From Propionispora vibrioides (GTDB lineage Bacteria > Bacillota > Negativicutes > Propionisporales > Propionisporaceae): 64,000 bases of DNA. The stretch spans positions 1-64,000 of the forward strand of contig NZ_FODY01000017.1 in the NCBI RefSeq assembly GCF_900110485.1, given 5' to 3'. Shown piece after piece: positions 1 to 64,000 of this stretch; positions within the stretch are counted from its first letter, which is position 1; each line of letters starts with the position of its first letter. The position numbers were made by a program, and so were the translations under genes. The notes below the pieces were generated by a model that did not search any database, was not told the origin of the DNA, and worked only from the letters and a program-made list of their open reading frames with translations.

Positions 1-83
1 CCATACCGAACACAGTAGTTAAGCCCACATACGTCGAAAGTACTTGGTTGGAAACGGCCCGGGAGGATAGATAGTTGCTGGTT
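1..83 (+). rRNA. rrf: 5S ribosomal RNA, 3' part
   Basis: The window opens inside a 5S rRNA gene. The stretch ccataccgaacac...gttaagccc and the 3' part gggaggatagatagttgctgg are the usual loop B/C and helix IV/I regions of bacterial 5S rRNA. The 5' third lies before base 1. A rho-independent terminator follows directly, so this is the end of an rRNA operon. Confidence 0.9.
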
Positions 84-92
84 AAGAGAAAG

Positions 93-119
93 ACACTCAC
101 TTTGGTGGGTGTTTTTTGT
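93..119 (+). terminator. Terminator of the rRNA operon
   Basis: Stem ACACTCAC / GTGGGTGT around a TTTG loop, followed by a run of six T. It lies about 10 bases after the 5S 3' end. Confidence 0.85.
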
Positions 120-134
120 TTGTGCTGATAAGTT

Positions 135-320
135 GAAGTAGTTAAGCTCACATACGTCAAGGAAGGTACTGACGTACCTTTGATTTATTCCTGTGTGTGG
201 CTAGGTAGAAGAGTTATCGTCTTTAGTAACGAAAATGAAATAAGTCAGTGGCTGCCGGTTTAAACGGAAGACTTGGTTGGAAACGGCCCGGGAGGATAGA
301 TAGTTGCTGGTTAAGAGAAA
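135..320 (+). pseudogene. Broken second copy of the 5S 3' region
   Basis: Bases 135-163 repeat 13-41 with a few changes (agtagttaagctcacatacgtc), and 271-320 repeat 42-91 exactly. About 107 unrelated bases (164-270) separate the two parts. The copy keeps the 3' helix and the following terminator but lacks a 5' third and is split, so it cannot give a normal 5S rRNA. It probably arose by tandem duplication of the operon end followed by an insertion or rearrangement. Confidence 0.7.
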
Positions 321-350
321 GACACTCACCTTGGTGGGTGTCTTTTTGTT
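321..350 (+). terminator. Second copy of the rRNA terminator
   Basis: Perfect stem GACACTCACC / GGTGGGTGTC with a TT loop and a T-rich tail. It is duplicated together with the 5S 3' end and is a better stem than the first copy. Confidence 0.8.
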
Positions 351-576
351 GTGTAAAGATGAATGTAGGGCTGAGAGCTAAGTCCTTGTAGGAATCGATG
401 TGAGGATATTAACATCAAGGCGAGCCGACGAGGGGTTGTATCATAACAATGTTCCAGTGCTGACTTACGCTTATGGTAAGGTATAGCCCTCACCGGGTAG
501 CAGTAGGGCGTATGGCACCTTTTAATACTCATTTATGAGTAATTTACTTATTTGTCCAAGACTGTTCAATTGAGCC
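351..576. other. Intergenic, nothing recognised
   Basis: No convincing reading frame with an SD, no tRNA and no known RNA motif seen. A 68-codon minus-strand frame here (326-532) lacks an SD and runs into the duplicated rRNA terminator. Confidence 0.5.
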
Positions 577-758
577 GTTCCCGGCGGCCTTTACGGAAAA
601 AGACGGTCCGCAGGATGCCAGAAGGGGGGAGCTTCCGTTAAGAAATCCAATTGTTTGAGCGAAGCGAGTTTTGGATTCTAGGAAGCTTCCCCTTCTGGCA
701 AGTCTTTTGAAGTGTAGGCCTAGATTTTTTTGCCCCTTTTTGTATCATGACAAAAAGG
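577..758 (+). repeat. Structured repeat, family A, copy A1
   Basis: Order of parts: a conserved 5' block ending GGTCCGCAGGATG; a long stem with arms 617-636 and 681-699 (GCCAGAAGGGG.../...CCCCTTCTGGC); an inner stem AATCCAA / TTGGATT enclosing TTTGAGCGAAGCGAGTTT; a conserved TAGGCCTAG; then a second hairpin CCCCTTTTTGT / ACAAAAAGGGG. The same order recurs at 32980-33315 (minus) and 63305-63488 (plus) with different but still complementary arms. Function unknown. Confidence 0.8.
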
Positions 759-765
759 GGGATTG

Positions 766-930
766 ATGATTGAAGATGACTTAACTCATCAAGGTGGAGC
801 GGTAGAACCGGATACTATAAGTCCATTAGGCAATAAACATAAAACTGCAGAAAACCCTCTCTGCAGTCTTTTTATTGCCATACTATTACCTTTTTTACTT
901 ACCTTTTTTGAAGGAATTCATCTAACCTAA
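766..930 (+). CDS. Possible small membrane protein, 54 aa
   Basis: ATG at 766 lies 5-6 nt after an SD-like AAAAAGGGGG, which is also the 3' arm of the A1 repeat's second hairpin. The frame is open for 54 codons. The first 30 residues are polar (MIEDDLTHQGG...), then comes a hydrophobic stretch from about residue 33 to 50 (LFIAILLPFLLTFF), as in small single-span proteins. A weak hairpin (ACTGCAG/CTGCAGT, then CTTTTT, about 843-872) lies inside the frame and could instead be a terminator of something upstream. I recognise no family. The SD and the single hydrophobic span favour a gene; its length and its place beside a repeat argue against. Confidence 0.3.
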   Translation: MIEDDLTHQGGAVEPDTISPLGNKHKTAENPLCSLFIAILLPFLLTFFEGIHLT

Positions 931-1132
931 AGAGAATTTTTACAATATTTACTATTGTGATTTTTACAGCCTTAACGTAGTAGACGGCAGCCGAACCCAT
1001 GTTCCAGCATAATAAGGTACAAACAGGAGAATATCGACGTAGGCCGGTTGACGATAGCCTCAGTGCTCGGAATACAGAATGTTAGCACACATGAAAACAG
1101 GTTGGTAAAGCATTAGCTTGTGGAGGCTCTTG

Positions 1133-3847
1133 ATGAAGCGATTAGATCTGGTCTATCAGTTTATTGTAGAACAATGTGATGAACAATACCGTCAAAAGGG
1201 AACGATTGTGGGGGTGCCTACGGAGCTGGTTGCCCAGACGCTGGCTATTCAGCGTTCCAATGCGTCCAGTGATTTGAATGCGTTGGTAAAGCTGAATAAA
1301 CTGGAAAAGGTGGAAGGTAAGCCGGTTCTCTATAAAATACGGGAAGCCTTGCGCCAGGAACATACTGCTGAGGTGACGGGTACGGTACTGGATCAAATTA
1401 TCGGGGCGGAGCAAAGCCTGAAAAAGCCTTTGCTGCAGGCGAAGGCCGCCGTTATGTACCCGCCTTTTGGTTTGCATATGCTGTTGCTGGGCGAAACCGG
1501 TGTGGGCAAATCCATGTTTGCCGGGGCCATTTTTCAATATGCCCAGGATACGGGCAGATTGTCGCCCCATGCTCCTTTCGTGGTCTTTAACTGCGCCGAT
1601 TATGCCCACAATCCCCAGTTGCTGCTATCTCAGTTATTTGGGGTGAAAAAGGGCAGCTATACCGGCGCGGAACGGGATACGGCCGGGCTGGTGGAAAAAG
1701 CGGATACGGGAATTTTATTCTTAGATGAGGTGCACCGCCTTCCCCCGGAAGGGCAGGAAATGCTATTTTACCTGATTGATAAAGGAGCCTACCGGGCGCT
1801 GGGAGAAGCGGTGGAAGAACGTCGCGTTAGGGTACTAATTATTTGTGCTACAACGGAAAGTGCCGAATCGTCACTGTTAAGAACGTTTATGCGACGCATT
1901 CCCATGCTGATTACACTTCCTTCTATCAGAGAAAGAACCATGGAGGAACGGTGGAGGCTGATCCAGAGTTTCTTTAAAAATGAAGCCCAGGCCTTACATC
2001 TTCCGGTCAGTGTTTCTAAGAACGCGCTGATTGCCTTTTTGTTGTATGAATGCCCTAACAATATCGGGCAGTTGAAAAGCGATATTAAATTAAGCTGTGC
2101 CCGTGCCTTCCTGGAATATGTGGGCAGCCGGGAAAAAACACTAACAGTGTGCAGTGAGGACCTGTCCGAATATATCCGCCGGGGCTTTGTGAATTATAAG
2201 GCGCATCGCCAGGATATTGAACAGATTGGAATTACGGGCAGCCTGATCTTTTTTCCGGGGCCCGGGGAAAACCGGACTGTCGGGAACGAGCCGGCAGGTA
2301 TTTATGAGGTGTTGGAGCAGAAATTCAACACACTTAAGGAAAAAGGCTTAAGCGATCAGGATATTCAACTGATTATGAGCCTCGAGATTGATGTCTACGT
2401 CAAGCAATACATGAGCAAATTCCGAAAAAATAATCTGGAGGAATTATATAAAATAGTAGACCGCAAGGTGGTCGGCATGACTCAGGAATTTCTGCAATAT
2501 GTGCAAGCCGAGACAGGCAAACCGTTCGAAGAAAAGGTGCTTTTCGGCATGTCGATTCATATTGCCCATGCTCTGGAGCGTATCAGAGACGGCAAGGAGA
2601 TTGTCAATCCTCATCTAAGTGAAATAGAAAGCTCTTATCCGGAGGAATTCGCCTTGGCACAGCATTTTGCCAAGCTGGCAGAACGGGAGTTTTCCGTAAT
2701 CATACCTAACGATGAACTTGGTTTTATTACCATGTTTTTGGTGCTGGATGATCCTCTGCGGCAGGCAGCGCCGGGCCGGGTGGGCGTTATTGTCGCTATG
2801 CATGGCAACAGCACGGCTACCTCGATGGTGGAGGTGGTCAACCGGCTGTTGGGTGAGAAGCATGCGGTGGGCTATGATTTGCCTTTGGAGCAGAAACCGG
2901 AAGTGGCTTTAGAAGAAATTATTTGTCTGGTTAAGGAGCAGGATAAAGGCCAGGGGGTTTTGCTGCTGGTCGATATGGGCTCGCTGGTTATGTTTGGTGA
3001 TATCATTTACGAACGGACAGGCATTGCCATTAAAACGGTAGAAATGGCAACGACACCGCTGGTGCTGGAAGCGGCACGCAAAGCGCTGCTGATGACTTCG
3101 CTGGAAGAGATATATTATTCCCTTACCAACATAAGTCCCTATCTGGGACGGATGTACTGGAACAGCGTGGAGTTTTCCCACCGGCTTAATGAAGGTGTGA
3201 TTGTCACGGCCTGCATTACCGGCCGGGGAACGGCCATTAAGTTGAAAAACATCTTAAAAAAGAGTCTGGCCGATTATGACCGGCCTGTGGACATTCTGCC
3301 CATCGAAATCGGGGGTATGGAGGATTATTTGCGTAAGTTAAATAAAATCCGTCAGGAGAAAAACCTGCTGGCCGTGGTGAGCAGCATTAGGCCACAGGAC
3401 CCATCGATTCCCTATTTGTCGACCAAGGAACTGCTGGAGGGGAAAATCGGCACTGTTCTGCAGGGGCTGCAACCGTCGGTGGTTACCGTACCGGTGCTGG
3501 ATAACATACAGTTTATGGTGGAAGTAATCGACGAACATCTTAATATTGACGGCGCAACCTTTATTCGGGCCTATGAGTTTTTTGTAAAACGGCTGGCGGC
3601 GAATGCGTTGCTTTTGCCTGATGATGCCGATATCGGGCTAATCTTGCATTTAGCTTGTACGATTGAGCGGTTGCTGCGAGGGGAAGCGCTTGACGATGAC
3701 GGAAAGCACAGTGGACTGGCTATGGCGGGCTATGGCGAGAGCCTGCGGGTAGTTGAGCAGGCGTTGGGAGTAATGGAAGAGACCTTTGCTGTGAAGCTGC
3801 CTGTCCATGAATGCCGGAACATTGTTAAACTAATTTATCTGATTTAG
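1133..3847 (+). CDS. levR: LevR/ManR-type sigma-54 dependent PTS regulator
   Basis: Cytoplasmic transcription activator of about 904 aa for a PTS operon. From the N-terminus: a helix-turn-helix of about 70 residues; an AAA+ sigma-54 interaction domain with Walker A GETGVGKS (about 120-127), a GSYTGA loop (about 174-179, variant of GAFTGA) and Walker B ILFLDE; a first PRD; an EIIA-Man-like domain with AMHGNS (likely phosphorylated His); an EIIB-Gat-like domain; and a C-terminal PRD. This is the LevR domain order. ATG 1133 is chosen because GGAGG lies 6 nt upstream; a TTG at 1118 has no SD. PTS components of such proteins phosphorylate the PRDs to set activity by sugar supply. The target is almost surely the operon starting at 4062, which has a sigma-54 promoter. 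Confidence 0.93.
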   Translation: MKRLDLVYQFIVEQCDEQYRQKGTIVGVPTELVAQTLAIQRSNASSDLNALVKLNKLEKVEGKPVLYKIREALRQEHTAEVTGTVLDQIIGAEQSLKKPLLQAKAAVMYPPFGLHMLLLGETGVGKSMFAGAIFQYAQDTGRLSPHAPFVVFNCADYAHNPQLLLSQLFGVKKGSYTGAERDTAGLVEKADTGILFLDEVHRLPPEGQEMLFYLIDKGAYRALGEAVEERRVRVLIICATTESAESSLLRTFMRRIPMLITLPSIRERTMEERWRLIQSFFKNEAQALHLPVSVSKNALIAFLLYECPNNIGQLKSDIKLSCARAFLEYVGSREKTLTVCSEDLSEYIRRGFVNYKAHRQDIEQIGITGSLIFFPGPGENRTVGNEPAGIYEVLEQKFNTLKEKGLSDQDIQLIMSLEIDVYVKQYMSKFRKNNLEELYKIVDRKVVGMTQEFLQYVQAETGKPFEEKVLFGMSIHIAHALERIRDGKEIVNPHLSEIESSYPEEFALAQHFAKLAEREFSVIIPNDELGFITMFLVLDDPLRQAAPGRVGVIVAMHGNSTATSMVEVVNRLLGEKHAVGYDLPLEQKPEVALEEIICLVKEQDKGQGVLLLVDMGSLVMFGDIIYERTGIAIKTVEMATTPLVLEAARKALLMTSLEEIYYSLTNISPYLGRMYWNSVEFSHRLNEGVIVTACITGRGTAIKLKNILKKSLADYDRPVDILPIEIGGMEDYLRKLNKIRQEKNLLAVVSSIRPQDPSIPYLSTKELLEGKIGTVLQGLQPSVVTVPVLDNIQFMVEVIDEHLNIDGATFIRAYEFFVKRLAANALLLPDDADIGLILHLACTIERLLRGEALDDDGKHSGLAMAGYGESLRVVEQALGVMEETFAVKLPVHECRNIVKLIYLI

Positions 3848-3921
3848 CGAAACAGGAATATATTCAGATTACATGTTCTGCCGGAACTGTTTTTGTAGAG
3901 TGCCAGGTGTTTTAATAAAAC

Positions 3922-3952
3922 AATACACTTTTGGATACAAAAGAATACACTT
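3922..3952 (+). promoter_or_regulatory. Probable upstream activator site for LevR
   Basis: AATACACTT occurs at 3922-3930 and again at 3944-3952, 22 bp apart (about two helical turns), 60-90 bp before the -24 element. Sigma-54 activators bind such upstream sites. The link to this LevR is inferred from position. Confidence 0.55.
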
Positions 3953-3960
3953 GGGGTGGA

Positions 3961-4005
3961 AAACCCGGAAAGCTTGTTATTAAAGGCAGCTTTCCGGGTT
4001 TTATT
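3961..4005 (+). terminator. Terminator after levR
   Basis: Stem AAACCCGGAAAGCT / AGCTTTCCGGGTTTT with a loop of about 14 nt, followed by TATTG. It separates levR from the sigma-54 promoter just downstream. Confidence 0.8.
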
Positions 4006-4011
4006 GTGTAT

Positions 4012-4027
4012 TGGCATGTTCCTTGCA
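4012..4027 (+). promoter_or_regulatory. Sigma-54 promoter (-24/-12)
   Basis: TGGCATG-TTCC-TTGCA fits the -24/-12 consensus (TGGCACG-N4-TTGCW) with the exact N4 spacing. It lies 35 bp before the EIIC start and directly follows the gene for a sigma-54 activator. Confidence 0.92.
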
Positions 4028-4061
4028 AAATATAAAAGCATAAAAACAAAGGAGTGATTTT

Positions 4062-5357
4062 ATGGAAGCATTGATTAAATGGCTTGATGAATATTATGCG
4101 CCCTTTGCGGCACGGGTTGGTGATCAACGTCATTTAAAAGCTATCCGTGACGGTGTGGTATCCTTAATTCCCCTACTGCTAATCGGTTCGTTCTTTCTGA
4201 TTATTGCTTTTCCACCGATTAGTTCACTGGCCAAGCTGGTGGAGCCTTATGTACCCATTTTGGTTTCGGTTAACAACACAACGATGGGCTTAATGGGGTT
4301 AATGGCTGCCTTTGCCGTTGCCTATTCTCTGGCCGCTTCATACAAAATGGACACGCTCAGCAGTTCCATGTTCAGCGTGGCGGCGTTTATGCTGGCGACG
4401 CCGTTCACGAAAGACGGTAATATTGCCGCGGCCTGGATGGGAAGCAAGGGGCTGTTTGTGGCTATGCTGTCGGCCATATTCATTGTGGAATTGCAGCGAT
4501 TTATGATCAAACGGAATATTGTTATCAGAATGCCTGACGGTGTGCCGCCAACCGTGGCCCGTTCATTTGTCGCTCTGATTCCGGGCTTTATCGCGTTAGC
4601 TTTGATTTTGATACTGAACATTAGTTTGTTTTCGCTGGGCAGCAATGTACAGGACATTATCTATAAAATTCTGGCTGCTCCGTTATTAAGTCTTGGTGGT
4701 TCGTTACCGGCCTTTCTGCTGGCGGCTGTGTTCGCGCAATTATTATGGACAGTTGGGATTCACGGCGCCAGTCTGGTCGGAGGCATTATGAGTCCCGTAT
4801 GGTACTCGCTTTCGCAGCAAAATGCCGTCGCCAAAGCGGCCGGCGAAGTACCACCCAATATTATCTGCCAGCAGTTTTGGGAAATGTTTTCTACCATCGG
4901 CGGTTCTGGTTCCACCTTTGCTTTGGCTATCATGCTGTTGACCATTGTTAAGTCAAAACAGCTTAAAGCGATCGGTAAATCGGCTATCTGGCCCGGGCTG
5001 TTTAATATTAACGAACCGATCATCTTTGGGCTACCGATAGTTATGAATCCGATTATGATGATACCCTTTGTACTGGCACCGGTTGTCTCCATAACCATTG
5101 CCTATTTCGTTACCGATTTGGGTCTGGCGGATAAGGCCTTTGCCATGGCTCCCTGGACAACGCCGCCGTTTATCAATGCCTTTTTGGATACCGGTGACAT
5201 CCGGACCGCGGTACTGCAGTTTGTTTGCTTTTTAGTGACAGGCATTATTTATTATCCATTTTTAAGAATGGCCGATATGGTTAATTGCCGGGAAGAAGGA
5301 ATCAGTGAAGTTGTTTATGAAGAAAAGCAAATAGCAATTTTGGAGGAGAAACAATGA
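4062..5357 (+). CDS. PTS EIIC, lactose/cellobiose family
   Basis: Inner-membrane permease of a phosphotransferase system, 431 aa, the usual length for CelB/LicC-type EIIC. Many hydrophobic spans are visible (for example LIPLLLIGSFFLIIAF and FLLAAVFAQLLWTVGIHG); the family's GIHG and NEP-containing (NINEPIIFGLP) stretches are present. It takes up a beta-glucoside or disaccharide and phosphorylates it with EIIB and EIIA encoded at 6755 and 7088. SD AAAGGAG precedes the ATG. First gene of the sigma-54 operon; its last codons overlap the porin start (ATGA). Substrate is not fixed by sequence; the two phospho-glucosidases nearby suggest cellobiose-like beta-glucosides. Confidence 0.92.
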   Translation: MEALIKWLDEYYAPFAARVGDQRHLKAIRDGVVSLIPLLLIGSFFLIIAFPPISSLAKLVEPYVPILVSVNNTTMGLMGLMAAFAVAYSLAASYKMDTLSSSMFSVAAFMLATPFTKDGNIAAAWMGSKGLFVAMLSAIFIVELQRFMIKRNIVIRMPDGVPPTVARSFVALIPGFIALALILILNISLFSLGSNVQDIIYKILAAPLLSLGGSLPAFLLAAVFAQLLWTVGIHGASLVGGIMSPVWYSLSQQNAVAKAAGEVPPNIICQQFWEMFSTIGGSGSTFALAIMLLTIVKSKQLKAIGKSAIWPGLFNINEPIIFGLPIVMNPIMMIPFVLAPVVSITIAYFVTDLGLADKAFAMAPWTTPPFINAFLDTGDIRTAVLQFVCFLVTGIIYYPFLRMADMVNCREEGISEVVYEEKQIAILEEKQ

Positions 5358-6715
5358 AAAAAGAGCTGGTAGTACTAGGCCTTTCTTCTGTAATTTTTTG
5401 TGGTGGCGTACACGTCGAGGCAGCACCGGGATTTTTTCAAGAGGTACCACTGAACGACTGGTCTTATGAAGCCGTCAACGGGCTTATTGCCACAGGACAT
5501 GTGAATGACTACACCGAACAGATACCGCAAGGCCGTATCATGAGCCGCATGGAAATGGCCATGGTTGTCGATGATGCCATGCAGAACCTCAAAGAATTCA
5601 CGCCTGCTGAGCAGGATACAATTCAGAAATTGAATAAAGAGTATTACTATGACATCAAAAAGATACAGAGGCTGTCGCAGCTCGACAATGCAGATTTGGA
5701 AAAGGCTACAAATGACACGACCTTTACGGAAGAAGAAAAAGCTGGCCTGAAGAAAGCGGCAGCTTTTGCGGATAAGTTTTCCATTGATGGCTATGCCCGC
5801 CTACGCAATGACCACTATCTGAAGGATACGGGCAGGACAACCCGTGCAAACATGACTCATGTGCAAGTCAATACGACGTACAAGGTAAATGATAATTGGC
5901 AGGTCCATACCGATCTTGGCTATCGTAATTCCTTCAGTGGCTTTGATGAGCTGAAATCCCTTTCACCGAGTGAGAATCAGACGGGCATCACCATGGATAC
6001 CTATGTGACGGGCCGCATGGCGGACAATGCTCTCGGTCTTAAAGTCGGCAAGTGGAATGAATGGAACATTTACGGCTGGGGTATGGATATCGACTGCGAT
6101 TTCACCGGCGTACAGCTTGATTATGGCAAAAAAGATTTCAAGACCTATTTCACCTCGGGCAAGATGGATCTTTGGGATAATGCCATGGGTGGTGATCGTG
6201 AGTCTGAACAGGTTACCAGCTTGCGTTCCTTCTATCCATTTGATAAGAAAAATGACATCAATTTCGGCGTTTCCTGGAGTTCTGCTATGGCCAGCCGCTA
6301 CCAGGATCCTGATCAGGGACGCGTATTCTATTACTATACCCATGCGCATCACAATTTTGATAACAACTGGGATCTCCGCGTGGGCGTCATCAATAGCGAT
6401 GCAAAACGAGATGATACGGCAACTGCAGCCACAAAGACGAAGCAGCCGGGCCGCTGGGTGCAGCTCCAGTACAAGGGGTCCGATCTTCAGGCTCCTGGTT
6501 CTTATGGCATTACCGCTGATTACCGTTATGAACCGGCGCTCAGCTGGCCAACGGTCACGGACTGGTGCGGGCTCAATGAACGCTTCTTCCGCCTTGGCGT
6601 AAGCTATGTACCGGCGAAGAACATCCTTCTGGATACCTTCTATACCTGGGGAAGAGAAATTGATACTGGTGAGAAGGACGACCTGTACCGTTTCCAGACA
6701 CAGTTCTTCTTCTGA
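5354..6715 (+). CDS. SLH-domain outer-membrane porin
   Basis: 453 aa. A signal peptide (about 1-24, ending VEAA), one SLH domain (about 28-80: FQEVPLNDWSYEAVNGL...), a charged helical linker, then a beta-barrel-like region rich in alternating aromatic strands, ending in Phe (QTQFFF). This is the Negativicutes porin design, in which the SLH part binds modified peptidoglycan and the barrel spans the outer membrane. Its start overlaps the EIIC stop by 4 bases, so it is translationally coupled within the PTS operon. The likely role is outer-membrane entry of the sugar handled by this PTS, inferred from position. A 319-codon frame on the opposite strand is a shadow. Confidence 0.9.
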   Translation: MKKELVVLGLSSVIFCGGVHVEAAPGFFQEVPLNDWSYEAVNGLIATGHVNDYTEQIPQGRIMSRMEMAMVVDDAMQNLKEFTPAEQDTIQKLNKEYYYDIKKIQRLSQLDNADLEKATNDTTFTEEEKAGLKKAAAFADKFSIDGYARLRNDHYLKDTGRTTRANMTHVQVNTTYKVNDNWQVHTDLGYRNSFSGFDELKSLSPSENQTGITMDTYVTGRMADNALGLKVGKWNEWNIYGWGMDIDCDFTGVQLDYGKKDFKTYFTSGKMDLWDNAMGGDRESEQVTSLRSFYPFDKKNDINFGVSWSSAMASRYQDPDQGRVFYYYTHAHHNFDNNWDLRVGVINSDAKRDDTATAATKTKQPGRWVQLQYKGSDLQAPGSYGITADYRYEPALSWPTVTDWCGLNERFFRLGVSYVPAKNILLDTFYTWGREIDTGEKDDLYRFQTQFFF

Positions 6716-6754
6716 TGAAGCAGTGAAATAAAAAAATAAAGGGAGAAAGAAATA

Positions 6755-7057
6755 ATGAATATTTTGCTTGTATGCAGCGCCGGTATGTCTACCAGCCTGC
6801 TGGTGACCAAAATGCAAAAAGAAAGTCAGGCCCGAGGCTGGCAGGACGAGATATTCGCCTGCTCCATCGATGAACTGGAAGAATATATTGACCGCTATGA
6901 GGTTGTTTTGCTTGGCCCGCAAATCCGCTATAAGGCTAAAACAGTAGGGGCCTTGGCGGTGGAAAAAGGCAAGGCTTTTGCCGTGATTGATTCCATGAGC
7001 TATGGCCGGGTGGACGGAGTTAAGGTACTGGAGCAGGCTTATAGTCTCAAAGGGTAA
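6755..7057 (+). CDS. PTS EIIB, lactose/cellobiose family
   Basis: Cytoplasmic phosphocarrier of 100 aa. The N-terminal MNILLVCSAGMSTSLLV holds the P-loop with the phosphorylated cysteine (Cys8), as in CelA/LicB. It passes phosphate from EIIA to the sugar bound by EIIC. SD AGGGAGAAAG lies just before the ATG. It follows the porin after 39 bp, in the same operon. Length is normal for the family. Confidence 0.93.
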   Translation: MNILLVCSAGMSTSLLVTKMQKESQARGWQDEIFACSIDELEEYIDRYEVVLLGPQIRYKAKTVGALAVEKGKAFAVIDSMSYGRVDGVKVLEQAYSLKG

Positions 7058-7087
7058 AGTAAATTAGTCGATGAGGGGTACACCGAT

Positions 7088-7396
7088 ATGGAAGAAGTGG
7101 TATTTAACATTATCATGCATGCCGGAGATGCGCGCAGTTATGCCTTTGAAGCGCTCAGGTATGCTCGTGAACAAAAATTTGAGGCGGCAGCAGCCAGCAT
7201 GTCTCAGGCAAAAACCAAGCTGATTGATGCCCATCATATTCAGACTCAACTGTTACAGCAGGAGGCAGAAGGAAAAAAACAGGAATTTAGTCTTCTCTTG
7301 GTGCATGCGCAGGATCACTTGATGACAGCCATGCTGGCCAAGGATTTGATTGAAGAAGTCATTTCGCTGCTGGAAATGCAGGTCCGGCAGAAATAG
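7088..7396 (+). CDS. PTS EIIA, lactose/cellobiose family
   Basis: Phosphocarrier of 102 aa, all helical in the family and active as a trimer. The motif LLVHAQDHLMTA carries the active histidines of CelC/LacF-type EIIA. It takes phosphate from HPr and gives it to EIIB. It lies 30 bp after EIIB and runs into the GH1 gene, so EIIC, EIIB and EIIA are all present and the transporter is complete. Confidence 0.92.
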   Translation: MEEVVFNIIMHAGDARSYAFEALRYAREQKFEAAAASMSQAKTKLIDAHHIQTQLLQQEAEGKKQEFSLLLVHAQDHLMTAMLAKDLIEEVISLLEMQVRQK

Positions 7397-7452
7397 TAAA
7401 GATGGCCGGTACCAGGAGCAAACCGGTTAAACTGGAGGAGGAAGTGGTTGCA

Positions 7453-8886
7453 ATGAGATATACCTTACCGGACAACTTTAAAATGGGGGCTTCGGCCGCA
7501 GCCTGGCAGACGGAAGGCTGGGCCGGGAAACGGGAGGGACAGGATTCGCTGATTGATATGGCGTACAAACAGTTTCCCGACCGCTGGCATGAAGGCTATG
7601 GACCGACGATGGCAACCGATTTTTACCATCGGTATGCCGAGGACTGCGCGCTGATGAAGGAGCTGGGAATGACAACTTACCGGACTTCCATCGACTGGTC
7701 GCGGTTTATCCTGAACTATGAAACCGGGGAAGTGAATCAGGGAGCTGCCGATTATTATAGCAATGTGGTTGATGAATTAATTAGTAACGGAATAGAACCG
7801 ATGATCTGCCTGGAGCACTGGGAACTGCCCTATTCGTTGTTTGAAAAGTATGGCGGCTGGCGGTCGCGAACGGTGGTTGACTGCTATGTGCGCTATGCGG
7901 AGGCGGTTTTCCGGCTGCTCGGGGCTAGAGTGAAATACTGGTTTACTTTCAACGAGCCGATAGTCTTTCCCTGGCTGGGTATCATGGACGGCGTGTGGTA
8001 CCCTTATACCTGTGATACAGGGGAAGCCATGCAGTGGAACTACCATAAGGTGCTGGCCAACGCCCTGGCCGTGAAGCTGTATCACGGCGGCGATTACGGC
8101 TACCGGGAAGGCGGGCGGATCGGCATCATTCTGAACGCCGCGCCGGTGTATCCCCGTTCGCAATCGGCAGATGACCGTAAAGCTACCGCTATGTGCGATT
8201 TGTTTTACAACCGGCTGTATACTGATCCCTGCATTAAGGGAGAATTCCCGGCGGAGTATTTTTCCCTGCTGGAGCAGCATGGTTGCCGGCTTGTTTATGA
8301 CGAGGCGGATTTAGCGGTGATCCGGGATAATACCATTGATGTGATGGGGCTTAATTATTACACGCCGCACCGGGTGAAAGCCAGAAGTTCAGCCTGGAAT
8401 CCGGACGTAGCCTTCCATCCCCATTATTATTTTGAAAATCATGAATTGCAAGGCAAGAAGATGAATCCCCACCGCGGCTGGGAGATTTACGCCAAGGGCT
8501 TGTATGACTTTGCTATGCTGTTAAAAGAGGAATATAACAATCTTCCCTGGCTGGTGACGGAAAACGGCATGGGGGTAGCCGAGGAGTGGAAATATAAGAA
8601 CCCGGACGGTGTCATTCAGGACGACTATCGTATTGATTTTGTCGCCGACCACTTGCGGTGGCTGCTAAAGGCGGTTGAGGAGGGCAGCAACTGCCTGGGG
8701 TATTTGATGTGGAACTTTACCGACAATGTTTCGCCCTACAATGCCTTTAAGAACCGGTACGGCTACGTGGAAATCGATCTGGATAACCAGCGCCAGCGGC
8801 GGTTGAAGAAATCCGCCTATTGGTTCCAGCAGGTGGTACAACAGGGTTATTTTGAGTATGACGGGTTTGAACCGCAGTACAAGTAA
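7453..8886 (+). CDS. GH1 6-phospho-beta-glucosidase
   Basis: 477 aa, GH1 length. Acid/base Glu in TFNEP (FTFNEPIVFP) and nucleophile Glu in VTENGMG are present. Near the C-terminus SPYNAFKNRYGYV has the Ser/Lys/Tyr pattern that binds the 6-phosphate in phospho-glycosidases. It hydrolyses the phosphorylated beta-glucoside brought in by the PTS in the cytoplasm. ATG 7453 starts MRYTLPDNF, as expected for GH1; GGAGGAG lies 12 nt upstream, and in-frame GTG 7444 is an alternative. Fifth gene of the sigma-54 operon. Confidence 0.92.
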   Translation: MRYTLPDNFKMGASAAAWQTEGWAGKREGQDSLIDMAYKQFPDRWHEGYGPTMATDFYHRYAEDCALMKELGMTTYRTSIDWSRFILNYETGEVNQGAADYYSNVVDELISNGIEPMICLEHWELPYSLFEKYGGWRSRTVVDCYVRYAEAVFRLLGARVKYWFTFNEPIVFPWLGIMDGVWYPYTCDTGEAMQWNYHKVLANALAVKLYHGGDYGYREGGRIGIILNAAPVYPRSQSADDRKATAMCDLFYNRLYTDPCIKGEFPAEYFSLLEQHGCRLVYDEADLAVIRDNTIDVMGLNYYTPHRVKARSSAWNPDVAFHPHYYFENHELQGKKMNPHRGWEIYAKGLYDFAMLLKEEYNNLPWLVTENGMGVAEEWKYKNPDGVIQDDYRIDFVADHLRWLLKAVEEGSNCLGYLMWNFTDNVSPYNAFKNRYGYVEIDLDNQRQRRLKKSAYWFQQVVQQGYFEYDGFEPQYK

Positions 8887-8938
8887 CCCGCTTGCGCCAT
8901 GGCCGGCGTAAAGAAAAACCAACGAAAGGGGGAGAACA

Positions 8939-10264
8939 ATGTACGGAAAAACTATCGTTATTCTGGGTTTAAGTCTGCTTCTGTCATTATGTGGCAGCGG
9001 CGGCGGGCTGGTGACCGCAGCCAAGCCAACGTCGCCTTCTTACCGGACGGTTACGGAAATCTACGATTGGGGGGCCGGCATTTCCAAATTAATTGTTGAT
9101 TTAGGCGTGACTGTCAGCCGGGAGTCGGTTGCTAAGGACACCTTCCGGGTGCAGGTGGTAAGAACAGAAAACCGCCCGAATACCCGGCTGCTGGGCGAGG
9201 CGGCCGGCGACCGCGAGGTGGTTCGGGCCTATGTGGCCGACCAGGCAGGGCAGGCGGTTAATAACGGCCGCTATGTGGTTTTGGAAATGAAAGTCGGACC
9301 GGACGTGACCCTGGGGTCACCGCTTAATTTCAGTCTGGAAACCAACTTTAATGCGTGGGTTTCCTGTGAGTATACCATTACGCAGCAGAAGACTATTCCG
9401 GCGGCGGCAGGAACGCTGTCCGGTCTGGTTATCCGCAACTACGCGGGAGGCAGCAGAACGCTTGTCGATACGTTTACCATGGGGAAGGCGGCTTATGAGG
9501 GGATTACGCTGAATTATGCCAGCTACACGCCGCCCAAGGACGGAAAGAAGAAGCCACTCATTATTTGGCTGCATGGTATGGGCGAGGGAGGAACGGACCC
9601 CAGTCTGCCGATTGCGGCCAATAAGGCGGATCATTTTGCCAGCCAGAAACTGCAAGCCTATTTTGGCGGCGCCTATGTGCTGGTGCCCCAGACGCCAACC
9701 TTCTGGATGGACGGTTTCCAGGGCTTTGGTGATGGCACCTCCAAATACGAAAAGGCACTTATGGCTATGATCCGGAAGTATGTGGCCGCCAACCGGGATA
9801 TTGATACCAACCGGATTTACCTTGGCGGTGATTCCAACGGTGGGTATATGACCATGCTGTTGGTCCGCGATTATCCGGAGTATTTTGCGGCGGCTTTTCC
9901 AACCTGTGAAGCGTTAAGAGATAGTCTGATTACCGCTGCGGACATCCAAAAGATGAAAAACGTGCCGCTTTGGTTTACTGCAGCGAAGACGGATAAGGTA
10001 GTACCGCCCGGCGAATATGTTATTGCCACTTACCGGCGGTTGCTGGAAGCCGGTGCGCCGGATGTTCACCTATCCCTGTTTGAGGATGTGCGCGATACAA
10101 CCGGGTTATATAAAAATGCCGATGGCACGCCTTATGAATACAACGGGCATTGGTCCTGGATCTATGTGTATAACAATCAATGCACCGCGACCATTGACGG
10201 CCAGCAGCTTGCACTGATGGAATGGCTGGCTCGGCAGTCGCTGACCACTCGCAGGTCAAATTAA
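8939..10264 (+). CDS. Secreted alpha/beta-hydrolase esterase
   Basis: 441 aa with an N-terminal hydrophobic signal (about 1-28), a beta-rich N-terminal part (about 35-180) and a C-terminal alpha/beta-hydrolase domain. Visible there: oxyanion-hole WLHGMGEGG, nucleophile elbow GGDSNGG, the acid in KTDKVVPP and the final His in NGHWSW. This resembles bacterial EstA/feruloyl-esterase type enzymes of the PHB-depolymerase-like group. Last gene of the PTS operon, 52 bp after GH1, SD AAAGGGGGAG. It may remove ester groups from plant beta-glucosides or oligosaccharides outside the cytoplasm; the substrate is inferred from context only. Confidence 0.8.
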   Translation: MYGKTIVILGLSLLLSLCGSGGGLVTAAKPTSPSYRTVTEIYDWGAGISKLIVDLGVTVSRESVAKDTFRVQVVRTENRPNTRLLGEAAGDREVVRAYVADQAGQAVNNGRYVVLEMKVGPDVTLGSPLNFSLETNFNAWVSCEYTITQQKTIPAAAGTLSGLVIRNYAGGSRTLVDTFTMGKAAYEGITLNYASYTPPKDGKKKPLIIWLHGMGEGGTDPSLPIAANKADHFASQKLQAYFGGAYVLVPQTPTFWMDGFQGFGDGTSKYEKALMAMIRKYVAANRDIDTNRIYLGGDSNGGYMTMLLVRDYPEYFAAAFPTCEALRDSLITAADIQKMKNVPLWFTAAKTDKVVPPGEYVIATYRRLLEAGAPDVHLSLFEDVRDTTGLYKNADGTPYEYNGHWSWIYVYNNQCTATIDGQQLALMEWLARQSLTTRRSN

Positions 10265-10274
10265 CAAGGATAGG

Positions 10275-10317
10275 AAAACCCCGTTTTCAAGCCATAAGGC
10301 AAGGAAACGGGGTTTTT
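10275..10317 (+). terminator. Terminator of the PTS operon
   Basis: Stem AAAACCCCGTTT / AAACGGGGTTTTT, loop of about 16 nt. It follows the esterase stop by 10 bp. Confidence 0.9.
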
Positions 10318-10319
10318 CC

Positions 10320-10695
10320 ATACTTCACAATGTAAGCCGGTGATTAGTTTACGGGGACTAATTTACCTTTTAGTGAGACTGTTTTATGTTCCAGCCATTT
10401 GCTGGCGGCTTTCTCTTCGGTGTAATGATATGGTAAATAATAATATAAAAATCAAAGATAATTTTAAAATGTTTTTCTCATTCGATTATTTTCCGCATCT
10501 ACTAATTTCTGCAAAAACGTTAGCCAAAAGTATTCTTACCTGTAAGTATAGTGTTCCTTGTTGCAATACTGTTACAATTTATTTATAGAACCGATTAGTT
10601 TTGGCCGGAAAACAATTAGTGGAGATTGGACAGCCGGTGGCACGGGGAACAGTCACGGAGGATGGCTTGCCTCGGCTAGCAATAAGTTCAAATAA
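10320..10695. other. Intergenic, nothing recognised
   Basis: AT-rich centre (10430-10590). An 82-codon frame at 10340-10588 has no SD, no recognisable domain and odd composition. Probably non-coding. Confidence 0.5.
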
Positions 10696-10696
10696 T

Positions 10697-10733
10697 AAAA
10701 AAGGGACTGTCTTGGTGCGACAATCCCTTTTTA
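10697..10733 (-). terminator. Terminator of the GH4 gene
   Basis: Stem AAAAAGGGA-TGTC / GACA-TCCCTTTTT with a T run on either strand. It lies 6 bp after the minus-strand GH4 stop. Confidence 0.85.
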
Positions 10734-10739
10734 AGGATA

Positions 10740-12068
10740 TTATTTATTGGCGAAATAGTCCTTAAACTGCGGCAGGTAGTCTTTATTGGCCTCCAGCATT
10801 TCATCCAGCAGCAGCTTGGCGGCTGTGTCGGACGCGATCAGCGGATTGATGGTCAGTGCCAGCAGGGCGGTGCTGTAGTCGCCGCTGACGGCGGCGTCGA
10901 TGGTGACGCGTTCAAAGGATTTGATCTGCTGGACCAGACCGTTGGCCTGTACAGGCAGCTCGCCCATGGTCAGCGGCTTAGGACCGCTTTTGGTGATGAC
11001 CGAGCTGACTTCGACAATCGAGTCGGACGCGATGCCGCTGATGGCGCCGCGGTTTACCGTGTCGACAGGCTGGATGTCATGCTTGTCATTGTAAATGGAG
11101 CTGATCAGACGGCAGGCGGCATCGCTGTAGTAAGCGCCGCCCCGTTTTTCCAGTTGGGGCGGTTTGGTTTTTAACTCCGGGTCTTTATATAGTTCGAACA
11201 ATTGATTTTCCAGCTGTTTGACCAGCTCGGCCCGGGTTTCGCCTTTAGTGAACTCTTCCAGCTCGGTAGCCAGCATTTCATCCTTTTTGAAATAGTAGCG
11301 GTGATAAGGGCAGGGAATGATGTCCAGACCGGTGATAAATTCGGGAATCCATTTGATGTTGATGATGTTTTTGACTACTTCGCCCAACTCGCCGGAGGCA
11401 ATGCGTTCAATTACTTTCCTGGTTACATCTACCCCGTCGGCGTAGACATGAAGACCGAATACCATGTGGTTAAGACCGGCAAAATCAATCCGCAGCCGGC
11501 TTTGATCAATTTCCAGCAACTTGGCGATGGCCATTTCCATGCCGATAGGCACGTTGCATAAGCCGATGACCTTTTTATTCTTGCCGTAGCGGGCTACCGC
11601 CTCGGTTACCATACCCGAGGGATTGGTGAAATTGATCAGCCAGGCCTGCGGACAGAGCTCGGCCATGTCCCGGTCAATATCCAGAATGACCGGAATAGTC
11701 CGCAGGGCCTTCAAAAAGCCGCCGGCCCCATTGGTTTCCTGGCCGATGTAGCCGTGACTCAGCGGAATGCGCTCGTCACGAATGCGGGCATCCAGCAAGC
11801 CCACCCGGAGCTGGGTCGTGACAAAGTCGGCGTCCGGCAGGGCCTCACGGCGGTCCAGGGTAGTATGTATCCCGATGGGGACGCCGGCTTCCCGCACCAT
11901 GCGCCGGGCCAGTCCGGCGACGGTATCAAGTTTGTCTTTCCCCTCCGGAATATCCACCAGCCACAGTTCCCGCACTGGCAGTTCATCATACCGTTTGATA
12001 AAGCCTTCGACGATTTCCGGCGTATAGCTGGAACCGCCGCCGATGGTTACGATTTTCAGTCCCTTCAT
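10740..12068 (-). CDS. licH: GH4 6-phospho-beta-glucosidase
   Basis: 442 aa, GH4 family (NAD- and divalent-metal-dependent glycosidases acting by an oxidation-elimination route). N-terminal VTIGGGSSYTPEIVEG is the NAD-binding start; LCNVPIGMEM supplies the metal-site Cys and GLNHMVFGL the metal-site His region. Homologues such as LicH and CelF hydrolyse phosphorylated cellobiose or lichenan oligomers. It is divergent from the MocR-type regulator at 12188 across 119 bp, and a GH1 enzyme for the same kind of substrate is encoded just upstream, so the cell has two unrelated phospho-glucosidases here. Confidence 0.9.
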   Translation of the reverse strand: MKGLKIVTIGGGSSYTPEIVEGFIKRYDELPVRELWLVDIPEGKDKLDTVAGLARRMVREAGVPIGIHTTLDRREALPDADFVTTQLRVGLLDARIRDERIPLSHGYIGQETNGAGGFLKALRTIPVILDIDRDMAELCPQAWLINFTNPSGMVTEAVARYGKNKKVIGLCNVPIGMEMAIAKLLEIDQSRLRIDFAGLNHMVFGLHVYADGVDVTRKVIERIASGELGEVVKNIINIKWIPEFITGLDIIPCPYHRYYFKKDEMLATELEEFTKGETRAELVKQLENQLFELYKDPELKTKPPQLEKRGGAYYSDAACRLISSIYNDKHDIQPVDTVNRGAISGIASDSIVEVSSVITKSGPKPLTMGELPVQANGLVQQIKSFERVTIDAAVSGDYSTALLALTINPLIASDTAAKLLLDEMLEANKDYLPQFKDYFANK

Positions 12069-12149
12069 AGCAAAGCCACCTCACAATAAAAATTGTAGTT
12101 TCCGTGTCACTTTGATTATATAAGTGGAAAGTGGGGCCTACAATCATGT

Positions 12150-12172
12150 TATAATGAGATTGTACCGGTACA
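12150..12172 (+). promoter_or_regulatory. Promoter -10 with a 12-bp palindrome
   Basis: TATAAT at 12150-12155 is followed at 12161-12172 by the perfect palindrome TGTACCGGTACA, placed at the expected transcription start of the MocR-type gene. This is where an autorepressor would bind. The binding protein is not shown. Confidence 0.55.
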
Positions 12173-12187
12173 GTTGGAGGAGAAGCT

Positions 12188-13534
12188 ATGCCAGAATTAT
12201 ATACGTATATTGCCTTGGATATAGAAAAGCAGATTGCCGCCGGGGCTTACCCGAGGGGCCGGCGGCTGCCTTCCATCCGTGAGGTGGCGGATCGGTACGG
12301 TTGTTCCAAAGCCACGGCCATCAAGGCGTATGATACTTTGAAAAACAGGCATGTCATCTATTCGGTGCCCCAAAGCGGCTATTATGTGGTCGAGCATACG
12401 TTGATCAGTGAGGATATTGATCATTCAATGATTGATTTTTCCACAGGCAATCCGCTGATTGGGGCGGTACATATTCCTGATCTCAAACATTGCCTGGATC
12501 GCGCCGTAGATATCAGCAGGAATTACTCGCTCCGGCGGGATTTGCGGGGGACCTCGCCCCTGCGGGAACTGCTGCCGGGGTATTTAAGCGATTCTCAGGT
12601 GTTTACCGATCCCGGCCACATTTTTATTATGCAGGGAATACAGCAAACTTTAAGCCTGTTGACGGCCATGCCGTTCCCCAGCCGGAAGGATACCATCCTG
12701 ATTGAACAGCCCACCTATCGCTATTTTATGGAGTTTTTAAAACAGTCCGCGGTTCCGGTTGCCGGCATTAGCCGGGGAGAAAACGGCATTGATCTGAACC
12801 GGCTGGAACATATTTTTAAAACGGAAAGAATAAAATTTTTCTATACCGTGCCCCGCCATCATAATCCTACCGGCGGCATTTATCCGGCGGAGCAGCGCAA
12901 AAGGATTGCTGAACTGGCGGCCAAATACGATGTATATATCGTCGAGGATGACTATTTTGGCGATGTGGCGCCTGATGCCCGCTATGATCCGATCTATGCC
13001 TACGGTGATCATCACCACCATGTTTTCCTGCGAAGTTTTTCGAAAATCATTCCCTGGTTCCGTATCGGCATTACGGTGCTGCCCACGCCGCTGCTCAAAG
13101 GGTTTGAAACCTGGATGTGGCACTCCTATTACCGGTCTTACTTTTCGGCGTCCCTGGTATCGCAGGCCACCTTGGATGTCTATATCCGCAGCAAGCTGCT
13201 GCATAAGCATGTCCGGGCTATCGAAAAAGAACTGGCCGGCCGTCTCAGGGCGGTAGCGGAGCACCGGTCGGCACTGCAGGAATGCGCGGTGCACTTTACA
13301 CCTCACCCGGGCTGCTTTTATTTGTATCTGGCTTTACCGGCGCGGGTGCCGGAAACCCGTCTGATCAATGCCCTGCGCAGCCACGGTGTGCTGGTTACGC
13401 CGGGCTACTATTACTACAGCAGCCGAACTTTCTATGAACCGGGCATCCGGATCAGCCTGGCCCGCACCGCGCCTGAAGACATTCACCGGGGCCTGGAGAT
13501 TATCCGCCGTGAGGTGAGAAAGTTTCTGGGTTAA
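12188..13534 (+). CDS. MocR-family (GntR/aminotransferase) regulator
   Basis: 448 aa. N-terminal GntR winged helix (about 1-70: RRLPSIREVADRYGCSKATAIKAYDTL), then a fold-type I aminotransferase domain with VEDDYFGD (Asp/Tyr contacting PLP) and SFSKIIPWFRIG, whose Lys would hold PLP. Such proteins are transcription factors that sense PLP or amino compounds. SD GGAGGAG precedes the ATG. It is divergent from the GH4 gene and followed 115 bp later by the PII gene. The regulated pathway is not clear; either neighbour may be a target, or only itself through the palindrome at 12161. Confidence 0.88.
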   Translation: MPELYTYIALDIEKQIAAGAYPRGRRLPSIREVADRYGCSKATAIKAYDTLKNRHVIYSVPQSGYYVVEHTLISEDIDHSMIDFSTGNPLIGAVHIPDLKHCLDRAVDISRNYSLRRDLRGTSPLRELLPGYLSDSQVFTDPGHIFIMQGIQQTLSLLTAMPFPSRKDTILIEQPTYRYFMEFLKQSAVPVAGISRGENGIDLNRLEHIFKTERIKFFYTVPRHHNPTGGIYPAEQRKRIAELAAKYDVYIVEDDYFGDVAPDARYDPIYAYGDHHHHVFLRSFSKIIPWFRIGITVLPTPLLKGFETWMWHSYYRSYFSASLVSQATLDVYIRSKLLHKHVRAIEKELAGRLRAVAEHRSALQECAVHFTPHPGCFYLYLALPARVPETRLINALRSHGVLVTPGYYYYSSRTFYEPGIRISLARTAPEDIHRGLEIIRREVRKFLG

Positions 13535-13648
13535 ACAGCAGAAAATCTAGGCAAAGTGTCTGTTAATTTGGGTGCAAAGACCGGCCGGATGCTTTATAAT
13601 AGTCTTACCATATTGTAATCAATTCGTTCAAATGAGGAGAGGAAAGCG

Positions 13649-14008
13649 ATGCGGAAACTGACCAAGATAGACATTATCACCCGTCCGGAAAAACTGGAGG
13701 AGTTGAAGGATGCCTTAAATGCCATCGGGGTGGCCGGTATGACGGTGACCCAGGTCTATGGCTGCGGTCTGTCCAAGGGGCATAAGGAAGTATATCGTGG
13801 CCGGGAAGTGACTATCAACCTGGTGCCAAAAGTCAAGGTGGAAACGGTGGTTTGCGAAGTTCCGGTGGAAAAGGTGCTGGAAGCCGCCAAACAGGCTTGC
13901 TTCACGGGGCAGATCGGCGACGGGAAGATTTTTGTGTATTCGCTGGAAAATGCGGTCAGAATCCGTACCGGCGAAGAAGGCGATATTGCTATTATCGATC
14001 CGGAATAA
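13649..14008 (+). CDS. glnK: PII nitrogen-regulatory protein
   Basis: 119 aa trimeric signal protein that reads ATP/ADP and 2-oxoglutarate. The T-loop is GHKEVYRGREVTI: Tyr49 (Tyr46 of E. coli GlnB) is kept, but the position of the uridylylated Tyr51 is Val54. The C-terminal GQIGDGKIFV box is intact. SD GAGGAGAGG lies before the ATG, and a TATAAT at about 13596 is a candidate -10. No amtB gene is next to it, unusual for glnK, so the partner is unknown. Loss of Tyr51 suits a Firmicute without a GlnD-type uridylyltransferase. Confidence 0.9.
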   Translation: MRKLTKIDIITRPEKLEELKDALNAIGVAGMTVTQVYGCGLSKGHKEVYRGREVTINLVPKVKVETVVCEVPVEKVLEAAKQACFTGQIGDGKIFVYSLENAVRIRTGEEGDIAIIDPE

Positions 14009-14027
14009 GCGGCAAAACCGATGAACA

Positions 14028-14060
14028 AGCCGGAGCTGGGGCAACCTGGCTCTTTTTTTT
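14028..14060 (+). terminator. Probable terminator after glnK
   Basis: Imperfect hairpin GAGC...GGCTC followed by nine T, 20-50 bp after the PII stop. Confidence 0.6.
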
Positions 14061-14207
14061 TTGCCGTCAGGGTGGACAGAACTGGTGGACGAAGCTTTTG
14101 AGTAACGGAAAAGTGAAGGACTGCTGGAAAAATTGAATTTAATATAATTTTTTGAAATATCAGATAAACAAGCAGGAATTTTTCAGCGCAAGTCGAAATA
14201 TACTCTT

Positions 14208-14221
14208 TGTAAACGTTTACA
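14208..14221 (+). promoter_or_regulatory. LacI-family operator
   Basis: TGTAAACGTTTACA is a perfect 14-bp palindrome with the central CG typical of LacI-family operators, 30 bp before the rbsR start. It probably gives autoregulation of the whole rbs operon by RbsR. Confidence 0.85.
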
Positions 14222-14250
14222 GAAGCGGATGCCAAGGAAAGAGGAGCATT

Positions 14251-15285
14251 GTGTTGAAGACAGCAGATTCTGCCAATGGTAATGCAGCAACGATTAAAGA
14301 TGTGGCCCGTCAGGCCGGTGTATCGATAGCCACTGTTTCCCGCATCCTGAACGGCAGTGCCGGTGTGTCGCCTGCCTTGACTGAACGGGTGCAGCAAGCC
14401 GTCGATGCATTAGGCTATCAGCCCAATGCGGTGGCCCGGGCCTTGAAAGTGAAGGAGTCCCACAGTATCGGCCTGATTATACCGGATATTGAAAATCCCT
14501 TCTTTCCGGCACTGGTCAGAGGTGTGGAGGATATGGCGCGCAGCCATGATTATGCGGTGATTTTGTGCAACTCTGATGGCGTGGGAAGCGAGGAGGAGCG
14601 TTACATCCGGCTGCTGCACGGCAAACAGGTGGATGGCGTGATTTTCACCGGCGGTGCCAACAGCGATTCCAGCATGGAACTTTTGTCTTCGCTGCCGATT
14701 CCGACTGTCAGCCTGGACCGTCAGTCCAAGCGGGTGCATATGAGCTCGGTTGTGGTGGACAATGTATACGGGGCTGCGCTGGCCGTACGCCATTTGGTGG
14801 AATTAGGCGGCCGACGAATTGCCTTTATCGGCGGGTCGCCGCAATTGTCGGTCGCCGCCGAGCGGTTTAAGGGTTATGGCCAGGTGCTGGCTGAGTACGG
14901 ATTGCCCTTGGACGAAGGACTGATTTTACACGGCGATTTTACCTATGACAGCGGTTACCAGAATGCCTGGCTGCTGCTGGAGAAAGAGCGCGAGTTTGAC
15001 GCGGTGTTTGCTGCCAATGACATGATTGCCATTGGGGTTATTGAATGTCTGGCGGCCAGGGGAATCCGCGTTCCCCAGGATGTCCGGGTAGCCGGTTACG
15101 ACGATATTCGCCTGGCTGGCTGGTATAAGCCTGCGCTGACTACTGTACGGCAGCCCGTCTATGAAATGGGGCAGGAGGCAGTCAGACTGCTGCTTCATTT
15201 GCTGGGCAGCCCGACGCAGGATATGGTGGAGAAACGGTTTCGTCCCGAGTTGATTGTGCGGCAGTCGACAGGGGGGGACGAATAA
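14251..15285 (+). CDS. rbsR: Ribose operon repressor RbsR, LacI family
   Basis: About 344 aa. N-terminal HTH TIKDVARQAGVSIATVSRIL (about 15-35) with the hinge helix after it, then a periplasmic-binding-protein-like sensor domain (GLIIPDIENPFF..., FAANDMIAIGVIE). GTG 14251 is taken as start: GAGGAG lies 4 nt upstream, and TTG 14254 at 7 nt is equally possible. The longer frame from 14152 would put the operator inside the gene. It starts the operon rbsRKDACB and likely binds TGTAAACGTTTACA at 14208, released by ribose or a ribose phosphate. Confidence 0.9.
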   Translation: MLKTADSANGNAATIKDVARQAGVSIATVSRILNGSAGVSPALTERVQQAVDALGYQPNAVARALKVKESHSIGLIIPDIENPFFPALVRGVEDMARSHDYAVILCNSDGVGSEEERYIRLLHGKQVDGVIFTGGANSDSSMELLSSLPIPTVSLDRQSKRVHMSSVVVDNVYGAALAVRHLVELGGRRIAFIGGSPQLSVAAERFKGYGQVLAEYGLPLDEGLILHGDFTYDSGYQNAWLLLEKEREFDAVFAANDMIAIGVIECLAARGIRVPQDVRVAGYDDIRLAGWYKPALTTVRQPVYEMGQEAVRLLLHLLGSPTQDMVEKRFRPELIVRQSTGGDE

Positions 15286-15304
15286 AAAGGAGGAGAGCGA
15301 ATCG

Positions 15305-16264
15305 ATGACTGGCAGAATGAGAGGTTCGGTGCAGACTCGGCCTATCCTGGTGGTTGGCAGCCTGAACATGGATTTGGTGGCGACGGCCAAGCGCCTGCCG
15401 CAAAGCGGCGAGACGGTATTCGGGCAAAGTTTTGCAACCTTTCCGGGCGGCAAGGGGGCTAACCAGGCAGTAGCTGCCGGTAAACTGGGGGGCCGGGTGA
15501 TCATGGCCGGTTGTGTGGGCAGTGATGTGTTTGGCGAGGCGTTGTTACACAGCCTGACCGAGAGCGGCGTGACAAGCGCCTGTGTGCGGCAGGTGGCGGG
15601 AGCGACGGGGACGGCCCTAATCACGGTGGCTGAGAGCGGCGACAATATGATCGTGGTGGTGCCCGGTGCCAACGAATGCTGTGCGCCGCAGGATGTGGAT
15701 GCCGCCTTGGCTGTGCTGCCGGAACCAGGCATCCTGCTGGTGCAGCATGAGGTGCCGTCCGCTACGGTGGAATATGCCGTTCGAGCCGCTAAACAGACCG
15801 GCTGGACGGTTATCCTCAATCCGGCGCCGGCCCGGCCGTTGCCGGCCAAGCTGCTGTCCCTGGTGGATATCATTACCCCCAATGAGACGGAGGCCACGGC
15901 GTTGACCGGCCTGCCGGTAACCAATCCGGCTGATGCTAAATTGGCTGCCGGCCGGCTGCTGAAGCAAGGGGTCAAGCAGGTGATTATTACCATGGGAGCC
16001 CAGGGAGCTTTCTATATGACACCGGGAAGCGAGGCTGTTATACCGCCGATTGCGGTGACGGCTGTCGATACAACAGCGGCCGGGGACGCTTATACCGGCG
16101 CGCTGGCCGCCGCCTTGGGGGAAGGCCAGGCTATGCCGGAAGCTTTGCGTTTTGCCGCGGTGGCGGCGGGTTTGGCAGTGACGCGGCCGGGGGCGCAGGC
16201 AGCCTTGCCCTGGCGCGGCGAAGTCGACCGTTATTTGGAGGATAAGGAGAGAACATTGGTATGA
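15305..16264 (+). CDS. rbsK: Ribokinase
   Basis: About 319 aa PfkB-family kinase making ribose 5-phosphate with ATP in the cytoplasm. The N-terminal VVGSLNMDLV and GGKGANQAVAAGKLGG boxes bind the sugar; VDTTAAGDAYTGALAAAL is the second PfkB signature with the catalytic Asp and anion hole. ATG 15305 is 8 nt after AAAAGGAGGAGAG. It ends in an ATGA overlap with rbsD. Length is normal. Confidence 0.94.
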   Translation: MTGRMRGSVQTRPILVVGSLNMDLVATAKRLPQSGETVFGQSFATFPGGKGANQAVAAGKLGGRVIMAGCVGSDVFGEALLHSLTESGVTSACVRQVAGATGTALITVAESGDNMIVVVPGANECCAPQDVDAALAVLPEPGILLVQHEVPSATVEYAVRAAKQTGWTVILNPAPARPLPAKLLSLVDIITPNETEATALTGLPVTNPADAKLAAGRLLKQGVKQVIITMGAQGAFYMTPGSEAVIPPIAVTAVDTTAAGDAYTGALAAALGEGQAMPEALRFAAVAAGLAVTRPGAQAALPWRGEVDRYLEDKERTLV

Positions 16265-16656
16265 AAAAAATTGGGACACTCAATCAGGGGTTAAGTGAAG
16301 TGCTGGCCGGTATGGGCCATTACGATATGCTGGTCATTGCCGATGCCGGGCTGCCCATCCCGCCAGGGGTACGGCGGATCGATTTGGCACTGACGACAGG
16401 GGTGCCCGGTTTTGTGCAGACGCTGGCGGTTATTTTGTCGGAGCTGCAGGTGGAAAGCGCGGTGATTGCCGGAGAAATGGAAACCTGCAGTCCCGCCTTG
16501 CGGGAAAGGATTGGCGGCCTGCTGACAGGGATTCCGGTCGATACGGTGAGCCACGAAGAGTTAAAAAAACTGACCCGCCAGGCTGTGGCAGTCGTACGGA
16601 CCGGGGAATTTACGCCTTATGCCAACATCATTTTAAAATCCGGCGTGGTTTTTTAA
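16261..16656 (+). CDS. rbsD: D-ribose pyranase
   Basis: 131 aa, the usual RbsD length. [32 protein letters not shown] contains the catalytic His (GHYD) and the DAGLP motif; the C-terminal [12 protein letters not shown] is also typical. It interconverts beta-pyranose and furanose forms of ribose so that RbsK can act. Overlaps the rbsK stop by 4 bases, so it is translationally coupled. Confidence 0.95.
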   Translation: [131 protein letters not shown]

Positions 16657-16668
16657 GGAGGGAGAGCT

Positions 16669-18159
16669 GTGGAGGATAAACCGTTGCTTGCCATGAAGGG
16701 GATTGTTAAAGAATTTCCGGGGGTCAAGGCGCTTAAGGCAGTGGATTTTTCCCTGCAGCCCGGTGAAATTCATGCACTACTGGGGGAAAACGGTGCGGGA
16801 AAATCGACGCTAATGAAGGTGCTCAGCGGCGTATACAGCCAAGATGCCGGTGAAATTTGGCTGGATGGCCGGCAGGTACGGTTCGCCGGGCCGCGGGAGG
16901 CTCAGGCGCTGGGCATCGGCATTATCCATCAGGAGCTTAATCTGGTACCGGAGCTTACGGTAATGGAGAATATTTTTCTCGGCCGGGAGCCGCGTCATTC
17001 ATTCGGTTTTGTCGATAAGCGGACGATGGAGCGGGAAACGGCCGCCGTGCTGGCCAAGCTGGGAACGGACATCCGGCCCGAAACCGTAGTGTCCGAACTG
17101 AGTATCGGTGCTCAGCAAATGGTGGAAATCGCCAAGGCACTGGCCGGCAGGACCCGCATTCTTATTATGGATGAGCCGACGGCCGCGCTGACCGAACGGG
17201 AAACGGAGCGACTGTTCACTATCATCCGTCAGTTGGCAGCGGAGGGAGTCGGCATTGTATACATTTCTCACCGTATGGAGGAGCTGTTTGCCGTCAGCCA
17301 GCGGATTACCGTGATGCGGGACGGCAGCTATATTGGCACCGTGCCGACCGGGGAAATCAGCTTTGATCAACTGGTCAGAATGATGGTAGGCCGGGAGTTA
17401 ACCGACCGCTTTCCCAAGCAACCGGCGACAATTGGCCGGGAGGTTCTGCAGGTAGAGCGTTTGTCGCGGCAGGAAGTGCTCCGTGATGTTTCTCTCACCG
17501 TTCATGCCGGGGAAATCGTCGGTGTGGCCGGCCTAATGGGAGCCGGACGGACGGAGCTGGCCCGGGCGCTGTTTGGTGCCGATCCGATTGACAGCGGCCG
17601 TATCGTCGTTGACGGTCAGGCGCAGGCAATTCATTCGCCTCGTGACGCTATCGCTGCCGGCATTGGACTGATTACGGAAGACCGCAAACAGCAGGGGCTG
17701 GTGCTCTCTATGTCGGTGGGCGACAACCTGTCGCTAGCCGCACTCAAGGAGGTTTGCCGCCGCAGCTTTATCAGTGGCACTGCCGAAACCGGGGCGGTAC
17801 GGGAACAGATTGCTACGCTGAAGATCAAAACACCCAGCGGGGATCAACTGGTAAAGAATTTAAGCGGCGGCAATCAGCAAAAGGTGGTCATCGGCAAATG
17901 GCTGCTGACCAAACCGAAGGTGCTGATTATGGATGAGCCGACCCGTGGCGTCGATGTGGGGGCCAAGACAGAGATTTACCAGATTATGAATATGTTGACT
18001 GCTGCCGGGGTGGGGATTTTGATGATATCCTCCGAGCTGCCCGAAATTCTGGGGATGAGTGACCGTATTCTGGTCATGCATCGGGGGCGGATTGCCGGAG
18101 AACTGGCGGCAGCCGAAGCGACGCAGGAAGAGATTATGGCCTTTGCGGCAGGAGGGTAA
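16669..18159 (+). CDS. rbsA: Ribose ABC transporter ATP-binding protein
   Basis: 496 aa with two fused ATPase domains. First: Walker A GENGAGKST, signature LSIGAQQMVEIAKAL, Walker B ILIMDEP. Second: degenerate P-loop (GLMGAGRTELARALFG), LSGGNQQKVVIGKWL, VLIMDEPTRGVDVGAKTEIY. This is the sugar-importer RbsA/MglA design. Start is GTG 16669, 8 nt after AAGGAGGGAG. It powers import through RbsC with RbsB as binding protein. Confidence 0.94.
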   Translation: MEDKPLLAMKGIVKEFPGVKALKAVDFSLQPGEIHALLGENGAGKSTLMKVLSGVYSQDAGEIWLDGRQVRFAGPREAQALGIGIIHQELNLVPELTVMENIFLGREPRHSFGFVDKRTMERETAAVLAKLGTDIRPETVVSELSIGAQQMVEIAKALAGRTRILIMDEPTAALTERETERLFTIIRQLAAEGVGIVYISHRMEELFAVSQRITVMRDGSYIGTVPTGEISFDQLVRMMVGRELTDRFPKQPATIGREVLQVERLSRQEVLRDVSLTVHAGEIVGVAGLMGAGRTELARALFGADPIDSGRIVVDGQAQAIHSPRDAIAAGIGLITEDRKQQGLVLSMSVGDNLSLAALKEVCRRSFISGTAETGAVREQIATLKIKTPSGDQLVKNLSGGNQQKVVIGKWLLTKPKVLIMDEPTRGVDVGAKTEIYQIMNMLTAAGVGILMISSELPEILGMSDRILVMHRGRIAGELAAAEATQEEIMAFAAGG

Positions 18160-18163
18160 GACG

Positions 18164-19111
18164 GTGGCACATATGACAAGCATACGGGAAAAGGGAGCTG
18201 TGCTCCGAAAACTGGGACCGTTACTGGGCTTTATCGCGTTGTGCGCGATTCTCGCCGTAATATCCGACCGGTTTCTGACCGTCAGCAACCTGCTGAATGT
18301 GGCCCGGCAGATTTCACTCAACGCCATCATCAGTGTGGGCATGACGTTGGTTATTCTGACCGGCGGCATTGATTTGTCGGTTGGGTCCATCGTGGCCATG
18401 GCTGGCAGCCTGACCGCCGGACTGCTGCTGAGCGGCTGGGGCGCCGGCACCGCAATCGTGGCAGGCCTTGTCCTGGGAACGGTTTTGGGTTTGCTGAACG
18501 GACTTTTAATTACCAAGGGGAAAATACCGGCTTTTATTGCCACCATGGGGATGATGACCATTGTCCGGGGCTATACGCTGGTGTATACCGACGGACGGCC
18601 AATCACCGGCCTGAGTGAGGAATTTCGCTGGTTAGGCGGCGGCTATCTGGGAGGCATTCCGGTGCCGGTCATCATTATGGCGTTGATTTTTGCCGGTGCC
18701 TATATATTTTTGAAGCATAACCGGTTTGGCCGGTACATCTATGCCATTGGCGGCAATGAAGAGGCTGCCCGTCTGTCGGGCATTCAGACCAAATACATCC
18801 TGGCCGGTGTGTATGGTATTGCCGGGCTGCTGTCCGCCGTGAGCGGCATTATCCTGACTTCCCGGCTGAATTCGGCGCAGCCGACGGCGGGCATGGGCTT
18901 TGAAATGGATGCCATTGCCGCTGTCGTACTGGGTGGCACCAGCCTGTCGGGCGGTGTGGGGACGATTGGCGGTACATTGATCGGGGCCATGATTATCGGT
19001 GTACTGGATAACGGCCTTAATTTACTGAATGTTTCCTCTTTTTATCAACAGGTTGCCAAGGGGATTGTGATTCTTTTGGCAGTGCTGCTTGATCGTAAGA
19101 GAAGCAAATAA
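18164..19111 (+). CDS. rbsC: Ribose ABC transporter permease
   Basis: About 315 aa inner-membrane permease with 8-10 hydrophobic spans. The family stretches ILTGGIDLSVGSIVAMAG and GRYIYAIGGNEEAARLSG (the latter contacting RbsA) are present. GTG 18164 is chosen because GGAGGG of the rbsA end lies 7 nt before it; the longer frame starting at 18059 lies inside rbsA. Forms the membrane channel with RbsA. Confidence 0.93.
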   Translation: MAHMTSIREKGAVLRKLGPLLGFIALCAILAVISDRFLTVSNLLNVARQISLNAIISVGMTLVILTGGIDLSVGSIVAMAGSLTAGLLLSGWGAGTAIVAGLVLGTVLGLLNGLLITKGKIPAFIATMGMMTIVRGYTLVYTDGRPITGLSEEFRWLGGGYLGGIPVPVIIMALIFAGAYIFLKHNRFGRYIYAIGGNEEAARLSGIQTKYILAGVYGIAGLLSAVSGIILTSRLNSAQPTAGMGFEMDAIAAVVLGGTSLSGGVGTIGGTLIGAMIIGVLDNGLNLLNVSSFYQQVAKGIVILLAVLLDRKRSK

Positions 19112-19205
19112 AGAAAGAGGACTGACACGTTGGAAAGAGGAGGCGATGCCTGGAACGATCGGGTACCTTGTTCGGAAATTCTTATCAGAAAAAAGGGGGA
19201 GACGT

Positions 19206-20144
19206 ATGTTTACAGGTTTGCGTACGAAAAAGGTGTGGACTATCCTGACGGCCATGCTGGCCAGTATGTTTTTGCTTGCCGGGTGCGGCGGCGGTTCGGG
19301 TGGACAACAGGCTCAGACGGAGAAAAAGCAGGTGGTAGGTCTTTCGATTTCAACCCTGAACAACCCATTTTTTGTTGACTTGAAGGAAGGGGCCGAAGCG
19401 GCAGCCAAAGCGGCCAATATTGAGCTGGTCGTAATGGACGCGCAAAATGATGCGTCCAAGCAAATGGCCAACATTGAAAATCTGATTGAGAAAAAGGTCA
19501 ATGTGATTATTGTCAATCCGGTAGATTCCAAAGCCATTGTATCGGCGGTGGAAGCGGCTAACAAAGCTAATATTCCGGTGATTACCGTGGACAGAGGCGC
19601 TGAGGGCGGCAAAATTGTCAGCGCTATTGCCTCGGATAACGTGGCCGGCGGCAAGATGGCCGGACAGTATATTGTCGACAAGCTGGGCGGTAAGGGCAAA
19701 GTAGTGGAACTGGAAGGCGTACCGGGAACTTCGGCCGCCAATGACCGCGGCAAAGGCTTCAATGAAGCTATTAAAGCGGCTGCCGGCATCAGCGTGGTTG
19801 CCAAACAGCCGGCTGATTTTGACCGGGCTAAAGGGATGAAGGTTATGGAAAACATCCTGCAGGCCAATCCGGAGATTCAGGCTGTATTTGCCCATAACGA
19901 TGAAATGGCGCTGGGCGCGCTGGAAGCCATTAAGGCAGCTAACCGTACCGGTGTGATGGTAGTCGGCTTTGATGCCAATGCCGATGCTGTGAAGGCGGTC
20001 AATGAAGGAACGCTGGCAGCAACGGTAGCTCAAAAACCGAAAGATATGGGTAAAATCGCCATTGAAACTTCCTTGCAGGTTATTAAGGGAGAAACCGTTC
20101 AGCCGGCTATTCCGGTTGCGCTGGAACTAGTGGTTAAAAAATAA
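19206..20144 (+). CDS. rbsB: Ribose-binding lipoprotein
   Basis: 312 aa type-1 periplasmic binding protein. Lipoprotein signal with lipobox LLAGCG (about 17-22). The mature part begins VVGLSISTLNNPFFVDLKEG and has the RbsB-like AVFAHNDEMALGALEAI and VGFDANADAVKAV stretches. ATG 19206 has AAAAAGGGGGAG upstream. Last gene of the operon; a terminator follows at 20170. The 94-bp gap after rbsC may allow separate adjustment of RbsB level. Confidence 0.93.
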   Translation: MFTGLRTKKVWTILTAMLASMFLLAGCGGGSGGQQAQTEKKQVVGLSISTLNNPFFVDLKEGAEAAAKAANIELVVMDAQNDASKQMANIENLIEKKVNVIIVNPVDSKAIVSAVEAANKANIPVITVDRGAEGGKIVSAIASDNVAGGKMAGQYIVDKLGGKGKVVELEGVPGTSAANDRGKGFNEAIKAAAGISVVAKQPADFDRAKGMKVMENILQANPEIQAVFAHNDEMALGALEAIKAANRTGVMVVGFDANADAVKAVNEGTLAATVAQKPKDMGKIAIETSLQVIKGETVQPAIPVALELVVKK

Positions 20145-20169
20145 GCTGATTTGACTGGACTATAAAAAT

Positions 20170-20208
20170 AAACTACAGGCTGCCTGAGGGCGGCCTGTAG
20201 TTTATTTT
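20170..20208 (+). terminator. Terminator of the rbs operon
   Basis: Stem AAACTACAGGC / GCCTGTAGTTT followed by ATTTT, 25 bp after the rbsB stop. Confidence 0.9.
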
Positions 20209-20300
20209 GGGGCATAGTTGCGGCATGGAACCGGCGTTTGTCGGCGGTGATTATGGGATGAAAAAAGCAGGAAGATAGGAGGTGTATGCTGAATATACTG

Positions 20301-20463
20301 TAGTAGTCCACCAAGCCTAAATTCACAGTGTTCTTATCGCGAGATTTTCCGACCAGCTTTGTTGGCGTCGCCTTACATATGTCCGATATGTGCGGCTCCT
20401 TCGCCTAGCTGGACGGAAAATCTCGCGCAATTCAGCCTGCGACCTTAGGCTTGGTGGACTACT
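20301..20463 (+). repeat. Structured repeat, family B, copy B1
   Basis: Outer arms GTAGTCCACCAAGCCTAA (20303-20320) and TTAGGCTTGGTGGACTAC (20445-20462) pair perfectly. Inside are arms CGCGAGATTTTCC / GGAAAATCTCGCG, then CCAGCT / AGCTGG, and a tip hairpin ACATAT-GTCCG-ATATGT. TA precedes the left arm. The core matches copies at 30803, 33014 and 41801 (minus), whose arms differ. It ends 16 bp before the mqnE start codon. Confidence 0.85.
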
Positions 20464-20479
20464 GGAAAGGGAGTCTGTC

Positions 20480-21562
20480 ATGAATGCACATTTACACGCA
20501 ATCGAAACCAAAATAGGAGACGGAGTACGGTTGAGCAAGGAGGATGGTCTGGCCCTGTTCGCCTGCCAGGATCTTAGCTGGCTGGGCTATTTGGCCGATC
20601 AGGTGCGTCAGCGCATCAGCGGTGATTATGTTTACTTTAATGTAAACAGACATATTAATCTGACTAATATCTGCACCTCCCGGTGCAAATTCTGCGCCTT
20701 CGGCTGCGATGCCGACAGCCGCCAGGCTTACCAAATGAGCAAGGAGCGGGTGCTGGAAATCGCGCGGCAGGCCGCGACTGATCCGGACTTAAAGGAGCTG
20801 CATATTGTCAGCGGTCTGCATCCCGAATGGCCGTTTGACTATTATGTGGATGTGATAGCCAGCCTGAAACAGGCTTTACCCGGTATCCACTTGAAGGCCT
20901 TTACGGCAGTAGAGATTTGCCATTTTGCCAAGGTGTCGGGAAAACCGGTGCGGGAGGTTTTGCAAATCCTCCAGACGGCCGGGGTGGATTCATTACCCGG
21001 CGGCGGCGCGGAAATCCTGTCCGACCGGGTACGGCAAATGCTTTGCCCCAATAAAGCTACCGCGGCCGAATGGCTGCAAGCCAGTTACGAGGCGCACCGC
21101 CTGGGGCTAAAGAGCAATGCCAGCATGCTGTACGGCCATGTGGAAACGCTGGAGGAGCGGGTGGACCATCTGCTGGCGCTCAGGGCGCTGCAGGATGAAA
21201 CCGGCGGCTTTCAAACGTTTATCTGCTTTCCGTTTCACTCGAAAAATACCGAATTGGGGCATTTGGCGCGCACCAGCCAGTGGGACGATCTGAAAACCAT
21301 GGCGATTTCCCGGCTGCTGCTGGATAATTTTAAAAATATCAAGGCTTACTGGATTATGCTGACCCTCCCTTTGGCCCAATTAGCCCTGGGCTTTGGTGCC
21401 AACGATATGGACGGTACAGTGAGTGAGGAGAAGATTATGCATGCTGCAGGGGCCAAATCGGCGAAAAGTTTAGAAAAGACAACAATAATTGAAACGATCA
21501 GGCAAGTCGGCCGTATTCCGGTGCAACGTGATTCTATGTATAATATTTTAAAAGTGTTATAA
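20480..21562 (+). CDS. mqnE: Aminodeoxyfutalosine synthase (radical SAM)
   Basis: 360 aa. CTSRCKFC (CX3CX2C) binds the 4Fe-4S cluster; SGLHPEWPFDYYVD, KAFTAVEI and DSLPGGGAEI match MqnE better than MqnC. In the futalosine pathway it joins SAM and 3-(1-carboxyvinyl)oxybenzoate into aminodeoxyfutalosine on the way to menaquinone. ATG 20480 lies 7 nt after AAAGGGAG. The frame stays open upstream through the B1 repeat, which is not coding. No other mqn gene lies within the window. Confidence 0.88.
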   Translation: MNAHLHAIETKIGDGVRLSKEDGLALFACQDLSWLGYLADQVRQRISGDYVYFNVNRHINLTNICTSRCKFCAFGCDADSRQAYQMSKERVLEIARQAATDPDLKELHIVSGLHPEWPFDYYVDVIASLKQALPGIHLKAFTAVEICHFAKVSGKPVREVLQILQTAGVDSLPGGGAEILSDRVRQMLCPNKATAAEWLQASYEAHRLGLKSNASMLYGHVETLEERVDHLLALRALQDETGGFQTFICFPFHSKNTELGHLARTSQWDDLKTMAISRLLLDNFKNIKAYWIMLTLPLAQLALGFGANDMDGTVSEEKIMHAAGAKSAKSLEKTTIIETIRQVGRIPVQRDSMYNILKVL

Positions 21563-21577
21563 TATAGAAGATAGACG

Positions 21578-21612
21578 AAACAGCTGTAAGATTAGGGCGG
21601 CTGTTTTTCTTT
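21578..21612 (+). terminator. Weak terminator after mqnE
   Basis: Stem AAACAGC / GCTGTTT with a loop of about 15 nt, then TTTCTTTT. Short stem, so efficiency is uncertain. Confidence 0.5.
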
Positions 21613-21653
21613 TATTGCAGTTTATTGTCTTATTGGCGGAAAGGAAACCGGTT

Positions 21654-22583
21654 ATGCCAGGTATTGTGCAAGCGGAAAATTTGGGTAAGACTTATGGCGG
21701 CTTTAAAGCCTTGAAGGGGATATCCTTTACGATCGAAGAGCGGCAGTGTGTCGGCTTTCTCGGTCATAACGGCGCCGGCAAATCGACCACCATGCGCATG
21801 CTGTACGGCTTGTCTACTGTGGAGGAGGGTTCGCTGCACCTGTTCGGCCAGCCGGTGGCGCCGCTGACGCCGCCGGCGCTGAAAGCGCTGCTGGGCATTG
21901 TGCCGCAGGAGGACAATCTGGACGTGGAGCTGACGGTACTGGAGAATTTGGAGATTTACGGCGGTTATTTTGGACTCAGCCGCCAGGAGGCCCGCCAGCG
22001 GGGATTGGAGCTGTTGCAATTCATGGGGCTGGAGGACAAAGTGACGGCTACCGTGGAGTCGTTGTCCGGCGGTTCGAAACGCAAGCTGGTCATTGCCAGA
22101 GCGCTCCTCAACCGGCCGAAAATGATCATTCTGGATGAGCCGACTACCGGTCTGGACCCGCAGGCTCGCCGGCAGGTGTGGCAAAAGCTGAGACAGCTTA
22201 AGGCCGAGGGCGCTACCTTGGTGTTGACCACTCATTATATGGAGGAGGCGGCTCAGCTTTGCGACCGGTTGCTGGTGATGAACGAGGGGCTGATTTTGGC
22301 CGAGGGCAGTCCGGAGGAGCTGGTGAAACGGTATGTCCGGCCCTATGTGATTGAGGTGCGGGTGCCATCCGATCAGGTTCCGGCTGATTTTGCCGGTCAG
22401 GTGGCCCGGTTGGGCGGCGAGGCTGTTTATTTGGCCGATGACCTGTTTGTCTTTTGTGAGGATGGGGACCGGCTCTGGCGGGAATTGGCCAGCCTGGGTG
22501 TGCCGCAGCATGCCTGTTATCTGCGCAGCTCGCATCTGGAGGATGTGTTTTTGAAGCTGACAGGAAGGAGAGGCGAAGCATGA
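21654..22583 (+). CDS. ABC exporter ATPase, NodI-like
   Basis: 309 aa. Walker A GHNGAGKST, signature LSGGSKRKLVIARAL, Walker B MIILDEPTTGLDPQARR and the H-loop TTHYMEEA are present. Sequence and the partner permease next door resemble the NodI/NodJ (DrrA-type) exporters. Start ATG 21654 is 7 nt after GGAAAGGAAA. The stop overlaps the permease start in ATGA, so the pair is coupled. The exported substrate is unknown. Confidence 0.9.
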   Translation: MPGIVQAENLGKTYGGFKALKGISFTIEERQCVGFLGHNGAGKSTTMRMLYGLSTVEEGSLHLFGQPVAPLTPPALKALLGIVPQEDNLDVELTVLENLEIYGGYFGLSRQEARQRGLELLQFMGLEDKVTATVESLSGGSKRKLVIARALLNRPKMIILDEPTTGLDPQARRQVWQKLRQLKAEGATLVLTTHYMEEAAQLCDRLLVMNEGLILAEGSPEELVKRYVRPYVIEVRVPSDQVPADFAGQVARLGGEAVYLADDLFVFCEDGDRLWRELASLGVPQHACYLRSSHLEDVFLKLTGRRGEA

Positions 22584-23335
22584 CATTGCAGGTTCTGTCT
22601 GTCCTGAAACGGCATCTGACGGTGTTTCGCCGGACACTGATTACCAATGTAACCTATAGTCTGATTGAACCGCTGCTGTATCTTTCAGCCATGGGCTTCG
22701 GTGTAGGCAGCTACGTGGAGGCAATGGACGGTATGAGCTATATGCAGTTCATTGCGCCGGGCATGGTGGCTTCGTCGGCTATGTGGGCATCCACCTTTGA
22801 ATGCACCTACGGCAGTTTTATGCGGCTTCATTTTGAAAAGACCTTTCACGCTATGCTGGCGGCGCCTGTTTCGGTAGGCGACGTGGTGGCCGGTGAAATT
22901 CTGTTTGCCGCGATTAAAAATATCGTGTTTGGCTCGGTCGTGCTGGCCGTTGTTGCCGCATTGGGGCAGGTGCATTCACTTTGGGCCTTGCTGATCCCGC
23001 TGTTCCTGGTACTGCCGGGCCTGGTTTTTGCCATACTGGCACTGATTTATACAGGAAGTATAAAACATATTGATTATTTGAATTACTATATTACACTCTT
23101 TATTACGCCGCTTTTTTTGTTTTCCGGTGTATTCTTTCCGGCTTCTTCGCTGCCCGGCTGGGCGCAGGCGCTCCTGTGGGCCAATCCGCTGTTTCACACG
23201 GTGGAGGTTTGCCGGGCTCTGGCGTTAGGGCAGCTGGCGCCGGGACTGTGGAGCCATGTTAGCGTGTTGCTGGTGCTGACCGTCTTGCTGGCCAGACTGC
23301 CAGTTCGATTGATTAGCAGGCAGTTGATCAGTTAA
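22580..23335 (+). CDS. ABC-2 exporter permease, NodJ-like
   Basis: 251 aa inner-membrane protein with six likely spans. YMQFIAPGMVASSAMW, FECTYGSFMRL and LFLFSGVFFPASSLPGWAQ are characteristic of NodJ/DrrB-type permeases. Works with the ATPase encoded just upstream, with which it overlaps by 4 bases. Substrate unknown; in rhizobia the homologues export lipo-oligosaccharides, but no synthesis genes are nearby. Confidence 0.88.
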   Translation: MTLQVLSVLKRHLTVFRRTLITNVTYSLIEPLLYLSAMGFGVGSYVEAMDGMSYMQFIAPGMVASSAMWASTFECTYGSFMRLHFEKTFHAMLAAPVSVGDVVAGEILFAAIKNIVFGSVVLAVVAALGQVHSLWALLIPLFLVLPGLVFAILALIYTGSIKHIDYLNYYITLFITPLFLFSGVFFPASSLPGWAQALLWANPLFHTVEVCRALALGQLAPGLWSHVSVLLVLTVLLARLPVRLISRQLIS

Positions 23336-23458
23336 CGTTATGCCGGTGGCCATAATATGATACAATATACAGAAAAACTATAAATTGGCAGCACCTGCCG
23401 CCGTGCCCTCGCCCTAGCGGGGCAGACTGCCGTGAGACAATTTCAGGGAGGGTTTATT

Positions 23459-24355
23459 ATTAATTTTCAGCCGATTCGTTTAGCGGATAAACCGCTATTT
23501 GACAGTTTTCTTCGTAAACGGCGTTATGAAAACGCTCATTTTAGCTTTACTAATCTGTTTATGTGGCGCAGCGGATTCCAGGTGGAATGGGCGCTGCTTG
23601 GCGAACATCTCTGCATCCGGGCGGCCTGGGATGGCGAGCATTATATTCTGCCGCCCTTTGGTGCGCCCGATCAAGGCATGGGTGATGCTTTGGACCGTTT
23701 GGCGGAGCATTTTGCCGCCCAGGGATGGCCACTGGTCATTCGCGGGGCCGAGGCCTTTATGACCGAAGAATTGAATGCGCTGCGGCCGGGCCTGCTGCGG
23801 TGGGAAGCAGACGAGGATAATTTTGACTATGTTTACAACACCCAGGACCTGATTGATCTGTCGGGCCGCAAATATCATTCCAAGAAAAATCATCTAAACA
23901 GTTTTAAACGGTCCTACAGTGACTATTCCTATGTGCCGCTGACGCCTGATCTGGTTCCGGCCTGTCTGGAGGTGGCCCAAAATTGGTGGCTGCAGCAGCC
24001 AGACAGCGAGGATGTCAGCCTGAAGCTGGAGCAGCAGGCTATCGCCGACGCGCTGGGTAATATGGAGTATTTGGGTTTGAACGGCGGAGCCATCCTGCTC
24101 TCCGGGCAGGTTGCCGCGTTTACCTTCGGCGAGCGATTGAATGAGGATACGGCGGTTGCCCATGTGGAAAAGGGCAACCCGGAAATCCGCGGCGTATTTA
24201 CCGCTATCAATCAGGAATACTGCCGCAACACCTGGGCGCATATTCCTTATATCAACCGGGAAGAGGATATGGGCATTCCCGGTCTGCGCAAGGCGAAGCA
24301 GTCGTATCATCCGGTGACAATGATCAAGAAATATGTGGGTACTTTGCAGAAATAA
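23459..24355 (+). CDS. DUF2156-like acyltransferase-fold protein
   Basis: About 298 aa, similar to the phosphatidylglycerol lysyltransferase C-terminal (GNAT-like) family without the membrane part. It starts INFQPIRLADKPLFDSFL, the expected N-terminus of the family, and holds KYHSKKNHLNSFKRSY and the closing INREEDMGIPGLRKAKQSYHP. SD GGGAGGG (23446-23452) is followed 6 nt later by ATT 23459; the only conventional start is GTG 23432, which adds nine residues and overruns the SD. I take ATT as likely. Role unknown; members may transfer aminoacyl groups. Confidence 0.75.
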   Translation: MNFQPIRLADKPLFDSFLRKRRYENAHFSFTNLFMWRSGFQVEWALLGEHLCIRAAWDGEHYILPPFGAPDQGMGDALDRLAEHFAAQGWPLVIRGAEAFMTEELNALRPGLLRWEADEDNFDYVYNTQDLIDLSGRKYHSKKNHLNSFKRSYSDYSYVPLTPDLVPACLEVAQNWWLQQPDSEDVSLKLEQQAIADALGNMEYLGLNGGAILLSGQVAAFTFGERLNEDTAVAHVEKGNPEIRGVFTAINQEYCRNTWAHIPYINREEDMGIPGLRKAKQSYHPVTMIKKYVGTLQK

Positions 24356-24362
24356 ATAAAAG

Positions 24363-24395
24363 AAGCGGGCAGGAATACATCCTGTCCGCTTTTTC
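24363..24395. terminator. Bidirectional terminator
   Basis: Stem AAGCGGGCAGGA / TCCTGTCCGCTT with A run before and T run after, between converging genes. Confidence 0.88.
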
Positions 24396-24403
24396 AGGCA
24401 GCC

Positions 24404-25366
24404 TCAAGCGGGGCTGCCGTATTTATTGGCATAAAGTTTTATAAAAATAGCTATAATATCCGGATCAAACTGAGTGGCGGCGTTGCGTGTCAGCTGGCGG
24501 ATGGCCTCTTGATGGGATATACTTTCCCGGTACGGACGAGTGGAGGTCATGGCCTGATAGCTGTCGGCCACTGCGATAATCCGGGACCCCAGCGGGATGT
24601 CAGTGCCGGCTAAGGAACTGGGATAACCGGTGCCGTCCCAGCGGGCGTGATGGTGCAAAATGATATCCGACACATGGCTGAGAAAAGGAATGCCGGCGAT
24701 AATCCGTGCTCCGATGACCGGATGCTGCTTGATCATATCCCATTCTTCGTCGGTCAGTGGTTCGGGTTTATTTAGAATAGGTGTGGGAATGCCGATCTTG
24801 CCGATGTCATGCAAAATGGCGGCAAAATTAATCTGAAACAACTGATCGTCAGGCAGGTGCAGCGCCTGTCCGATATGTAAGGCGATGTCGGCCACTTCCG
24901 AGGAATGGCTGTAGGTATAAGTGTCCTTAGCCTCCAGGGCATTGATCAGTGATTCGATGACTGATAGCAGCATATTCTCCCGCTCATTGCTCAACCGGCA
25001 GGCCAGTTGATTGATTTGCGAAGCCAGAAGTGATAATTCGTCGCTGCCGTCGATTTCAAGATCGATGTCCAGTTTGCCGCTAGCTAGCTGCTGAATGGCC
25101 CGCTGGACCAGGCTGAGCCGGCGGGAAAAGTAGCGGGCTAGCAGGTAGCAGCACAGGGCGGAGCCGATACCGGCCACGGCAAAGGCGGTGACCAGATATT
25201 CGCCGGAGAGGAGGCTGCTGCTTACCGGGCTTTGTTGGATCAGGATGTCGGCCGGAGCATGGAAGAGCAGGCTGGCAATCATAAACAGCGAAAATAGGCA
25301 GCAAAACATACAGGTATAGAAAAACTTGGTCCGCAGCGGAAACAGATAGTGGGTAACCATATACAC
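24404..25366 (-). CDS. Membrane HD-GYP protein, c-di-GMP phosphodiesterase
   Basis: 320 aa. Two transmembrane spans (about 15-36 and 55-77), a HAMP-like segment (about 78-130), then an HD-GYP domain with HDIGKIGIP, KQHPVIGARI and HHARWDGTGYP. HD-GYP proteins degrade c-di-GMP; the GYP is present here as GTGYP. The short region between the spans may be an extracytoplasmic sensor. Convergent with the DUF2156 gene. One of three c-di-GMP-related genes between 24 and 39 kb. Confidence 0.88.
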   Translation of the reverse strand: MYMVTHYLFPLRTKFFYTCMFCCLFSLFMIASLLFHAPADILIQQSPVSSSLLSGEYLVTAFAVAGIGSALCCYLLARYFSRRLSLVQRAIQQLASGKLDIDLEIDGSDELSLLASQINQLACRLSNERENMLLSVIESLINALEAKDTYTYSHSSEVADIALHIGQALHLPDDQLFQINFAAILHDIGKIGIPTPILNKPEPLTDEEWDMIKQHPVIGARIIAGIPFLSHVSDIILHHHARWDGTGYPSSLAGTDIPLGSRIIAVADSYQAMTSTRPYRESISHQEAIRQLTRNAATQFDPDIIAIFIKLYANKYGSPA

Positions 25367-25580
25367 TCCTGATGTCGTAATTAATGATAGGCTGATACCG
25401 TACTGGACAAGGCTGTTGAGTTACATAATCTTATATTAATATTTCTTTGCAAAGTGGCAATTACCTTCCCCTTTTTGAGCTGGTCCGCTAATTTTGCGGC
25501 GAGGTGAAAAATAGGCAGGCGACAGCGGGACAATATGATATAATAGGGATATTACGTTGCTTTAACAGGAGGTAGCGTCC

Positions 25581-25631
25581 ATGTATAGGAAGCCTTTATT
25601 TGAAAATGATGTTCCGGCTGTACGCGCTTAA
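25581..25631 (+). CDS. Possible 16-codon leader ORF before eamA
   Basis: ATG 25581 follows AACAGGAGGTAG at good spacing and reads MYRKPLFENDVPAVRA then stop. A TATAAT-like -10 lies at about 25539. After the stop a GGGGAG...CTCCCC hairpin (about 25637-25663) and a second SD lead to the EamA gene. This could be a leader peptide or the stub of a decayed gene. The strong SD is the only evidence. Confidence 0.35.
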   Translation: MYRKPLFENDVPAVRA

Positions 25632-25689
25632 CTAACGGGGAGCGTGCCGCAAGCCCTCCCCTGGATAAGGAAAAAGGGAGGACGGAACA

Positions 25690-26553
25690 TTGAGGGAATA
25701 TCTTGGATCGTTGTATTTAATAGCCGCCGCCAGTATTTGGGGCGGTATGTATGTGGTTAGCAAACAGGTACTGGCTGTCGTTGAACCGTTGGAACTGGTC
25801 TGGCTGCGTTATGTGGTAGCGCTGGCGGCACTGGTGGTCATGGGGTTGGCAACCGGCCAGTCCTGGAAGGTTCGGCGCCGGGATGTGCCGCTTATTTTGC
25901 TGATCGGCCTGATCGGCTACTGCATTTCGATTTGGGCCCAGTTTGCCGGAACGCAGCTTTCTTCCGCTCAGATGGGGGCGGTCATTACCTCGGCGACACC
26001 GGCCTTTATGGTGGTATTTGCCCGCTGGCTGCTTAACGAGCGGATTACGGTGCGAAAAGCCGCGGCCGTTGCGCTGGCAACCGCCGGTGTGCTGCTGATT
26101 GTCGGTGGCGGTGACGGGAGCGGTTCGTTTCAACTGGGCGGTGCGGTACTGGTGGTGGCAGCGTTGACCTGGGCCTTGATGTCGGTGCTGGTCAAGCGGG
26201 TGCCGAACGGTTATTCGGCACTGGTGGTCACTACCTATGGCATTTTGACGGCCGCCTTAGTTATGACTCCCTTTGTTCTGGGCCGGAACGACCTGGTGCG
26301 GCTGGTAGCAGACAGCCTGACGGTTTGGCCGGGGCTTTTGTATCTGGGCATTGTATCCACAGCCGGTGCCTTTTATTTTTGGAATAAGGGGTTGCAGTTA
26401 GTGGATGCCGCCCGAGGCGGTTTGTATTTTTTCTTTCAGCCCCTGGTGGGAACTCTGCTGGGTTGGCTGTTTCTCGGGGAACAGGTGGGCTGGACTTTCT
26501 GGCTGGGAGTGGGTGGCATTCTCAGTGGGGTTCTGCTGGTCATCCGGGAATAG
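25690..26553 (+). CDS. EamA/DMT-family transporter
   Basis: 287 aa with ten hydrophobic spans in two EamA repeats (about 1-135 and 145-285), e.g. IAAASIWGGMYVVSKQ and the second-repeat GIVSTAGAFYFWNKGLQ. These proteins export or import amino acids, nucleotides or drugs; substrate cannot be told. TTG 25690 is the start, 8 nt after GGGAGG. The VTT gene follows after 42 bp on the same strand. Confidence 0.88.
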   Translation: MREYLGSLYLIAAASIWGGMYVVSKQVLAVVEPLELVWLRYVVALAALVVMGLATGQSWKVRRRDVPLILLIGLIGYCISIWAQFAGTQLSSAQMGAVITSATPAFMVVFARWLLNERITVRKAAAVALATAGVLLIVGGGDGSGSFQLGGAVLVVAALTWALMSVLVKRVPNGYSALVVTTYGILTAALVMTPFVLGRNDLVRLVADSLTVWPGLLYLGIVSTAGAFYFWNKGLQLVDAARGGLYFFFQPLVGTLLGWLFLGEQVGWTFWLGVGGILSGVLLVIRE

Positions 26554-26595
26554 GACACGGTTCAATGGTAGTTCGTTGATAAAGGGGGCAGAACG

Positions 26596-27300
26596 ATTAA
26601 GCACACCGGCATAAATCAGCAAACTCTTCGTATCGTCATTCTGGCCGCCATAGCAGTTTTGGCGGCGGTCGTTTATGTGACACAGCCTGAATTCATTCAC
26701 CGGCTGATGCGCTACGTTGTGCATGGCGATGTCCGAGGCAGTATTGCTTTCATTCAGTCTTACGGACCGTATGCGATTCTGGTTGCCTTTGTTTTGGTAG
26801 TCCTGGTCAATATCGTGGCCGTATTGCCGAATATTTTTCTGTTGGCCGCTAACGGTATATTATTTGGGGTGACCTGGGGAACCGTCATTTCCTGGCTGGG
26901 TGAGTCGCTGGGCGTGATCATCAGCTTTTTGCTGATGCGTTATCTGTTCCATGACTGGGCCCATGCCATTATTGAACGAAGCGAAGGTTTAAAAAAGATA
27001 GACGAGTTCAGCGGCCGGCGGGGATTTGTGATTATGCTGTTTGCCCGCTGTATTCCCTATATTCCTTCCGGCCTGATTACCGCCTTGGGCGCCGTGAGCA
27101 GTATCCGGATTAGGGATTATGCGGTGGCCACGCTGATCGGAAAGCTGCCTTCGGCAGCTATCGAGGTAACTATGGGGCATGATTTGCTTTTGTACCGGCA
27201 GCATTCGCCCCGGCTGTTTATTCTGGCGGCGCTATCGGTAGCAGCCTATTTCGTTTTTTTGCACTATAAAAAGGTCTTTGAGCACAAAGACCCGGAATAA
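26596..27300 (+). CDS. VTT-domain (TVP38/DedA-like) membrane protein
   Basis: About 234 aa. First membrane span IVILAAIAVLAAVVYV, then the VTT (SNARE-associated) domain with VLPNIFLLAANGILFG, FARCIPYIPSGLITALGAVSSI and a final span. Such proteins act as lipid scramblases or transporters in the membrane. The in-frame stop before the gene is TAG 26569. Between it and TTG 26659 there is no ATG, GTG or TTG; TTG 26659 has no SD and cuts the first span in half. ATT 26596 lies 7 nt after AAAGGGGG and restores the span, so I place the start there. Confidence 0.78.
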   Translation: MKHTGINQQTLRIVILAAIAVLAAVVYVTQPEFIHRLMRYVVHGDVRGSIAFIQSYGPYAILVAFVLVVLVNIVAVLPNIFLLAANGILFGVTWGTVISWLGESLGVIISFLLMRYLFHDWAHAIIERSEGLKKIDEFSGRRGFVIMLFARCIPYIPSGLITALGAVSSIRIRDYAVATLIGKLPSAAIEVTMGHDLLLYRQHSPRLFILAALSVAAYFVFLHYKKVFEHKDPE

Positions 27301-27302
27301 GC

Positions 27303-27466
27303 TAGGTAACCATTGATTAATTCACGCTGTGCGTCCTGACGGAGCTTTTTCCGCCTGGCGGCGTCAGCAAAACCTTGAAATAGGGGCCGCTATTCCTGCG
27401 CTTTTACTCTCTTGCCAGGCGAAAAAATCTCTCGCCAGCCAGGTTCATTTAATCAGTGCTTACCTA
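27303..27466 (+). repeat. Structured repeat, family C, copy C1
   Basis: TA-flanked. Outer arms begin GGTAACCATTGATTAA and close TTAATCAGTGCTTACC. The core holds GCGTCAGCAAAACCTTGAA and a tip hairpin AATAG-GGGCCG-CTATT. Nearly identical to C2 at 28273 in the same orientation. Confidence 0.85.
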
Positions 27467-27500
27467 GAGGTTTTGCCAACCGGCAACCGTAGTTTGACAA

Positions 27501-27539
27501 AAAACAACTGACTGGCCCTCGCGGCCAGTCAGTTGTTTT
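27501..27539 (-). terminator. Terminator of the thioesterase gene
   Basis: Perfect 17-bp stem AAAACAACTGACTGGCC / GGCCAGTCAGTTGTTTT with a 5-nt loop, 5 bp from the minus-strand stop. It may also stop plus-strand transcription from the VTT gene. Confidence 0.92.
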
Positions 27540-27543
27540 CCGG

Positions 27544-28047
27544 TTATTGCTGTTCCAGGGTCACCTGACAAGCGGCAGGGCGGGCCTTTTTCTGCTTGTA
27601 CGCCAGATAGCGCTGCTTTCCCTGTTCAAACAGACAGGCTTCTTCCTCGCTGGTGATTTCCAGAGTGGGAACCGGGTGCGGTCTGCCGTTTTCATCCAGA
27701 GCCACAAAGGTAAAGAAGGCGGTCAGCGCCGTTTTGGCCGGTTCCTCTTTCGACAAATCCTCCATCGTCACGGTAATGGATATTTCCATCGAGCTTTTGC
27801 CGACAAAGGTTAATTGTCCGTGGCAGGTAACCACGTTGCCGATAAAGATGGGATGATGGAATTCCAACTCGTCAACCCGGGCGGTGACGACATTGGTGCG
27901 GGCATGCCGCCGGGCGACGACGGCGGCCGCCGTGTCCATCAGTTTTATGATTTCGCCGCCGTGGACATGACCGGCGGGATTGGCGTGCTCCGGCAGCATG
28001 ACCGAGGACATAATCACCTTGGACTGGCCGACTGTTTTTGTACTCAT
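27544..28047 (-). CDS. Hotdog-fold acyl-CoA thioesterase
   Basis: 167 aa, cytoplasmic. HANPAGHVHGGEIIKLMD is the active-site stretch of YciA/ACOT-type enzymes (Asp of LMD catalytic), and VDELEFHHPIFIGN the second conserved strand. It hydrolyses acyl-CoA to free acid; chain length is unknown. The last 25 residues (KQKKARPAACQ...) are a non-conserved tail. The gene is flanked on both sides by near-identical C repeats in the same orientation. Confidence 0.88.
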   Translation of the reverse strand: MSTKTVGQSKVIMSSVMLPEHANPAGHVHGGEIIKLMDTAAAVVARRHARTNVVTARVDELEFHHPIFIGNVVTCHGQLTFVGKSSMEISITVTMEDLSKEEPAKTALTAFFTFVALDENGRPHPVPTLEITSEEEACLFEQGKQRYLAYKQKKARPAACQVTLEQQ

Positions 28048-28272
28048 TTGTTTTCCTCCGTCAGCGGTAATCGGGCCAAAGGCCCGGCAGCCGCAGGCTG
28101 ATAATATAGGGTTAGTATCTTGTCCGGTTTAAGCCTGTCTTTTGGAGCTGATAAGGCACCGGACCGGTATGTCTACTATAGCACTGGCCGGTGCGCCTTG
28201 CAAGAGCAGGGCCGGAGTGACCGCCGGCATACCTTTTTCGCGTAAATGCGTGTATAATGAAATATGTATGCT

Positions 28273-28439
28273 AGGTAACCACTGATTAATTCACGCTGCG
28301 CGTCCTGACGGAGCTTTTTCCGCCTGGCTGCGTCAGCAAAACCTTGAAATAGGGGCCGCTATTCCTGCGGTTTTACTTCCTTGCCTGACGAAAAAATCTC
28401 TCGCCAGGCCGACAGGTTCATTTAATCAGTGGTTACCTA
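28273..28439 (+). repeat. Structured repeat, family C, copy C2
   Basis: TA on both sides. Arms GGTAACCACTGATTAA / TTAATCAGTGGTTACC pair perfectly over 16 bp. Differs from C1 at a limited number of sites; two of these (A/G at arm positions) keep the outer stem paired better than in C1. Confidence 0.88.
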
Positions 28440-28559
28440 GGGTTCCGACAACTCGGAAACTACCATTTCTTCACAGGTCTTTTTCGGCAAATTTAATTTG
28501 CCGTTGCAAAGTTGGCGGAACACTGGCCCGGCGGATTTTTCAACAACGGGGTGTTACTT

Positions 28560-29918
28560 ATCGAACAGACATATTCCTGGCGACAAAAGGCGGCTACGCT
28601 GCTGTCTATTTTATATCCGATCTTTATTACGCAGCTTGCTTATTGCGCTATTAACTTTTTTGATACGACCATGTCCGGTCACGCCAGTCCGGATGATCTG
28701 GCCGGGGTGGCCATTGGCAGCAATCTGTGGATGCCTGTCTTTACCGCCGTGGGTGGCGTGCTGCTGGCCGTGACTCCGATCATGGCCCAGCTTCATGGTG
28801 CCAAGCGTTCGGTTGAGGTTCCTGCTGTAGTCGCCCAGGGAATTTATCTGGCGCTGCTGCTGGCTGCCGCTACCATTGGCCTGGGAGCGGTCACCGTTAC
28901 GGCATTGCTTGGGCAGTTAAACCTGGAACCAGCCGTATTTTCCATTGCCCAGCGTTTTCTGGGAGCTATCGCGCTGGGGGTAGCGCCTTTTTTTGTCAAC
29001 ATGGTGCTGCGTAATTTTATTGATGCCCTGGGCTATACGCGGGTGACCATGCTGATTGCGCTGTGTGCGCTGCCGATCAATATCTGTTTAAATTATATTC
29101 TGGTCTTCGGCAAGTTTGGCTTTCCCCGGCTGGGCGGCGTTGGCTCCGGCTATGCCTCGGCCCTGACGTATTGGTGCATCACCATCATGAGTGTGCTGGT
29201 GGTGCAAAAGGTGGCACCATTCCGGGATTACCGGCTATTGACCAACTGGTCCCGTCCGTCCTGGCCGGCGCTAAAGGAACAACTGGGCATCGGTTTGCCC
29301 ATCGGCATTGCCATTTTTTGTGAGACCAGTATTTTTGGCGTAGTCGCCTTATTTATGTCCCATTTTGGGACGCTGACCATCGCCGCCCATCAGGCGGCCA
29401 TTAACTTTGTTTCTTTAATTTATATGCTGCCTTTAAGCATTTCCATGGCTCTGACCATTGTCGTCGGGTTTGAGACAGGCGCCCGGCGCTTAGGCGATGC
29501 CCGGCAGTACGGTTTTCTCGGCATCGGCACGGCTGTCTGTCTGGCACTGATTTCAGCCGGTGTGTTGGTTTTATATAACGAGCCTGTGGCCGCTTTGTAT
29601 TCGGACGACTCTGCCGTAAAGCTGCTGATTCAGTCCTTCCTGGTGTACGCCGCCTTTTTTCAATTGTCCGATGCGGTGGCGGCGCCTATCCAGGGAATAC
29701 TGCGGGGCTACAAGGATGTGACGGTTACTTTTGTAATGGCGCTGGTTTCTTACTGGGTCATCGGCCTGCCGGTCGGTTATTGGCTGGCCGGAGACAGCAG
29801 CTATGGCGCTTACGGTTACTGGATCGGCTTTATTGTCGGCCTGGCTGCCGGTGCGGTCGGTCTGGCCGTTCGGCTGTCCTATGTGCAACGCCGGACTAGC
29901 CGGTTAACTGAGGAATAA
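28560..29918 (+). CDS. MATE-family efflux pump
   Basis: About 452 aa with 12 membrane spans, NorM-like (ILYPIFITQLAYCAINFFDTTMSGH; later GLPIGIAIFCETSIFGVVALFM). MATE pumps export cationic drugs with Na+ or H+. The start is unclear: TTG 28512 and GTG 28551 lack an SD, while GGGGTG (28548-28553) is followed 6 nt later by ATC 28560, giving IEQTYSWRQKAATLLS, a normal short MATE N-terminus. I choose ATC with caution. The upstream gap holds repeat C2. Confidence 0.8.
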   Translation: MEQTYSWRQKAATLLSILYPIFITQLAYCAINFFDTTMSGHASPDDLAGVAIGSNLWMPVFTAVGGVLLAVTPIMAQLHGAKRSVEVPAVVAQGIYLALLLAAATIGLGAVTVTALLGQLNLEPAVFSIAQRFLGAIALGVAPFFVNMVLRNFIDALGYTRVTMLIALCALPINICLNYILVFGKFGFPRLGGVGSGYASALTYWCITIMSVLVVQKVAPFRDYRLLTNWSRPSWPALKEQLGIGLPIGIAIFCETSIFGVVALFMSHFGTLTIAAHQAAINFVSLIYMLPLSISMALTIVVGFETGARRLGDARQYGFLGIGTAVCLALISAGVLVLYNEPVAALYSDDSAVKLLIQSFLVYAAFFQLSDAVAAPIQGILRGYKDVTVTFVMALVSYWVIGLPVGYWLAGDSSYGAYGYWIGFIVGLAAGAVGLAVRLSYVQRRTSRLTEE

Positions 29919-29922
29919 GCAG

Positions 29923-30564
29923 TCATTCCGGTGTACAGGGAATGTCCACATATTGTGGCTGCAGGCGGGTTACCCGGGCGGTGGCGGCCGTCCAGTCGGT
30001 CACCTTTTCCTCCAGAACCGTCTCATTGCCGCAGCTTTCCAGGGTGAGAATTTTGACTTTTTCATAGTATTCCTTGGCGATAATCGGATAGCCGTTTAAG
30101 CGCAGGTTGTTTTCCAGGACGCCCTGCAGTGTATAATCGGCTTCGATAGCCATCGTGGTATGCAGCCGGCGCTCCACCAGTCCGGCAGCGGCCAGTCCGA
30201 CGGCAGCAGCCTTGCCATAGGCGCGGATCAGCCCGCCGGCTCCCAGCTTGATGCCGCCGAAATAGCGGGTGACGACGATTACTGTATTGGTCAGGGCCGC
30301 CTTTTTCAGAACCTCCAGAATGGGGCGGCCGGCCGTGCCGCTTGGCTCGCCGTCGTCATCAGCCTTCTGGTATTGCTCGTTGTCGCCGATGATATAGGCC
30401 GAGCAGTTATGAGTAGCATCCCAGTGCTTCTTTTTGATAGTTACAATGAACTGAGCCGCCTCTGTCTCGGTTTCAGCCCGGCCGACATAAGTCAGAAACC
30501 GCGATTTGCTGATCTCGTAGGAGGCTTCGCCGGAACCGGCCACAGTACGATAGTTTGTCTGCAT
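29923..30564 (-). CDS. YigZ/IMPACT family protein
   Basis: 213 aa. N-terminal UPF0029 domain with GEPSGTAGRPILEVL, VTRYFGGIKLGAGGLIRAYG (family signature) and a C-terminal ferredoxin-like domain of about 70 residues. Homologues are linked to ribosome-associated control of translation, but the bacterial role is not settled. SD GGGAGGTG precedes the ATG. Stop lies 4 bp from the converging MATE stop, with no clear terminator between. Confidence 0.88.
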   Translation of the reverse strand: MQTNYRTVAGSGEASYEISKSRFLTYVGRAETETEAAQFIVTIKKKHWDATHNCSAYIIGDNEQYQKADDDGEPSGTAGRPILEVLKKAALTNTVIVVTRYFGGIKLGAGGLIRAYGKAAAVGLAAAGLVERRLHTTMAIEADYTLQGVLENNLRLNGYPIIAKEYYEKVKILTLESCGNETVLEEKVTDWTAATARVTRLQPQYVDIPCTPE

Positions 30565-30802
30565 GTAATAAACACCTCCCTCTTAGCATACCATAACCGT
30601 TTTGCCAGACCAAGCCATATTCCTTGCGCCTGCCTGCAGAGCCTGGCTTGCCGGTTCTCTACCCTGCAGGGCAGATGTCATAGGGCAGATGCCGATCGGT
30701 GGCGGAGGATGCTTTTTATAAAAATATAAGGGAATTTTAAGATTTTTTAGGATATCCATTTACATAGGTTTACAGGATTTGATATTATTTTAACGGTATA
30801 GA

Positions 30803-30972
30803 TAGTGTAGTGCAGTAACAAGTCCATATTTTAATCAAATCACTTGTCTGAATTTCCATCTGCTGCGTTGTCGTCAATCGGCGTAGGAACCCACTACGCC
30901 TTATTTCTCCGCCTTGCAGATGAAAATTTATCCTGCGCCCTTTGATCAAGATATGAACCTGTCACTACATTA
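30803..30972 (+). repeat. Structured repeat, family B, copy B2
   Basis: TA at both ends. Outer arms GTAGTG...CATATTTTAATCAAA / TTTGATCAAGATATG...CACTAC pair with a few bulges; inner arms AATTTCCATCTGC / GCAGATGAAAATT. Core TGCGTTGTCGTC...CTCCGCCTTGCA is shared with other B copies, but the tip hairpin is GGCGTAG-GAACCCA-CTACGCC, different in sequence and still paired. Confidence 0.82.
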
Positions 30973-31010
30973 AGTGCTTATTTTTTACAAGGGTGGAGGC
31001 AGTCAGTTAC

Positions 31011-32885
31011 ATGGAGTTACAGACAAGGACGGCAGACGGTAATAAATTTTCGGCGTTTTTCAGCCAGCTTAAGCAAAAGCTGAAGGCGCGGCAAATGGCC
31101 GAACATTATGTGCTGCTGTATGCGGTATTATCCGTTTTAATCAAGTCCGTGATTGTTGTCGGTATTGTCAATCAGACAAATTTTCTGATTCATTCCTGGA
31201 TTCAGGTAGCTTATGTGGTTCCGACTTATTCGGTTTATTTTTCGTTTATGTTCATTTTCCTTTCTTTCGCTTTTTTGTTGCGTGAAAGAAAGCGGCTTTG
31301 GTATATTGTCGCTTTTGATATAGCCTGCTCATTGATGCTGCTGTTTGATTTATGGTATTTTAGAGCTTTTGGCACCTTTATTTCGATTCATATCGTCAAA
31401 CAGTACGTCAATTTGCCCAATCTTTCCGGCAGTATTCTGTCGATTATCAGCCGGGAGGATATCGCCTTATTTATCGACCTGCCTTTTTTGGTGTACTGGG
31501 TTATGAAACGACCGAACTTGTACCTCCAGGCCAAACGGGCAGTTCCGGTCTGCCTCGCGCTGATTGCCGTGTCCAGCGTCTATTTGTCCTATGCCCATTA
31601 TGTGTATGACCTTTCGGATGAACGGGGTAAAAGGCAGTATCTGTTTGAAATGTGCTGGGCGCCAACCCAGACGATTACCGATCTTTCGCCGCTGGGCTAT
31701 CATTTGTTTGAGGCGTACAACTATCTGACTGAATGCCAGCAGCTTGTGCTGAGCGATGCCGACCGGCAGGAAATTGAGGGCTGGTATACGCAGAAGCAGG
31801 AAAATCTGCCGGGCAATTTGTATAAAGGCATGTTTAAGGGCAAAAACCTGATTGTTATTCAGGTGGAGTCGCTGGAAACCTTCTATCTAAAGAACGAACT
31901 GGACGGGCAGGAGCTTACACCGAATTTAAACCGCCTGCTTAAGCATAGCATTTTCTTCCCCGAGTTTTTCGAACAGGTCAATGTGGGAACAACCTCCGAT
32001 GCTGAGTTCATGGCTAATACGTCGGTGTACCCGGTCCGCATGGGCGCTACCTATTTCCGCTATCCTGACAATACTTACAATTCGCTGCCCAAGCTGTTTG
32101 ACCGGCGCGGCTACTCGGTCATGGCCGCCCACCCCGATAACCGGGGCTATTGGAACTGGATGCATGCCATGCATTCCATCGGTTACGACAATTGTATTGA
32201 TTCCAACTATTTTGTGGCCGATGAGATTATCGGCCTGGGCCTAAGCGACGCTTCTTTTCTACGCCAGCTTGAGCCGTTTATCAAGGAACAGCAGCAGCCA
32301 TTCTTTACCTTTCTGATTACGCTGACCAATCATGGACCCTTTGAACTGCCGGACAAGTACAAGGTACTTTCGGTAGATAAGAAGTTCGCGGGGACCAAAA
32401 TGGGAGCCAGCTTCCATACTGTGCGGTATACGGATGAACAGATTGGTAAATTCCTGGACAAACTGGATGCCGATGGCTTGTTGGATAACACGGTGGTTGT
32501 CATTTATGGCGATCATAACGGGGTACATAAATTCTACAGCGAGGAAATTCCCACTATCAAGCCAGCCGACGACTGGTGGTTTTCTAACAATCACCGGGTG
32601 CCTTTCCTTATTTATCAAAAAAACATGGCCGGCGAGGAAGTCTGGACCCGCGGCGGGCATATTGATATTCTGCCGACTATTGCCTATATCATGGGGATTG
32701 ATGAGGCAGAATACGCCCGGACGGCGATGGGCCGCAATCTCCTAAATACCAACAAGGATTTTGCCGTGCTGGTGGACGGGCAGGTTGTCGGGGAAGCCGG
32801 CAGCCCGGCGGAAAAGGATCATGCCGTACGGGGACTGGAAGTAGCCGATAAGATTATCCGGAGCAGTTATTTTGGTAAGCGTTGA
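31011..32885 (+). CDS. LtaS-like membrane sulfatase-fold phosphoglycerol transferase
   Basis: About 624 aa. Five N-terminal membrane spans (to about residue 200), then an extracytoplasmic alkaline-phosphatase-fold domain: VIQVESLE (metal ligand Glu), NVGTTSDAEF (nucleophile Thr), YGDHNG and NNHRVPFLIY (metal ligands Asp/His). This is the lipoteichoic acid synthase family; in a bacterium with an outer membrane the product may instead be phosphoglycerol-modified glycans. ATG 31011 is chosen, 12 nt after GGAGG; GTG 30993 overlaps that SD. Stands alone after repeat B2. Confidence 0.85.
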   Translation: MELQTRTADGNKFSAFFSQLKQKLKARQMAEHYVLLYAVLSVLIKSVIVVGIVNQTNFLIHSWIQVAYVVPTYSVYFSFMFIFLSFAFLLRERKRLWYIVAFDIACSLMLLFDLWYFRAFGTFISIHIVKQYVNLPNLSGSILSIISREDIALFIDLPFLVYWVMKRPNLYLQAKRAVPVCLALIAVSSVYLSYAHYVYDLSDERGKRQYLFEMCWAPTQTITDLSPLGYHLFEAYNYLTECQQLVLSDADRQEIEGWYTQKQENLPGNLYKGMFKGKNLIVIQVESLETFYLKNELDGQELTPNLNRLLKHSIFFPEFFEQVNVGTTSDAEFMANTSVYPVRMGATYFRYPDNTYNSLPKLFDRRGYSVMAAHPDNRGYWNWMHAMHSIGYDNCIDSNYFVADEIIGLGLSDASFLRQLEPFIKEQQQPFFTFLITLTNHGPFELPDKYKVLSVDKKFAGTKMGASFHTVRYTDEQIGKFLDKLDADGLLDNTVVVIYGDHNGVHKFYSEEIPTIKPADDWWFSNNHRVPFLIYQKNMAGEEVWTRGGHIDILPTIAYIMGIDEAEYARTAMGRNLLNTNKDFAVLVDGQVVGEAGSPAEKDHAVRGLEVADKIIRSSYFGKR

Positions 32886-32979
32886 TCCTCCTGGTTCCGT
32901 TCTAAGCATGGTCATCTGCTATGCTTACCACGGCGATAAATCGTATTGATTGTCATGTTTCCTTAGATCGTTTTACTTC

Positions 32980-33315
32980 GTACTTTTGCCATGATGCAAA
33001 AGTACCAAAAAAATAGGGTGCTCTGTGTCACCTAAATACATGGATAATCTTGCAGTCTTTTTTCGCCCTGCTTCGTTGTCATCGCCTTGCATATGTCCGA
33101 TATGCGCGACTCCTCCGCCTTGCAGGGCAAAAAAATCCTTGCAACCTTATCTAATGATTTAAGTAACGCAGAGCACCAGGCCTGAACTCCAAAAAGCTTG
33201 AAAAAATAGTACCTTCCTAAAAATCCGAAACTCGCTTCGCTCAAACAGTCGGATTTTCTTAACGGAAGGTACTATTTTTTCATCCTGCGGACCGCCTTTT
33301 TCCGTAACGGCCGGG
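32980..33315 (-). repeat. Structured repeat, family A, copy A2, split by B3
   Basis: Read on the minus strand: the 5' block ending GGCGGTCCGCAGGATG; long arms AAAAAATAGTACCTTCC / GGAAGGTACTATTTTTT (33202-33218, 33264-33280); inner stem AATCCGA / TCGGATT around TTTGAGCGAAGCGAGTTT; AGGCCT; then repeat B3; then the second hairpin GTACTTTTGC / GCAAAAGTAC (32980-33004). Relative to A1 and A3, only the B3 insert interrupts it. Confidence 0.82.
33014..33177 (+). repeat. Structured repeat, family B, copy B3, nested in A2
   Basis: Outer arms GGTGCTCTG...TTTAA-like / TTTAAGTAACGCAGAGCACC; inner arms GCCCTGC / GCAGGGC; core CTTCGTTGTCATCGCCTTGC and tip GCATAT-GTCCG-ATATGC. It lies between the GGCCT box and the second hairpin of A2. 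TA is seen at the left edge; the right edge has lost about 2 bp compared with the A1/A3 sequence. Confidence 0.85.
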
Positions 33316-33383
33316 AAGGTGCTCGTCTGGCTGTGTTGTGGCAATGAGGCGAGGTATTGCTATTCAAGATCATGGTTTTATTA

Positions 33384-35546
33384 TTACGCGGTCGGTTCCA
33401 GCACGGTTAGAAAGACCTGGACCAGTTCGGGGTCGAACTGGCTGCCGGCGCAGCGCCGGAGTTCGAGCTGTGCCTCTTCGGTAGTTTTAGCCTGCCGGTA
33501 CGGCGTAGTACGCTGCATGGCGTCATAGGCGTCGGTGATGGCGATGATGCGGCTGAGCAGCGGGATTTTAGGGCCCTCAATACCACAGGGATAACCGGTA
33601 CCATCCCAGCGCTCATGGTGGGCGGCGATAAAGTCGGACACATTAAACAGTTCGGGGATGGCTTTGGCGATCCGGCTGCCGATTTCCGGATGCCGCTTGA
33701 TTTCCAGCCATTCCCGTTCGGTCAGCGGTCCGGGTTTTATCAGGATATCCTTGGCGATGCCGACTTTTCCCACATCATGATACTGAGCGGCCAGGGACAG
33801 TTGCTGCATTTCCCGCCTGGTAAGCTGCAGTTTTTCACCGATCAGGGAAGACCATTGCTGGATGGCATCGGCGTGGGCCGTATGATGATGATCCCGCAGC
33901 TCGGCTGTCTGGATGAGGGTGGATAATAGGATTTGCCGTGTTTTTTTGCGGTTTTTCTCTTTGTTTTGATACATCATATCATCGGCCTGGTTGAGAAGCT
34001 GGTTCAACTCTGACGGCTGCGTGGCCGTGGCGCTGCCGGTGGAGGCGGCGATAGGCAGCTCGGGGCGCAGGGTATTGTACATATTCAGGGAGGTTCCCAG
34101 CTTGTCCAGGCAGGTGCGGACGGTTATTTCGGTGGCACCGGGCAGTAATACGATGAATTCATCGCCGCCGATCCGGGCAATGATGTCTTCCAGACGGAAG
34201 CTGTCGGCCAGCAGCCGGGCAAAGGTGCGGATCAGTTCGTCGCCGGCCTGGTGCCCCAGTGTATCGTTAATTAATTTCAAACCGTCCACATCACAGACGA
34301 CCAGACTGAGCGGGACTTGCTGGGCCGCGGTCAGGTGATCCCACTGCGTTTCAAAATAGGTCCGATTATACAGTCCGGTGAGCTGATCACGGGTACTGAG
34401 CAGGCGGTATTTGGATTCGGCCTGGGACAGTGCCTGGTTGCTGCTATGCAGCAGCGCAACATGCTCCCGGATGGTGCCCATCATGCTGTTGAAGGCGATG
34501 CAGAAGCGGCGTAGTTCGTTAGGCGACGTCAGATAGCTGTATTCCGGGATGGGCTGCGAGTAGTCGTGGTTTTGCACCCGTTGAGCGGCCGCTGACAGGT
34601 GAACAATGGGTTGTCCCAGATTTAGCGCCAGCAGCCAGGTTAAGAGCAAGGTGGTGAAGAGTACCAGCACGGCACCCCACAGGAGGTGCTGGATTTGCTG
34701 GTAGTAGGGGGCGAGCGCTTCCGCCTCGTCGATTTCACAAAGGATAATCACGTTATACTCGGGAATCCATTGATAGGAGCCGATGACTTGTCGTCCGCGA
34801 TGGTCTTGGTAGACACCAATGCCGGATAGTTTATTTTTGGCCCGCAGGAAGCCCTGGTTGTTTTTAATCGTACCTTTATCGGTGGCGTCCAGCCGGGAGG
34901 CGGCAATAATGGAGCCTTTACCGTCCAGAAGATAGCCTTTGCTGCTTTCGCTGGGGTGGAAGCCCTGCATAATAATGCCCAGTGTATCGACCGAAACAGA
35001 GGCGAATACCAGGCCGTTCAGTTGGTTGTTGTAGTCGAAGACCGGATTGGCAAAGACTAAAAGATTGCGGCCGGTCATCTTGCCGGCCAATATGTCGCTG
35101 ACAAAGGGTTTTCCCTCCAGCGAAGCCCGGAAATAATCACGGTCCTGTATGTTGACGCCGGGAGGAAACAAGGTGTCCAGCTCGGTGATACCGTCTTTGT
35201 CAGCGTATGTATAGCTGGAAAAATCCTGGCTGCTGTTCAGGTTGGAGTGAAAATCGGCGAGCATCCTTGCCTTGTCGTGGGAACGGACTGAATCGAGCCG
35301 GGATAGTACTGTCACATCCGCGGCCCGCTCCCGGTACCAGTTCTGCACCGACTGAAGCTGCATGCTCATGGCCTGCAGCAGCAGCCGTTCGGCCGCTTCA
35401 TAAGTCCGCTCCCTTTCATTCCAGCAATAAATGGCGGACAGTACGATGGTTAGCAGCAATACGATGCCAAGATTCCAGACGATCAGGCGGGACTTTAAGG
35501 AATGGTTTTTGATAGCTGACAATAGCACCGAATGTAAGCGGTTCAT
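33384..35546 (-). CDS. Sensor with dCache, HAMP, GGDEF and HD-GYP domains
   Basis: 720 aa. Membrane span about 20-42, an extracytoplasmic dCache-like domain (about 55-285, with DRDYFRASLEGKPFVSD), a second span (about 288-310), HAMP (to about 365), GGDEF domain with intact IGGDEF, and a C-terminal HD-GYP domain with YHDVGKVGIAKD and HHERWDGTGYP. It thus carries both a c-di-GMP making and a degrading domain in one chain; external ligands likely choose between them. Transcribed towards the A2 repeat; no clear terminator apart from that repeat. Confidence 0.9.
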   Translation of the reverse strand: MNRLHSVLLSAIKNHSLKSRLIVWNLGIVLLLTIVLSAIYCWNERERTYEAAERLLLQAMSMQLQSVQNWYRERAADVTVLSRLDSVRSHDKARMLADFHSNLNSSQDFSSYTYADKDGITELDTLFPPGVNIQDRDYFRASLEGKPFVSDILAGKMTGRNLLVFANPVFDYNNQLNGLVFASVSVDTLGIIMQGFHPSESSKGYLLDGKGSIIAASRLDATDKGTIKNNQGFLRAKNKLSGIGVYQDHRGRQVIGSYQWIPEYNVIILCEIDEAEALAPYYQQIQHLLWGAVLVLFTTLLLTWLLALNLGQPIVHLSAAAQRVQNHDYSQPIPEYSYLTSPNELRRFCIAFNSMMGTIREHVALLHSSNQALSQAESKYRLLSTRDQLTGLYNRTYFETQWDHLTAAQQVPLSLVVCDVDGLKLINDTLGHQAGDELIRTFARLLADSFRLEDIIARIGGDEFIVLLPGATEITVRTCLDKLGTSLNMYNTLRPELPIAASTGSATATQPSELNQLLNQADDMMYQNKEKNRKKTRQILLSTLIQTAELRDHHHTAHADAIQQWSSLIGEKLQLTRREMQQLSLAAQYHDVGKVGIAKDILIKPGPLTEREWLEIKRHPEIGSRIAKAIPELFNVSDFIAAHHERWDGTGYPCGIEGPKIPLLSRIIAITDAYDAMQRTTPYRQAKTTEEAQLELRRCAGSQFDPELVQVFLTVLEPTA

Positions 35547-35623
35547 AAATCCTCCTTAGACGGAAAGGCCAGGGCAGGATAGTTGCCATTTTCCGTGATT
35601 TTGAAGGCGAGAATAATGAGGCG

Positions 35624-36886
35624 TTAGGAAGTAAGCGCGTCGATCAGAAGTCCGATGTTTAGCAGGCTGACAATAATTCCGATTACGGCAAGGATTACTT
35701 TTAGACGCAGCTTATTGGCATATTTGCCCATGACGCGGTGCGAAGAGGTCAGATAGATTTGCAAAAAGATGGTAATCGGCAACTGGATGCTGAGTATGAT
35801 TTGCGAGTATACCAGACCGATAAACGGATCAGAGATAAAGTAAATAACCAGCACGGCGAAAAAGTAAGTAAGGGCCACGCCCCAGCGGGTATGGACGTCT
35901 TTGATGTTGTACGGTTCCCGGAAGATGCCGGCGAAAATGCTGCCTGCCGCCATACCGGCCGTACTGGTGGAGGAAAAACCGGCAAATAAGAGGGCCAGGG
36001 CAAATATAACCGAGGCGGTGTTACCTAAGAGCGGCCGCAGCATCTGTTCGGCCTGTTCCAGGGTATCGACATGCAGGCCTGCCTGATAGAAGGTGGCGGC
36101 AGCTACGAGGATCATGGCGCTGTTGATCGCCCAGCCAAGCAGCATGGAAAAGAGGGTATCGAAAAATTCGTATTTCAGTTGTTTTTGAATCATTGCTTCG
36201 TCTTCCAGGTTCCACTGGCGGCTTTGGATAATTTCCGAATGCAAAAATAGATTGTGCGGCATGACGACAGCACCTAACACACTCATGACAATTGGCATGG
36301 CGCCGGGCGGAATGTCGGGAGTGACCCAGCCGCGGGCGGCCTGCAGCCAGTCAATATTAGCCAGGCTGAGCTCCAGCAGAAAGGAAAAGCCAATGAGGGA
36401 GACAAAGCCGACAATCCATTTTTCCAGCCGTTGATAGGAGCTGGTTAAGAGCAGCACGCCCGAGGTAAGCGCTGCTGCTACCGTGCCGACCAACAGCGGC
36501 AGATCGAACAGAATGCGGAGTGCAATGGCCGCGCCCAGAATTTCCGCTACGGCGGTGGCAATAGCGGCGCCAACCGCCGAAAGCAGAACCAAACGGGACA
36601 GCCATTTCGGTAAAAATATTGTCGCGGCTTCGGATAAGCAGTAGCCTGTGGCAATGCCTAAGTGAGCTACATTATGTTGCAGGACGATGAGCATGACCGT
36701 GGACAGGGTAACCATCCAGAGTAAAAGATAGCCATAATCGGCGCCGGCCGCGATATTGGCGGCCCAGTTGCCGGGGTCGATAAAACCGACGGTAACCAAA
36801 ATGCCGGGGCCAAGATAACGCAACAGTTCCCGGGCTCTTACATCCGGCACGTGGATAGATTTGGGAAAAATACGGGACCAGTTCAG
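35624..36886 (-). CDS. mntH: Nramp divalent metal transporter
   Basis: About 420 aa, 11-12 membrane spans. The metal-site residues are present: DPGN in GFIDPGNWAAN (span 1) and A-x-x-M in GAVVMPHNLFLHS (span 6). It imports Mn2+ or Fe2+ with protons. The start is odd: TTG 36901 has no SD, and GTG 36895 overlaps GGAGGTG. That SD (36899-36893) is followed 6 nt later by CTG 36886, giving NWSRIFPKSIHV..., so CTG is the best-placed start. No Mn riboswitch was recognised in the leader. Confidence 0.85.
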   Translation of the reverse strand: MNWSRIFPKSIHVPDVRARELLRYLGPGILVTVGFIDPGNWAANIAAGADYGYLLLWMVTLSTVMLIVLQHNVAHLGIATGYCLSEAATIFLPKWLSRLVLLSAVGAAIATAVAEILGAAIALRILFDLPLLVGTVAAALTSGVLLLTSSYQRLEKWIVGFVSLIGFSFLLELSLANIDWLQAARGWVTPDIPPGAMPIVMSVLGAVVMPHNLFLHSEIIQSRQWNLEDEAMIQKQLKYEFFDTLFSMLLGWAINSAMILVAAATFYQAGLHVDTLEQAEQMLRPLLGNTASVIFALALLFAGFSSTSTAGMAAGSIFAGIFREPYNIKDVHTRWGVALTYFFAVLVIYFISDPFIGLVYSQIILSIQLPITIFLQIYLTSSHRVMGKYANKLRLKVILAVIGIIVSLLNIGLLIDALTS

Positions 36887-36901
36887 CAGAAACACCTCCA
36901 A

Positions 36902-37284
36902 ATACAGTTAATCAGTCTATTCGCTAACAAGGGGCTAACTCCTGCCCGGCATTTTGCCGGAAAGAGCGAGGTAGTGGGCAGGAAAATGAAAGAATCTAGC
37001 GAAAATATGACTAAAATAGATATTACTGGATAATTTGTTGCGAAAATTAGTTCGGCCAGAAGTCGGCCGGGCAGGAAAGTCCGGCCGACGGCAGCCGGGC
37101 AATGCCAGGGAATGCTATAGTATATGACGGTTAGGCGGTACATCATGCAAGAGGCAGCCGGTAAAGACGGCAGGTGAGCCCGGTTTTGGCGGCTGTCGGT
37201 ACGTAGGGTATTACTTGATGAATTTAATATATTTTCTTATGACGGTCAGACGTGAAAGGGTCGTGCCGGTTGGAGGGGAAGCTG
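36902..37284. other. Divergent intergenic region with a GC-rich inverted repeat
   Basis: Between mntH and the GGDEF-EAL gene. GTCGGCCGG (37062-37070) and CCGGCCGAC (37081-37089) form a perfect 9-bp inverted repeat with a 10-nt spacer and no T run. Promoters for both genes must lie here. I found no c-di-GMP riboswitch match. Confidence 0.5.
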
Positions 37285-39057
37285 GTGAAGAAATACGGAT
37301 GCCGTAGTTACAGGGAGAAGATGAAAGGAAGATACCGTCAGCATATCAGGCGTGCCCTGGCGCCCGGCTTTGCGGCAGGGGAATGGCGTAAAGCCGGGCG
37401 GGTTTTTCTGGAGGTAGCCAATGATATTGCCTGGGAATGGGATATGGTTACTAACCGGCTGCTATTTGCGGAACGTTGCCGGGAGGAGCTGCATATCCGG
37501 AACGAGTACGGCGGATTTGAGGAGTTTGCCGCACTGATTCCACAGGAGGATCAGGAACTGGTCCGCTCAACGCTGGCGGAATGTTTGGCCCGCCATAGCG
37601 GAATGTTTATTTTCGAGTGCCGGATCATGACCTCCCAGGGTTTGAAATGGGTGATTATGCGGGGCAAGGCGGCCTTTGGCAGCGGCGGTAAGCCCTTGTG
37701 GCTGGCCGGAGCGGTCACCGATGTGACTCATGGTAAAATGCAGGAGGAAGCTATCCGCTATCTGACCTATTTTGATGTAGTGACAGGTCTGCCGAACCGG
37801 ATTTCCATGCAGGAGACGCTTCATCTGGTTTTGCGGGAAAAACGGAACCGCGGCGCGATCCTGTATTTTGATGTGGACAAGTTTAAGGCGATCAATGATA
37901 CGCTGGGTGTCTCTTTGGGTGATAATATTCTTTTTATGGTGGCCGAAATGTTACGGGAACGGATGGGATCACAGCATTTTCTGGCGAAAGTGGGTGACGA
38001 TGAATTTGTCATTCTGCTCAATGACATCAACGACCGGGCATCCGTTCAGACCTATGCCAAACATATTCTTGCCTGCTTTGCCGAACCGCTGAAGGTGGGC
38101 AACCGGTCGATCCGGATTGCGATCAGTGTCGGTATTGCGCTGTTGCCGGAGGACGGGACAACGATGGAGACGCTGATCAAGCATGCCGAGCTGGCGCTTA
38201 GCCGGGCGAAGGGACAGCCCGATAACCGGATTGCCTTTTTTGAACAGTCGATGGCGGATGAGGCTTACCGGAAGCTGGTGCTGGAAGAGGACTTGCGCCA
38301 CGCTTTAAATAACGGCGAACTGCTGCTTTACTATCAGCCGATTGTCGATTGTTCGAACGGCAGGGTAAGCGGGTTTGAGGCTTTGCTACGTTGGAACAGT
38401 CCGCAGCTTGGCATGGTTTCGCCGCTCCAGTTTATTCGGCTGGCTGAGGAGACGGGCTTGATTATTCCCATTGGCCTGTGGGTGCTGCAGCAGGGCTGTG
38501 CTTTTTTGGCCCGGCTGCACCGGGCCGGTTATGCGGATATGCTGCTGTCGGTTAATGTTTCCATCATTCAGCTTTTGCAAAGCGATTTTGTCGAAAGTAT
38601 GTGGGCCGTGGTTAGAGATGCCGGCATACCGCCGGAACACATCGCCTTTGAGATTACGGAAGGGCTGCTGATGGAAACCTTCGAGGCCAATAGTGAGAAG
38701 CTGCGGCTATTGCGGCAGCGGGGGATGAAAATCCACCTGGACGATTTTGGCACAGGCTATAGCTCGTTAAAGTATCTGCAAAATTTGCCGGTCGATTTGG
38801 TCAAGATTGACAAGTCGTTTATTGACGAACTGGAAGGCAATGCGCAGACGGTTCCGCTGGTTGATTCCATCATTGCACTGGTTCACCGGCTGGGGCTGCA
38901 AACGGTGGCCGAAGGGGTGGAAACCGGGCTGCAGCACAGCCGGCTTGCCTGTTTCGGCTGTGACCGGATTCAGGGTTATCTGATCAGCAAGCCGATGCCG
39001 GAAGAACAGGTGCTGCCCTTTTTGAAGGCATATAAGCCACGGCAAGACAATAAGTAG
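37285..39057 (+). CDS. PAS-GGDEF-EAL protein, likely c-di-GMP phosphodiesterase
   Basis: About 590 aa, no membrane span. A PAS-like domain (about 40-150: VANDIAWEWDMVTNRL), a GGDEF domain with the altered motif VGDDEF, and an EAL domain with FEALLRW, HLDDFGTGYSSL and the later Lys/Glu (VKIDKSF, VAEGVE). The first Gly of GGDEF is Val, so cyclase activity is doubtful; the EAL side looks active. Start GTG 37285 lies 6 nt after GGAGGGG; GTG 37252 has no SD. Confidence 0.88.
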   Translation: MKKYGCRSYREKMKGRYRQHIRRALAPGFAAGEWRKAGRVFLEVANDIAWEWDMVTNRLLFAERCREELHIRNEYGGFEEFAALIPQEDQELVRSTLAECLARHSGMFIFECRIMTSQGLKWVIMRGKAAFGSGGKPLWLAGAVTDVTHGKMQEEAIRYLTYFDVVTGLPNRISMQETLHLVLREKRNRGAILYFDVDKFKAINDTLGVSLGDNILFMVAEMLRERMGSQHFLAKVGDDEFVILLNDINDRASVQTYAKHILACFAEPLKVGNRSIRIAISVGIALLPEDGTTMETLIKHAELALSRAKGQPDNRIAFFEQSMADEAYRKLVLEEDLRHALNNGELLLYYQPIVDCSNGRVSGFEALLRWNSPQLGMVSPLQFIRLAEETGLIIPIGLWVLQQGCAFLARLHRAGYADMLLSVNVSIIQLLQSDFVESMWAVVRDAGIPPEHIAFEITEGLLMETFEANSEKLRLLRQRGMKIHLDDFGTGYSSLKYLQNLPVDLVKIDKSFIDELEGNAQTVPLVDSIIALVHRLGLQTVAEGVETGLQHSRLACFGCDRIQGYLISKPMPEEQVLPFLKAYKPRQDNK

Positions 39058-39161
39058 TACATAGTAGCTTCTTTTAAGTAACAAGCTGCAGCTATTTTGG
39101 CGAGAGGCTGCCGGGGAAAGCGTGATTCGGATTATCATAATCAGCAATAGGAGGGAATGGA

Positions 39162-40925
39162 ATGAGTCGAAAGACGTTTACGGTACTGTTTGGCGGTCAG
39201 GCAGGTTATGGCATTATGAGTGCGGGAAATCTGGTGGCAAAGGCCGGGGGACGAAATGGACTGTGGGCTTTTCAGGTCAATGAATATCCTTCGCTGATCA
39301 AGGGCGGTTTGAATACCTGTCTGGTACGGTTAAGTGACCAGCCGCTGCAGGCTTATGAGGAAGAACTGGACTGTCTGGGGGCGCTGTCACAGGAGGCGCT
39401 GGATCAAAACTACAACAAGCTGCGACCGGGAGCCTTGGTCATTTATGATAAGGATGTGGTTAAAGCCGATATGGCTAACATACCAGCCGGTGTCCGGCTG
39501 TATCCGGTTAAATTGATCGGCCTGCTGCCCGGTGATGCGGCCAAGGTTATGGCTAACAGCGCCATGCTGGGCGCCTTTTGCGCCATTACCGGCTACCCGC
39601 TGGCAGCGATTGCCGCGGCTATGCGGTCGGAGTTTAAGAAGCCTGCCGTCCAGGAGCAAAACATCCAGCTTTTAGAGACGACCTTTGCGGCAGTTGGCGA
39701 GGAGTACGGCGAGGAACGGCAAAAGGCCTTTGCGTTTTCCCTTGCTCCCGATAAGCGGAAGAAAATGCTGATTAACGGCAATGACGCCATTTCCATGGGC
39801 GCCATCAAGGCGGGGGTTAAATTTGCCGCCGGCTATCCCATGACACCCGGCTCCAGCGTACTGACCTACCTGGCTGATCATGCCGAAAAGTTCGGCCTTG
39901 TTTTTAAGCAGGCCGAGGATGAAATCGCGGCGGTCAATATGCTGATTGGCGCTGGCTTTGCCGGTGCCAGGGCGATAGCTGCCACCAGCGGCGGCGGATT
40001 TTCGCTGATGGTGGAGGCGCTGGGCTTTGCCGCCCAGGCGGAAGTGCCGATCGTTATTGTAAACGCCCAGCGGGGCGGTCCGAGCACCGGCTTGCCGACC
40101 CGCACGGCCCAGGCTGACCTCTCCTTTGTGGTTCATGCCTCACAGGGGGAATTTCCCCGCATTGTCATGGCTCCCGGTGATGTGGAGGAGTGCTTCTTTG
40201 AAACCGTCCGGGTGTTCAATCTGGCGGAAAAATACCAGATGCCCGGCATTATTCTCACCGATAAATATCTGGCCGATTCGGCCCTGACCCATGACTATTT
40301 TGACGATGTCAAGGTAAGGGTGGAGCGGGGCAAGCTGGTCGATGAAGAGTGGCTGGCCGGCAATCAGCCCTACCTGCGCTACCGGCTGACGGAAGACGGC
40401 GTATCGCCGCGGGCCGTTCCCGGACAGAAGGGCGGCCGGCATATTGCCACAAGCTATACCCATGGTGAAGACGGCTTTTACAGTTCGGGCAACCGGGAAT
40501 ATGCGGCCCGGGAGCCGGAAGTTACGGCAGCAGGCCTGGATAAGTTGTTTAACAAGGTGCCGGCCCTGCTGGCGGAAATCCCCGGCATTAAGCTGCACGG
40601 ACCGGCTGAGGCCGAGTTGACGGTGATTAGCTGGGGTTCGACGAAAGGGGCTATTCTTGAAGCTATGACGGAATTGGCTGCAGCGGGGCATAACGTTAAT
40701 TTCCTGCAAATCCTTTATCCGTCGCCTTTCCCGGCCGACGCGGTAAGCGAGGTGCTGGAAGGATGCAACAAGACACTGTTGATCGAATGCAATAAAACGG
40801 CGCAGATGGGAGCTTTGCTCAGAGCTCATACCGGTTATGCGCCTGATGCGGTCTATCTGAAATATGATTCGCGGCCCATGGTGCCATCGCAAATTGCCGC
40901 TCGAATCAAGGAGGTGATCGGCTAA
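39162..40925 (+). CDS. korA: 2-oxoacid:acceptor oxidoreductase, fused gamma-alpha subunit
   Basis: 587 aa. The N-terminal gamma domain (about 1-185, FGGQAGYGIMSAGNLVAKAG) is fused to the alpha, pyrimidine-binding domain (about 200-585, GNDAISMGAIKAGVKFAAGYPMTPGSS). With the beta subunit encoded next it oxidises a 2-oxoacid with CoA to acyl-CoA and CO2, reducing ferredoxin. The layout matches 2-oxoglutarate- or branched-type enzymes (KorAB); substrate is not decided by sequence. SD AGGAGGGAA. Its stop shares one base with the beta start. Confidence 0.87.
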   Translation: MSRKTFTVLFGGQAGYGIMSAGNLVAKAGGRNGLWAFQVNEYPSLIKGGLNTCLVRLSDQPLQAYEEELDCLGALSQEALDQNYNKLRPGALVIYDKDVVKADMANIPAGVRLYPVKLIGLLPGDAAKVMANSAMLGAFCAITGYPLAAIAAAMRSEFKKPAVQEQNIQLLETTFAAVGEEYGEERQKAFAFSLAPDKRKKMLINGNDAISMGAIKAGVKFAAGYPMTPGSSVLTYLADHAEKFGLVFKQAEDEIAAVNMLIGAGFAGARAIAATSGGGFSLMVEALGFAAQAEVPIVIVNAQRGGPSTGLPTRTAQADLSFVVHASQGEFPRIVMAPGDVEECFFETVRVFNLAEKYQMPGIILTDKYLADSALTHDYFDDVKVRVERGKLVDEEWLAGNQPYLRYRLTEDGVSPRAVPGQKGGRHIATSYTHGEDGFYSSGNREYAAREPEVTAAGLDKLFNKVPALLAEIPGIKLHGPAEAELTVISWGSTKGAILEAMTELAAAGHNVNFLQILYPSPFPADAVSEVLEGCNKTLLIECNKTAQMGALLRAHTGYAPDAVYLKYDSRPMVPSQIAARIKEVIG

Positions 40926-41779
40926 TGGAAGAACTGAAAACACCCTATACTCCTACCTGGTGTCCCGGCTGCGGTGACTATGGGATTTTGAACGGACTGA
41001 AAAAAGCCCTGGCGTCGCTGCCGGAGGGACCGGAAAATATCGCCCTGGTTAGCGGCATCGGCTGTGCGCCCAAGATCGCCCAGTATGTCAACACCTACCG
41101 GATTGAAACGCTGCATGGCCGTACACTGCCGGTGGCTACAGGCCTAAAGCTGGCCAACCGGAATCTGACCGTCATTGCCGAAGGCGGCGACGGCGATGGG
41201 ATGGGCTTGGGCATGGGGCATTTTATTCATACGGCCCGGCGCAATCTGGATATTGCCTACTTCATTCACAACAATCAGGTCTATGGCCTGACCAAGGGCC
41301 AGACTTCGCCGACCAGCGAAATGGGCATGACAACTAAATTTACCCCGCCACCCAAGGGGAATGTGGAACATTCGATCAATATCGTCCATATGGCCTTGCA
41401 CGCCGGTGCCACTTTTGTCGCCCGTTCCTTTTCGGCCGATGCGAAGCTGGCCGATATCCTGGTCCAGGCCGTCCAGCACAAGGGCTTTGCTGTGGTCGAT
41501 ATCCTGCAGCCTTGCGTATCCTTTAACAAGGTCAACAGCTATCAGTGGTATATGGACAGGGTTTATCCGCTGCAGAGTCTGCCCGACTACAATTCTGCTG
41601 ATTTTGCGAAGGCCGCCGAGTTGTCGACACAGTGGGGTGAAAAGATCCCCATCGGCGTCTTTTATCAGACCGAACGGCCTGTCTTCGAAGACTCGCTGCC
41701 GCAACTGGCCGGGGAACCCTTGGTCAAACAGCCCATTGACACTATTAACATTCATAGTCTGATGGATGAACTGGCATGA
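40925..41779 (+). CDS. korB: 2-oxoacid:acceptor oxidoreductase, beta subunit
   Basis: 284 aa, the TPP-binding subunit. WCPGCGDYGI, GIGCAPKIAQY, the TPP/Mg motif GDGDGMGLGMGH with NNQVYGLTKGQTSPTS are all present. It starts inside the stop of the alpha gene (TAATG), so the two are coupled. It lacks the four-cysteine ferredoxin domain, so electrons need a separate carrier, possibly ferredoxin or the small iron-sulfur protein at 41984. Confidence 0.9.
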   Translation: MEELKTPYTPTWCPGCGDYGILNGLKKALASLPEGPENIALVSGIGCAPKIAQYVNTYRIETLHGRTLPVATGLKLANRNLTVIAEGGDGDGMGLGMGHFIHTARRNLDIAYFIHNNQVYGLTKGQTSPTSEMGMTTKFTPPPKGNVEHSINIVHMALHAGATFVARSFSADAKLADILVQAVQHKGFAVVDILQPCVSFNKVNSYQWYMDRVYPLQSLPDYNSADFAKAAELSTQWGEKIPIGVFYQTERPVFEDSLPQLAGEPLVKQPIDTINIHSLMDELA

Positions 41780-41800
41780 TTCTTTTCACTTGCCGTATAC

Positions 41801-41964
41801 TAGTACATTGTCAATTCTAAAACTGTGGGCATAATGGCGAGGCTATTTTTTTGCAAGACGAGGCGGAGAAAGGAGGCATACCGGAAGTATGCTGACTGAC
41901 GACAACGAAGGCTTGCGGAAAATAGACCGTCAGTATTCACAGGATTAGGGTTGGCAAGGTACTA
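41801..41964 (-). repeat. Structured repeat, family B, copy B4
   Basis: TA at both ends. Outer arms GTAC-ATTGTCAATTCTAA... / ...GATTAGGGTTGGCAAGGTAC are imperfect. Minus-strand core CTTCGTTGTCGTCAGTCAGC, tip GCATAC-TTCCG-GTATGC, then CTCCGCCTCGTCTTGC. It separates korB from the small BFD gene. Confidence 0.82.
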
Positions 41965-41983
41965 ACGTAAAGGTGGTGATTTC

Positions 41984-42202
41984 ATGGAAAATGAACTCAA
42001 CCAGGAGATAATGGATAAACTGACCAAGGTATGCCTGTGCAAGGGTATTAGCCGGGCTACCATGAAGGAGGCGATCGCCGGCGGTGCCGATACGGTGGAG
42101 AAGGTACGGAAGGTGACCGGCGCCGGCTCAGGTTCCTGTGGCGGACGGCGCTGTACGCCGAAGATCGAGGAACTGTTGGCCGCGGCGGCAAACGCCGAAT
42201 AA
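41984..42202 (+). CDS. Small BFD-like [2Fe-2S] protein
   Basis: 72 aa. CLCKG near residue 17 and CGGRRC near residue 52 give the four cysteines of BFD-type (bacterioferritin-associated ferredoxin-like) [2Fe-2S] domains, here as a free protein. SD AAAGGTGGTG before the ATG. It follows korB after repeat B4 and ends in a strong terminator. It could carry electrons for KorAB or sense iron; both are guesses from position. Confidence 0.8.
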   Translation: MENELNQEIMDKLTKVCLCKGISRATMKEAIAGGADTVEKVRKVTGAGSGSCGGRRCTPKIEELLAAAANAE

Positions 42203-42249
42203 AAAAATCCTGCAATTCAGCCGTCGGGGCGGGTTGCAGGATTTTTTTC
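42201..42249 (+). terminator. Terminator after the BFD gene
   Basis: Stem AAAAAAATCCTGCAA / TTGCAGGATTTTTTT, overlapping the stop codon. Confidence 0.92.
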
Positions 42250-42312
42250 ATTTATAGGCGGTATTTTGGCGTTTAGTGTTGATTGTCGGCCAAATGCCTG
42301 AGCGGTCGCGGA

Positions 42313-42341
42313 TTGACGAACAACCGGGTTTTCTTTATAGT
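42313..42341 (+). promoter_or_regulatory. Sigma-70 type promoter
   Basis: TTGACG (42313-42318) and TATAGT (42336-42341) separated by exactly 17 bp, 55 bp before the MFS gene. Confidence 0.75.
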
Positions 42342-42396
42342 GGTAAATAGCTTAATTTTGCGAGAATAGTCGCTTTTGAAATGAAGGAGTTATACG

Positions 42397-43629
42397 ATGC
42401 AGGTTTCTGGGGAGGCAAAAGGGTTTTCCCTTTTGCAGATGCATGATTTTCGATGTTTTTGGCTGTCCAGGGTAGCCAGTGTCCTGGCTTATCAGATGCT
42501 GAGCGTGGCCGTCGGCTGGCAGATCTATGATCTGACAAACAGTACTTTCTATTTGGGCATTGCCGGGCTGTTGCAATTCCTGCCGATGGTTTTGTTGATG
42601 CTGCCTGCCGGCCATGTGATTGACCGCTACAACCGGACGCTTATTATCCGGTTGTGTCAATTGAGTGAGGGACTTGGTGTTTTTCTGCTGGCCGCTGGCA
42701 GTTTGACCGGGTGGCTTACTAAGGAAACGATTTTGTCGCTGGTCTTTCTTATCGGGGCGGCCCGCACGTTTGAGATGCCGTGCATGCAAGTGCTGTTGAC
42801 GGGGGTTGTGGACCGGGAGGTTTTGCCCCAGGCGCTCGCTCTTGCCGCTTCGTCGTCCCAGACGGCGGTCATTGCCGGGCCGGCGCTGGGCGGTTTGCTG
42901 TATACCTATGGGCCGGGAATCGTGTTTGCCTGTGTGAGCGGGCTGTACTTTCTGTCAATTTTCTTCCTGGGTAGAATTAGAAAGAAGCAGGAAGCGGTAA
43001 AAAGTGAGAAACCGGATTTGCGGTCAGCCCTGCTGGGACTTTCATTTATCCGCAGCAGGCCGGTCATTTTAGGCGCCATTTCTCTGGATTTGTTTGCGGT
43101 TCTATTGGGCGGTGCCACTGCTTTGCTGCCGGTTTTTGCCAGAAAAATCCTGCTCGTCGGTCCGGCAGGCTTGGGACTATTGCGTTCCGCGCCGGCGGTG
43201 GGGTCGGTGCTGATGGCTTTGTTTTTAGCCCACCGGCCGCTGCAAAACCAGGTTGGCCGGAAAATGTTTCTGGCCGTCATGGTGTTTGGCCTGGCGACCA
43301 TTGCCTTTGCCTTATCCACCTCATTTGCCCTGTCGATTGGCGCACTGATTGTGCTGGGAACGGCGGACACAATCAGCGTGGTCGTGCGCGGTGCGCTAGT
43401 GCAACTGAACACGCCTGATGAAATGCGCGGCCGGGTCAGTGCGGTTAATGCTTTGTTCGTGGGTACGTCCAATCAGTTAGGCGAGTTTGAATCAGGCATG
43501 GCCGCTACCTGGCTGGGGCTGGTTCCTTCGGTTGTCTTAGGCGGGGTGGCTACCGTACTTGTCGCGCTTATTTGGATGAGATTATTTCCCTCGCTGAAAA
43601 ACATTCAGCGCCTGGAAAGCAACGTGTAA
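42397..43629 (+). CDS. MFS exporter, EntS-like
   Basis: 410 aa with 12 membrane spans. FRCFWLSRVASVLAYQMLSVAVGWQIYDLT at the start and the later TPDEMRGRVSAVNALFVGTSNQLGEFESG are typical of the enterobactin-exporter-like MFS group. Probably exports a small molecule or siderophore; no siderophore genes are nearby. SD AAGGAG, 8 nt before ATG; preceded by the promoter at 42313. Convergent with the next gene. Confidence 0.86.
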   Translation: MQVSGEAKGFSLLQMHDFRCFWLSRVASVLAYQMLSVAVGWQIYDLTNSTFYLGIAGLLQFLPMVLLMLPAGHVIDRYNRTLIIRLCQLSEGLGVFLLAAGSLTGWLTKETILSLVFLIGAARTFEMPCMQVLLTGVVDREVLPQALALAASSSQTAVIAGPALGGLLYTYGPGIVFACVSGLYFLSIFFLGRIRKKQEAVKSEKPDLRSALLGLSFIRSRPVILGAISLDLFAVLLGGATALLPVFARKILLVGPAGLGLLRSAPAVGSVLMALFLAHRPLQNQVGRKMFLAVMVFGLATIAFALSTSFALSIGALIVLGTADTISVVVRGALVQLNTPDEMRGRVSAVNALFVGTSNQLGEFESGMAATWLGLVPSVVLGGVATVLVALIWMRLFPSLKNIQRLESNV

Positions 43630-43659
43630 GGACAGCATTAGTAGCGGCGCTTTGGCTAC

Positions 43660-44559
43660 CTATTCAGGATAGATATAGGCGGCAAAGTCGGTAAGCCGAT
43701 CCAGCGGCAATTGTTCGAGATATTGTTCGCCGGCGATACTTTTTTCCACAATCAGTTTATCCGGATAGACGGCACGGACCAGACTCAAGGCGGCTATCTT
43801 GCCGTCCTTATAGGTGAGCAGCAGGGCGTTGGGTTTGGCTGCCCGAGGGTCAAAGGATACGGTGAGACCTTGCGCCTCCGTCAGCGTAATCCATTCCTCC
43901 GGATCGGCCGACCAGGCAATTGGGGTTTGGCTGTGACTGTCAAAGGTTTTAAGCAGGGGGATGAGCGGCGAGTTGCCGGGCAGTCCTTTGTAGGCTTCAG
44001 TGCCGGCCGAAGCCTGAGACGGCGCGAAGGAAGGCGCCGCAGAACCGGCTTTGCGGGGCAGAATCAAACCCTCCAGGCGGTAGCCGCCAGTGTCTTTATC
44101 GGCAAAATCCAGCCGAAAGCGGGAAGGCAGGCCTTCCACATTGGGCATTTTGTAGCATACATAGGACGGATGCAGTTCGGTGATCACACCGAGATAGGTG
44201 CCATAGCTGTCGCTGAGTACCAGCAGAGCGCCGATCTCAGCCGACGTTAATGTTTTGGTGGTAAGCCATTGCTGCTTTTGCGCTGCCGCCAGCCAGTTTT
44301 TGAGGACCGGCGGCGTTTTTTTATTGACCGGCCCGGTCGGCCAGTCGGCCCCCGGTGTCGGCGCAAAGGCGTCAAATTCCCGCAGGGCGTAAGCCGGATA
44401 CCAGGTTAAGGGCAGGTCTTTATACAGCTCGCCGGTGTCGGCCCGGCTGTAGGACTGGACTTCATAAGTCAGGTCTTCGGCCGCTGTCTGGGCGGCAGCC
44501 ACCGGAGTCCAAGTCAGCCAGAGACAGAACAGGACGAGAAACGGCATAAAACGACGCAT
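43660..44559 (-). CDS. Secreted protein of unknown function
   Basis: 299 aa. Signal peptide of about 23 residues (cleavage after PVAAA). The mature part has an N-terminal region with PLTWYPAYALREFDAFAP and WPTGPVNKKTPPVLKNWLAAA, then a middle DSYGTYLGVITEL strand-rich part and a Ser/Ala-rich linker (about 178-195). I do not recognise a family with confidence; the first half recalls small CHAP/amidase-like envelope proteins but no catalytic Cys-His pair is evident. SD AAGGAG. Single gene. Confidence 0.75.
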   Translation of the reverse strand: MRRFMPFLVLFCLWLTWTPVAAAQTAAEDLTYEVQSYSRADTGELYKDLPLTWYPAYALREFDAFAPTPGADWPTGPVNKKTPPVLKNWLAAAQKQQWLTTKTLTSAEIGALLVLSDSYGTYLGVITELHPSYVCYKMPNVEGLPSRFRLDFADKDTGGYRLEGLILPRKAGSAAPSFAPSQASAGTEAYKGLPGNSPLIPLLKTFDSHSQTPIAWSADPEEWITLTEAQGLTVSFDPRAAKPNALLLTYKDGKIAALSLVRAVYPDKLIVEKSIAGEQYLEQLPLDRLTDFAAYIYPE

Positions 44560-44642
44560 GCGATCAACTCCTTAAGGCAGGCAGCGATACCTTGTGTCAC
44601 TGGATACCAGCCTGTCATGTATTCTTATTATAGCATATAAAG

Positions 44643-44675
44643 AAGGCCTGACAGGAGGTATGCTGTCAGGCCTTT
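44643..44675 (-). terminator. Terminator hairpin near the acid-sugar operon end
   Basis: Stem AAGGCCTGACAG / CTGTCAGGCCTT. On the minus strand it is followed by CTTTAT. It lies beyond repeat C4, so C4 would be part of the operon's 3' end. Confidence 0.75.
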
Positions 44676-44840
44676 AGGGCGTGTTTTCAAACTAACGGAA
44701 TGATCCATGGCGAGTGATTTTTGCGCCAGACGAAATAAATTTTGGCAGGAATAGAGGCCCCTATTTCAAAAAGATTTAGTGAAGTATGGCACAAAAAGCG
44801 CCGCCAGAGAGCGTTTTGGATAGCTTGAAAACACGCCCTA
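44675..44840 (-). repeat. Structured repeat, family C, copy C4
   Basis: TA on both sides. Arms GGGCGTGTTTTCAA / TTGAAAACACGCCC share nothing with the arms of C1-C3 yet pair perfectly. The core GGAATAG-AGGCCC-CTATTTCAA and flanking GCCAG stretches identify the family. Confidence 0.85.
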
Positions 44841-44863
44841 GGGTGGAATATCGTGATTGAGTG

Positions 44864-45670
44864 TTAAGCGATAGAGGAAGCGGCGGACGGCGCCTGCAGG
44901 GCCAGTTCGACCAGGTCGGCCAGGCCGTCGGGTTCGAGAGCGGCGCGGCCGACAAAGAGACCGTCCACCTCGGGCAGTAAGGACAGTCCCGCGGCGTTTT
45001 GCCGGTTGACGCTGCCGCCGTAGAGCAGCGGGATGGCTTGAGCTACCGTAGTGCCATATTTTTCGGTTAGCAGCCGGCGGAGCAAGACGTGAACCTGTGC
45101 CACATGGGCCGGTGAGGCGGCCTCGGTGGCGCCGATGGCCCAGAGCGGCTCATAGGCCAGGATGATGTTGGCTGCCGCCGCCGGTTCGAGACCGGCCAAC
45201 AGCTGCAGCAGCTGATAGCGCAGAAAGGCTTCGGTCAAATCCCAGGTTTCCCGTTTTTCTTCGCCCAGGCAGATAATCGGCGACATATTATTACGCAGCA
45301 CGGCATGGATTTTCCAATTGGCTGTTTCGTTGGTTTCACTGAACCAGCGCCGCCGTTCTTGGTGATTGATTTCGACAAACTGGCAGCCGATTTCTTTTAG
45401 CATAGGCGCCGATACTTCGCCGGTAAAAGCACCGGCGTCGTCCCAGTGGACATTTTGAGAACCGAACAGGAGCGGGCTGTCGCTCTCTTGCAGAAACCGC
45501 CGCGTTTCCGATAGGGCGCTGAACGGTGGCAGGATAAAGACAGAGGTGGAGACGTCTTTGAGCCGTTCCTGCAGGCGCTGCAAGTAAGCCAGTGCCTCCT
45601 GGTTGGTTTTGTTCATTTTCCAGCTTGTGCCGATGAGGGGCTTGCGGTAGGGGCTGTTGTTGCTGGTCAT
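44864..45670 (-). CDS. Triosephosphate isomerase homologue, altered active loop
   Basis: 268 aa. TIM features: Lys in TSWKMNK, catalytic Glu in AYEPLWAIG, phosphate loop LLYGGSVN. The histidine loop reads EINHQERRRWFSETNE where ordinary enzymes have GHSERR: His is kept, but the preceding Gly is Asn and the following Ser is Gln. It overlaps pdxA2 by ATGA and ends an operon for four-carbon acid sugars. It may isomerise a related C3 or C4 phosphate (dihydroxyacetone phosphate made by PdxA2, or an erythrulose phosphate as for EryH-like paralogues). Not likely the cell's housekeeping enzyme. Confidence 0.8.
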   Translation of the reverse strand: MTSNNSPYRKPLIGTSWKMNKTNQEALAYLQRLQERLKDVSTSVFILPPFSALSETRRFLQESDSPLLFGSQNVHWDDAGAFTGEVSAPMLKEIGCQFVEINHQERRRWFSETNETANWKIHAVLRNNMSPIICLGEEKRETWDLTEAFLRYQLLQLLAGLEPAAAANIILAYEPLWAIGATEAASPAHVAQVHVLLRRLLTEKYGTTVAQAIPLLYGGSVNRQNAAGLSLLPEVDGLFVGRAALEPDGLADLVELALQAPSAASSIA

Positions 45671-46680
45671 ACCGGATCACTCCCGTTGGCTTGAATTAGG
45701 TTGACATACAGTCCGGTCACCCGGATGGACTCTTCCATACTTTTGGAACTGGCCAGGCCTTTGCCGGCAATGTCGAAGGCCGTGCCGTGGTCGACCGAGG
45801 TGCGGACGAAAGGCAGACCGACGGTCACGCTGACCGTCCGGGCCAGGTCGTGCACCTTGGCGGCAATATGGCCCTGGTCATGGTAGAGCGACAAGACGGC
45901 ATCGCACTGATCGATGTCAAACAAGCGGAAGATCGAGTCGGCCGGAATGGGGCCCATAGCCCGGATGCCCTTTTCCTGAGCGGTTTTGACCGCCGGGGCC
46001 AGTGCCGTCATTTCCTCGTCGCCGCACAGGCCCTGTTCGCCGCCGTGGGGATTGAGCGCAGCTACTGCCAGGCGGGCGTTGGGCAGACCCAGCCGTTTCA
46101 TGGCGGCCGCGCAGTTTTCGATAAAGGGCAGCACATTCTCATAGGTGACATACTGGCAGGCCTTTAAGAGGGACAGATGGCGGCTGAGGAAGAAAATCCG
46201 CATTTTGTTGACATGAAACATGGTAACCGCCTTGGGCGAATCGGTCAGACCGGTAAACATTTCGGTGTGACCGATATAAGGAATGCCGGCCTGGTGGATA
46301 GCTTCCTTCTGGATCGGGGCGGTGGCGATGCCGTCAATTCTTTTGTCCAGTGCCAGGGCAATCGCTGTTTTGATATAGTCGTAGGCAGCCTGACCGGCGG
46401 TGGCGCTGATGACACCGAAGGGCACAGCGTCGGGCTGCACGTTGTCGATATCCAGCACGTCAACGGTGCCGGGCCGGTAGGTGCCGTCCGCCGGAGCGGC
46501 GACAGCCTGCACGATCAGTTGGCTGTTGGTGACGAGCAAGGCCCGTTCAACGATTTTTTTGCTGCCGATAATTAGCGGGCGAACCTGCTGGTAGATGTCC
46601 GGGTTGGCCAGCGAGCGGACGACGATTTCCGGGCCGATACCCGCCGGATCGCCGATGGTGATGCCGATAAGTGGACGCAT
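45667..46680 (-). CDS. pdxA2: PdxA2-type 4-phospho-acid dehydrogenase
   Basis: 337 aa, PdxA family. PLIGITIGDPAGIGPEIVVRSL at the start, YIGHTEMFTGLT (metal His), ALNPHGGEQGLCGDEE and YHDQGHIAAKV (metal His). In vitamin B6 synthesis PdxA oxidises 4-phosphohydroxythreonine; PdxA2 paralogues beside DUF1537 kinases oxidise and decarboxylate 4-phospho-threonate or -erythronate to dihydroxyacetone phosphate. The neighbours at 46743 and 44864 favour the second role. SD AAGGAGTG. Confidence 0.88.
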   Translation of the reverse strand: MRPLIGITIGDPAGIGPEIVVRSLANPDIYQQVRPLIIGSKKIVERALLVTNSQLIVQAVAAPADGTYRPGTVDVLDIDNVQPDAVPFGVISATAGQAAYDYIKTAIALALDKRIDGIATAPIQKEAIHQAGIPYIGHTEMFTGLTDSPKAVTMFHVNKMRIFFLSRHLSLLKACQYVTYENVLPFIENCAAAMKRLGLPNARLAVAALNPHGGEQGLCGDEEMTALAPAVKTAQEKGIRAMGPIPADSIFRLFDIDQCDAVLSLYHDQGHIAAKVHDLARTVSVTVGLPFVRTSVDHGTAFDIAGKGLASSKSMEESIRVTGLYVNLIQANGSDPV

Positions 46681-46742
46681 GGGGAAAACACTCCTTTATT
46701 GTCAGACAAGCGGTGCCGGCCAGGCTGGCGGCCACTTGCGGT

Positions 46743-48044
46743 TTAATAGTTTAACAGATATTTGGTGCAGACCATCACGGTGTTGGTTTCGCCGATCAGG
46801 CCGCCCTTGGTAATGAGGGCGATGCCGTGCAGCGGGCCGCCGACCAGGGTGCCAAAGGAAATGTGCGGCTGGACCTCATCGATCAGTTCAATGGCTTCGA
46901 CCTGGCTTTCGCGGCAGAAGGCTACCGTCATATCGCCGCCGGTCAGATAGATGCCTTTTAAGTAATTCATTCCCGGCTGCAGGGCTTTGCGGGCGATGCG
47001 GGCCAGGCCGTAGGTGATGCGCCGGGCAATGTCATCCTGGGTGACGCCCCGTTTATGGGCTTCGGCCTTAATGTCAATTAAAAACTCCTTATTGCCGGCG
47101 GCCCGCAGTCCGAACACATCATTACACTGGCTGATTTCCCAGATTTCGCGGGCGATGACTTCTTCCACCGGCTGCTCCTCGTCGGAATCGAGGAAGTGAC
47201 GGATATCCACGTCGATAATGTGGGCCTGACATTCATTCTGCAAATAGGCTAATTGGCTGCGGGTCAGGTCGGAGGCACTGGCGGCGACGATAAACACTTT
47301 ACCGGCTTTTTTCCGGGTGACCCGCTGTTTGCCCAGGTAGGCCAGTTCGCAGGCCTTTTGCGTGAACGGGCCGGGGTCTACGGCAAACCAGGGAACCTGC
47401 AGGCGGTTAATGCCCTCAGCAATCGCGCCGATATCGGCAAAAGTGATGGCGTCAAACAGCAGGATGCGGGCGCCCTGTTCAATTTGCCGGCGGGCTGCCG
47501 CGGTAATGGCCTCGCTGCCCTGCAGCGTGACCGACAGGGGGATAAAGCCTTGTGGCAAGGCCGTCTGGGTGCTGATTTCCTCACTCAGCGCGCTGCTGTG
47601 CACCGGCTTGACCGGATCGTTGCCAGCCGGGGTTTTATGGACCGGTACGCCGTTGACCAGCTGGTAGCCGCCGACGACCATGCGTCCCGAGGCCGGATAA
47701 ACGGCCACGACGCAGGCAATGGCATTGTCCGGCAGGGCATCCATCATGCCTTCAATTTCGGCCCCCAGATTGCCCCGGATGGTGCTGTCGATCCGTTTGG
47801 AAAAGCGGGTAATCCCGCGCTGCAGCAGTTGACCGGTACACTCCCGGATGCGTTCATACGCTTCGGCGGCATCCAGCGTGCGGCTGGATGCGTTGACGAC
47901 AATGGCGTCATAGTCCTGAAGAGGGAATTTTTCAATGGTGCGGTGTTCGATAGTGGTCAATGTACGGAAATAGCTATTGGTCAGCAGGACGCCTGCCGTA
48001 TTGGCGCCGGTTAAATCATCAGCAATGACTGCCCACTCGGCCAT
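46743..48044 (-). CDS. Four-carbon acid sugar kinase (DUF1537)
   Basis: 433 aa. N-terminal domain begins WAVIADDLTGANTAGVLL and has FSKRIDSTIRGNLGAEI; C-terminal nucleotide-binding domain has LTGGDMT and FGTLVGGPLHGIALITKGGLIG. This family phosphorylates threonate, erythronate or similar acids with ATP in the cytoplasm. With PdxA2 it forms the known kinase-dehydrogenase pair. SD AAGGAGAG lies within the end of the permease gene, and the genes overlap by 26 bp. The exact acid is not deducible. Confidence 0.9.
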   Translation of the reverse strand: MAEWAVIADDLTGANTAGVLLTNSYFRTLTTIEHRTIEKFPLQDYDAIVVNASSRTLDAAEAYERIRECTGQLLQRGITRFSKRIDSTIRGNLGAEIEGMMDALPDNAIACVVAVYPASGRMVVGGYQLVNGVPVHKTPAGNDPVKPVHSSALSEEISTQTALPQGFIPLSVTLQGSEAITAAARRQIEQGARILLFDAITFADIGAIAEGINRLQVPWFAVDPGPFTQKACELAYLGKQRVTRKKAGKVFIVAASASDLTRSQLAYLQNECQAHIIDVDIRHFLDSDEEQPVEEVIAREIWEISQCNDVFGLRAAGNKEFLIDIKAEAHKRGVTQDDIARRITYGLARIARKALQPGMNYLKGIYLTGGDMTVAFCRESQVEAIELIDEVQPHISFGTLVGGPLHGIALITKGGLIGETNTVMVCTKYLLNY

Positions 48045-49353
48045 GTTGTATCTCTCCTTGCGTTTTCTTAATTTCTACCGGTTCATCCAGAGTCAGAATG
48101 ATTAAGAAGCCGATAATCGCCGCCAAACCGAAATAGGTGAAGACAAAGTCGTAAGTCTGGAATTTATCCAGCAGGGCGCCGGCGATCATGGGAGAAAAGA
48201 AGCCGCCCAGATTGCCGCCGCTATTGACTAAGGCAATAGCGATCGGATAAGTACTGCCTGTGGTAAGTCCCATCGGGTAGGCGGTAAAGGCCGGCCAGCC
48301 TACGTTGAGCAGGAACCCGGTCATAAACAGGGCGGCCGAAACGGCGGTGGAGTTTTCCGGCAGATTGACCATAACCGCCATCATCAGGCAGGTGGACAGG
48401 GCTGTCAGCAGCATAGTCGGTTTCCGGCGTTTGTGCAGCAGCTTATCGGAAATCCAGCCGCCCAGGATGGAACCGATCAGCCCGCCCACCCACGGCGCGG
48501 CGGCGACAAAGCCCATCTTGAGGAAGGAGTAATGCTTGGCGTTTACCAGATAGGAAGGAATCCAGGTCATTAAACCATACAGCACGCTGACCATCATAAA
48601 GTAGGCCAGGCAGTTGCCCCAGATATTCCAGGAGGTAAAAATATTCTTTCTAGTCTCAATTTTCGCAATATTTTTGGCCCGAATCAGCTTATCCAGCCAG
48701 CCCAGTGACACGGCCTCTGCCTGCTTGACCGCGGCAGTCTCGCCGGCTCCCTGAATATAGCTGACCTCCTGTTCGTTTACATAGGGACTTTCGGCCGGCT
48801 TGTTGCGCACCAGCAGATACCAGATGACCGCCATAGCAAAACCCGGCAGGGAGAACGTGTAGAAGATGGTGCGCCAGCCGAATTCGGTGGCGATCCAGAC
48901 GCACAGCGGCGGGATGACAATGGGGGCGAACATGGTGGAAGCAATGTAGAAGCCGACACCGGTGGCCTTTTCCTTCGAAGGAAACCAGTTGTTGATGGTA
49001 GAGGTCAGACCGACCGGCGTGGGGCCTTCAAAAATGCCCAGCCCCAGACGGAACCATTTGATGGCGGCCACTGACTGGGCAGTGCCGATCAAATAGGTAA
49101 ACAGGGAAAACCCTAAAATCGAAGCCGGCACCATGCCGCGGGCGCCGAATTTACTGAGCCAGAAGCCTGCCGGTATTTGGCTGATGGCATAGCCCAGGAA
49201 AAAGAAACTGGCAATCGAACCGGCCTCAAAATTGTTAAAGTGAAATTCTTTCTGGATAAAAGGCAACGCTACGCCGATATTGCTGCGGTCGGCGAAATTG
49301 ATCGCATAGGTAACAAAGATAATGGCTAGAACAACCCAACGGAATCGACTCAT
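48019..49353 (-). CDS. MFS sugar-acid permease (ACS family)
   Basis: 444 aa, 12 spans. VTYAINFADRSNIGVALPFIQKEF and GYAISQIPAGFWLSKFGAR match the anion:cation symporter (hexuronate/glucarate/phthalate) group. A charged cytoplasmic loop of about 60 residues separates the two halves. It probably imports the acid that the DUF1537 kinase then phosphorylates. SD GAGGAGGAG. It follows the RpiR gene by 63 bp. Confidence 0.88.
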   Translation of the reverse strand: MSRFRWVVLAIIFVTYAINFADRSNIGVALPFIQKEFHFNNFEAGSIASFFFLGYAISQIPAGFWLSKFGARGMVPASILGFSLFTYLIGTAQSVAAIKWFRLGLGIFEGPTPVGLTSTINNWFPSKEKATGVGFYIASTMFAPIVIPPLCVWIATEFGWRTIFYTFSLPGFAMAVIWYLLVRNKPAESPYVNEQEVSYIQGAGETAAVKQAEAVSLGWLDKLIRAKNIAKIETRKNIFTSWNIWGNCLAYFMMVSVLYGLMTWIPSYLVNAKHYSFLKMGFVAAAPWVGGLIGSILGGWISDKLLHKRRKPTMLLTALSTCLMMAVMVNLPENSTAVSAALFMTGFLLNVGWPAFTAYPMGLTTGSTYPIAIALVNSGGNLGGFFSPMIAGALLDKFQTYDFVFTYFGLAAIIGFLIILTLDEPVEIKKTQGEIQHGRVGSHC

Positions 49354-49416
49354 CTAAACTCCTCCTCACAATATAGGTTGACAGGGGGAGCTATGCTGTT
49401 CTTGCTGCCCGGACTG

Positions 49417-50394
49417 TTATACTTTTTTGACCAGCAGGGCTTTTCTGGTTTTCTGCAGGTTGTTGAGGAACATGTCTTTTTTCAGCATGGCGACACTGAC
49501 ATAGAGCACATCCAGGAGGTAAATCTGGGCAATCAGGTTTTCCATAGACTCGCTGCGGTACATGGACTCCTGGGAAGTGGTAATCAGCTTAAGTTCACAG
49601 GTCTTGGCCAAGGGCGAGCCGGCCCGGCTGGTCAGGGCCACGGTAGTGGCGCCGGCCTGTTTAGCCTGGCGCATGGCGTCCAGGACATCCTTGCTGCTGC
49701 CGGCGGTGCTGATGCCGATGGCCACATCGCCCGGTTTGAGCAGTGAAGCGTACATGGATTGCAGGTGACTGTCCTGGGGAACCCGGACATCCAGCCCCAG
49801 ACGGAAAAATTTGTTGAGTGCGCTCTGTGCTGCCACACCGGCATTGCCCATGCCATAAATGTCTACCCGGCTGGCGCCGGCCAGCGCGTCGACCACCCGC
49901 TTGACCTGCTGCATATCGACATTCTGGCGGGTAAAATGAATAGAAGCGGTGTGAGATTCCGCCAGTTTGGTCGCTATGTCGGGAATTTGGTCGGTTTCGC
50001 CGATTTCTTCGTGAATGTTCTCCAACGGTTTAATAAAGGTCCGGGATAAAGCCAGCTTTAGCTCCTGATAACCGGACAGGCCAATAGTTTTGCAGAGGTG
50101 GGTTACCGTAAACTGGCTTACCTGACATTGGTCGGCCAGTTCGGCGATGCTTAACAGGACTACGCTTTTCGGATTCTTGAGCACGTAATCCGCCACCAGT
50201 TTGGTCTGTCGGCCTAAAGCATGGTACCTTTCCGTTAGCTGAGCCAGGACCTGGTTGGTTGCCGCCGCTGTATCAGAATCGTGCTGGTCGGATCCATCCG
50301 TGCTGGTTGCTGTCTCGCTAACGGATTCTTCGGCCGGACACGATGCGTTAGTAAGGTTGAAAGCGTCGCTCTCCTGCGAACGTGGATGAGTCAT
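49417..50394 (-). CDS. RpiR-family regulator with SIS domain
   Basis: 325 aa. A polar, low-complexity N-terminal tail of about 45 residues, an HTH (SIAELADQCQVSQFTVTHLCKTIG, about 80-105) and a sugar-phosphate-binding SIS domain (DIYGMGNAGVAAQ, GISTAGSSKDVLDA). It heads the acid-sugar operon and should respond to a phosphorylated intermediate. Two exact 20-bp AT repeats lie 40-100 bp upstream (50436-50492), likely its operators. Confidence 0.88.
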   Translation of the reverse strand: MTHPRSQESDAFNLTNASCPAEESVSETATSTDGSDQHDSDTAAATNQVLAQLTERYHALGRQTKLVADYVLKNPKSVVLLSIAELADQCQVSQFTVTHLCKTIGLSGYQELKLALSRTFIKPLENIHEEIGETDQIPDIATKLAESHTASIHFTRQNVDMQQVKRVVDALAGASRVDIYGMGNAGVAAQSALNKFFRLGLDVRVPQDSHLQSMYASLLKPGDVAIGISTAGSSKDVLDAMRQAKQAGATTVALTSRAGSPLAKTCELKLITTSQESMYRSESMENLIAQIYLLDVLYVSVAMLKKDMFLNNLQKTRKALLVKKV

Positions 50395-50435
50395 CGTAAC
50401 CGCTCCTTTTTGGTAGAATTATCTAACAATTTTGA

Positions 50436-50492
50436 TTATATTATATAATATTATATAAGTCAATATAATAATTTATATTATATAATATTATA
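50436..50492 (-). promoter_or_regulatory. Paired 20-bp AT-rich operators upstream of rpiR
   Basis: TTATATTATATAATATTATA occurs at 50436-50455 and, without a mismatch, at 50473-50492. Each copy contains the palindromes TATTATATAATA and TATAATATTATA. Start-to-start spacing is 37 bp. Position suggests binding sites of the RpiR protein; a pure AT promoter tract is the alternative. Confidence 0.6.
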
Positions 50493-50623
50493 AAAATGGA
50501 CATCGGTGCAGGAAAAAAGCTCTGCCGGGCGGCAGGAGACAGTGCCTGGCAGGGAGAAATAAAAGACAGTTTGTTAGGAGCTTCTGATAACGGGCAGAAA
50601 CGTTCTGAAAGCAGGTGATGTGT

Positions 50624-51571
50624 TTGTACCTCTATACAAGTCTTTGCCAGTCCTTTGCCTGCGGCATGTGCGGCCGCTGCTGCCGCAACGACTGGCTGGT
50701 AAGCGTCGATGAAGCAACCTATGACCGCAGCCGGACACTGTTTTGGCAAACAGGCCGACAGGCAGAGTTTGAGCGGGTCTTTGTACCGCTGACCGGAGCA
50801 AGGCAGACTGGCGAGTACGCCTATATTGCCAAACAGGATAGCGGTGCCTGCTGGTTTTTGGGCGGGGAAAACCTTTGCCGCTTGCAGCGCGAAGCCGGGC
50901 ACGGCTTTTTGGATACCGTATGTCAGACCTTTCCCCGCTACCCGATGAGCACTGCCCGGGGATTGGAACTAACGCTCAGCTTTAGCTGCTCCCGGGTGGT
51001 GGAGCTGGCCTGTCAGATCGACCGGCTGGAGGTACTGCGTCAGGACAGTCCGCCCTTTGCCGTCGCTCCCGACGCCGTGGTGCTGACCGTGCACCCGCAG
51101 CAGCGGCCGGCCAGTGATCCGCTTCATTATTATTTCGAGATTGAGCAGCACCTGCTGGACATTTTGCAGTGGCGCGGTGCACCGCTTAGCCATCGCCTGC
51201 GGCTGCTGGCTGACACCGTTACGGCGCTGCGGCGTCTGGCTGGCGACGACGCGCTGGGAGGGCAGCTTACCCGGCTGCTGTACCGTAATTATGACTATAT
51301 GGATGCCGCCGGTGACGGCAGCGGGGGCGACTATGGCCCGGCCGAACGGCTATGTGAACACTTCCTGGTCAATCTGGTATTTAAAAAGCCCTTTTATTTG
51401 TATGGCTGGCAGGAAAGCTTGAAACTGCTCAGCCTAATAGAGGATAAACTCGAACGGACGCGCGCCGCGGCGACGGACCAATTGGCGGCGGTGCGGGAAC
51501 TGATTATGGCCATAGAAAGCAGCTACTGCCACAACCGGCAGGCGTTATACCAACTGCTGGCCCGCCCTTAA
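50624..51571 (+). CDS. FliB-like (flagellin lysine methylase family) cysteine protein
   Basis: About 315 aa. A cysteine cluster CGMCGRCC near the N-terminus followed by further Cys (GACWF, LCRLQ, TVCQTFPRYP) is the pattern of FliB/YkgJ-like proteins that likely hold a metal or Fe-S cluster. FliB N-methylates lysines of flagellin. TTG 50624 is taken as start, 6 nt after AGGTG; ATG 50618 abuts that SD. No flagellar gene lies in the window, so the substrate is uncertain. Confidence 0.78.
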   Translation: MYLYTSLCQSFACGMCGRCCRNDWLVSVDEATYDRSRTLFWQTGRQAEFERVFVPLTGARQTGEYAYIAKQDSGACWFLGGENLCRLQREAGHGFLDTVCQTFPRYPMSTARGLELTLSFSCSRVVELACQIDRLEVLRQDSPPFAVAPDAVVLTVHPQQRPASDPLHYYFEIEQHLLDILQWRGAPLSHRLRLLADTVTALRRLAGDDALGGQLTRLLYRNYDYMDAAGDGSGGDYGPAERLCEHFLVNLVFKKPFYLYGWQESLKLLSLIEDKLERTRAAATDQLAAVRELIMAIESSYCHNRQALYQLLARP

Positions 51572-51584
51572 TGAAGAAAATCGA

Positions 51585-51626
51585 AAGGAGCAGAATGCGC
51601 TTATAGCGCGTTCTGCTCCTTGTTTG
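51585..51626. terminator. Bidirectional terminator
   Basis: Perfect 16-bp stem starting AAGGAGCAGAATGCGC, loop TTATA, closing GCGCGTTCTGCTCCTT, between the converging FliB-like gene and pflA. Confidence 0.93.
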
Positions 51627-51638
51627 TAAGCTGGGAAA

Positions 51639-52361
51639 TTACAATACGGTAAGGCCTCTTGAGTGCAAATAGCCGGTAGCCCGTTCTGTCTCCAGGTCGG
51701 TGGCTGATGGAATACCAGTCAGCGCATAAGGGCGGTTAAGTTGTTCCCATTTTTCACAGCCCATCGTATGGTAGGGCAGCAGCTCGACTGTTGGCTGGTT
51801 AGGCAGCGCCGTGATGATGCCGGCCAGCAGGCCCAGTTCCTCCGGGGTATCGGTCAGGCCGGGAATCAGCACGTAGCGGACCACCAGGCGGCTGGACTGC
51901 AGCGAGGTGTAGTGGAGATTAGCCAAAATGAGGCGGTGGTCAGTGCCGGTTAACCGGTGGTGCAGCCGTGGGCTGGCCGCTTTCAGACCGAATTGCACCA
52001 TATCGGTGTGGGTGAGGACGGCTGCCAGGTTTTCCGGCGGACAATGGCCGGAGGTATCCAGCAGGGTATGCAAGCCGGCGGCTTGGGCTGCTTTAAACAA
52101 GGCGGCGACAAAGCCGGGCTGCAGCAGGGGTTCACCGCCGCTGACCGTAAGACCGCCGCCGGACGATTGGTAATAGGACCGGTAGCGGTCGATATCGGCC
52201 AGCACCTCGTCGACGGTAATGGTTTTCTGGCCCCGTTGCCAGGTATCGGGATTGTGACAGAAAGAGCAGCCCAGGTTGCAGCCGCTTAAAAACAGCACAT
52301 ACCGTATGCCCGGCCCGTCGACGGTGCCGAAAGTTTCAATGGAATGGTAATACCCTTGCAT
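51639..52361 (-). CDS. pflA: Pyruvate formate-lyase activating enzyme
   Basis: 240 aa radical SAM enzyme. CNLGCSFC (CX3CX2C) holds the 4Fe-4S cluster; ETFGTVDGPGIRYVLFLSGC and TVSGGEPLLQPGF are family stretches. It makes the glycyl radical on PflB. Where many PflA proteins have a DIK motif this one reads FGLKAA. It follows pflB by 24 bp in one operon. Active only without oxygen. Confidence 0.92.
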   Translation of the reverse strand: MQGYYHSIETFGTVDGPGIRYVLFLSGCNLGCSFCHNPDTWQRGQKTITVDEVLADIDRYRSYYQSSGGGLTVSGGEPLLQPGFVAALFKAAQAAGLHTLLDTSGHCPPENLAAVLTHTDMVQFGLKAASPRLHHRLTGTDHRLILANLHYTSLQSSRLVVRYVLIPGLTDTPEELGLLAGIITALPNQPTVELLPYHTMGCEKWEQLNRPYALTGIPSATDLETERATGYLHSRGLTVL

Positions 52362-52385
52362 GGCATAGCCTCCGTAAGGTATTTA

Positions 52386-54614
52386 TTATACGGCCTGATA
52401 AAAGGTGCGGCTGATAACTTCCTGCTGATGGGCCTTGCTCAGTTTGACAAAATGAACTGCATAGCCCGACACGCGGATGGTGAGCTGCGGGTACTGCTCG
52501 GGATGAGCCATGGCGTCCTCCAACAGCTCGCGGTTGAGCACGTTGACATTGATGTGATGGCCGCCGTGCATCGCATGAGCATCCAAGAGTGCCGTCAGGT
52601 TGGCAGCCCGGGCAGCCGGTGTTTTACCCAGCGCCTTCGGCACAATGGAAAAGGTGTAGGAAATGCCGTCCCGGCAGTCCTCATAGGAAATCTTGGCGGC
52701 CGAATTGATGGCGGCCAGGGCACCCCGCTTTTCCCGGCCGTGCATAGGGTTGGCGCCGGGGGCAAAAGCCTGGCCGGCTTTGCGTCCGTCGGGGGTGGCG
52801 CCGGTCTTTTTGCCATACATGACGTTGGAGGTAATGGTGAGAATGGACAGGGTATGTGTAGCCTTGCGATAGGTGGGGTGCTGCTTTAACAGGCGGGAGA
52901 ACTCGGCGGGCAGTTCCCTGGCGATATTGTCGACCCGGTCATCGTCATTGCCGAAGCAGGGGAATTCGCCTTCCACCGCAAAATCAACGGTGATGCCCCG
53001 TTCATCCCGGATTGGCCGCACCTTGGCATAACGGATGGCGCTTAGCGAATCGGCTGCCACCGAAAGTCCGGCTACGCCAAAGGCCATCAACCGCTCAACC
53101 TGGGTGTCGTGCAGGGCCATCTGGCCACTTTCGTAGGCATATTTATCATGCATGTAGTGAATGACGTTCATGGTGTTGACGTACAGTCCGGCCAGCCAGG
53201 TCAGCACGGTGGAATAGTTTTGCCGCACCGTCTCATAATCCAGATATTCGCCGTCCGCAATGGGCAGGACCGGTCCTACCTGTTCGCCGGTCTTTTCATC
53301 GCGGCCGCCGTTGATGGCCAGCAGCAGGGCTTTGGCCAGATTGGCCCGGGCGCCGAAGAACTGCATTTGCTTGCCGACCTGCATGGCTGATACGCAGCAG
53401 GCGATAGCGTAATCGTCGCCATAGACGGGACGCATCAGATCGTCGCTTTCATATTGAATGGCGCTGGTATCGATCGACACCTGGGCGCAGAATTTCTTGA
53501 AGTTTTCCGGCAGGCTGGTTGACCAGAGCACGGTCAGATTGGGCTCCGGTGAGGGACCTAAATTGTATAAAGTATGCAGTATACGATATGAAGTAGCCGT
53601 AACCAGCGTTCTGCCATCCAGGCCGGTACCGCCAATTGCTTCCGTTACCCACAGCGGGTCGCCGGCGAACAGTTCGTTGTATTCCGGGGTGCGCAGATGG
53701 CGGGCCAGACGCAGCTTGATCACCAGTTGATCGATCAGCTCCTGGGCCTCTGCTTCGGTCAGCACGCCGCTTGCCAGATCGCGTTCGATATAGATATCCA
53801 GGAAGGTCGATACCCGGCCTAAGGACATGGCGGCGCCGTTTTGTTCTTTGATACCGGCCAGATAGCCGAAGTAGAGCCATTGCACCGCTTCCTGGGCAGT
53901 TTTTGCCGGCTGGCTGATGTCAAAGCCATGTTCTGCCGCCATAGTCGCGATGGCCTTTAAGGCATTGATTTGCAGGGACACTTCTTCCCGCAGCTTGATA
54001 ATGTCTTCCAGAATCGGATAAGAAGCCAGATGTGTCAGATCCTGCTGCTTGGCGGCCACCAGGCGGTCAATACCGTACAGGGCAATCCGCCGGTAATCGC
54101 CGATGATCCGGCCGCGGCCGTAGGCGTCGGGCAGTCCGGTGATAATGCCCACCTTGCGGGCCTGCTTCATTTCCTTAGTATATACATTAAACACCGCCGT
54201 GTTGTGGGTAGTGGCATGGTTATGGTAGATGTCACTGATGACGGGGTTCAGCTTGTGGCCGTAGGCTTCGCAAGCCTGTTCGGCCATACGGATGCCGCCA
54301 TTGACAATGACACTGCGCTTTAACGGCGCGTCGGTCTGCAGGCCGACGATTGTCTCGGACTCCCGGTCAATATAGCCCGGCCGGTGGGACGTAATGCTTG
54401 ATACGACGGTAGTGTCCACATCCAGCACACCCTGATTGTCGTGTTCGGCTTTCAATAACCGGCGGCATTCAGCCCAGACCTTTTCCGTTTTGGCCGTCGG
54501 GCCGGATAAAAAGCTGTCATCGCCATGATAAGGCTTATAATTGCGTTGGATAAAATCACGCACATCGATCGTCTCATTCCAGGCTCCCGCCACAAAGTGT
54601 TGCCAAGCTTCCAT
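52386..54614 (-). CDS. pflB: Formate C-acetyltransferase (pyruvate formate-lyase)
   Basis: 742 aa, normal length. The Cys-Cys pair is in IACCVSAMQ, and the radical Gly is in [10 protein letters not shown] (about residue 717). It cleaves pyruvate with CoA to acetyl-CoA and formate. ATG 54614 follows AAAGGAGGG; the longer frame to 54659 has no SD. Its leader carries a ZTP riboswitch with terminator at 54671-54795, so expression should rise when ZTP/ZMP accumulate, that is when 10-formyl-THF (fed by formate) runs short. Confidence 0.96.
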
Positions 54615-54670
54615 AAGTAAACCCTCCTTTAGATAATGATCATGCACAAAGGCGATCATTTTGTAAGAAT

Positions 54671-54795
54671 AATAAAACCGCCTGGTGCAAGAAATACAGA
54701 TATCTTGCCCAGGCGGTCGGCTATTCTCTCCCCAAGATACGGTCCCCTGTGGTAACCCACGTCACTCCGCCAGTTCCGCATCTTTTTGCTGTTTG
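54671..54795 (-). promoter_or_regulatory. ZTP (pfl) riboswitch with terminator
   Basis: On the minus strand: ACTGGCGGAGTGACGTGGG, TTACCACAGGGGACCGTA, then, after a linker, CCGACCGCCTGGGC, which are the conserved parts of the pfl motif. The last block also begins a terminator, CCGCCTGG(GC)AAGA / TCTTGC(A)CCAGGCGG + TTTTATT, so ligand binding in the pseudoknot would prevent the stop hairpin. It lies 57 bp before the pflB ATG. Confidence 0.92.
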
Positions 54796-54867
54796 ATCTC
54801 ATTATAAAGTAGCCGGCGTCCACTAGTCAATATAAAATTTGTCGATCTGTGCTGCTGCAGTGGACGG

Positions 54868-55752
54868 TTACCGGCCGGTCAGGGTGAGCGTGCTGAGCAC
54901 CGCGCCCGCCGGATTGACAAAGGTGATGACCACAGGGTCGCTGAAATTCAGGAAGGAGCGGTCAAGCAGCACCCAACTGTCGGTTTGGCTGGCGGTGCCG
55001 GCACTTTGCGGGCTTTTGGTCCGGACGGTTACGGTAAAGTCGTTGCCGGTCTGGACTACCTTGCTCAGTGCAATGCCGTAGCCGTCGCCGGACACTCCCC
55101 GCAGGCTGCCGTACAGTAGAAACTGACGGTTAAAATCCACTGAGTCCGCCTGGGCTGTTACAGCGGCCGGAACCTCCGCCGTAGTACCGGCTAAGCGGGG
55201 ATTGACGAGCAGGACACCGAAGGCTGTCCCTGGCGTATAGGTGCTGTCCAGCCACTGCCAGTTGTCGAAGTTGGTGTTTTGGTACAGAATGAGCTGGCTG
55301 GCTGCCGGCGACAGGGTATAGTCCGGAAACATGCTGGCCGGTACATAGGTGGCGGCATGGTTGGAGTCGCCGATACCACGGATGGTGGTAATAATCCAGT
55401 CGTGGCCGCCCCGTTTTAAATCCACCTTATAGGTCCGGCCACTGGAGCGTACCTGTACGGTAGCACTGTCACGGGAAATGGACAGCAGGGAGAACTGGTC
55501 GCGGCTGACATTAAAGCCGAAGGTGGCGGCATTTTCTTTTACTTTTCGCACCGGGTCGCCTAAGCGGATGGCGCGGGCGTCATCCCGGCGGTCTTCGCTT
55601 TTGTGTTCCTGCCGGGGTGTATCGGCGGAAGACTTTGCCTGCGCCGCCGGCAGGCCGGGCATCATGGCCGAAGAGATAACCGCTGCACCGGCGACGGCAG
55701 CCAGCAGCTTTTTGTACCGTTGATTACCTAATTTACGAATGATGCGCTTCAT
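54868..55752 (-). CDS. Secreted protein of unknown function
   Basis: 294 aa. Signal peptide of about 39 residues (cleavage after AAQAKS), a charged linker, a region with VRKVKENAATFGFNVSRDQFSLLS and a C-terminal beta-rich part (FLLYGSLRGVSGDGYGIALSKVVQTG..., SPQSAGTASQTDSW) that resembles PrcB-type protease-inhibitor domains in pattern. That likeness is weak. SD AAAGGAGA. Single gene between the ZTP riboswitch and repeat C3. Probably periplasmic or cell-surface. Confidence 0.75.
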   Translation of the reverse strand: MKRIIRKLGNQRYKKLLAAVAGAAVISSAMMPGLPAAQAKSSADTPRQEHKSEDRRDDARAIRLGDPVRKVKENAATFGFNVSRDQFSLLSISRDSATVQVRSSGRTYKVDLKRGGHDWIITTIRGIGDSNHAATYVPASMFPDYTLSPAASQLILYQNTNFDNWQWLDSTYTPGTAFGVLLVNPRLAGTTAEVPAAVTAQADSVDFNRQFLLYGSLRGVSGDGYGIALSKVVQTGNDFTVTVRTKSPQSAGTASQTDSWVLLDRSFLNFSDPVVITFVNPAGAVLSTLTLTGR

Positions 55753-55792
55753 AACTAATCTCCTTTACCGGCTTATTTTTATTAAGGAACCG

Positions 55793-55949
55793 CTGATTTA
55801 ATGAGCTTGCCAGACTGGCGAGAGATTTTTTCGGCTGGCAAGGAAGTAAAATCGCAGGAAAAGCGGTCCCTATTTCAAGGTTTTGCTGACGTAGCCAGAC
55901 GGAAAAAGATCCGCCAGTCTGGCAGTGTGAATAAATTAGTGGTTCCTTA
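55793..55949 (-). repeat. Structured repeat, family C, copy C3
   Basis: TA on both sides. Arms AGGAACCGCTGATTTA / TAAATTAGTGGTTCCT pair with small faults; inner arms GCCAGACTGG / CCGCCAGTCTGGC. Core CTATTTCAAGGTTTTGCTGA matches C1 and C2 in reverse. Confidence 0.83.
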
Positions 55950-56080
55950 GTAGTGTTTGCCGATCAGACGGGATCATGCCGGGTATTTTTTGTCAAAACA
56001 GGATAAACCGGCTTAGATGGTATGGCAGCCCGATCCGTGGTACAATAAAGGGTATTATAGTAAAACAGGTGATAAACAAG

Positions 56081-57229
56081 ATGGACCAGGTAGATGTGAT
56101 TGTGATCGGAGCCGGCGTAGTCGGCCTGGCGGCGGCCTGCCGGCTGGCTCAGCGCTGGCCGGAAAAAAGTATTTTGCTGCTGGAGAAAAACCGGACTTTC
56201 GGCCTCGAAATGTCGGCTCGTACCAGCGAGGTGATCCATTCGGGCCTGTATTATCCGCCGGGCAGCTTCAAGGCAAGGCTGTGTGTGTCCGGCAAGGAAA
56301 AACTGTATGACTTTTGCACCTCCTGGCAGGTTCCTTACCAGCGGCTGGGCAAGCTGGTCATCGCCCGTAATGATGAAGAGGCGGCTAAGCTGGACCAATT
56401 GCAGGAGCAGGCGCTGGCCAATGGGATAGCCGATGTAACGAAACTGGAGCCAGTGGCAGTAGCCCGGCTGGAGCCGAATATTTCCTGCCAGGCCGCGTTG
56501 TTTTCGCCGTCCAGCGGGATTGTGGACACCCGGACCTTGCTGGCCCGCCTGGAGCAGGTGGGGCGAAAATACGGCGCCATGCCGGTGTATCAGCAGACGG
56601 TGACCGGCATAGCCCGCATGACCGGCGGTTACTGTGTGACCTATACTGATGCGTCCGGCCGGTCTGATGAGGTAGGCTGTCGCTGTATCGTCAATGCCGC
56701 CGGTCTGGGTGCCGACGCCGTCGCCGCTATGGCCGGCATTGCGGTTGACCAGGCGGGCTACCGGATTTACCGCTGCAAGGGTGAATATTTTTCGGTCGCC
56801 AATGAGAAGGCCGGCTTGGTGTCTCATCTGATCTTTCCCGCTTCCATCCGGGAGCTTAAGGGCAGCGGCATTCCGGTCATCAAGGATATGGGCGGGCGGC
56901 TGCGACTGGGGCCTGATGCCCATTACGCCGCCAATGGCCTGACCGACTACCGGATCAGTCCGGCCAATGCCCGGCAGTTTTTGGCTGTGGTTGGCAGTTA
57001 CCTGCCGTTTCTGGAAGAAGACGATTTGTCTGCCGATATCGCGGCGCTGCGTTGCCGGCTGCTGGTTGCCTGCGGCAGTCCGCCGCGGGATTTTGTCATT
57101 TGCCATGAGACGGAGCGGGATTTGCCGGGGTTTGTCAACCTGATCGGCATTGAATCGCCCGGTCTTACCTGCTGCCTGAGTATCGCCGACCTGGCAGGGG
57201 ATATGCTGACGCCACTGCTTGACGGATAA
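56081..57229 (+). CDS. FAD-dependent L-2-hydroxyglutarate oxidase-like enzyme
   Basis: 382 aa, DAO fold. N-terminal DVIVIGAGVVGLAAACRL binds FAD ADP; the later SARTSEVIHSGLYYPPGS, SGIVDTRTLL, KGEYF and GIESPGLT match LhgO/YgaF-type oxidases, which oxidise L-2-hydroxyglutarate to 2-oxoglutarate. ATG 56081 follows AGGTGAT. The citrate synthase-aconitase-IDH operon, which makes 2-oxoglutarate, is next, so repair or recovery of 2-hydroxyglutarate is a plausible role. Confidence 0.82.
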   Translation: MDQVDVIVIGAGVVGLAAACRLAQRWPEKSILLLEKNRTFGLEMSARTSEVIHSGLYYPPGSFKARLCVSGKEKLYDFCTSWQVPYQRLGKLVIARNDEEAAKLDQLQEQALANGIADVTKLEPVAVARLEPNISCQAALFSPSSGIVDTRTLLARLEQVGRKYGAMPVYQQTVTGIARMTGGYCVTYTDASGRSDEVGCRCIVNAAGLGADAVAAMAGIAVDQAGYRIYRCKGEYFSVANEKAGLVSHLIFPASIRELKGSGIPVIKDMGGRLRLGPDAHYAANGLTDYRISPANARQFLAVVGSYLPFLEEDDLSADIAALRCRLLVACGSPPRDFVICHETERDLPGFVNLIGIESPGLTCCLSIADLAGDMLTPLLDG

Positions 57230-57270
57230 AAGGGGGCGTCAGGGACCATATAAAGCGTCTAGCGCCTCTC

Positions 57271-57294
57271 ACCGGTCATGACCGGGACTTTTTT
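57271..57294 (+). terminator. Probable terminator after the oxidase gene
   Basis: Self-complementary ACCGGTCATGACCGGG followed by ACTTTTTT. Short, but with a good T run. Confidence 0.6.
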
Positions 57295-57391
57295 CGCATA
57301 TTATATAAGATATTTGGCTTGATTATCTAAACGACAGGGCATATAATCAAAAATTATATACATTTGTTTATACCGGGGAGTTCTTAGTACA

Positions 57392-57427
57392 TATAATGAG
57401 GGTAATTTTGTATACAAGTATACAAAA
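57392..57427 (+). promoter_or_regulatory. Promoter -10 and operator of the citrate synthase operon
   Basis: TATAAT (57392-57397) is followed by the perfect inverted repeat TTTTGTATAC-AA-GTATACAAAA (57406-57427). A repressor here would cover the transcription start. The TTGTATAC half-site resembles GntR/FadR-type sites, but the regulator is not in the window. Confidence 0.7.
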
Positions 57428-57473
57428 GTGTAAAGAAGTAAAACGAGCAGGTTAGAGTAAAGGGGCTGGCTGT

Positions 57474-58583
57474 ATGTCTGGATTGACGGGTGTTGTTGCC
57501 TGTGAAACGTCGATATGCTCGATAGAAGAGGGCACATTGCGCTATCGCGGCTATACGATTGACGATTTGGCCTATAAAGCGTCGTTTGAAGAAATCATTT
57601 ACTTACTATGGTATGGCCGTCTGCCGAATCGCCTGGAATTGATCGCGCTAAAGCAGGACTTGACGGAAAGTGCGGTGTTGCCGCCGAAAATCTACGATTT
57701 GCTGCGGCTGTATGCGCCATGGGGCAATGCAATGGCTAAACTGCGTACCTGTGTGTCGTTTCTTACCCATTTTGACGATGAGGTCATGGACCATTCTTTT
57801 GCGGCCGACCATCGCAAGGCTGTTCGCATTATGGCGCGCATGGCGGCCATTGTGGCGGCTATTGAGCGAATCCGCACCGATCTGGAGCCGATTGAGCCGG
57901 ACGCCATCAAGTTTTCCTCGCTGGCGGAAATGTTTCTCTGGCTGTTAAAAGGAGAGAAACCGGAGCCGATTGCCGTTAAGGCGATGGACCTCTGTCTGGT
58001 GCTGCATGCCGAACATGAGCTGAATGCCTCGACCTTCGCTTCGCGGGTCACGGTGTCCACCATGTCGGATATTTATTCCGGCATTGTATCGGCTATCGGC
58101 ACGCTGAAAGGAGCGCTCCACGGCAACGCCAATGAACAGGTGGCCAATATGCTGGAGGAAATCGGTGATATCGGCCGGGTGGAAGAGTATATCGCGGCTA
58201 AAATCGCCAACCAGGAGCGGATCATGGGCTTTGGGCACCGGGTTTACAAAAACGGTGATCCCCGGGCCAAGCACCTCAAGGCGCTGGCTAAGGAACTGGG
58301 TGAGTACAGCGGTGACACGCGCTGGTATGACATGTCGGAGAAAATTGAGCGGATCGTTTACGAAAGCAAAGGGCTGCGCCCCAATGTCGATTTTTATTCC
58401 GCCTCGGTGTATACCTATCTCGGCATACCCAGGGATTTGTTTACGCTCATTTTTGCCACTAGCCGGACGAGCGGCTGGATGGCCCATATTTTGGAACAGC
58501 ATGACAATAATAAGCTTATCCGCCCGCGGGCGAAATATATCGGTAAAAAGCACCAAGAGTGGCTGCCGGTGGAAGAACGGTAA
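57474..58583 (+). CDS. gltA: Citrate synthase
   Basis: 369 aa, the short Gram-positive/archaeal type. N-terminal LTGVVACETSICSIEEG..LRYRGYTIDDLA; catalytic residues in HAEHELNAST (His), GFGHRVYKNGDPRAK (His) and VDFYSASVYTYLGI (Asp). It condenses acetyl-CoA and oxaloacetate. First gene of a three-gene operon. Under the operator at 57406. The operon makes 2-oxoglutarate for glutamate synthesis; no other TCA genes are near. Confidence 0.95.
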   Translation: MSGLTGVVACETSICSIEEGTLRYRGYTIDDLAYKASFEEIIYLLWYGRLPNRLELIALKQDLTESAVLPPKIYDLLRLYAPWGNAMAKLRTCVSFLTHFDDEVMDHSFAADHRKAVRIMARMAAIVAAIERIRTDLEPIEPDAIKFSSLAEMFLWLLKGEKPEPIAVKAMDLCLVLHAEHELNASTFASRVTVSTMSDIYSGIVSAIGTLKGALHGNANEQVANMLEEIGDIGRVEEYIAAKIANQERIMGFGHRVYKNGDPRAKHLKALAKELGEYSGDTRWYDMSEKIERIVYESKGLRPNVDFYSASVYTYLGIPRDLFTLIFATSRTSGWMAHILEQHDNNKLIRPRAKYIGKKHQEWLPVEER

Positions 58584-58601
58584 ATTTGGAGGGATATATA
58601 T

Positions 58602-60542
58602 ATGAAGCAAACGATGACCGCCAAGATCATTGGCAGCCATCTGGTAAGCGGCAAGATGGTGGCCGGTGAAGAAATCGGCATTCGCATTGATCAGACACTG
58701 ACTCAGGATTCTACCGGGACGATGGCCTATTTACAATTGGAAGCCATGAACATTCCCCGCGTAAAGACCAAGCTGTCTGTTGCCTATATTGATCACAATA
58801 CACTGCAAACCGGCTATGAGAATGCCGACGACCATTTATTCATTCAGACTGTGGCCGCCAAACACGGCATCGTGTTTTCTAAACCGGGCAACGGCATCTG
58901 TCATCAGGTAAATGTGGAACGTTTCGGCCGGCCGGGCTGGACGCTCTTAGGTTCGGACAGTCACACGCCGACCGGCGGGGGCATCGGCATGCTGGCCATT
59001 GGCGCCGGCGGACTGGATGTGGCGGTGGCGATGGCCGGTGGCGCTTACTACTTAAAAATGCCCAAGGTCTGCCGGGTGGAACTGACCGGCAAGCTGCAGC
59101 CCTGGGTGAGCGGTAAGGATATCATCCTGGAGCTTTTACGGCGACTCAGTGTAAAAGGCGGCACCGGCCGGGTGTTTGAATATACCGGCGAAGGCGCGGC
59201 CCGTCTGACGGTGCCCGAACGGGCCACCATCACCAACATGGGGGCTGAACTGGGGGCCACCACCTCGCTGTTTGCCAGCGATGAAATGACTCGTGCCTTT
59301 TTGGCGGCCCAGGGCCGCGAAGCCGACTGGACTCCGTTGGCGCCTGATGAAGGGGCCGAATATGATGAGACGGTGGTTATCAATTTGGACGAGCTGCAGC
59401 CGCTGGTAGCTAAGCCGCATAGTCCGGACAATGTAGCTCCCGTAGTCGAACTGACCGACAGCAAGGTCGATCAGGTAGCTATTGGCAGCTGTACCAACTC
59501 GTCTTATCTGGATTTAATAAAAGTGGCGAAAATACTGGAAGGCAAACAGGTACACCCGGAAGTGTCCCTGGTCATTGCCCCCGGCTCCCGCCAGGTGCTG
59601 GGCATGCTGGCCGACAGTGGCGCGCTCAGCGTATTGCTGCGCGCCGGCGCCCGTATCCTGGAATGCGCCTGTGGTCCCTGTATCGGCATGGGGCAGTCGC
59701 CTAAATCAGGCGGGATATCCTTACGGACCTTTAACCGCAATTTTGAAGGCCGCAGCGGTACGCCTGACGCCAAAGTGTATTTGGTCAGCCCGGAAGTGGC
59801 GGCGGTGAGCGCCCTTACCGGTACAATCACCGATCCCCGCACTTTTGGGGCAGCACCTGTTGTCGTTATGCCGGACAAATTTGTTTCCGACGATCATCTG
59901 CTTGTTTTTCCGCCGGCTGACGGACAGGCTGTGGAAGTGGTCCGCGGACCCAATATCAAGCCCTTCCCCAAAGCGCAGCCGCCGGCTGAGTCGCTGCGGG
60001 CGCCGGTGCTCTTAAAAGTGGGCGACAATATTACGACCGACCACATTATGCCCTCCCACGCCAGCCTGCTGCCTTATCGTTCCAACATTCCCCATTTGGC
60101 CAAATACTGTTTCAGCGGTGTGGATTCTTCCTTCCCGGAACGGGCGCTACAGGCCCATGGCGGCATCATTGTCGGCGGCAATAACTACGGTCAGGGCTCC
60201 AGCCGGGAACATGCGGCACTGGCGCCGTTGTACCTGGGGATCAAGGCGGTGCTGGTCCAGTCTTTCGCCCGTATTCACCGGGCCAACCTGATTAACTTCG
60301 GCATTGTGCCGCTGCTGTTTGCCGACAGCGCCGACTATGCTGGAATCAGCCTGAATGATGAACTGGTTATTGAAAACCTTCGCGACCAGTTGAGTGCGGC
60401 TACCGTACTAACGGTGCGCAATGTGACGACAGGCAAGGACATTCCGGTCAAATGGGAAGCCACCGAACGGGAACGGCAGATCATTCTGGCCGGCGGGCTC
60501 TTAAACTACACCAGACAGGCAGGGGGTGTGGGCCGTGCGTAA
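58602..60542 (+). CDS. acnA: Aconitate hydratase
   Basis: 646 aa, the short mitochondrial/Clostridium-like type. Cluster ligands Cys in IGSCTNSS and in ECACGPCIGMG; the swivel domain has GGNNYGQGSSREHAAL, the substrate-binding Arg. It isomerises citrate to isocitrate through a 4Fe-4S cluster. SD GGAGGG lies 18 bp after the citrate synthase stop. It overlaps the next gene by 8 bp. Confidence 0.93.
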   Translation: MKQTMTAKIIGSHLVSGKMVAGEEIGIRIDQTLTQDSTGTMAYLQLEAMNIPRVKTKLSVAYIDHNTLQTGYENADDHLFIQTVAAKHGIVFSKPGNGICHQVNVERFGRPGWTLLGSDSHTPTGGGIGMLAIGAGGLDVAVAMAGGAYYLKMPKVCRVELTGKLQPWVSGKDIILELLRRLSVKGGTGRVFEYTGEGAARLTVPERATITNMGAELGATTSLFASDEMTRAFLAAQGREADWTPLAPDEGAEYDETVVINLDELQPLVAKPHSPDNVAPVVELTDSKVDQVAIGSCTNSSYLDLIKVAKILEGKQVHPEVSLVIAPGSRQVLGMLADSGALSVLLRAGARILECACGPCIGMGQSPKSGGISLRTFNRNFEGRSGTPDAKVYLVSPEVAAVSALTGTITDPRTFGAAPVVVMPDKFVSDDHLLVFPPADGQAVEVVRGPNIKPFPKAQPPAESLRAPVLLKVGDNITTDHIMPSHASLLPYRSNIPHLAKYCFSGVDSSFPERALQAHGGIIVGGNNYGQGSSREHAALAPLYLGIKAVLVQSFARIHRANLINFGIVPLLFADSADYAGISLNDELVIENLRDQLSAATVLTVRNVTTGKDIPVKWEATERERQIILAGGLLNYTRQAGGVGRA

Positions 60543-61530
60543 AGTTACTTTAATTCCCGGCGACGGCGTCGGACCGGAAATCGCTAAGGCCGTGCAGTCT
60601 ATTTTTGCCGCCGCTAAGGCGCCGGTGGCCTGGGACATCTGCCAGGCCGGACAAGCCGGCATCGACCAGGCGGGCGAACCGCTGCCGGAAGCGACGCTGG
60701 CCAGCATTCGTGCCAACGGTTTGGCATTCAAGGGACCGTTGACCACTCAGATCGGCAAGGGTTACCGCAGCATCAATGTAACGCTGCGCCAGACCTTCGA
60801 CCTGTATTGCAATTTACGCCCGGTAAAATCGCTGGCCGGTATCGGCAGCCGTTATGAGGGGGTCGATCTGGTCATTTTCCGGGAAAATACCGAAGATCTC
60901 TATGCCGGCGTGGAGCACAAGGTGGGGGCCGATGCCGCTGAATCAATTAAAATCATTACCCGCAAGGCATCGCTGCGCATTGCCGAGGCGGCATTTACCT
61001 ACGCGGTAAAACATAGCCGTAAGAAAGTAACGGCTGTGCATAAAGCTAATATTATGAAACTATCGGACGGCCTGTTCCTGGAGTGTGCCAGGGAAGTGGC
61101 CGCCCGGTATCCGCAAATAACCTACGAAGAAGTCATTGTAGACAATATGTGTATGCAGCTTGTCATTCGCCCGCAAAGTTATGATGTGCTGCTGGCGCCC
61201 AATCTCTACGGCGACATTATCTCCGACCTGTGCGCCGGCCTGGCCGGCGGACTGGGCGTGGTGCCCGGAGCCAATATCGGTACGGAATGCGCCATTTTTG
61301 AAGCCGTTCATGGCACGGCGCCGGACATTGCCGGCAAAAACATTGTCAATCCGGTGGCTATGCTGCTTTCCGGGCTGATGCTGCTGGAGCATATCGGCGA
61401 AACGGCTATTGCCGGCCGGATAAGGGCCGTTGTGGAGCGGGTCATTGCCGAAGGCAAAACGGTGACTCCCGATATCGGCGGTACGGCATCGACCGTGGAG
61501 ATGACCGAAGCGATTATCAAATTACTGTAA
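60535..61530 (+). CDS. icd: Isocitrate dehydrogenase, short NAD-type family
   Basis: 331 aa, isocitrate/isopropylmalate dehydrogenase family. LIPGDGVGPEI, FRENTEDLYAGVEH, the substrate Arg/Tyr/Lys region, NLYGDIISDLCAGLAGGLGVVPGANIG and HGTAPDIAGKNIVNP are present. FRENTEDLYAG fits isocitrate rather than isopropylmalate, and the operon context agrees. GTG 60535 (MRKVTLIPGDG) is chosen over GTG 60526. It produces 2-oxoglutarate, CO2 and probably NADH. Confidence 0.9.
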   Translation: MRKVTLIPGDGVGPEIAKAVQSIFAAAKAPVAWDICQAGQAGIDQAGEPLPEATLASIRANGLAFKGPLTTQIGKGYRSINVTLRQTFDLYCNLRPVKSLAGIGSRYEGVDLVIFRENTEDLYAGVEHKVGADAAESIKIITRKASLRIAEAAFTYAVKHSRKKVTAVHKANIMKLSDGLFLECAREVAARYPQITYEEVIVDNMCMQLVIRPQSYDVLLAPNLYGDIISDLCAGLAGGLGVVPGANIGTECAIFEAVHGTAPDIAGKNIVNPVAMLLSGLMLLEHIGETAIAGRIRAVVERVIAEGKTVTPDIGGTASTVEMTEAIIKLL

Positions 61531-61617
61531 TATTGCGCAACCAATGACGGGCTGTTGCACTAAAAAAGTGAACCGCTCCCAGTCAAGTAGACAGACCAAA
61601 AAAGAAAAAATATTGCT

Positions 61618-61650
61618 GTGGATCCCGTTAAGTGCGGGATCCACTTTTTT
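61618..61650 (+). terminator. Hairpin inside the IS left end
   Basis: GTGGATCCCG / CGGGATCCAC with a TTTTTT run. On the plus strand it can stop transcription coming from the icd operon; on the minus strand it lies after orfB. Confidence 0.8.
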
Positions 61651-62500
61651 ATATAACACGTTCGAGCAATTGTCGATACATCATTGGTGCCAAACGATTT
61701 AGTTTCTTTTGCCGGCGTTCATAATTATAGAAGTGTATATAATCTTCAATGGCAACAACCAGACTGTTATAATCATCAAATTTGTTGAGATAGTACGTCT
61801 CGCATTTCAGGATACCCCAGAAACCCTCCATCGGTCCGTTATCGATGCAGCGGCCAACGCGAGACATACTTTGTAACATTCCGGCTTTATCCAGCTTTGT
61901 TTTGAACTGCTTACTGGTATATTGAAAGCCTCGGTCACTGTGAAACAGCGGATGAGCTTCCGGATATTTAGTTACCGCCAAATCAAAAGTATCAAATACA
62001 AGACGATTGTTATTATGCTTACCATAGGCAAACGAAACAACACTCCTATCTTTTAAGTCGAGAATCGCACTTAGATAAAGCTTCTCACCATTTCCGTACT
62101 TAAACTCTGTTACATCGGTTAGCCACTTCTTGTTAAGATTCTTTGCTGTAAAGTTACGGCTTAGGATATTTTCTGCTGTGACTTCCGGCGTGGAGCGCCG
62201 GTATTGTGGCCGCTTCCTTCGTATGACTGCTTTCAATCCAGCAAGCCTCGTCAGACGGTAGACTCGCTTGTAGTTGTAATGTGTACCATACCGGCTGTTT
62301 AGTTCATCCGTCAACCTGCGGTACCCATAAATCCCATTGTATTGGGCGTAAAGGTAACCTAGTTTATGTACTAGATCTTTATCTTGCTCATCTATGTTCT
62401 TGCTGCGGTTGAGCCACTTGTAATAGGAAGAACGGTTCAAGTTAAGCGCCTGACAAAGATTTGCAACTGGATAGTTTTTCTCTGTATGCAATTCCACCAC
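61649..62500 (-). CDS. IS3-family transposase, OrfB (DDE domain)
   Basis: 283 aa as an independent frame from GTG 62500. HTH_21 region (SSYYKWLNRS, YGYRRLTDEL) and the rve integrase core with DDE: Asp in LTDVTEF, Asp in FHSDRGFQYTS, Glu in PMEGFWGILK. In-frame codons continue upstream without a stop to the A7G run at 62562-62569, so the true protein is most likely an OrfAB fusion made by -1 frameshifting. Confidence 0.92.
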   Translation of the reverse strand: MVELHTEKNYPVANLCQALNLNRSSYYKWLNRSKNIDEQDKDLVHKLGYLYAQYNGIYGYRRLTDELNSRYGTHYNYKRVYRLTRLAGLKAVIRRKRPQYRRSTPEVTAENILSRNFTAKNLNKKWLTDVTEFKYGNGEKLYLSAILDLKDRSVVSFAYGKHNNNRLVFDTFDLAVTKYPEAHPLFHSDRGFQYTSKQFKTKLDKAGMLQSMSRVGRCIDNGPMEGFWGILKCETYYLNKFDDYNSLVVAIEDYIHFYNYERRQKKLNRLAPMMYRQLLERVI

Positions 62501-62532
62501 GGCAATATACAGACTTTCTTGTCGGACGCCGT

Positions 62533-63216
62533 TCAGCTTCGCCTCCTTTCTACTTCTTGCACTTTTTTTAATATCTCAATTTCCATTTCTTTTCGCTTGT
62601 TCTCAGCTTGCAGAAGCCTGTTCTCTGCACGTAGGCGGTCAATCTCTGTCATTTCATCCGACAGTTTGCGCTTACCTCGCTTGTCGATGAGCCCATCTAC
62701 ACCGGATGTTTCATATTTATGGACCCAGTTGTATATCTGCGGGTAGGATACCCGATACTTTTCCGTCATTGCTGCATAGTCTTTGCCATTGGCTATGCAG
62801 TCACTGACGATTTCAATTCGCTCATCAAGCGTCGTCGCTCGTCCTTTCACCATGTGGATTTCACCCCCACTAGTTGGCTTTGTGAACCCTTCATGGTGAT
62901 TATACTTCTTAATCCACTTCCTTACAATTTGTGAATGCGTGATATCATACTTTCGACACAGTCCCTCCAGCGATTCTTCACCCGCCAGATATTCTCTGAT
63001 GGCCGTCTCCTTAAGCTCAGCCGAATATTTTCGTGCCGTTGAAGTTGGCGTCAGTCCTTCTACACCACGTGTTTTGTATAGCCGTATCCATATCTTTAGT
63101 GTCGTCTGCCCAATTCCCTTTTCCTCACATGTCTTTCTGAATCCTATCTTCCCGGCTAAGTAGTCTTCGACTATCCTTACTTTCTCTTCTATGGCTAATC
63201 GACCTTTTTGCGGCAT
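62533..63216 (-). CDS. IS3-family OrfA, helix-turn-helix protein
   Basis: 227 aa, with two or three HTH repeats (for example IGFRKTCEEKGIGQTTLKIWI, ESLEGLCRKYDITHSQIVRKWI) and a leucine-zipper-like C-terminus (IDRLRAENRLLQAENKRKEMEIEILKKVQ), which in this group multimerises the transposase. It binds the inverted repeats. Overlaps OrfB's upstream frame at the slippery run. Confidence 0.92.
   Translation of the reverse strand: MPQKGRLAIEEKVRIVEDYLAGKIGFRKTCEEKGIGQTTLKIWIRLYKTRGVEGLTPTSTARKYSAELKETAIREYLAGEESLEGLCRKYDITHSQIVRKWIKKYNHHEGFTKPTSGGEIHMVKGRATTLDERIEIVSDCIANGKDYAAMTEKYRVSYPQIYNWVHKYETSGVDGLIDKRGKRKLSDEMTEIDRLRAENRLLQAENKRKEMEIEILKKVQEVERRRS
62562..62569 (-). promoter_or_regulatory. 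Programmed -1 frameshift site
   Basis: On the minus strand TTA-AAA-AAA-G; a slip of one base back takes OrfA codons LKK into the OrfB frame (KSARSRKEAKLNGVRQESLY...). An internal SD-like AAAGGAGG follows about 12 nt downstream; in other systems such sites help slipping or OrfB initiation. Confidence 0.75.
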
Positions 63217-63304
63217 GAAAATGCTCCCTTCAAAGTTTTCAGATGTTTTTTTATTTCATCTGGCTACTTTAAAGGGAGCATATCAAAGTGTAACAGCCTT
63301 GTTT

Positions 63305-63488
63305 CGTTCCCCGTTCGGCCTTTTCCGGAAAAATACGTTCCGCAGGATGAAAAATTGCCGGCTTACGTTAAGAAATCCATTTGTTTGAGCAAAGCGAGTT
63401 TATGGATTTTAGTAAGTCGGCAATTTTTCAAGTATTTTGGAGGACAGGCCTAGCCTTTTGGGTCCCTTTGTGGCAATGACAAAGGGAC
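63305..63488 (+). repeat. Structured repeat, family A, copy A3
   Basis: 5' block CGGCCTTTTCCGGAAAAA and GTTCCGCAGGATG; long arms GAAAAATTGCCGGCTTAC / GTAAGTCGGCAATTTTTC; inner stem AATCCAT / ATGGATT around TTTGAGCAAAGCGAGTTT; CAGGCCTAG; second hairpin GTCCCTTTGT / ACAAAGGGAC. Starts 6 bp after the IS end. Confidence 0.82.
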
Positions 63489-63708
63489 GACAAACTATTT
63501 CTCCACACATACGGGCTGTTTAAATAAGCAAAATCATTTTGTGATAGTCTTTTTTGGTATAGCGCGATAATTTCGGGTTAAATCGGAGATAACTGTGAAT
63601 AGGGATTGGCAGGCCAACAGGAATTTCTCACCTGTCCGTAGAACTATCCATGAACAAAGGACAAAATGGCGTAAATGCGGCAAAAAAGGCCGCGCAGGGG
63701 GAACAAAT
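63489..63708 (+). other. Leader region of sdaAB
   Basis: About 220 bp without a reading frame. SD GCAGGGGGAAC precedes the ATG at 63709. No riboswitch recognised. Confidence 0.4.
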
Positions 63709-64000
63709 ATGGGAGTACTTGATATTATCGGCCCGATTATGATCGGCCCTTCCAGCTCGCATACGGCGGGCGCTGCCCGGTTGGGCAACATGGCCCGCAC
63801 CATACTGGGTGAGGAGCCGGTCAAGGCGACCATCCAATTATACGGCTCCTTTGCCCGGACGTATAAGGGCCACGGCACCGACAAGGCGCTGGTGGCCGGT
63901 CTAATGGGCCTTTCACCGGAGGACCCGGCGATTAAGACCGCCTTGGACCGGGCTGCCCGGTCGGCTCTGCAGGTTGTATTCACCAGGGAGGACGGCCAGG
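63709..64000 (+). CDS. sdaAB: L-serine dehydratase, beta subunit (partial)
   Basis: First 97 codons; the gene runs off the window. MGVLDIIGPIMIGPSSSHTAGAARLGNMAR is the start of the iron-sulfur L-serine ammonia-lyase beta subunit, and GSFARTYKGHGTDKALVAGLMG is the next conserved stretch. With the alpha subunit (expected downstream) it deaminates L-serine to pyruvate. ATG 63709 follows AGGGGGAAC. Confidence 0.92.
   Translation, partial: MGVLDIIGPIMIGPSSSHTAGAARLGNMARTILGEEPVKATIQLYGSFARTYKGHGTDKALVAGLMGLSPEDPAIKTALDRAARSALQVVFTREDGQ

Follow-up and report, generated by a model that had tools for sequence, protein, structure and literature searches.

Group IIC introns occur in the sense orientation behind the hairpins of intrinsic terminators. 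G-T pairs have been noted in the stems of REP sequences (PMC3733652). In the passage of PMC2267715 that cites Okstad 2004, bcr1 of the Bacillus cereus group is described as a dispersed, folding sequence of ~150 bp with mobile features. Narunsky et al. 2024 (PMC11109978) list 250 mobile/repeat sequence candidates (MRSC), and the text of that paper describes MRSC-65-2 as one long stem in which UYCCGG is repeated. Many of the dispersed bacterial repeats described are simple hairpins. We report a multi-helix element that is kept in both Bacillota and Bacteroidota and that occurs in three copies in a 64,000-nt stretch of the Propionispora vibrioides genome (contig NZ_FODY01000017.1), referred to here as the window.

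Three copies in the window

Copy 1 was matched by a covariance model at 583-723 with 109 bits. The parts of the three copies are as follows, in window positions:

575-762, + strand: copy 1, core plus tail hairpin, ~490 nt 3' of a partial 5S rRNA gene
586-590 / 716-720, + strand: outer helix P1, GGCCT/AGGCC, from folding and covariation
598-604 / 702-708, + strand: helix P3, AAAAGAC/GTCTTTT, with GC/UA/CG swaps across copies
606-616, + strand: small conserved hairpin GTCC-GCA-GGAT, from folding and covariation
617-635 with ~681-699, + strand: P5, the long variable stem and site of the G-U excess
644-650 / 671-677, + strand: apical arm AATCCAA/TTGGATT, closing the near-invariant loop TTGTTTGAGCGAAGCGAGTT with core GCGNAGC
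716-723, + strand: AGGCCTAG, the 3' side of P1 plus a conserved TAG
733-743 / 750-760, + strand: tail hairpin CCCCTTTTTGT / ACAAAAAGGGG, with a T run just before it
33176-33315, - strand: copy 2 core, 129 bits, 3' of a GGDEF/HD gene (33384-35546, - strand)
32980-33005 (approximate), - strand: copy 2 tail hairpin, displaced by a nested repeat at ~33010-33178
63314-63493, + strand: copy 3, core at 63314-63453 (140 bits) plus tail hairpin
61550-61568, + strand: left half of the copy 3 5' hairpin, GGCTGTTGCACTAAAAAAG, directly 3' of a dehydrogenase gene (60526-61530, + strand)
63286-63299, + strand: right half of the copy 3 5' hairpin, AAGTGTAACAGCCT

The original prediction listed three paired versions of an inner stem and of a tail hairpin, together with several fixed motifs. 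All three versions of both stems are present in the window as written, the tail hairpin of copy 2 lying ~170 nt further on, with another repeat inserted between AGGCCTGG and the tail. Of the fixed motifs, the 18-mer is present at three places in the window (one with a single mismatch), where 0.06 would be expected; AGGCCTAG proved less constant and reads AGGCCTGG in copy 2. The sequence between the core and tail hairpin of copy 2 is a long inverted repeat (GCCCTGCAAGGCGGAG...GACAACGAAGCAGGGC, window 33010-33178), and similar sequences (AAGGCGGAG...GACGACAACG) were found elsewhere, at window ~30901 (- strand) and at position ~1892 of locus L013 (- strand).

The loop of the copy 3 5' hairpin contains an IS3-family element (61569-63285; rve, HTH_21 and HTH_Tnp_1 domains) with AAG duplicated on either side. 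The opposite-strand genes seemingly upstream of copy 3 are the transposase pair of this insertion and, once it is discounted, the + strand dehydrogenase gene is the immediate upstream neighbour of copy 3. Just before copy 1, the 3' part of the 5S rRNA and its terminator (window 1-350) are partly repeated at ~268-350. A scan for sigma-70 promoters around copy 1 gave nothing above chance.

Conserved fold and folding strand

The folding energy of copy 1 is -84.6 kcal/mol, compared with -57.2 for shuffled sequences (z = -6.2). A conserved folded RNA or DNA of ~185 nt, with stems that stay paired in further copies, had been proposed originally, and both expectations were borne out. Standard pairs fill 92.6% of pair cells in 85 distinct copies, far above shuffles (68.4%) and slid partners (33-59%), and 42 of the 45 pairs show compensated changes on both sides, while the other three never vary; this alignment was fitted to the model and leans toward structure, a bias that the margins far exceed. 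The same compensated changes were seen at 21 of 46 pairs in a MAFFT alignment of the own-genome copies. Most of the covariation is carried by helices that the original prediction did not include (P5, P3 and the outer P1). The fold of the element is conserved, and its sequence varies freely while the fold stays.

Conservation is highest in the apical loop, TGTYTGAGCGNAGCGAGTT, in which N is a single base in 171 of 184 distinct copies (A in 79, T in 53, C in 35 and G in 4) and two bases in the other 13. Many copies were retrieved by the loop itself, and its conservation in these stems partly from search selection. In distant Bacillota, the stem under the loop can differ entirely with the loop kept, which makes the loop the best candidate contact site.

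In the long stem of 82 distinct copies, whose arms were paired by Watson-Crick-only scoring that treats G-U and A-C alike, G-U pairs outnumber A-C pairs 86 to 13 (6.6-fold), although related copies are non-independent and the p-value of this difference is to be read with caution. C-to-T changes at unpaired sites (1/176) are rarer than G-to-A changes (28/1059). Since there is no matching C-to-T excess at these sites, mutation bias does not explain the G-U excess, and the folding strand is thus the + strand; in each of the three window copies its fold is also more stable than that of its complement. These observations argue that selection acts on the folded + strand and that palindrome correction is not the sole cause of the pairing. 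RNA is the simplest reading of the folded + strand, and single-stranded DNA is possible; G-T pairs form in DNA too.

Distribution, gene context and mobility

The element was found at ~25 places in its own genome by blastn and in 24 copies by R1, the first covariance model, which was built from 12 copies, all from the window's class. Copies on contigs C17, C30, C33, C36 and C51 lie ~400-650 nt from contig ends, and window copy 1, behind 5S rRNA, stands at a comparable distance from its contig end; judged by this distance alone, the other contig-end copies probably also stand behind rRNA operons. R1 was positive in 34 of the 150 class genomes, with 1 to at least 21 copies each, and a second covariance model, R2, identified the element in further Bacillota families. 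A weak R2 match at window 3930-4025 (+ strand; 24 bits, E 3e-4) may be a fourth copy in degenerate form. Public genomes scanned with a sequence pattern yielded hosts among Negativicutes (Sporomusa, Pelosinus, Anaerospora, Anaerovibrio; Sporomusa ovata and Pelosinus fermentans JBW45 are two of the carriers), other Bacillota (including a Candidatus Acetatifactor) and Bacteroidota (among them Marinilabilia, Anaerophaga, Natronoflexus, Alkalitalea and Parabacteroides). Full copies from the Marinilabilia group score E values of ~1e-22 to 1e-14 with R1 and have the tail hairpin as well.

No copy was found in plasmids and phages or, using one exact pattern, in viral contigs. Rfam 15, searched at gathering and permissive thresholds, returned no credible match (its hits were 5S, 23S and a ZTP riboswitch unrelated to the element), and a literature search by sequence string returned none. 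An ordinary ZMP/ZTP riboswitch (RF01750, 65.7 bits) lies at window 54700-54787 (- strand).

Copies lie 3' of genes or rRNA operons, often at the terminator hairpin. Nearly all copies in the own genome run in the direction of their upstream gene. Over all genomes, copies are codirectional with the upstream gene by 94 to 40, and 7 of 101 lie between divergent genes, these counts being approximate and based on simple ORF calls; strict codirectionality is nearly true in the own genome and is not universal, and we rejected it as a rule. Copies in distant Bacillota have no orientation bias relative to the upstream gene, and in some genomes copies form back-to-back arrays of alternating orientation. 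An all-against-all blastp comparison for a recurrent neighbour protein yielded none, only ORFs overlapping the element and small clusters.

Species of one genus differ in whether matching loci carry the element. Two loci whose flanks are well conserved (L254/L244 and L255/L245) hold the element in genome G000 and an ordinary terminator hairpin alone in G002, of the same genus; another three loci lack the element in G001. In the filled/empty pairs, the terminator keeps its U-run side in both members, whereas its hairpin is replaced. When filled and empty loci were aligned, neither a clean target duplication nor a single empty-site junction could be read, since the whole terminator hairpin differs in the two best pairs. 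The data support mobility of the element; an old dispersal followed by loss, in place of ongoing movement, is possible. Given its dispersal, presence/absence polymorphism and occurrence in two phyla, the element reads as a "mobile structured element" and no longer as an "RNA gene".

The element is modular. In one subfamily, the full unit comprises a terminator-like hairpin, core, tail hairpin and 3' inverted end (GGCTGTYGCA...TGCRACAGCC). These ends are missing from the other subfamilies, so the core and tail are regarded as the common unit. One copy (C21:41613) is without a core, its 5' hairpin, tail and 3' end being joined; it also accounts for the sole extra match (C21:41660) in a search for stand-alone tail hairpins, of which there were none. 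Of the features that mark a MITE of a DDE insertion sequence (terminal inverted repeats in common with an IS, plus a target duplication), the GGCTGTYGCA...TGCRACAGCC ends are seen in this one subfamily; no full-length IS bearing them and no clean duplication were seen. Where G000 and G002 both have a copy at matching loci, whole sub-modules distinguish the two, namely an 18-nt apical hairpin and a ~97-nt extra arm, which indicates gene conversion or replacement in place. The ~97-nt arm has hairpins of its own (L026, L027, L028, L251), occupies one fixed site in the 3' part of the core, and is present or absent at matching loci. In three copies of genome G007 (L213, L217, L222), the tail hairpin is cut at one place by an apparent insertion sequence (ACTATGAAAA...), as if this sequence targeted the tail hairpin.

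Candidate explanations and known systems

Three enzymes were considered as universal partners and rejected. The Y1 transposase (PF01797) is encoded in 96 of the 150 class genomes, but G038 carries at least 21 copies of the element and no Y1 gene, and Y1-rich genomes with no element match include G018, G049 and G058. Reverse transcriptase (PF00078) is present in 14 of 16 element-rich genomes and missing in G016 and G061, and TnpB (PF07282) is missing in 12 of the 16. As each is missing from at least one element-rich genome, each is unnecessary in some present-day hosts. A lost or distant partner enzyme is possible.

On balance, we lean towards a non-autonomous dispersed mobile element with no gene of its own, whose folded + strand, probably as RNA, is recognised by a trans-acting factor. 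The + strand forms a nested rod in which GGCCT/AGGCC is the outer helix; an AT-rich helix, a short side hairpin and a long, freely varying stem come next, the apical arm with its loop UGUYUGAGCGNAGCGAGUU is near-invariant, and the tail hairpin follows. In many own-genome copies, an intrinsic-terminator-like hairpin stands in front. Transcription would place the + strand in mRNA 3' ends and behind rRNA operons, making RNA the likelier recognised form and folded single-stranded DNA the second. The trans-acting factor would recognise this folded strand, probably by contacting its apical loop, and this need for recognition would let the helices change solely in a compensated way. The fold, its strand, the dispersal and the presence or absence at matching loci are established by the data, whereas we infer movement by an enzyme, the machinery involved, the loop as contact and any role in the host. 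A bolder version is speculative, and we give it little weight: gene-less elements would spread across phyla via a folded 3'-end transcript, which an enzyme captures by its invariant loop and places behind other terminators, as a bacterial analogue of SINEs.

Alternatively, the element could be a 3'-UTR or post-terminator RNA module that serves the host, for instance by soaking up a protein as a sponge, by stabilising mRNA 3' ends or by yielding a small RNA on processing, with recombination and gene conversion spreading its copies. This is unlikely, if still a serious contender. It would account for the shared direction of nearly all own-genome copies and their upstream transcription units, the position of copy 1 behind 5S rRNA with several others at a similar contig-end distance, the strand-specific G-U excess, and the in-place swapping of sub-modules between G000 and G002, yet it sits poorly with the lack of a constant neighbour gene, a patchy copy number with most relatives lacking the element, the mixed orientation overall and its lack of bias in more distant Bacillota, and the alternating back-to-back arrays. 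Such arrays resemble those of BIMEs and would instead suit a single-stranded DNA element like REP/REPIN or IS200/IS605 derivatives, its folded + strand being recognised during replication by a Y1 (HUH) transposase. The loop core GCGNAGC, with one variable base in most copies, matches the d(GCGNAGC) mini-hairpin, which is very stable as DNA, and Y1 genes are widespread in the class. We nevertheless hold this origin to be distinctly improbable, given the many copies in G038 without a Y1 gene, the lack of a GTAG-type tag next to the hairpins, and the Y1-rich genomes with no element match. Template switching in replication could correct palindromes and leave compensated changes as a by-product, without selection for folding. 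It makes arms match, as in stems that vary almost limitlessly yet stay paired, but it predicts no strand preference, against the 6.6-fold G-U excess, and leaves unexplained why loops are invariant and helix lengths constant in both phyla; we consider it very improbable indeed.

The folded mobile element that we favour combines strand-specific covariation with an almost invariant loop, yet has no Rfam entry and no known enzyme, and it offers a concrete target for finding the factor that recognises it. Until catalogued, it could pass for a riboswitch or small RNA in host genomes.

In common with REP, BIME and REPIN sequences, the element is intergenic and 3' of genes, with variable stems and alternating arrays; a REP, however, is a single hairpin of 20-40 bp with a GTAG or CGTC tag, whereas the core here is ~140 nt with several nested helices, and the tail hairpins of the copies inspected have no such tag. 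Assignment to RAYT-associated REP/REPIN was rejected on palindrome size, tag and the missing Y1 gene in G038. Like group IIC introns, the element lies behind terminator hairpins, but a group II intron was rejected, there being no domain V or Rfam group II match. No RT lies inside the element, and the RT genes sought as a sign of a group II intron or retron are present in 14 of the 16 element-rich genomes and missing from two. An omega RNA element of IS605/IS607 type was rejected on the distribution of TnpB given above. With the MRSC class as presented in the text of PMC11109978, the element shares structure, covariation, dozens of copies per genome, diverse phyla and an undecided RNA or DNA form. 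It differs from the MRSC-65-2 described there in having several helices and a GAGCGNAGCGAG loop and in lacking the layout of a single long stem with repeated UYCCGG, and on that paper's text we rejected their identity; as this comparison uses the description of MRSC-65-2 alone, the element may be among the other candidates (PMC11109978). Like REP/REPIN, bcr1 resembles the element in outline; its sequence is probably different, and it is confined to one species group, whereas the element described here occurs in two phyla and is tied to gene ends.
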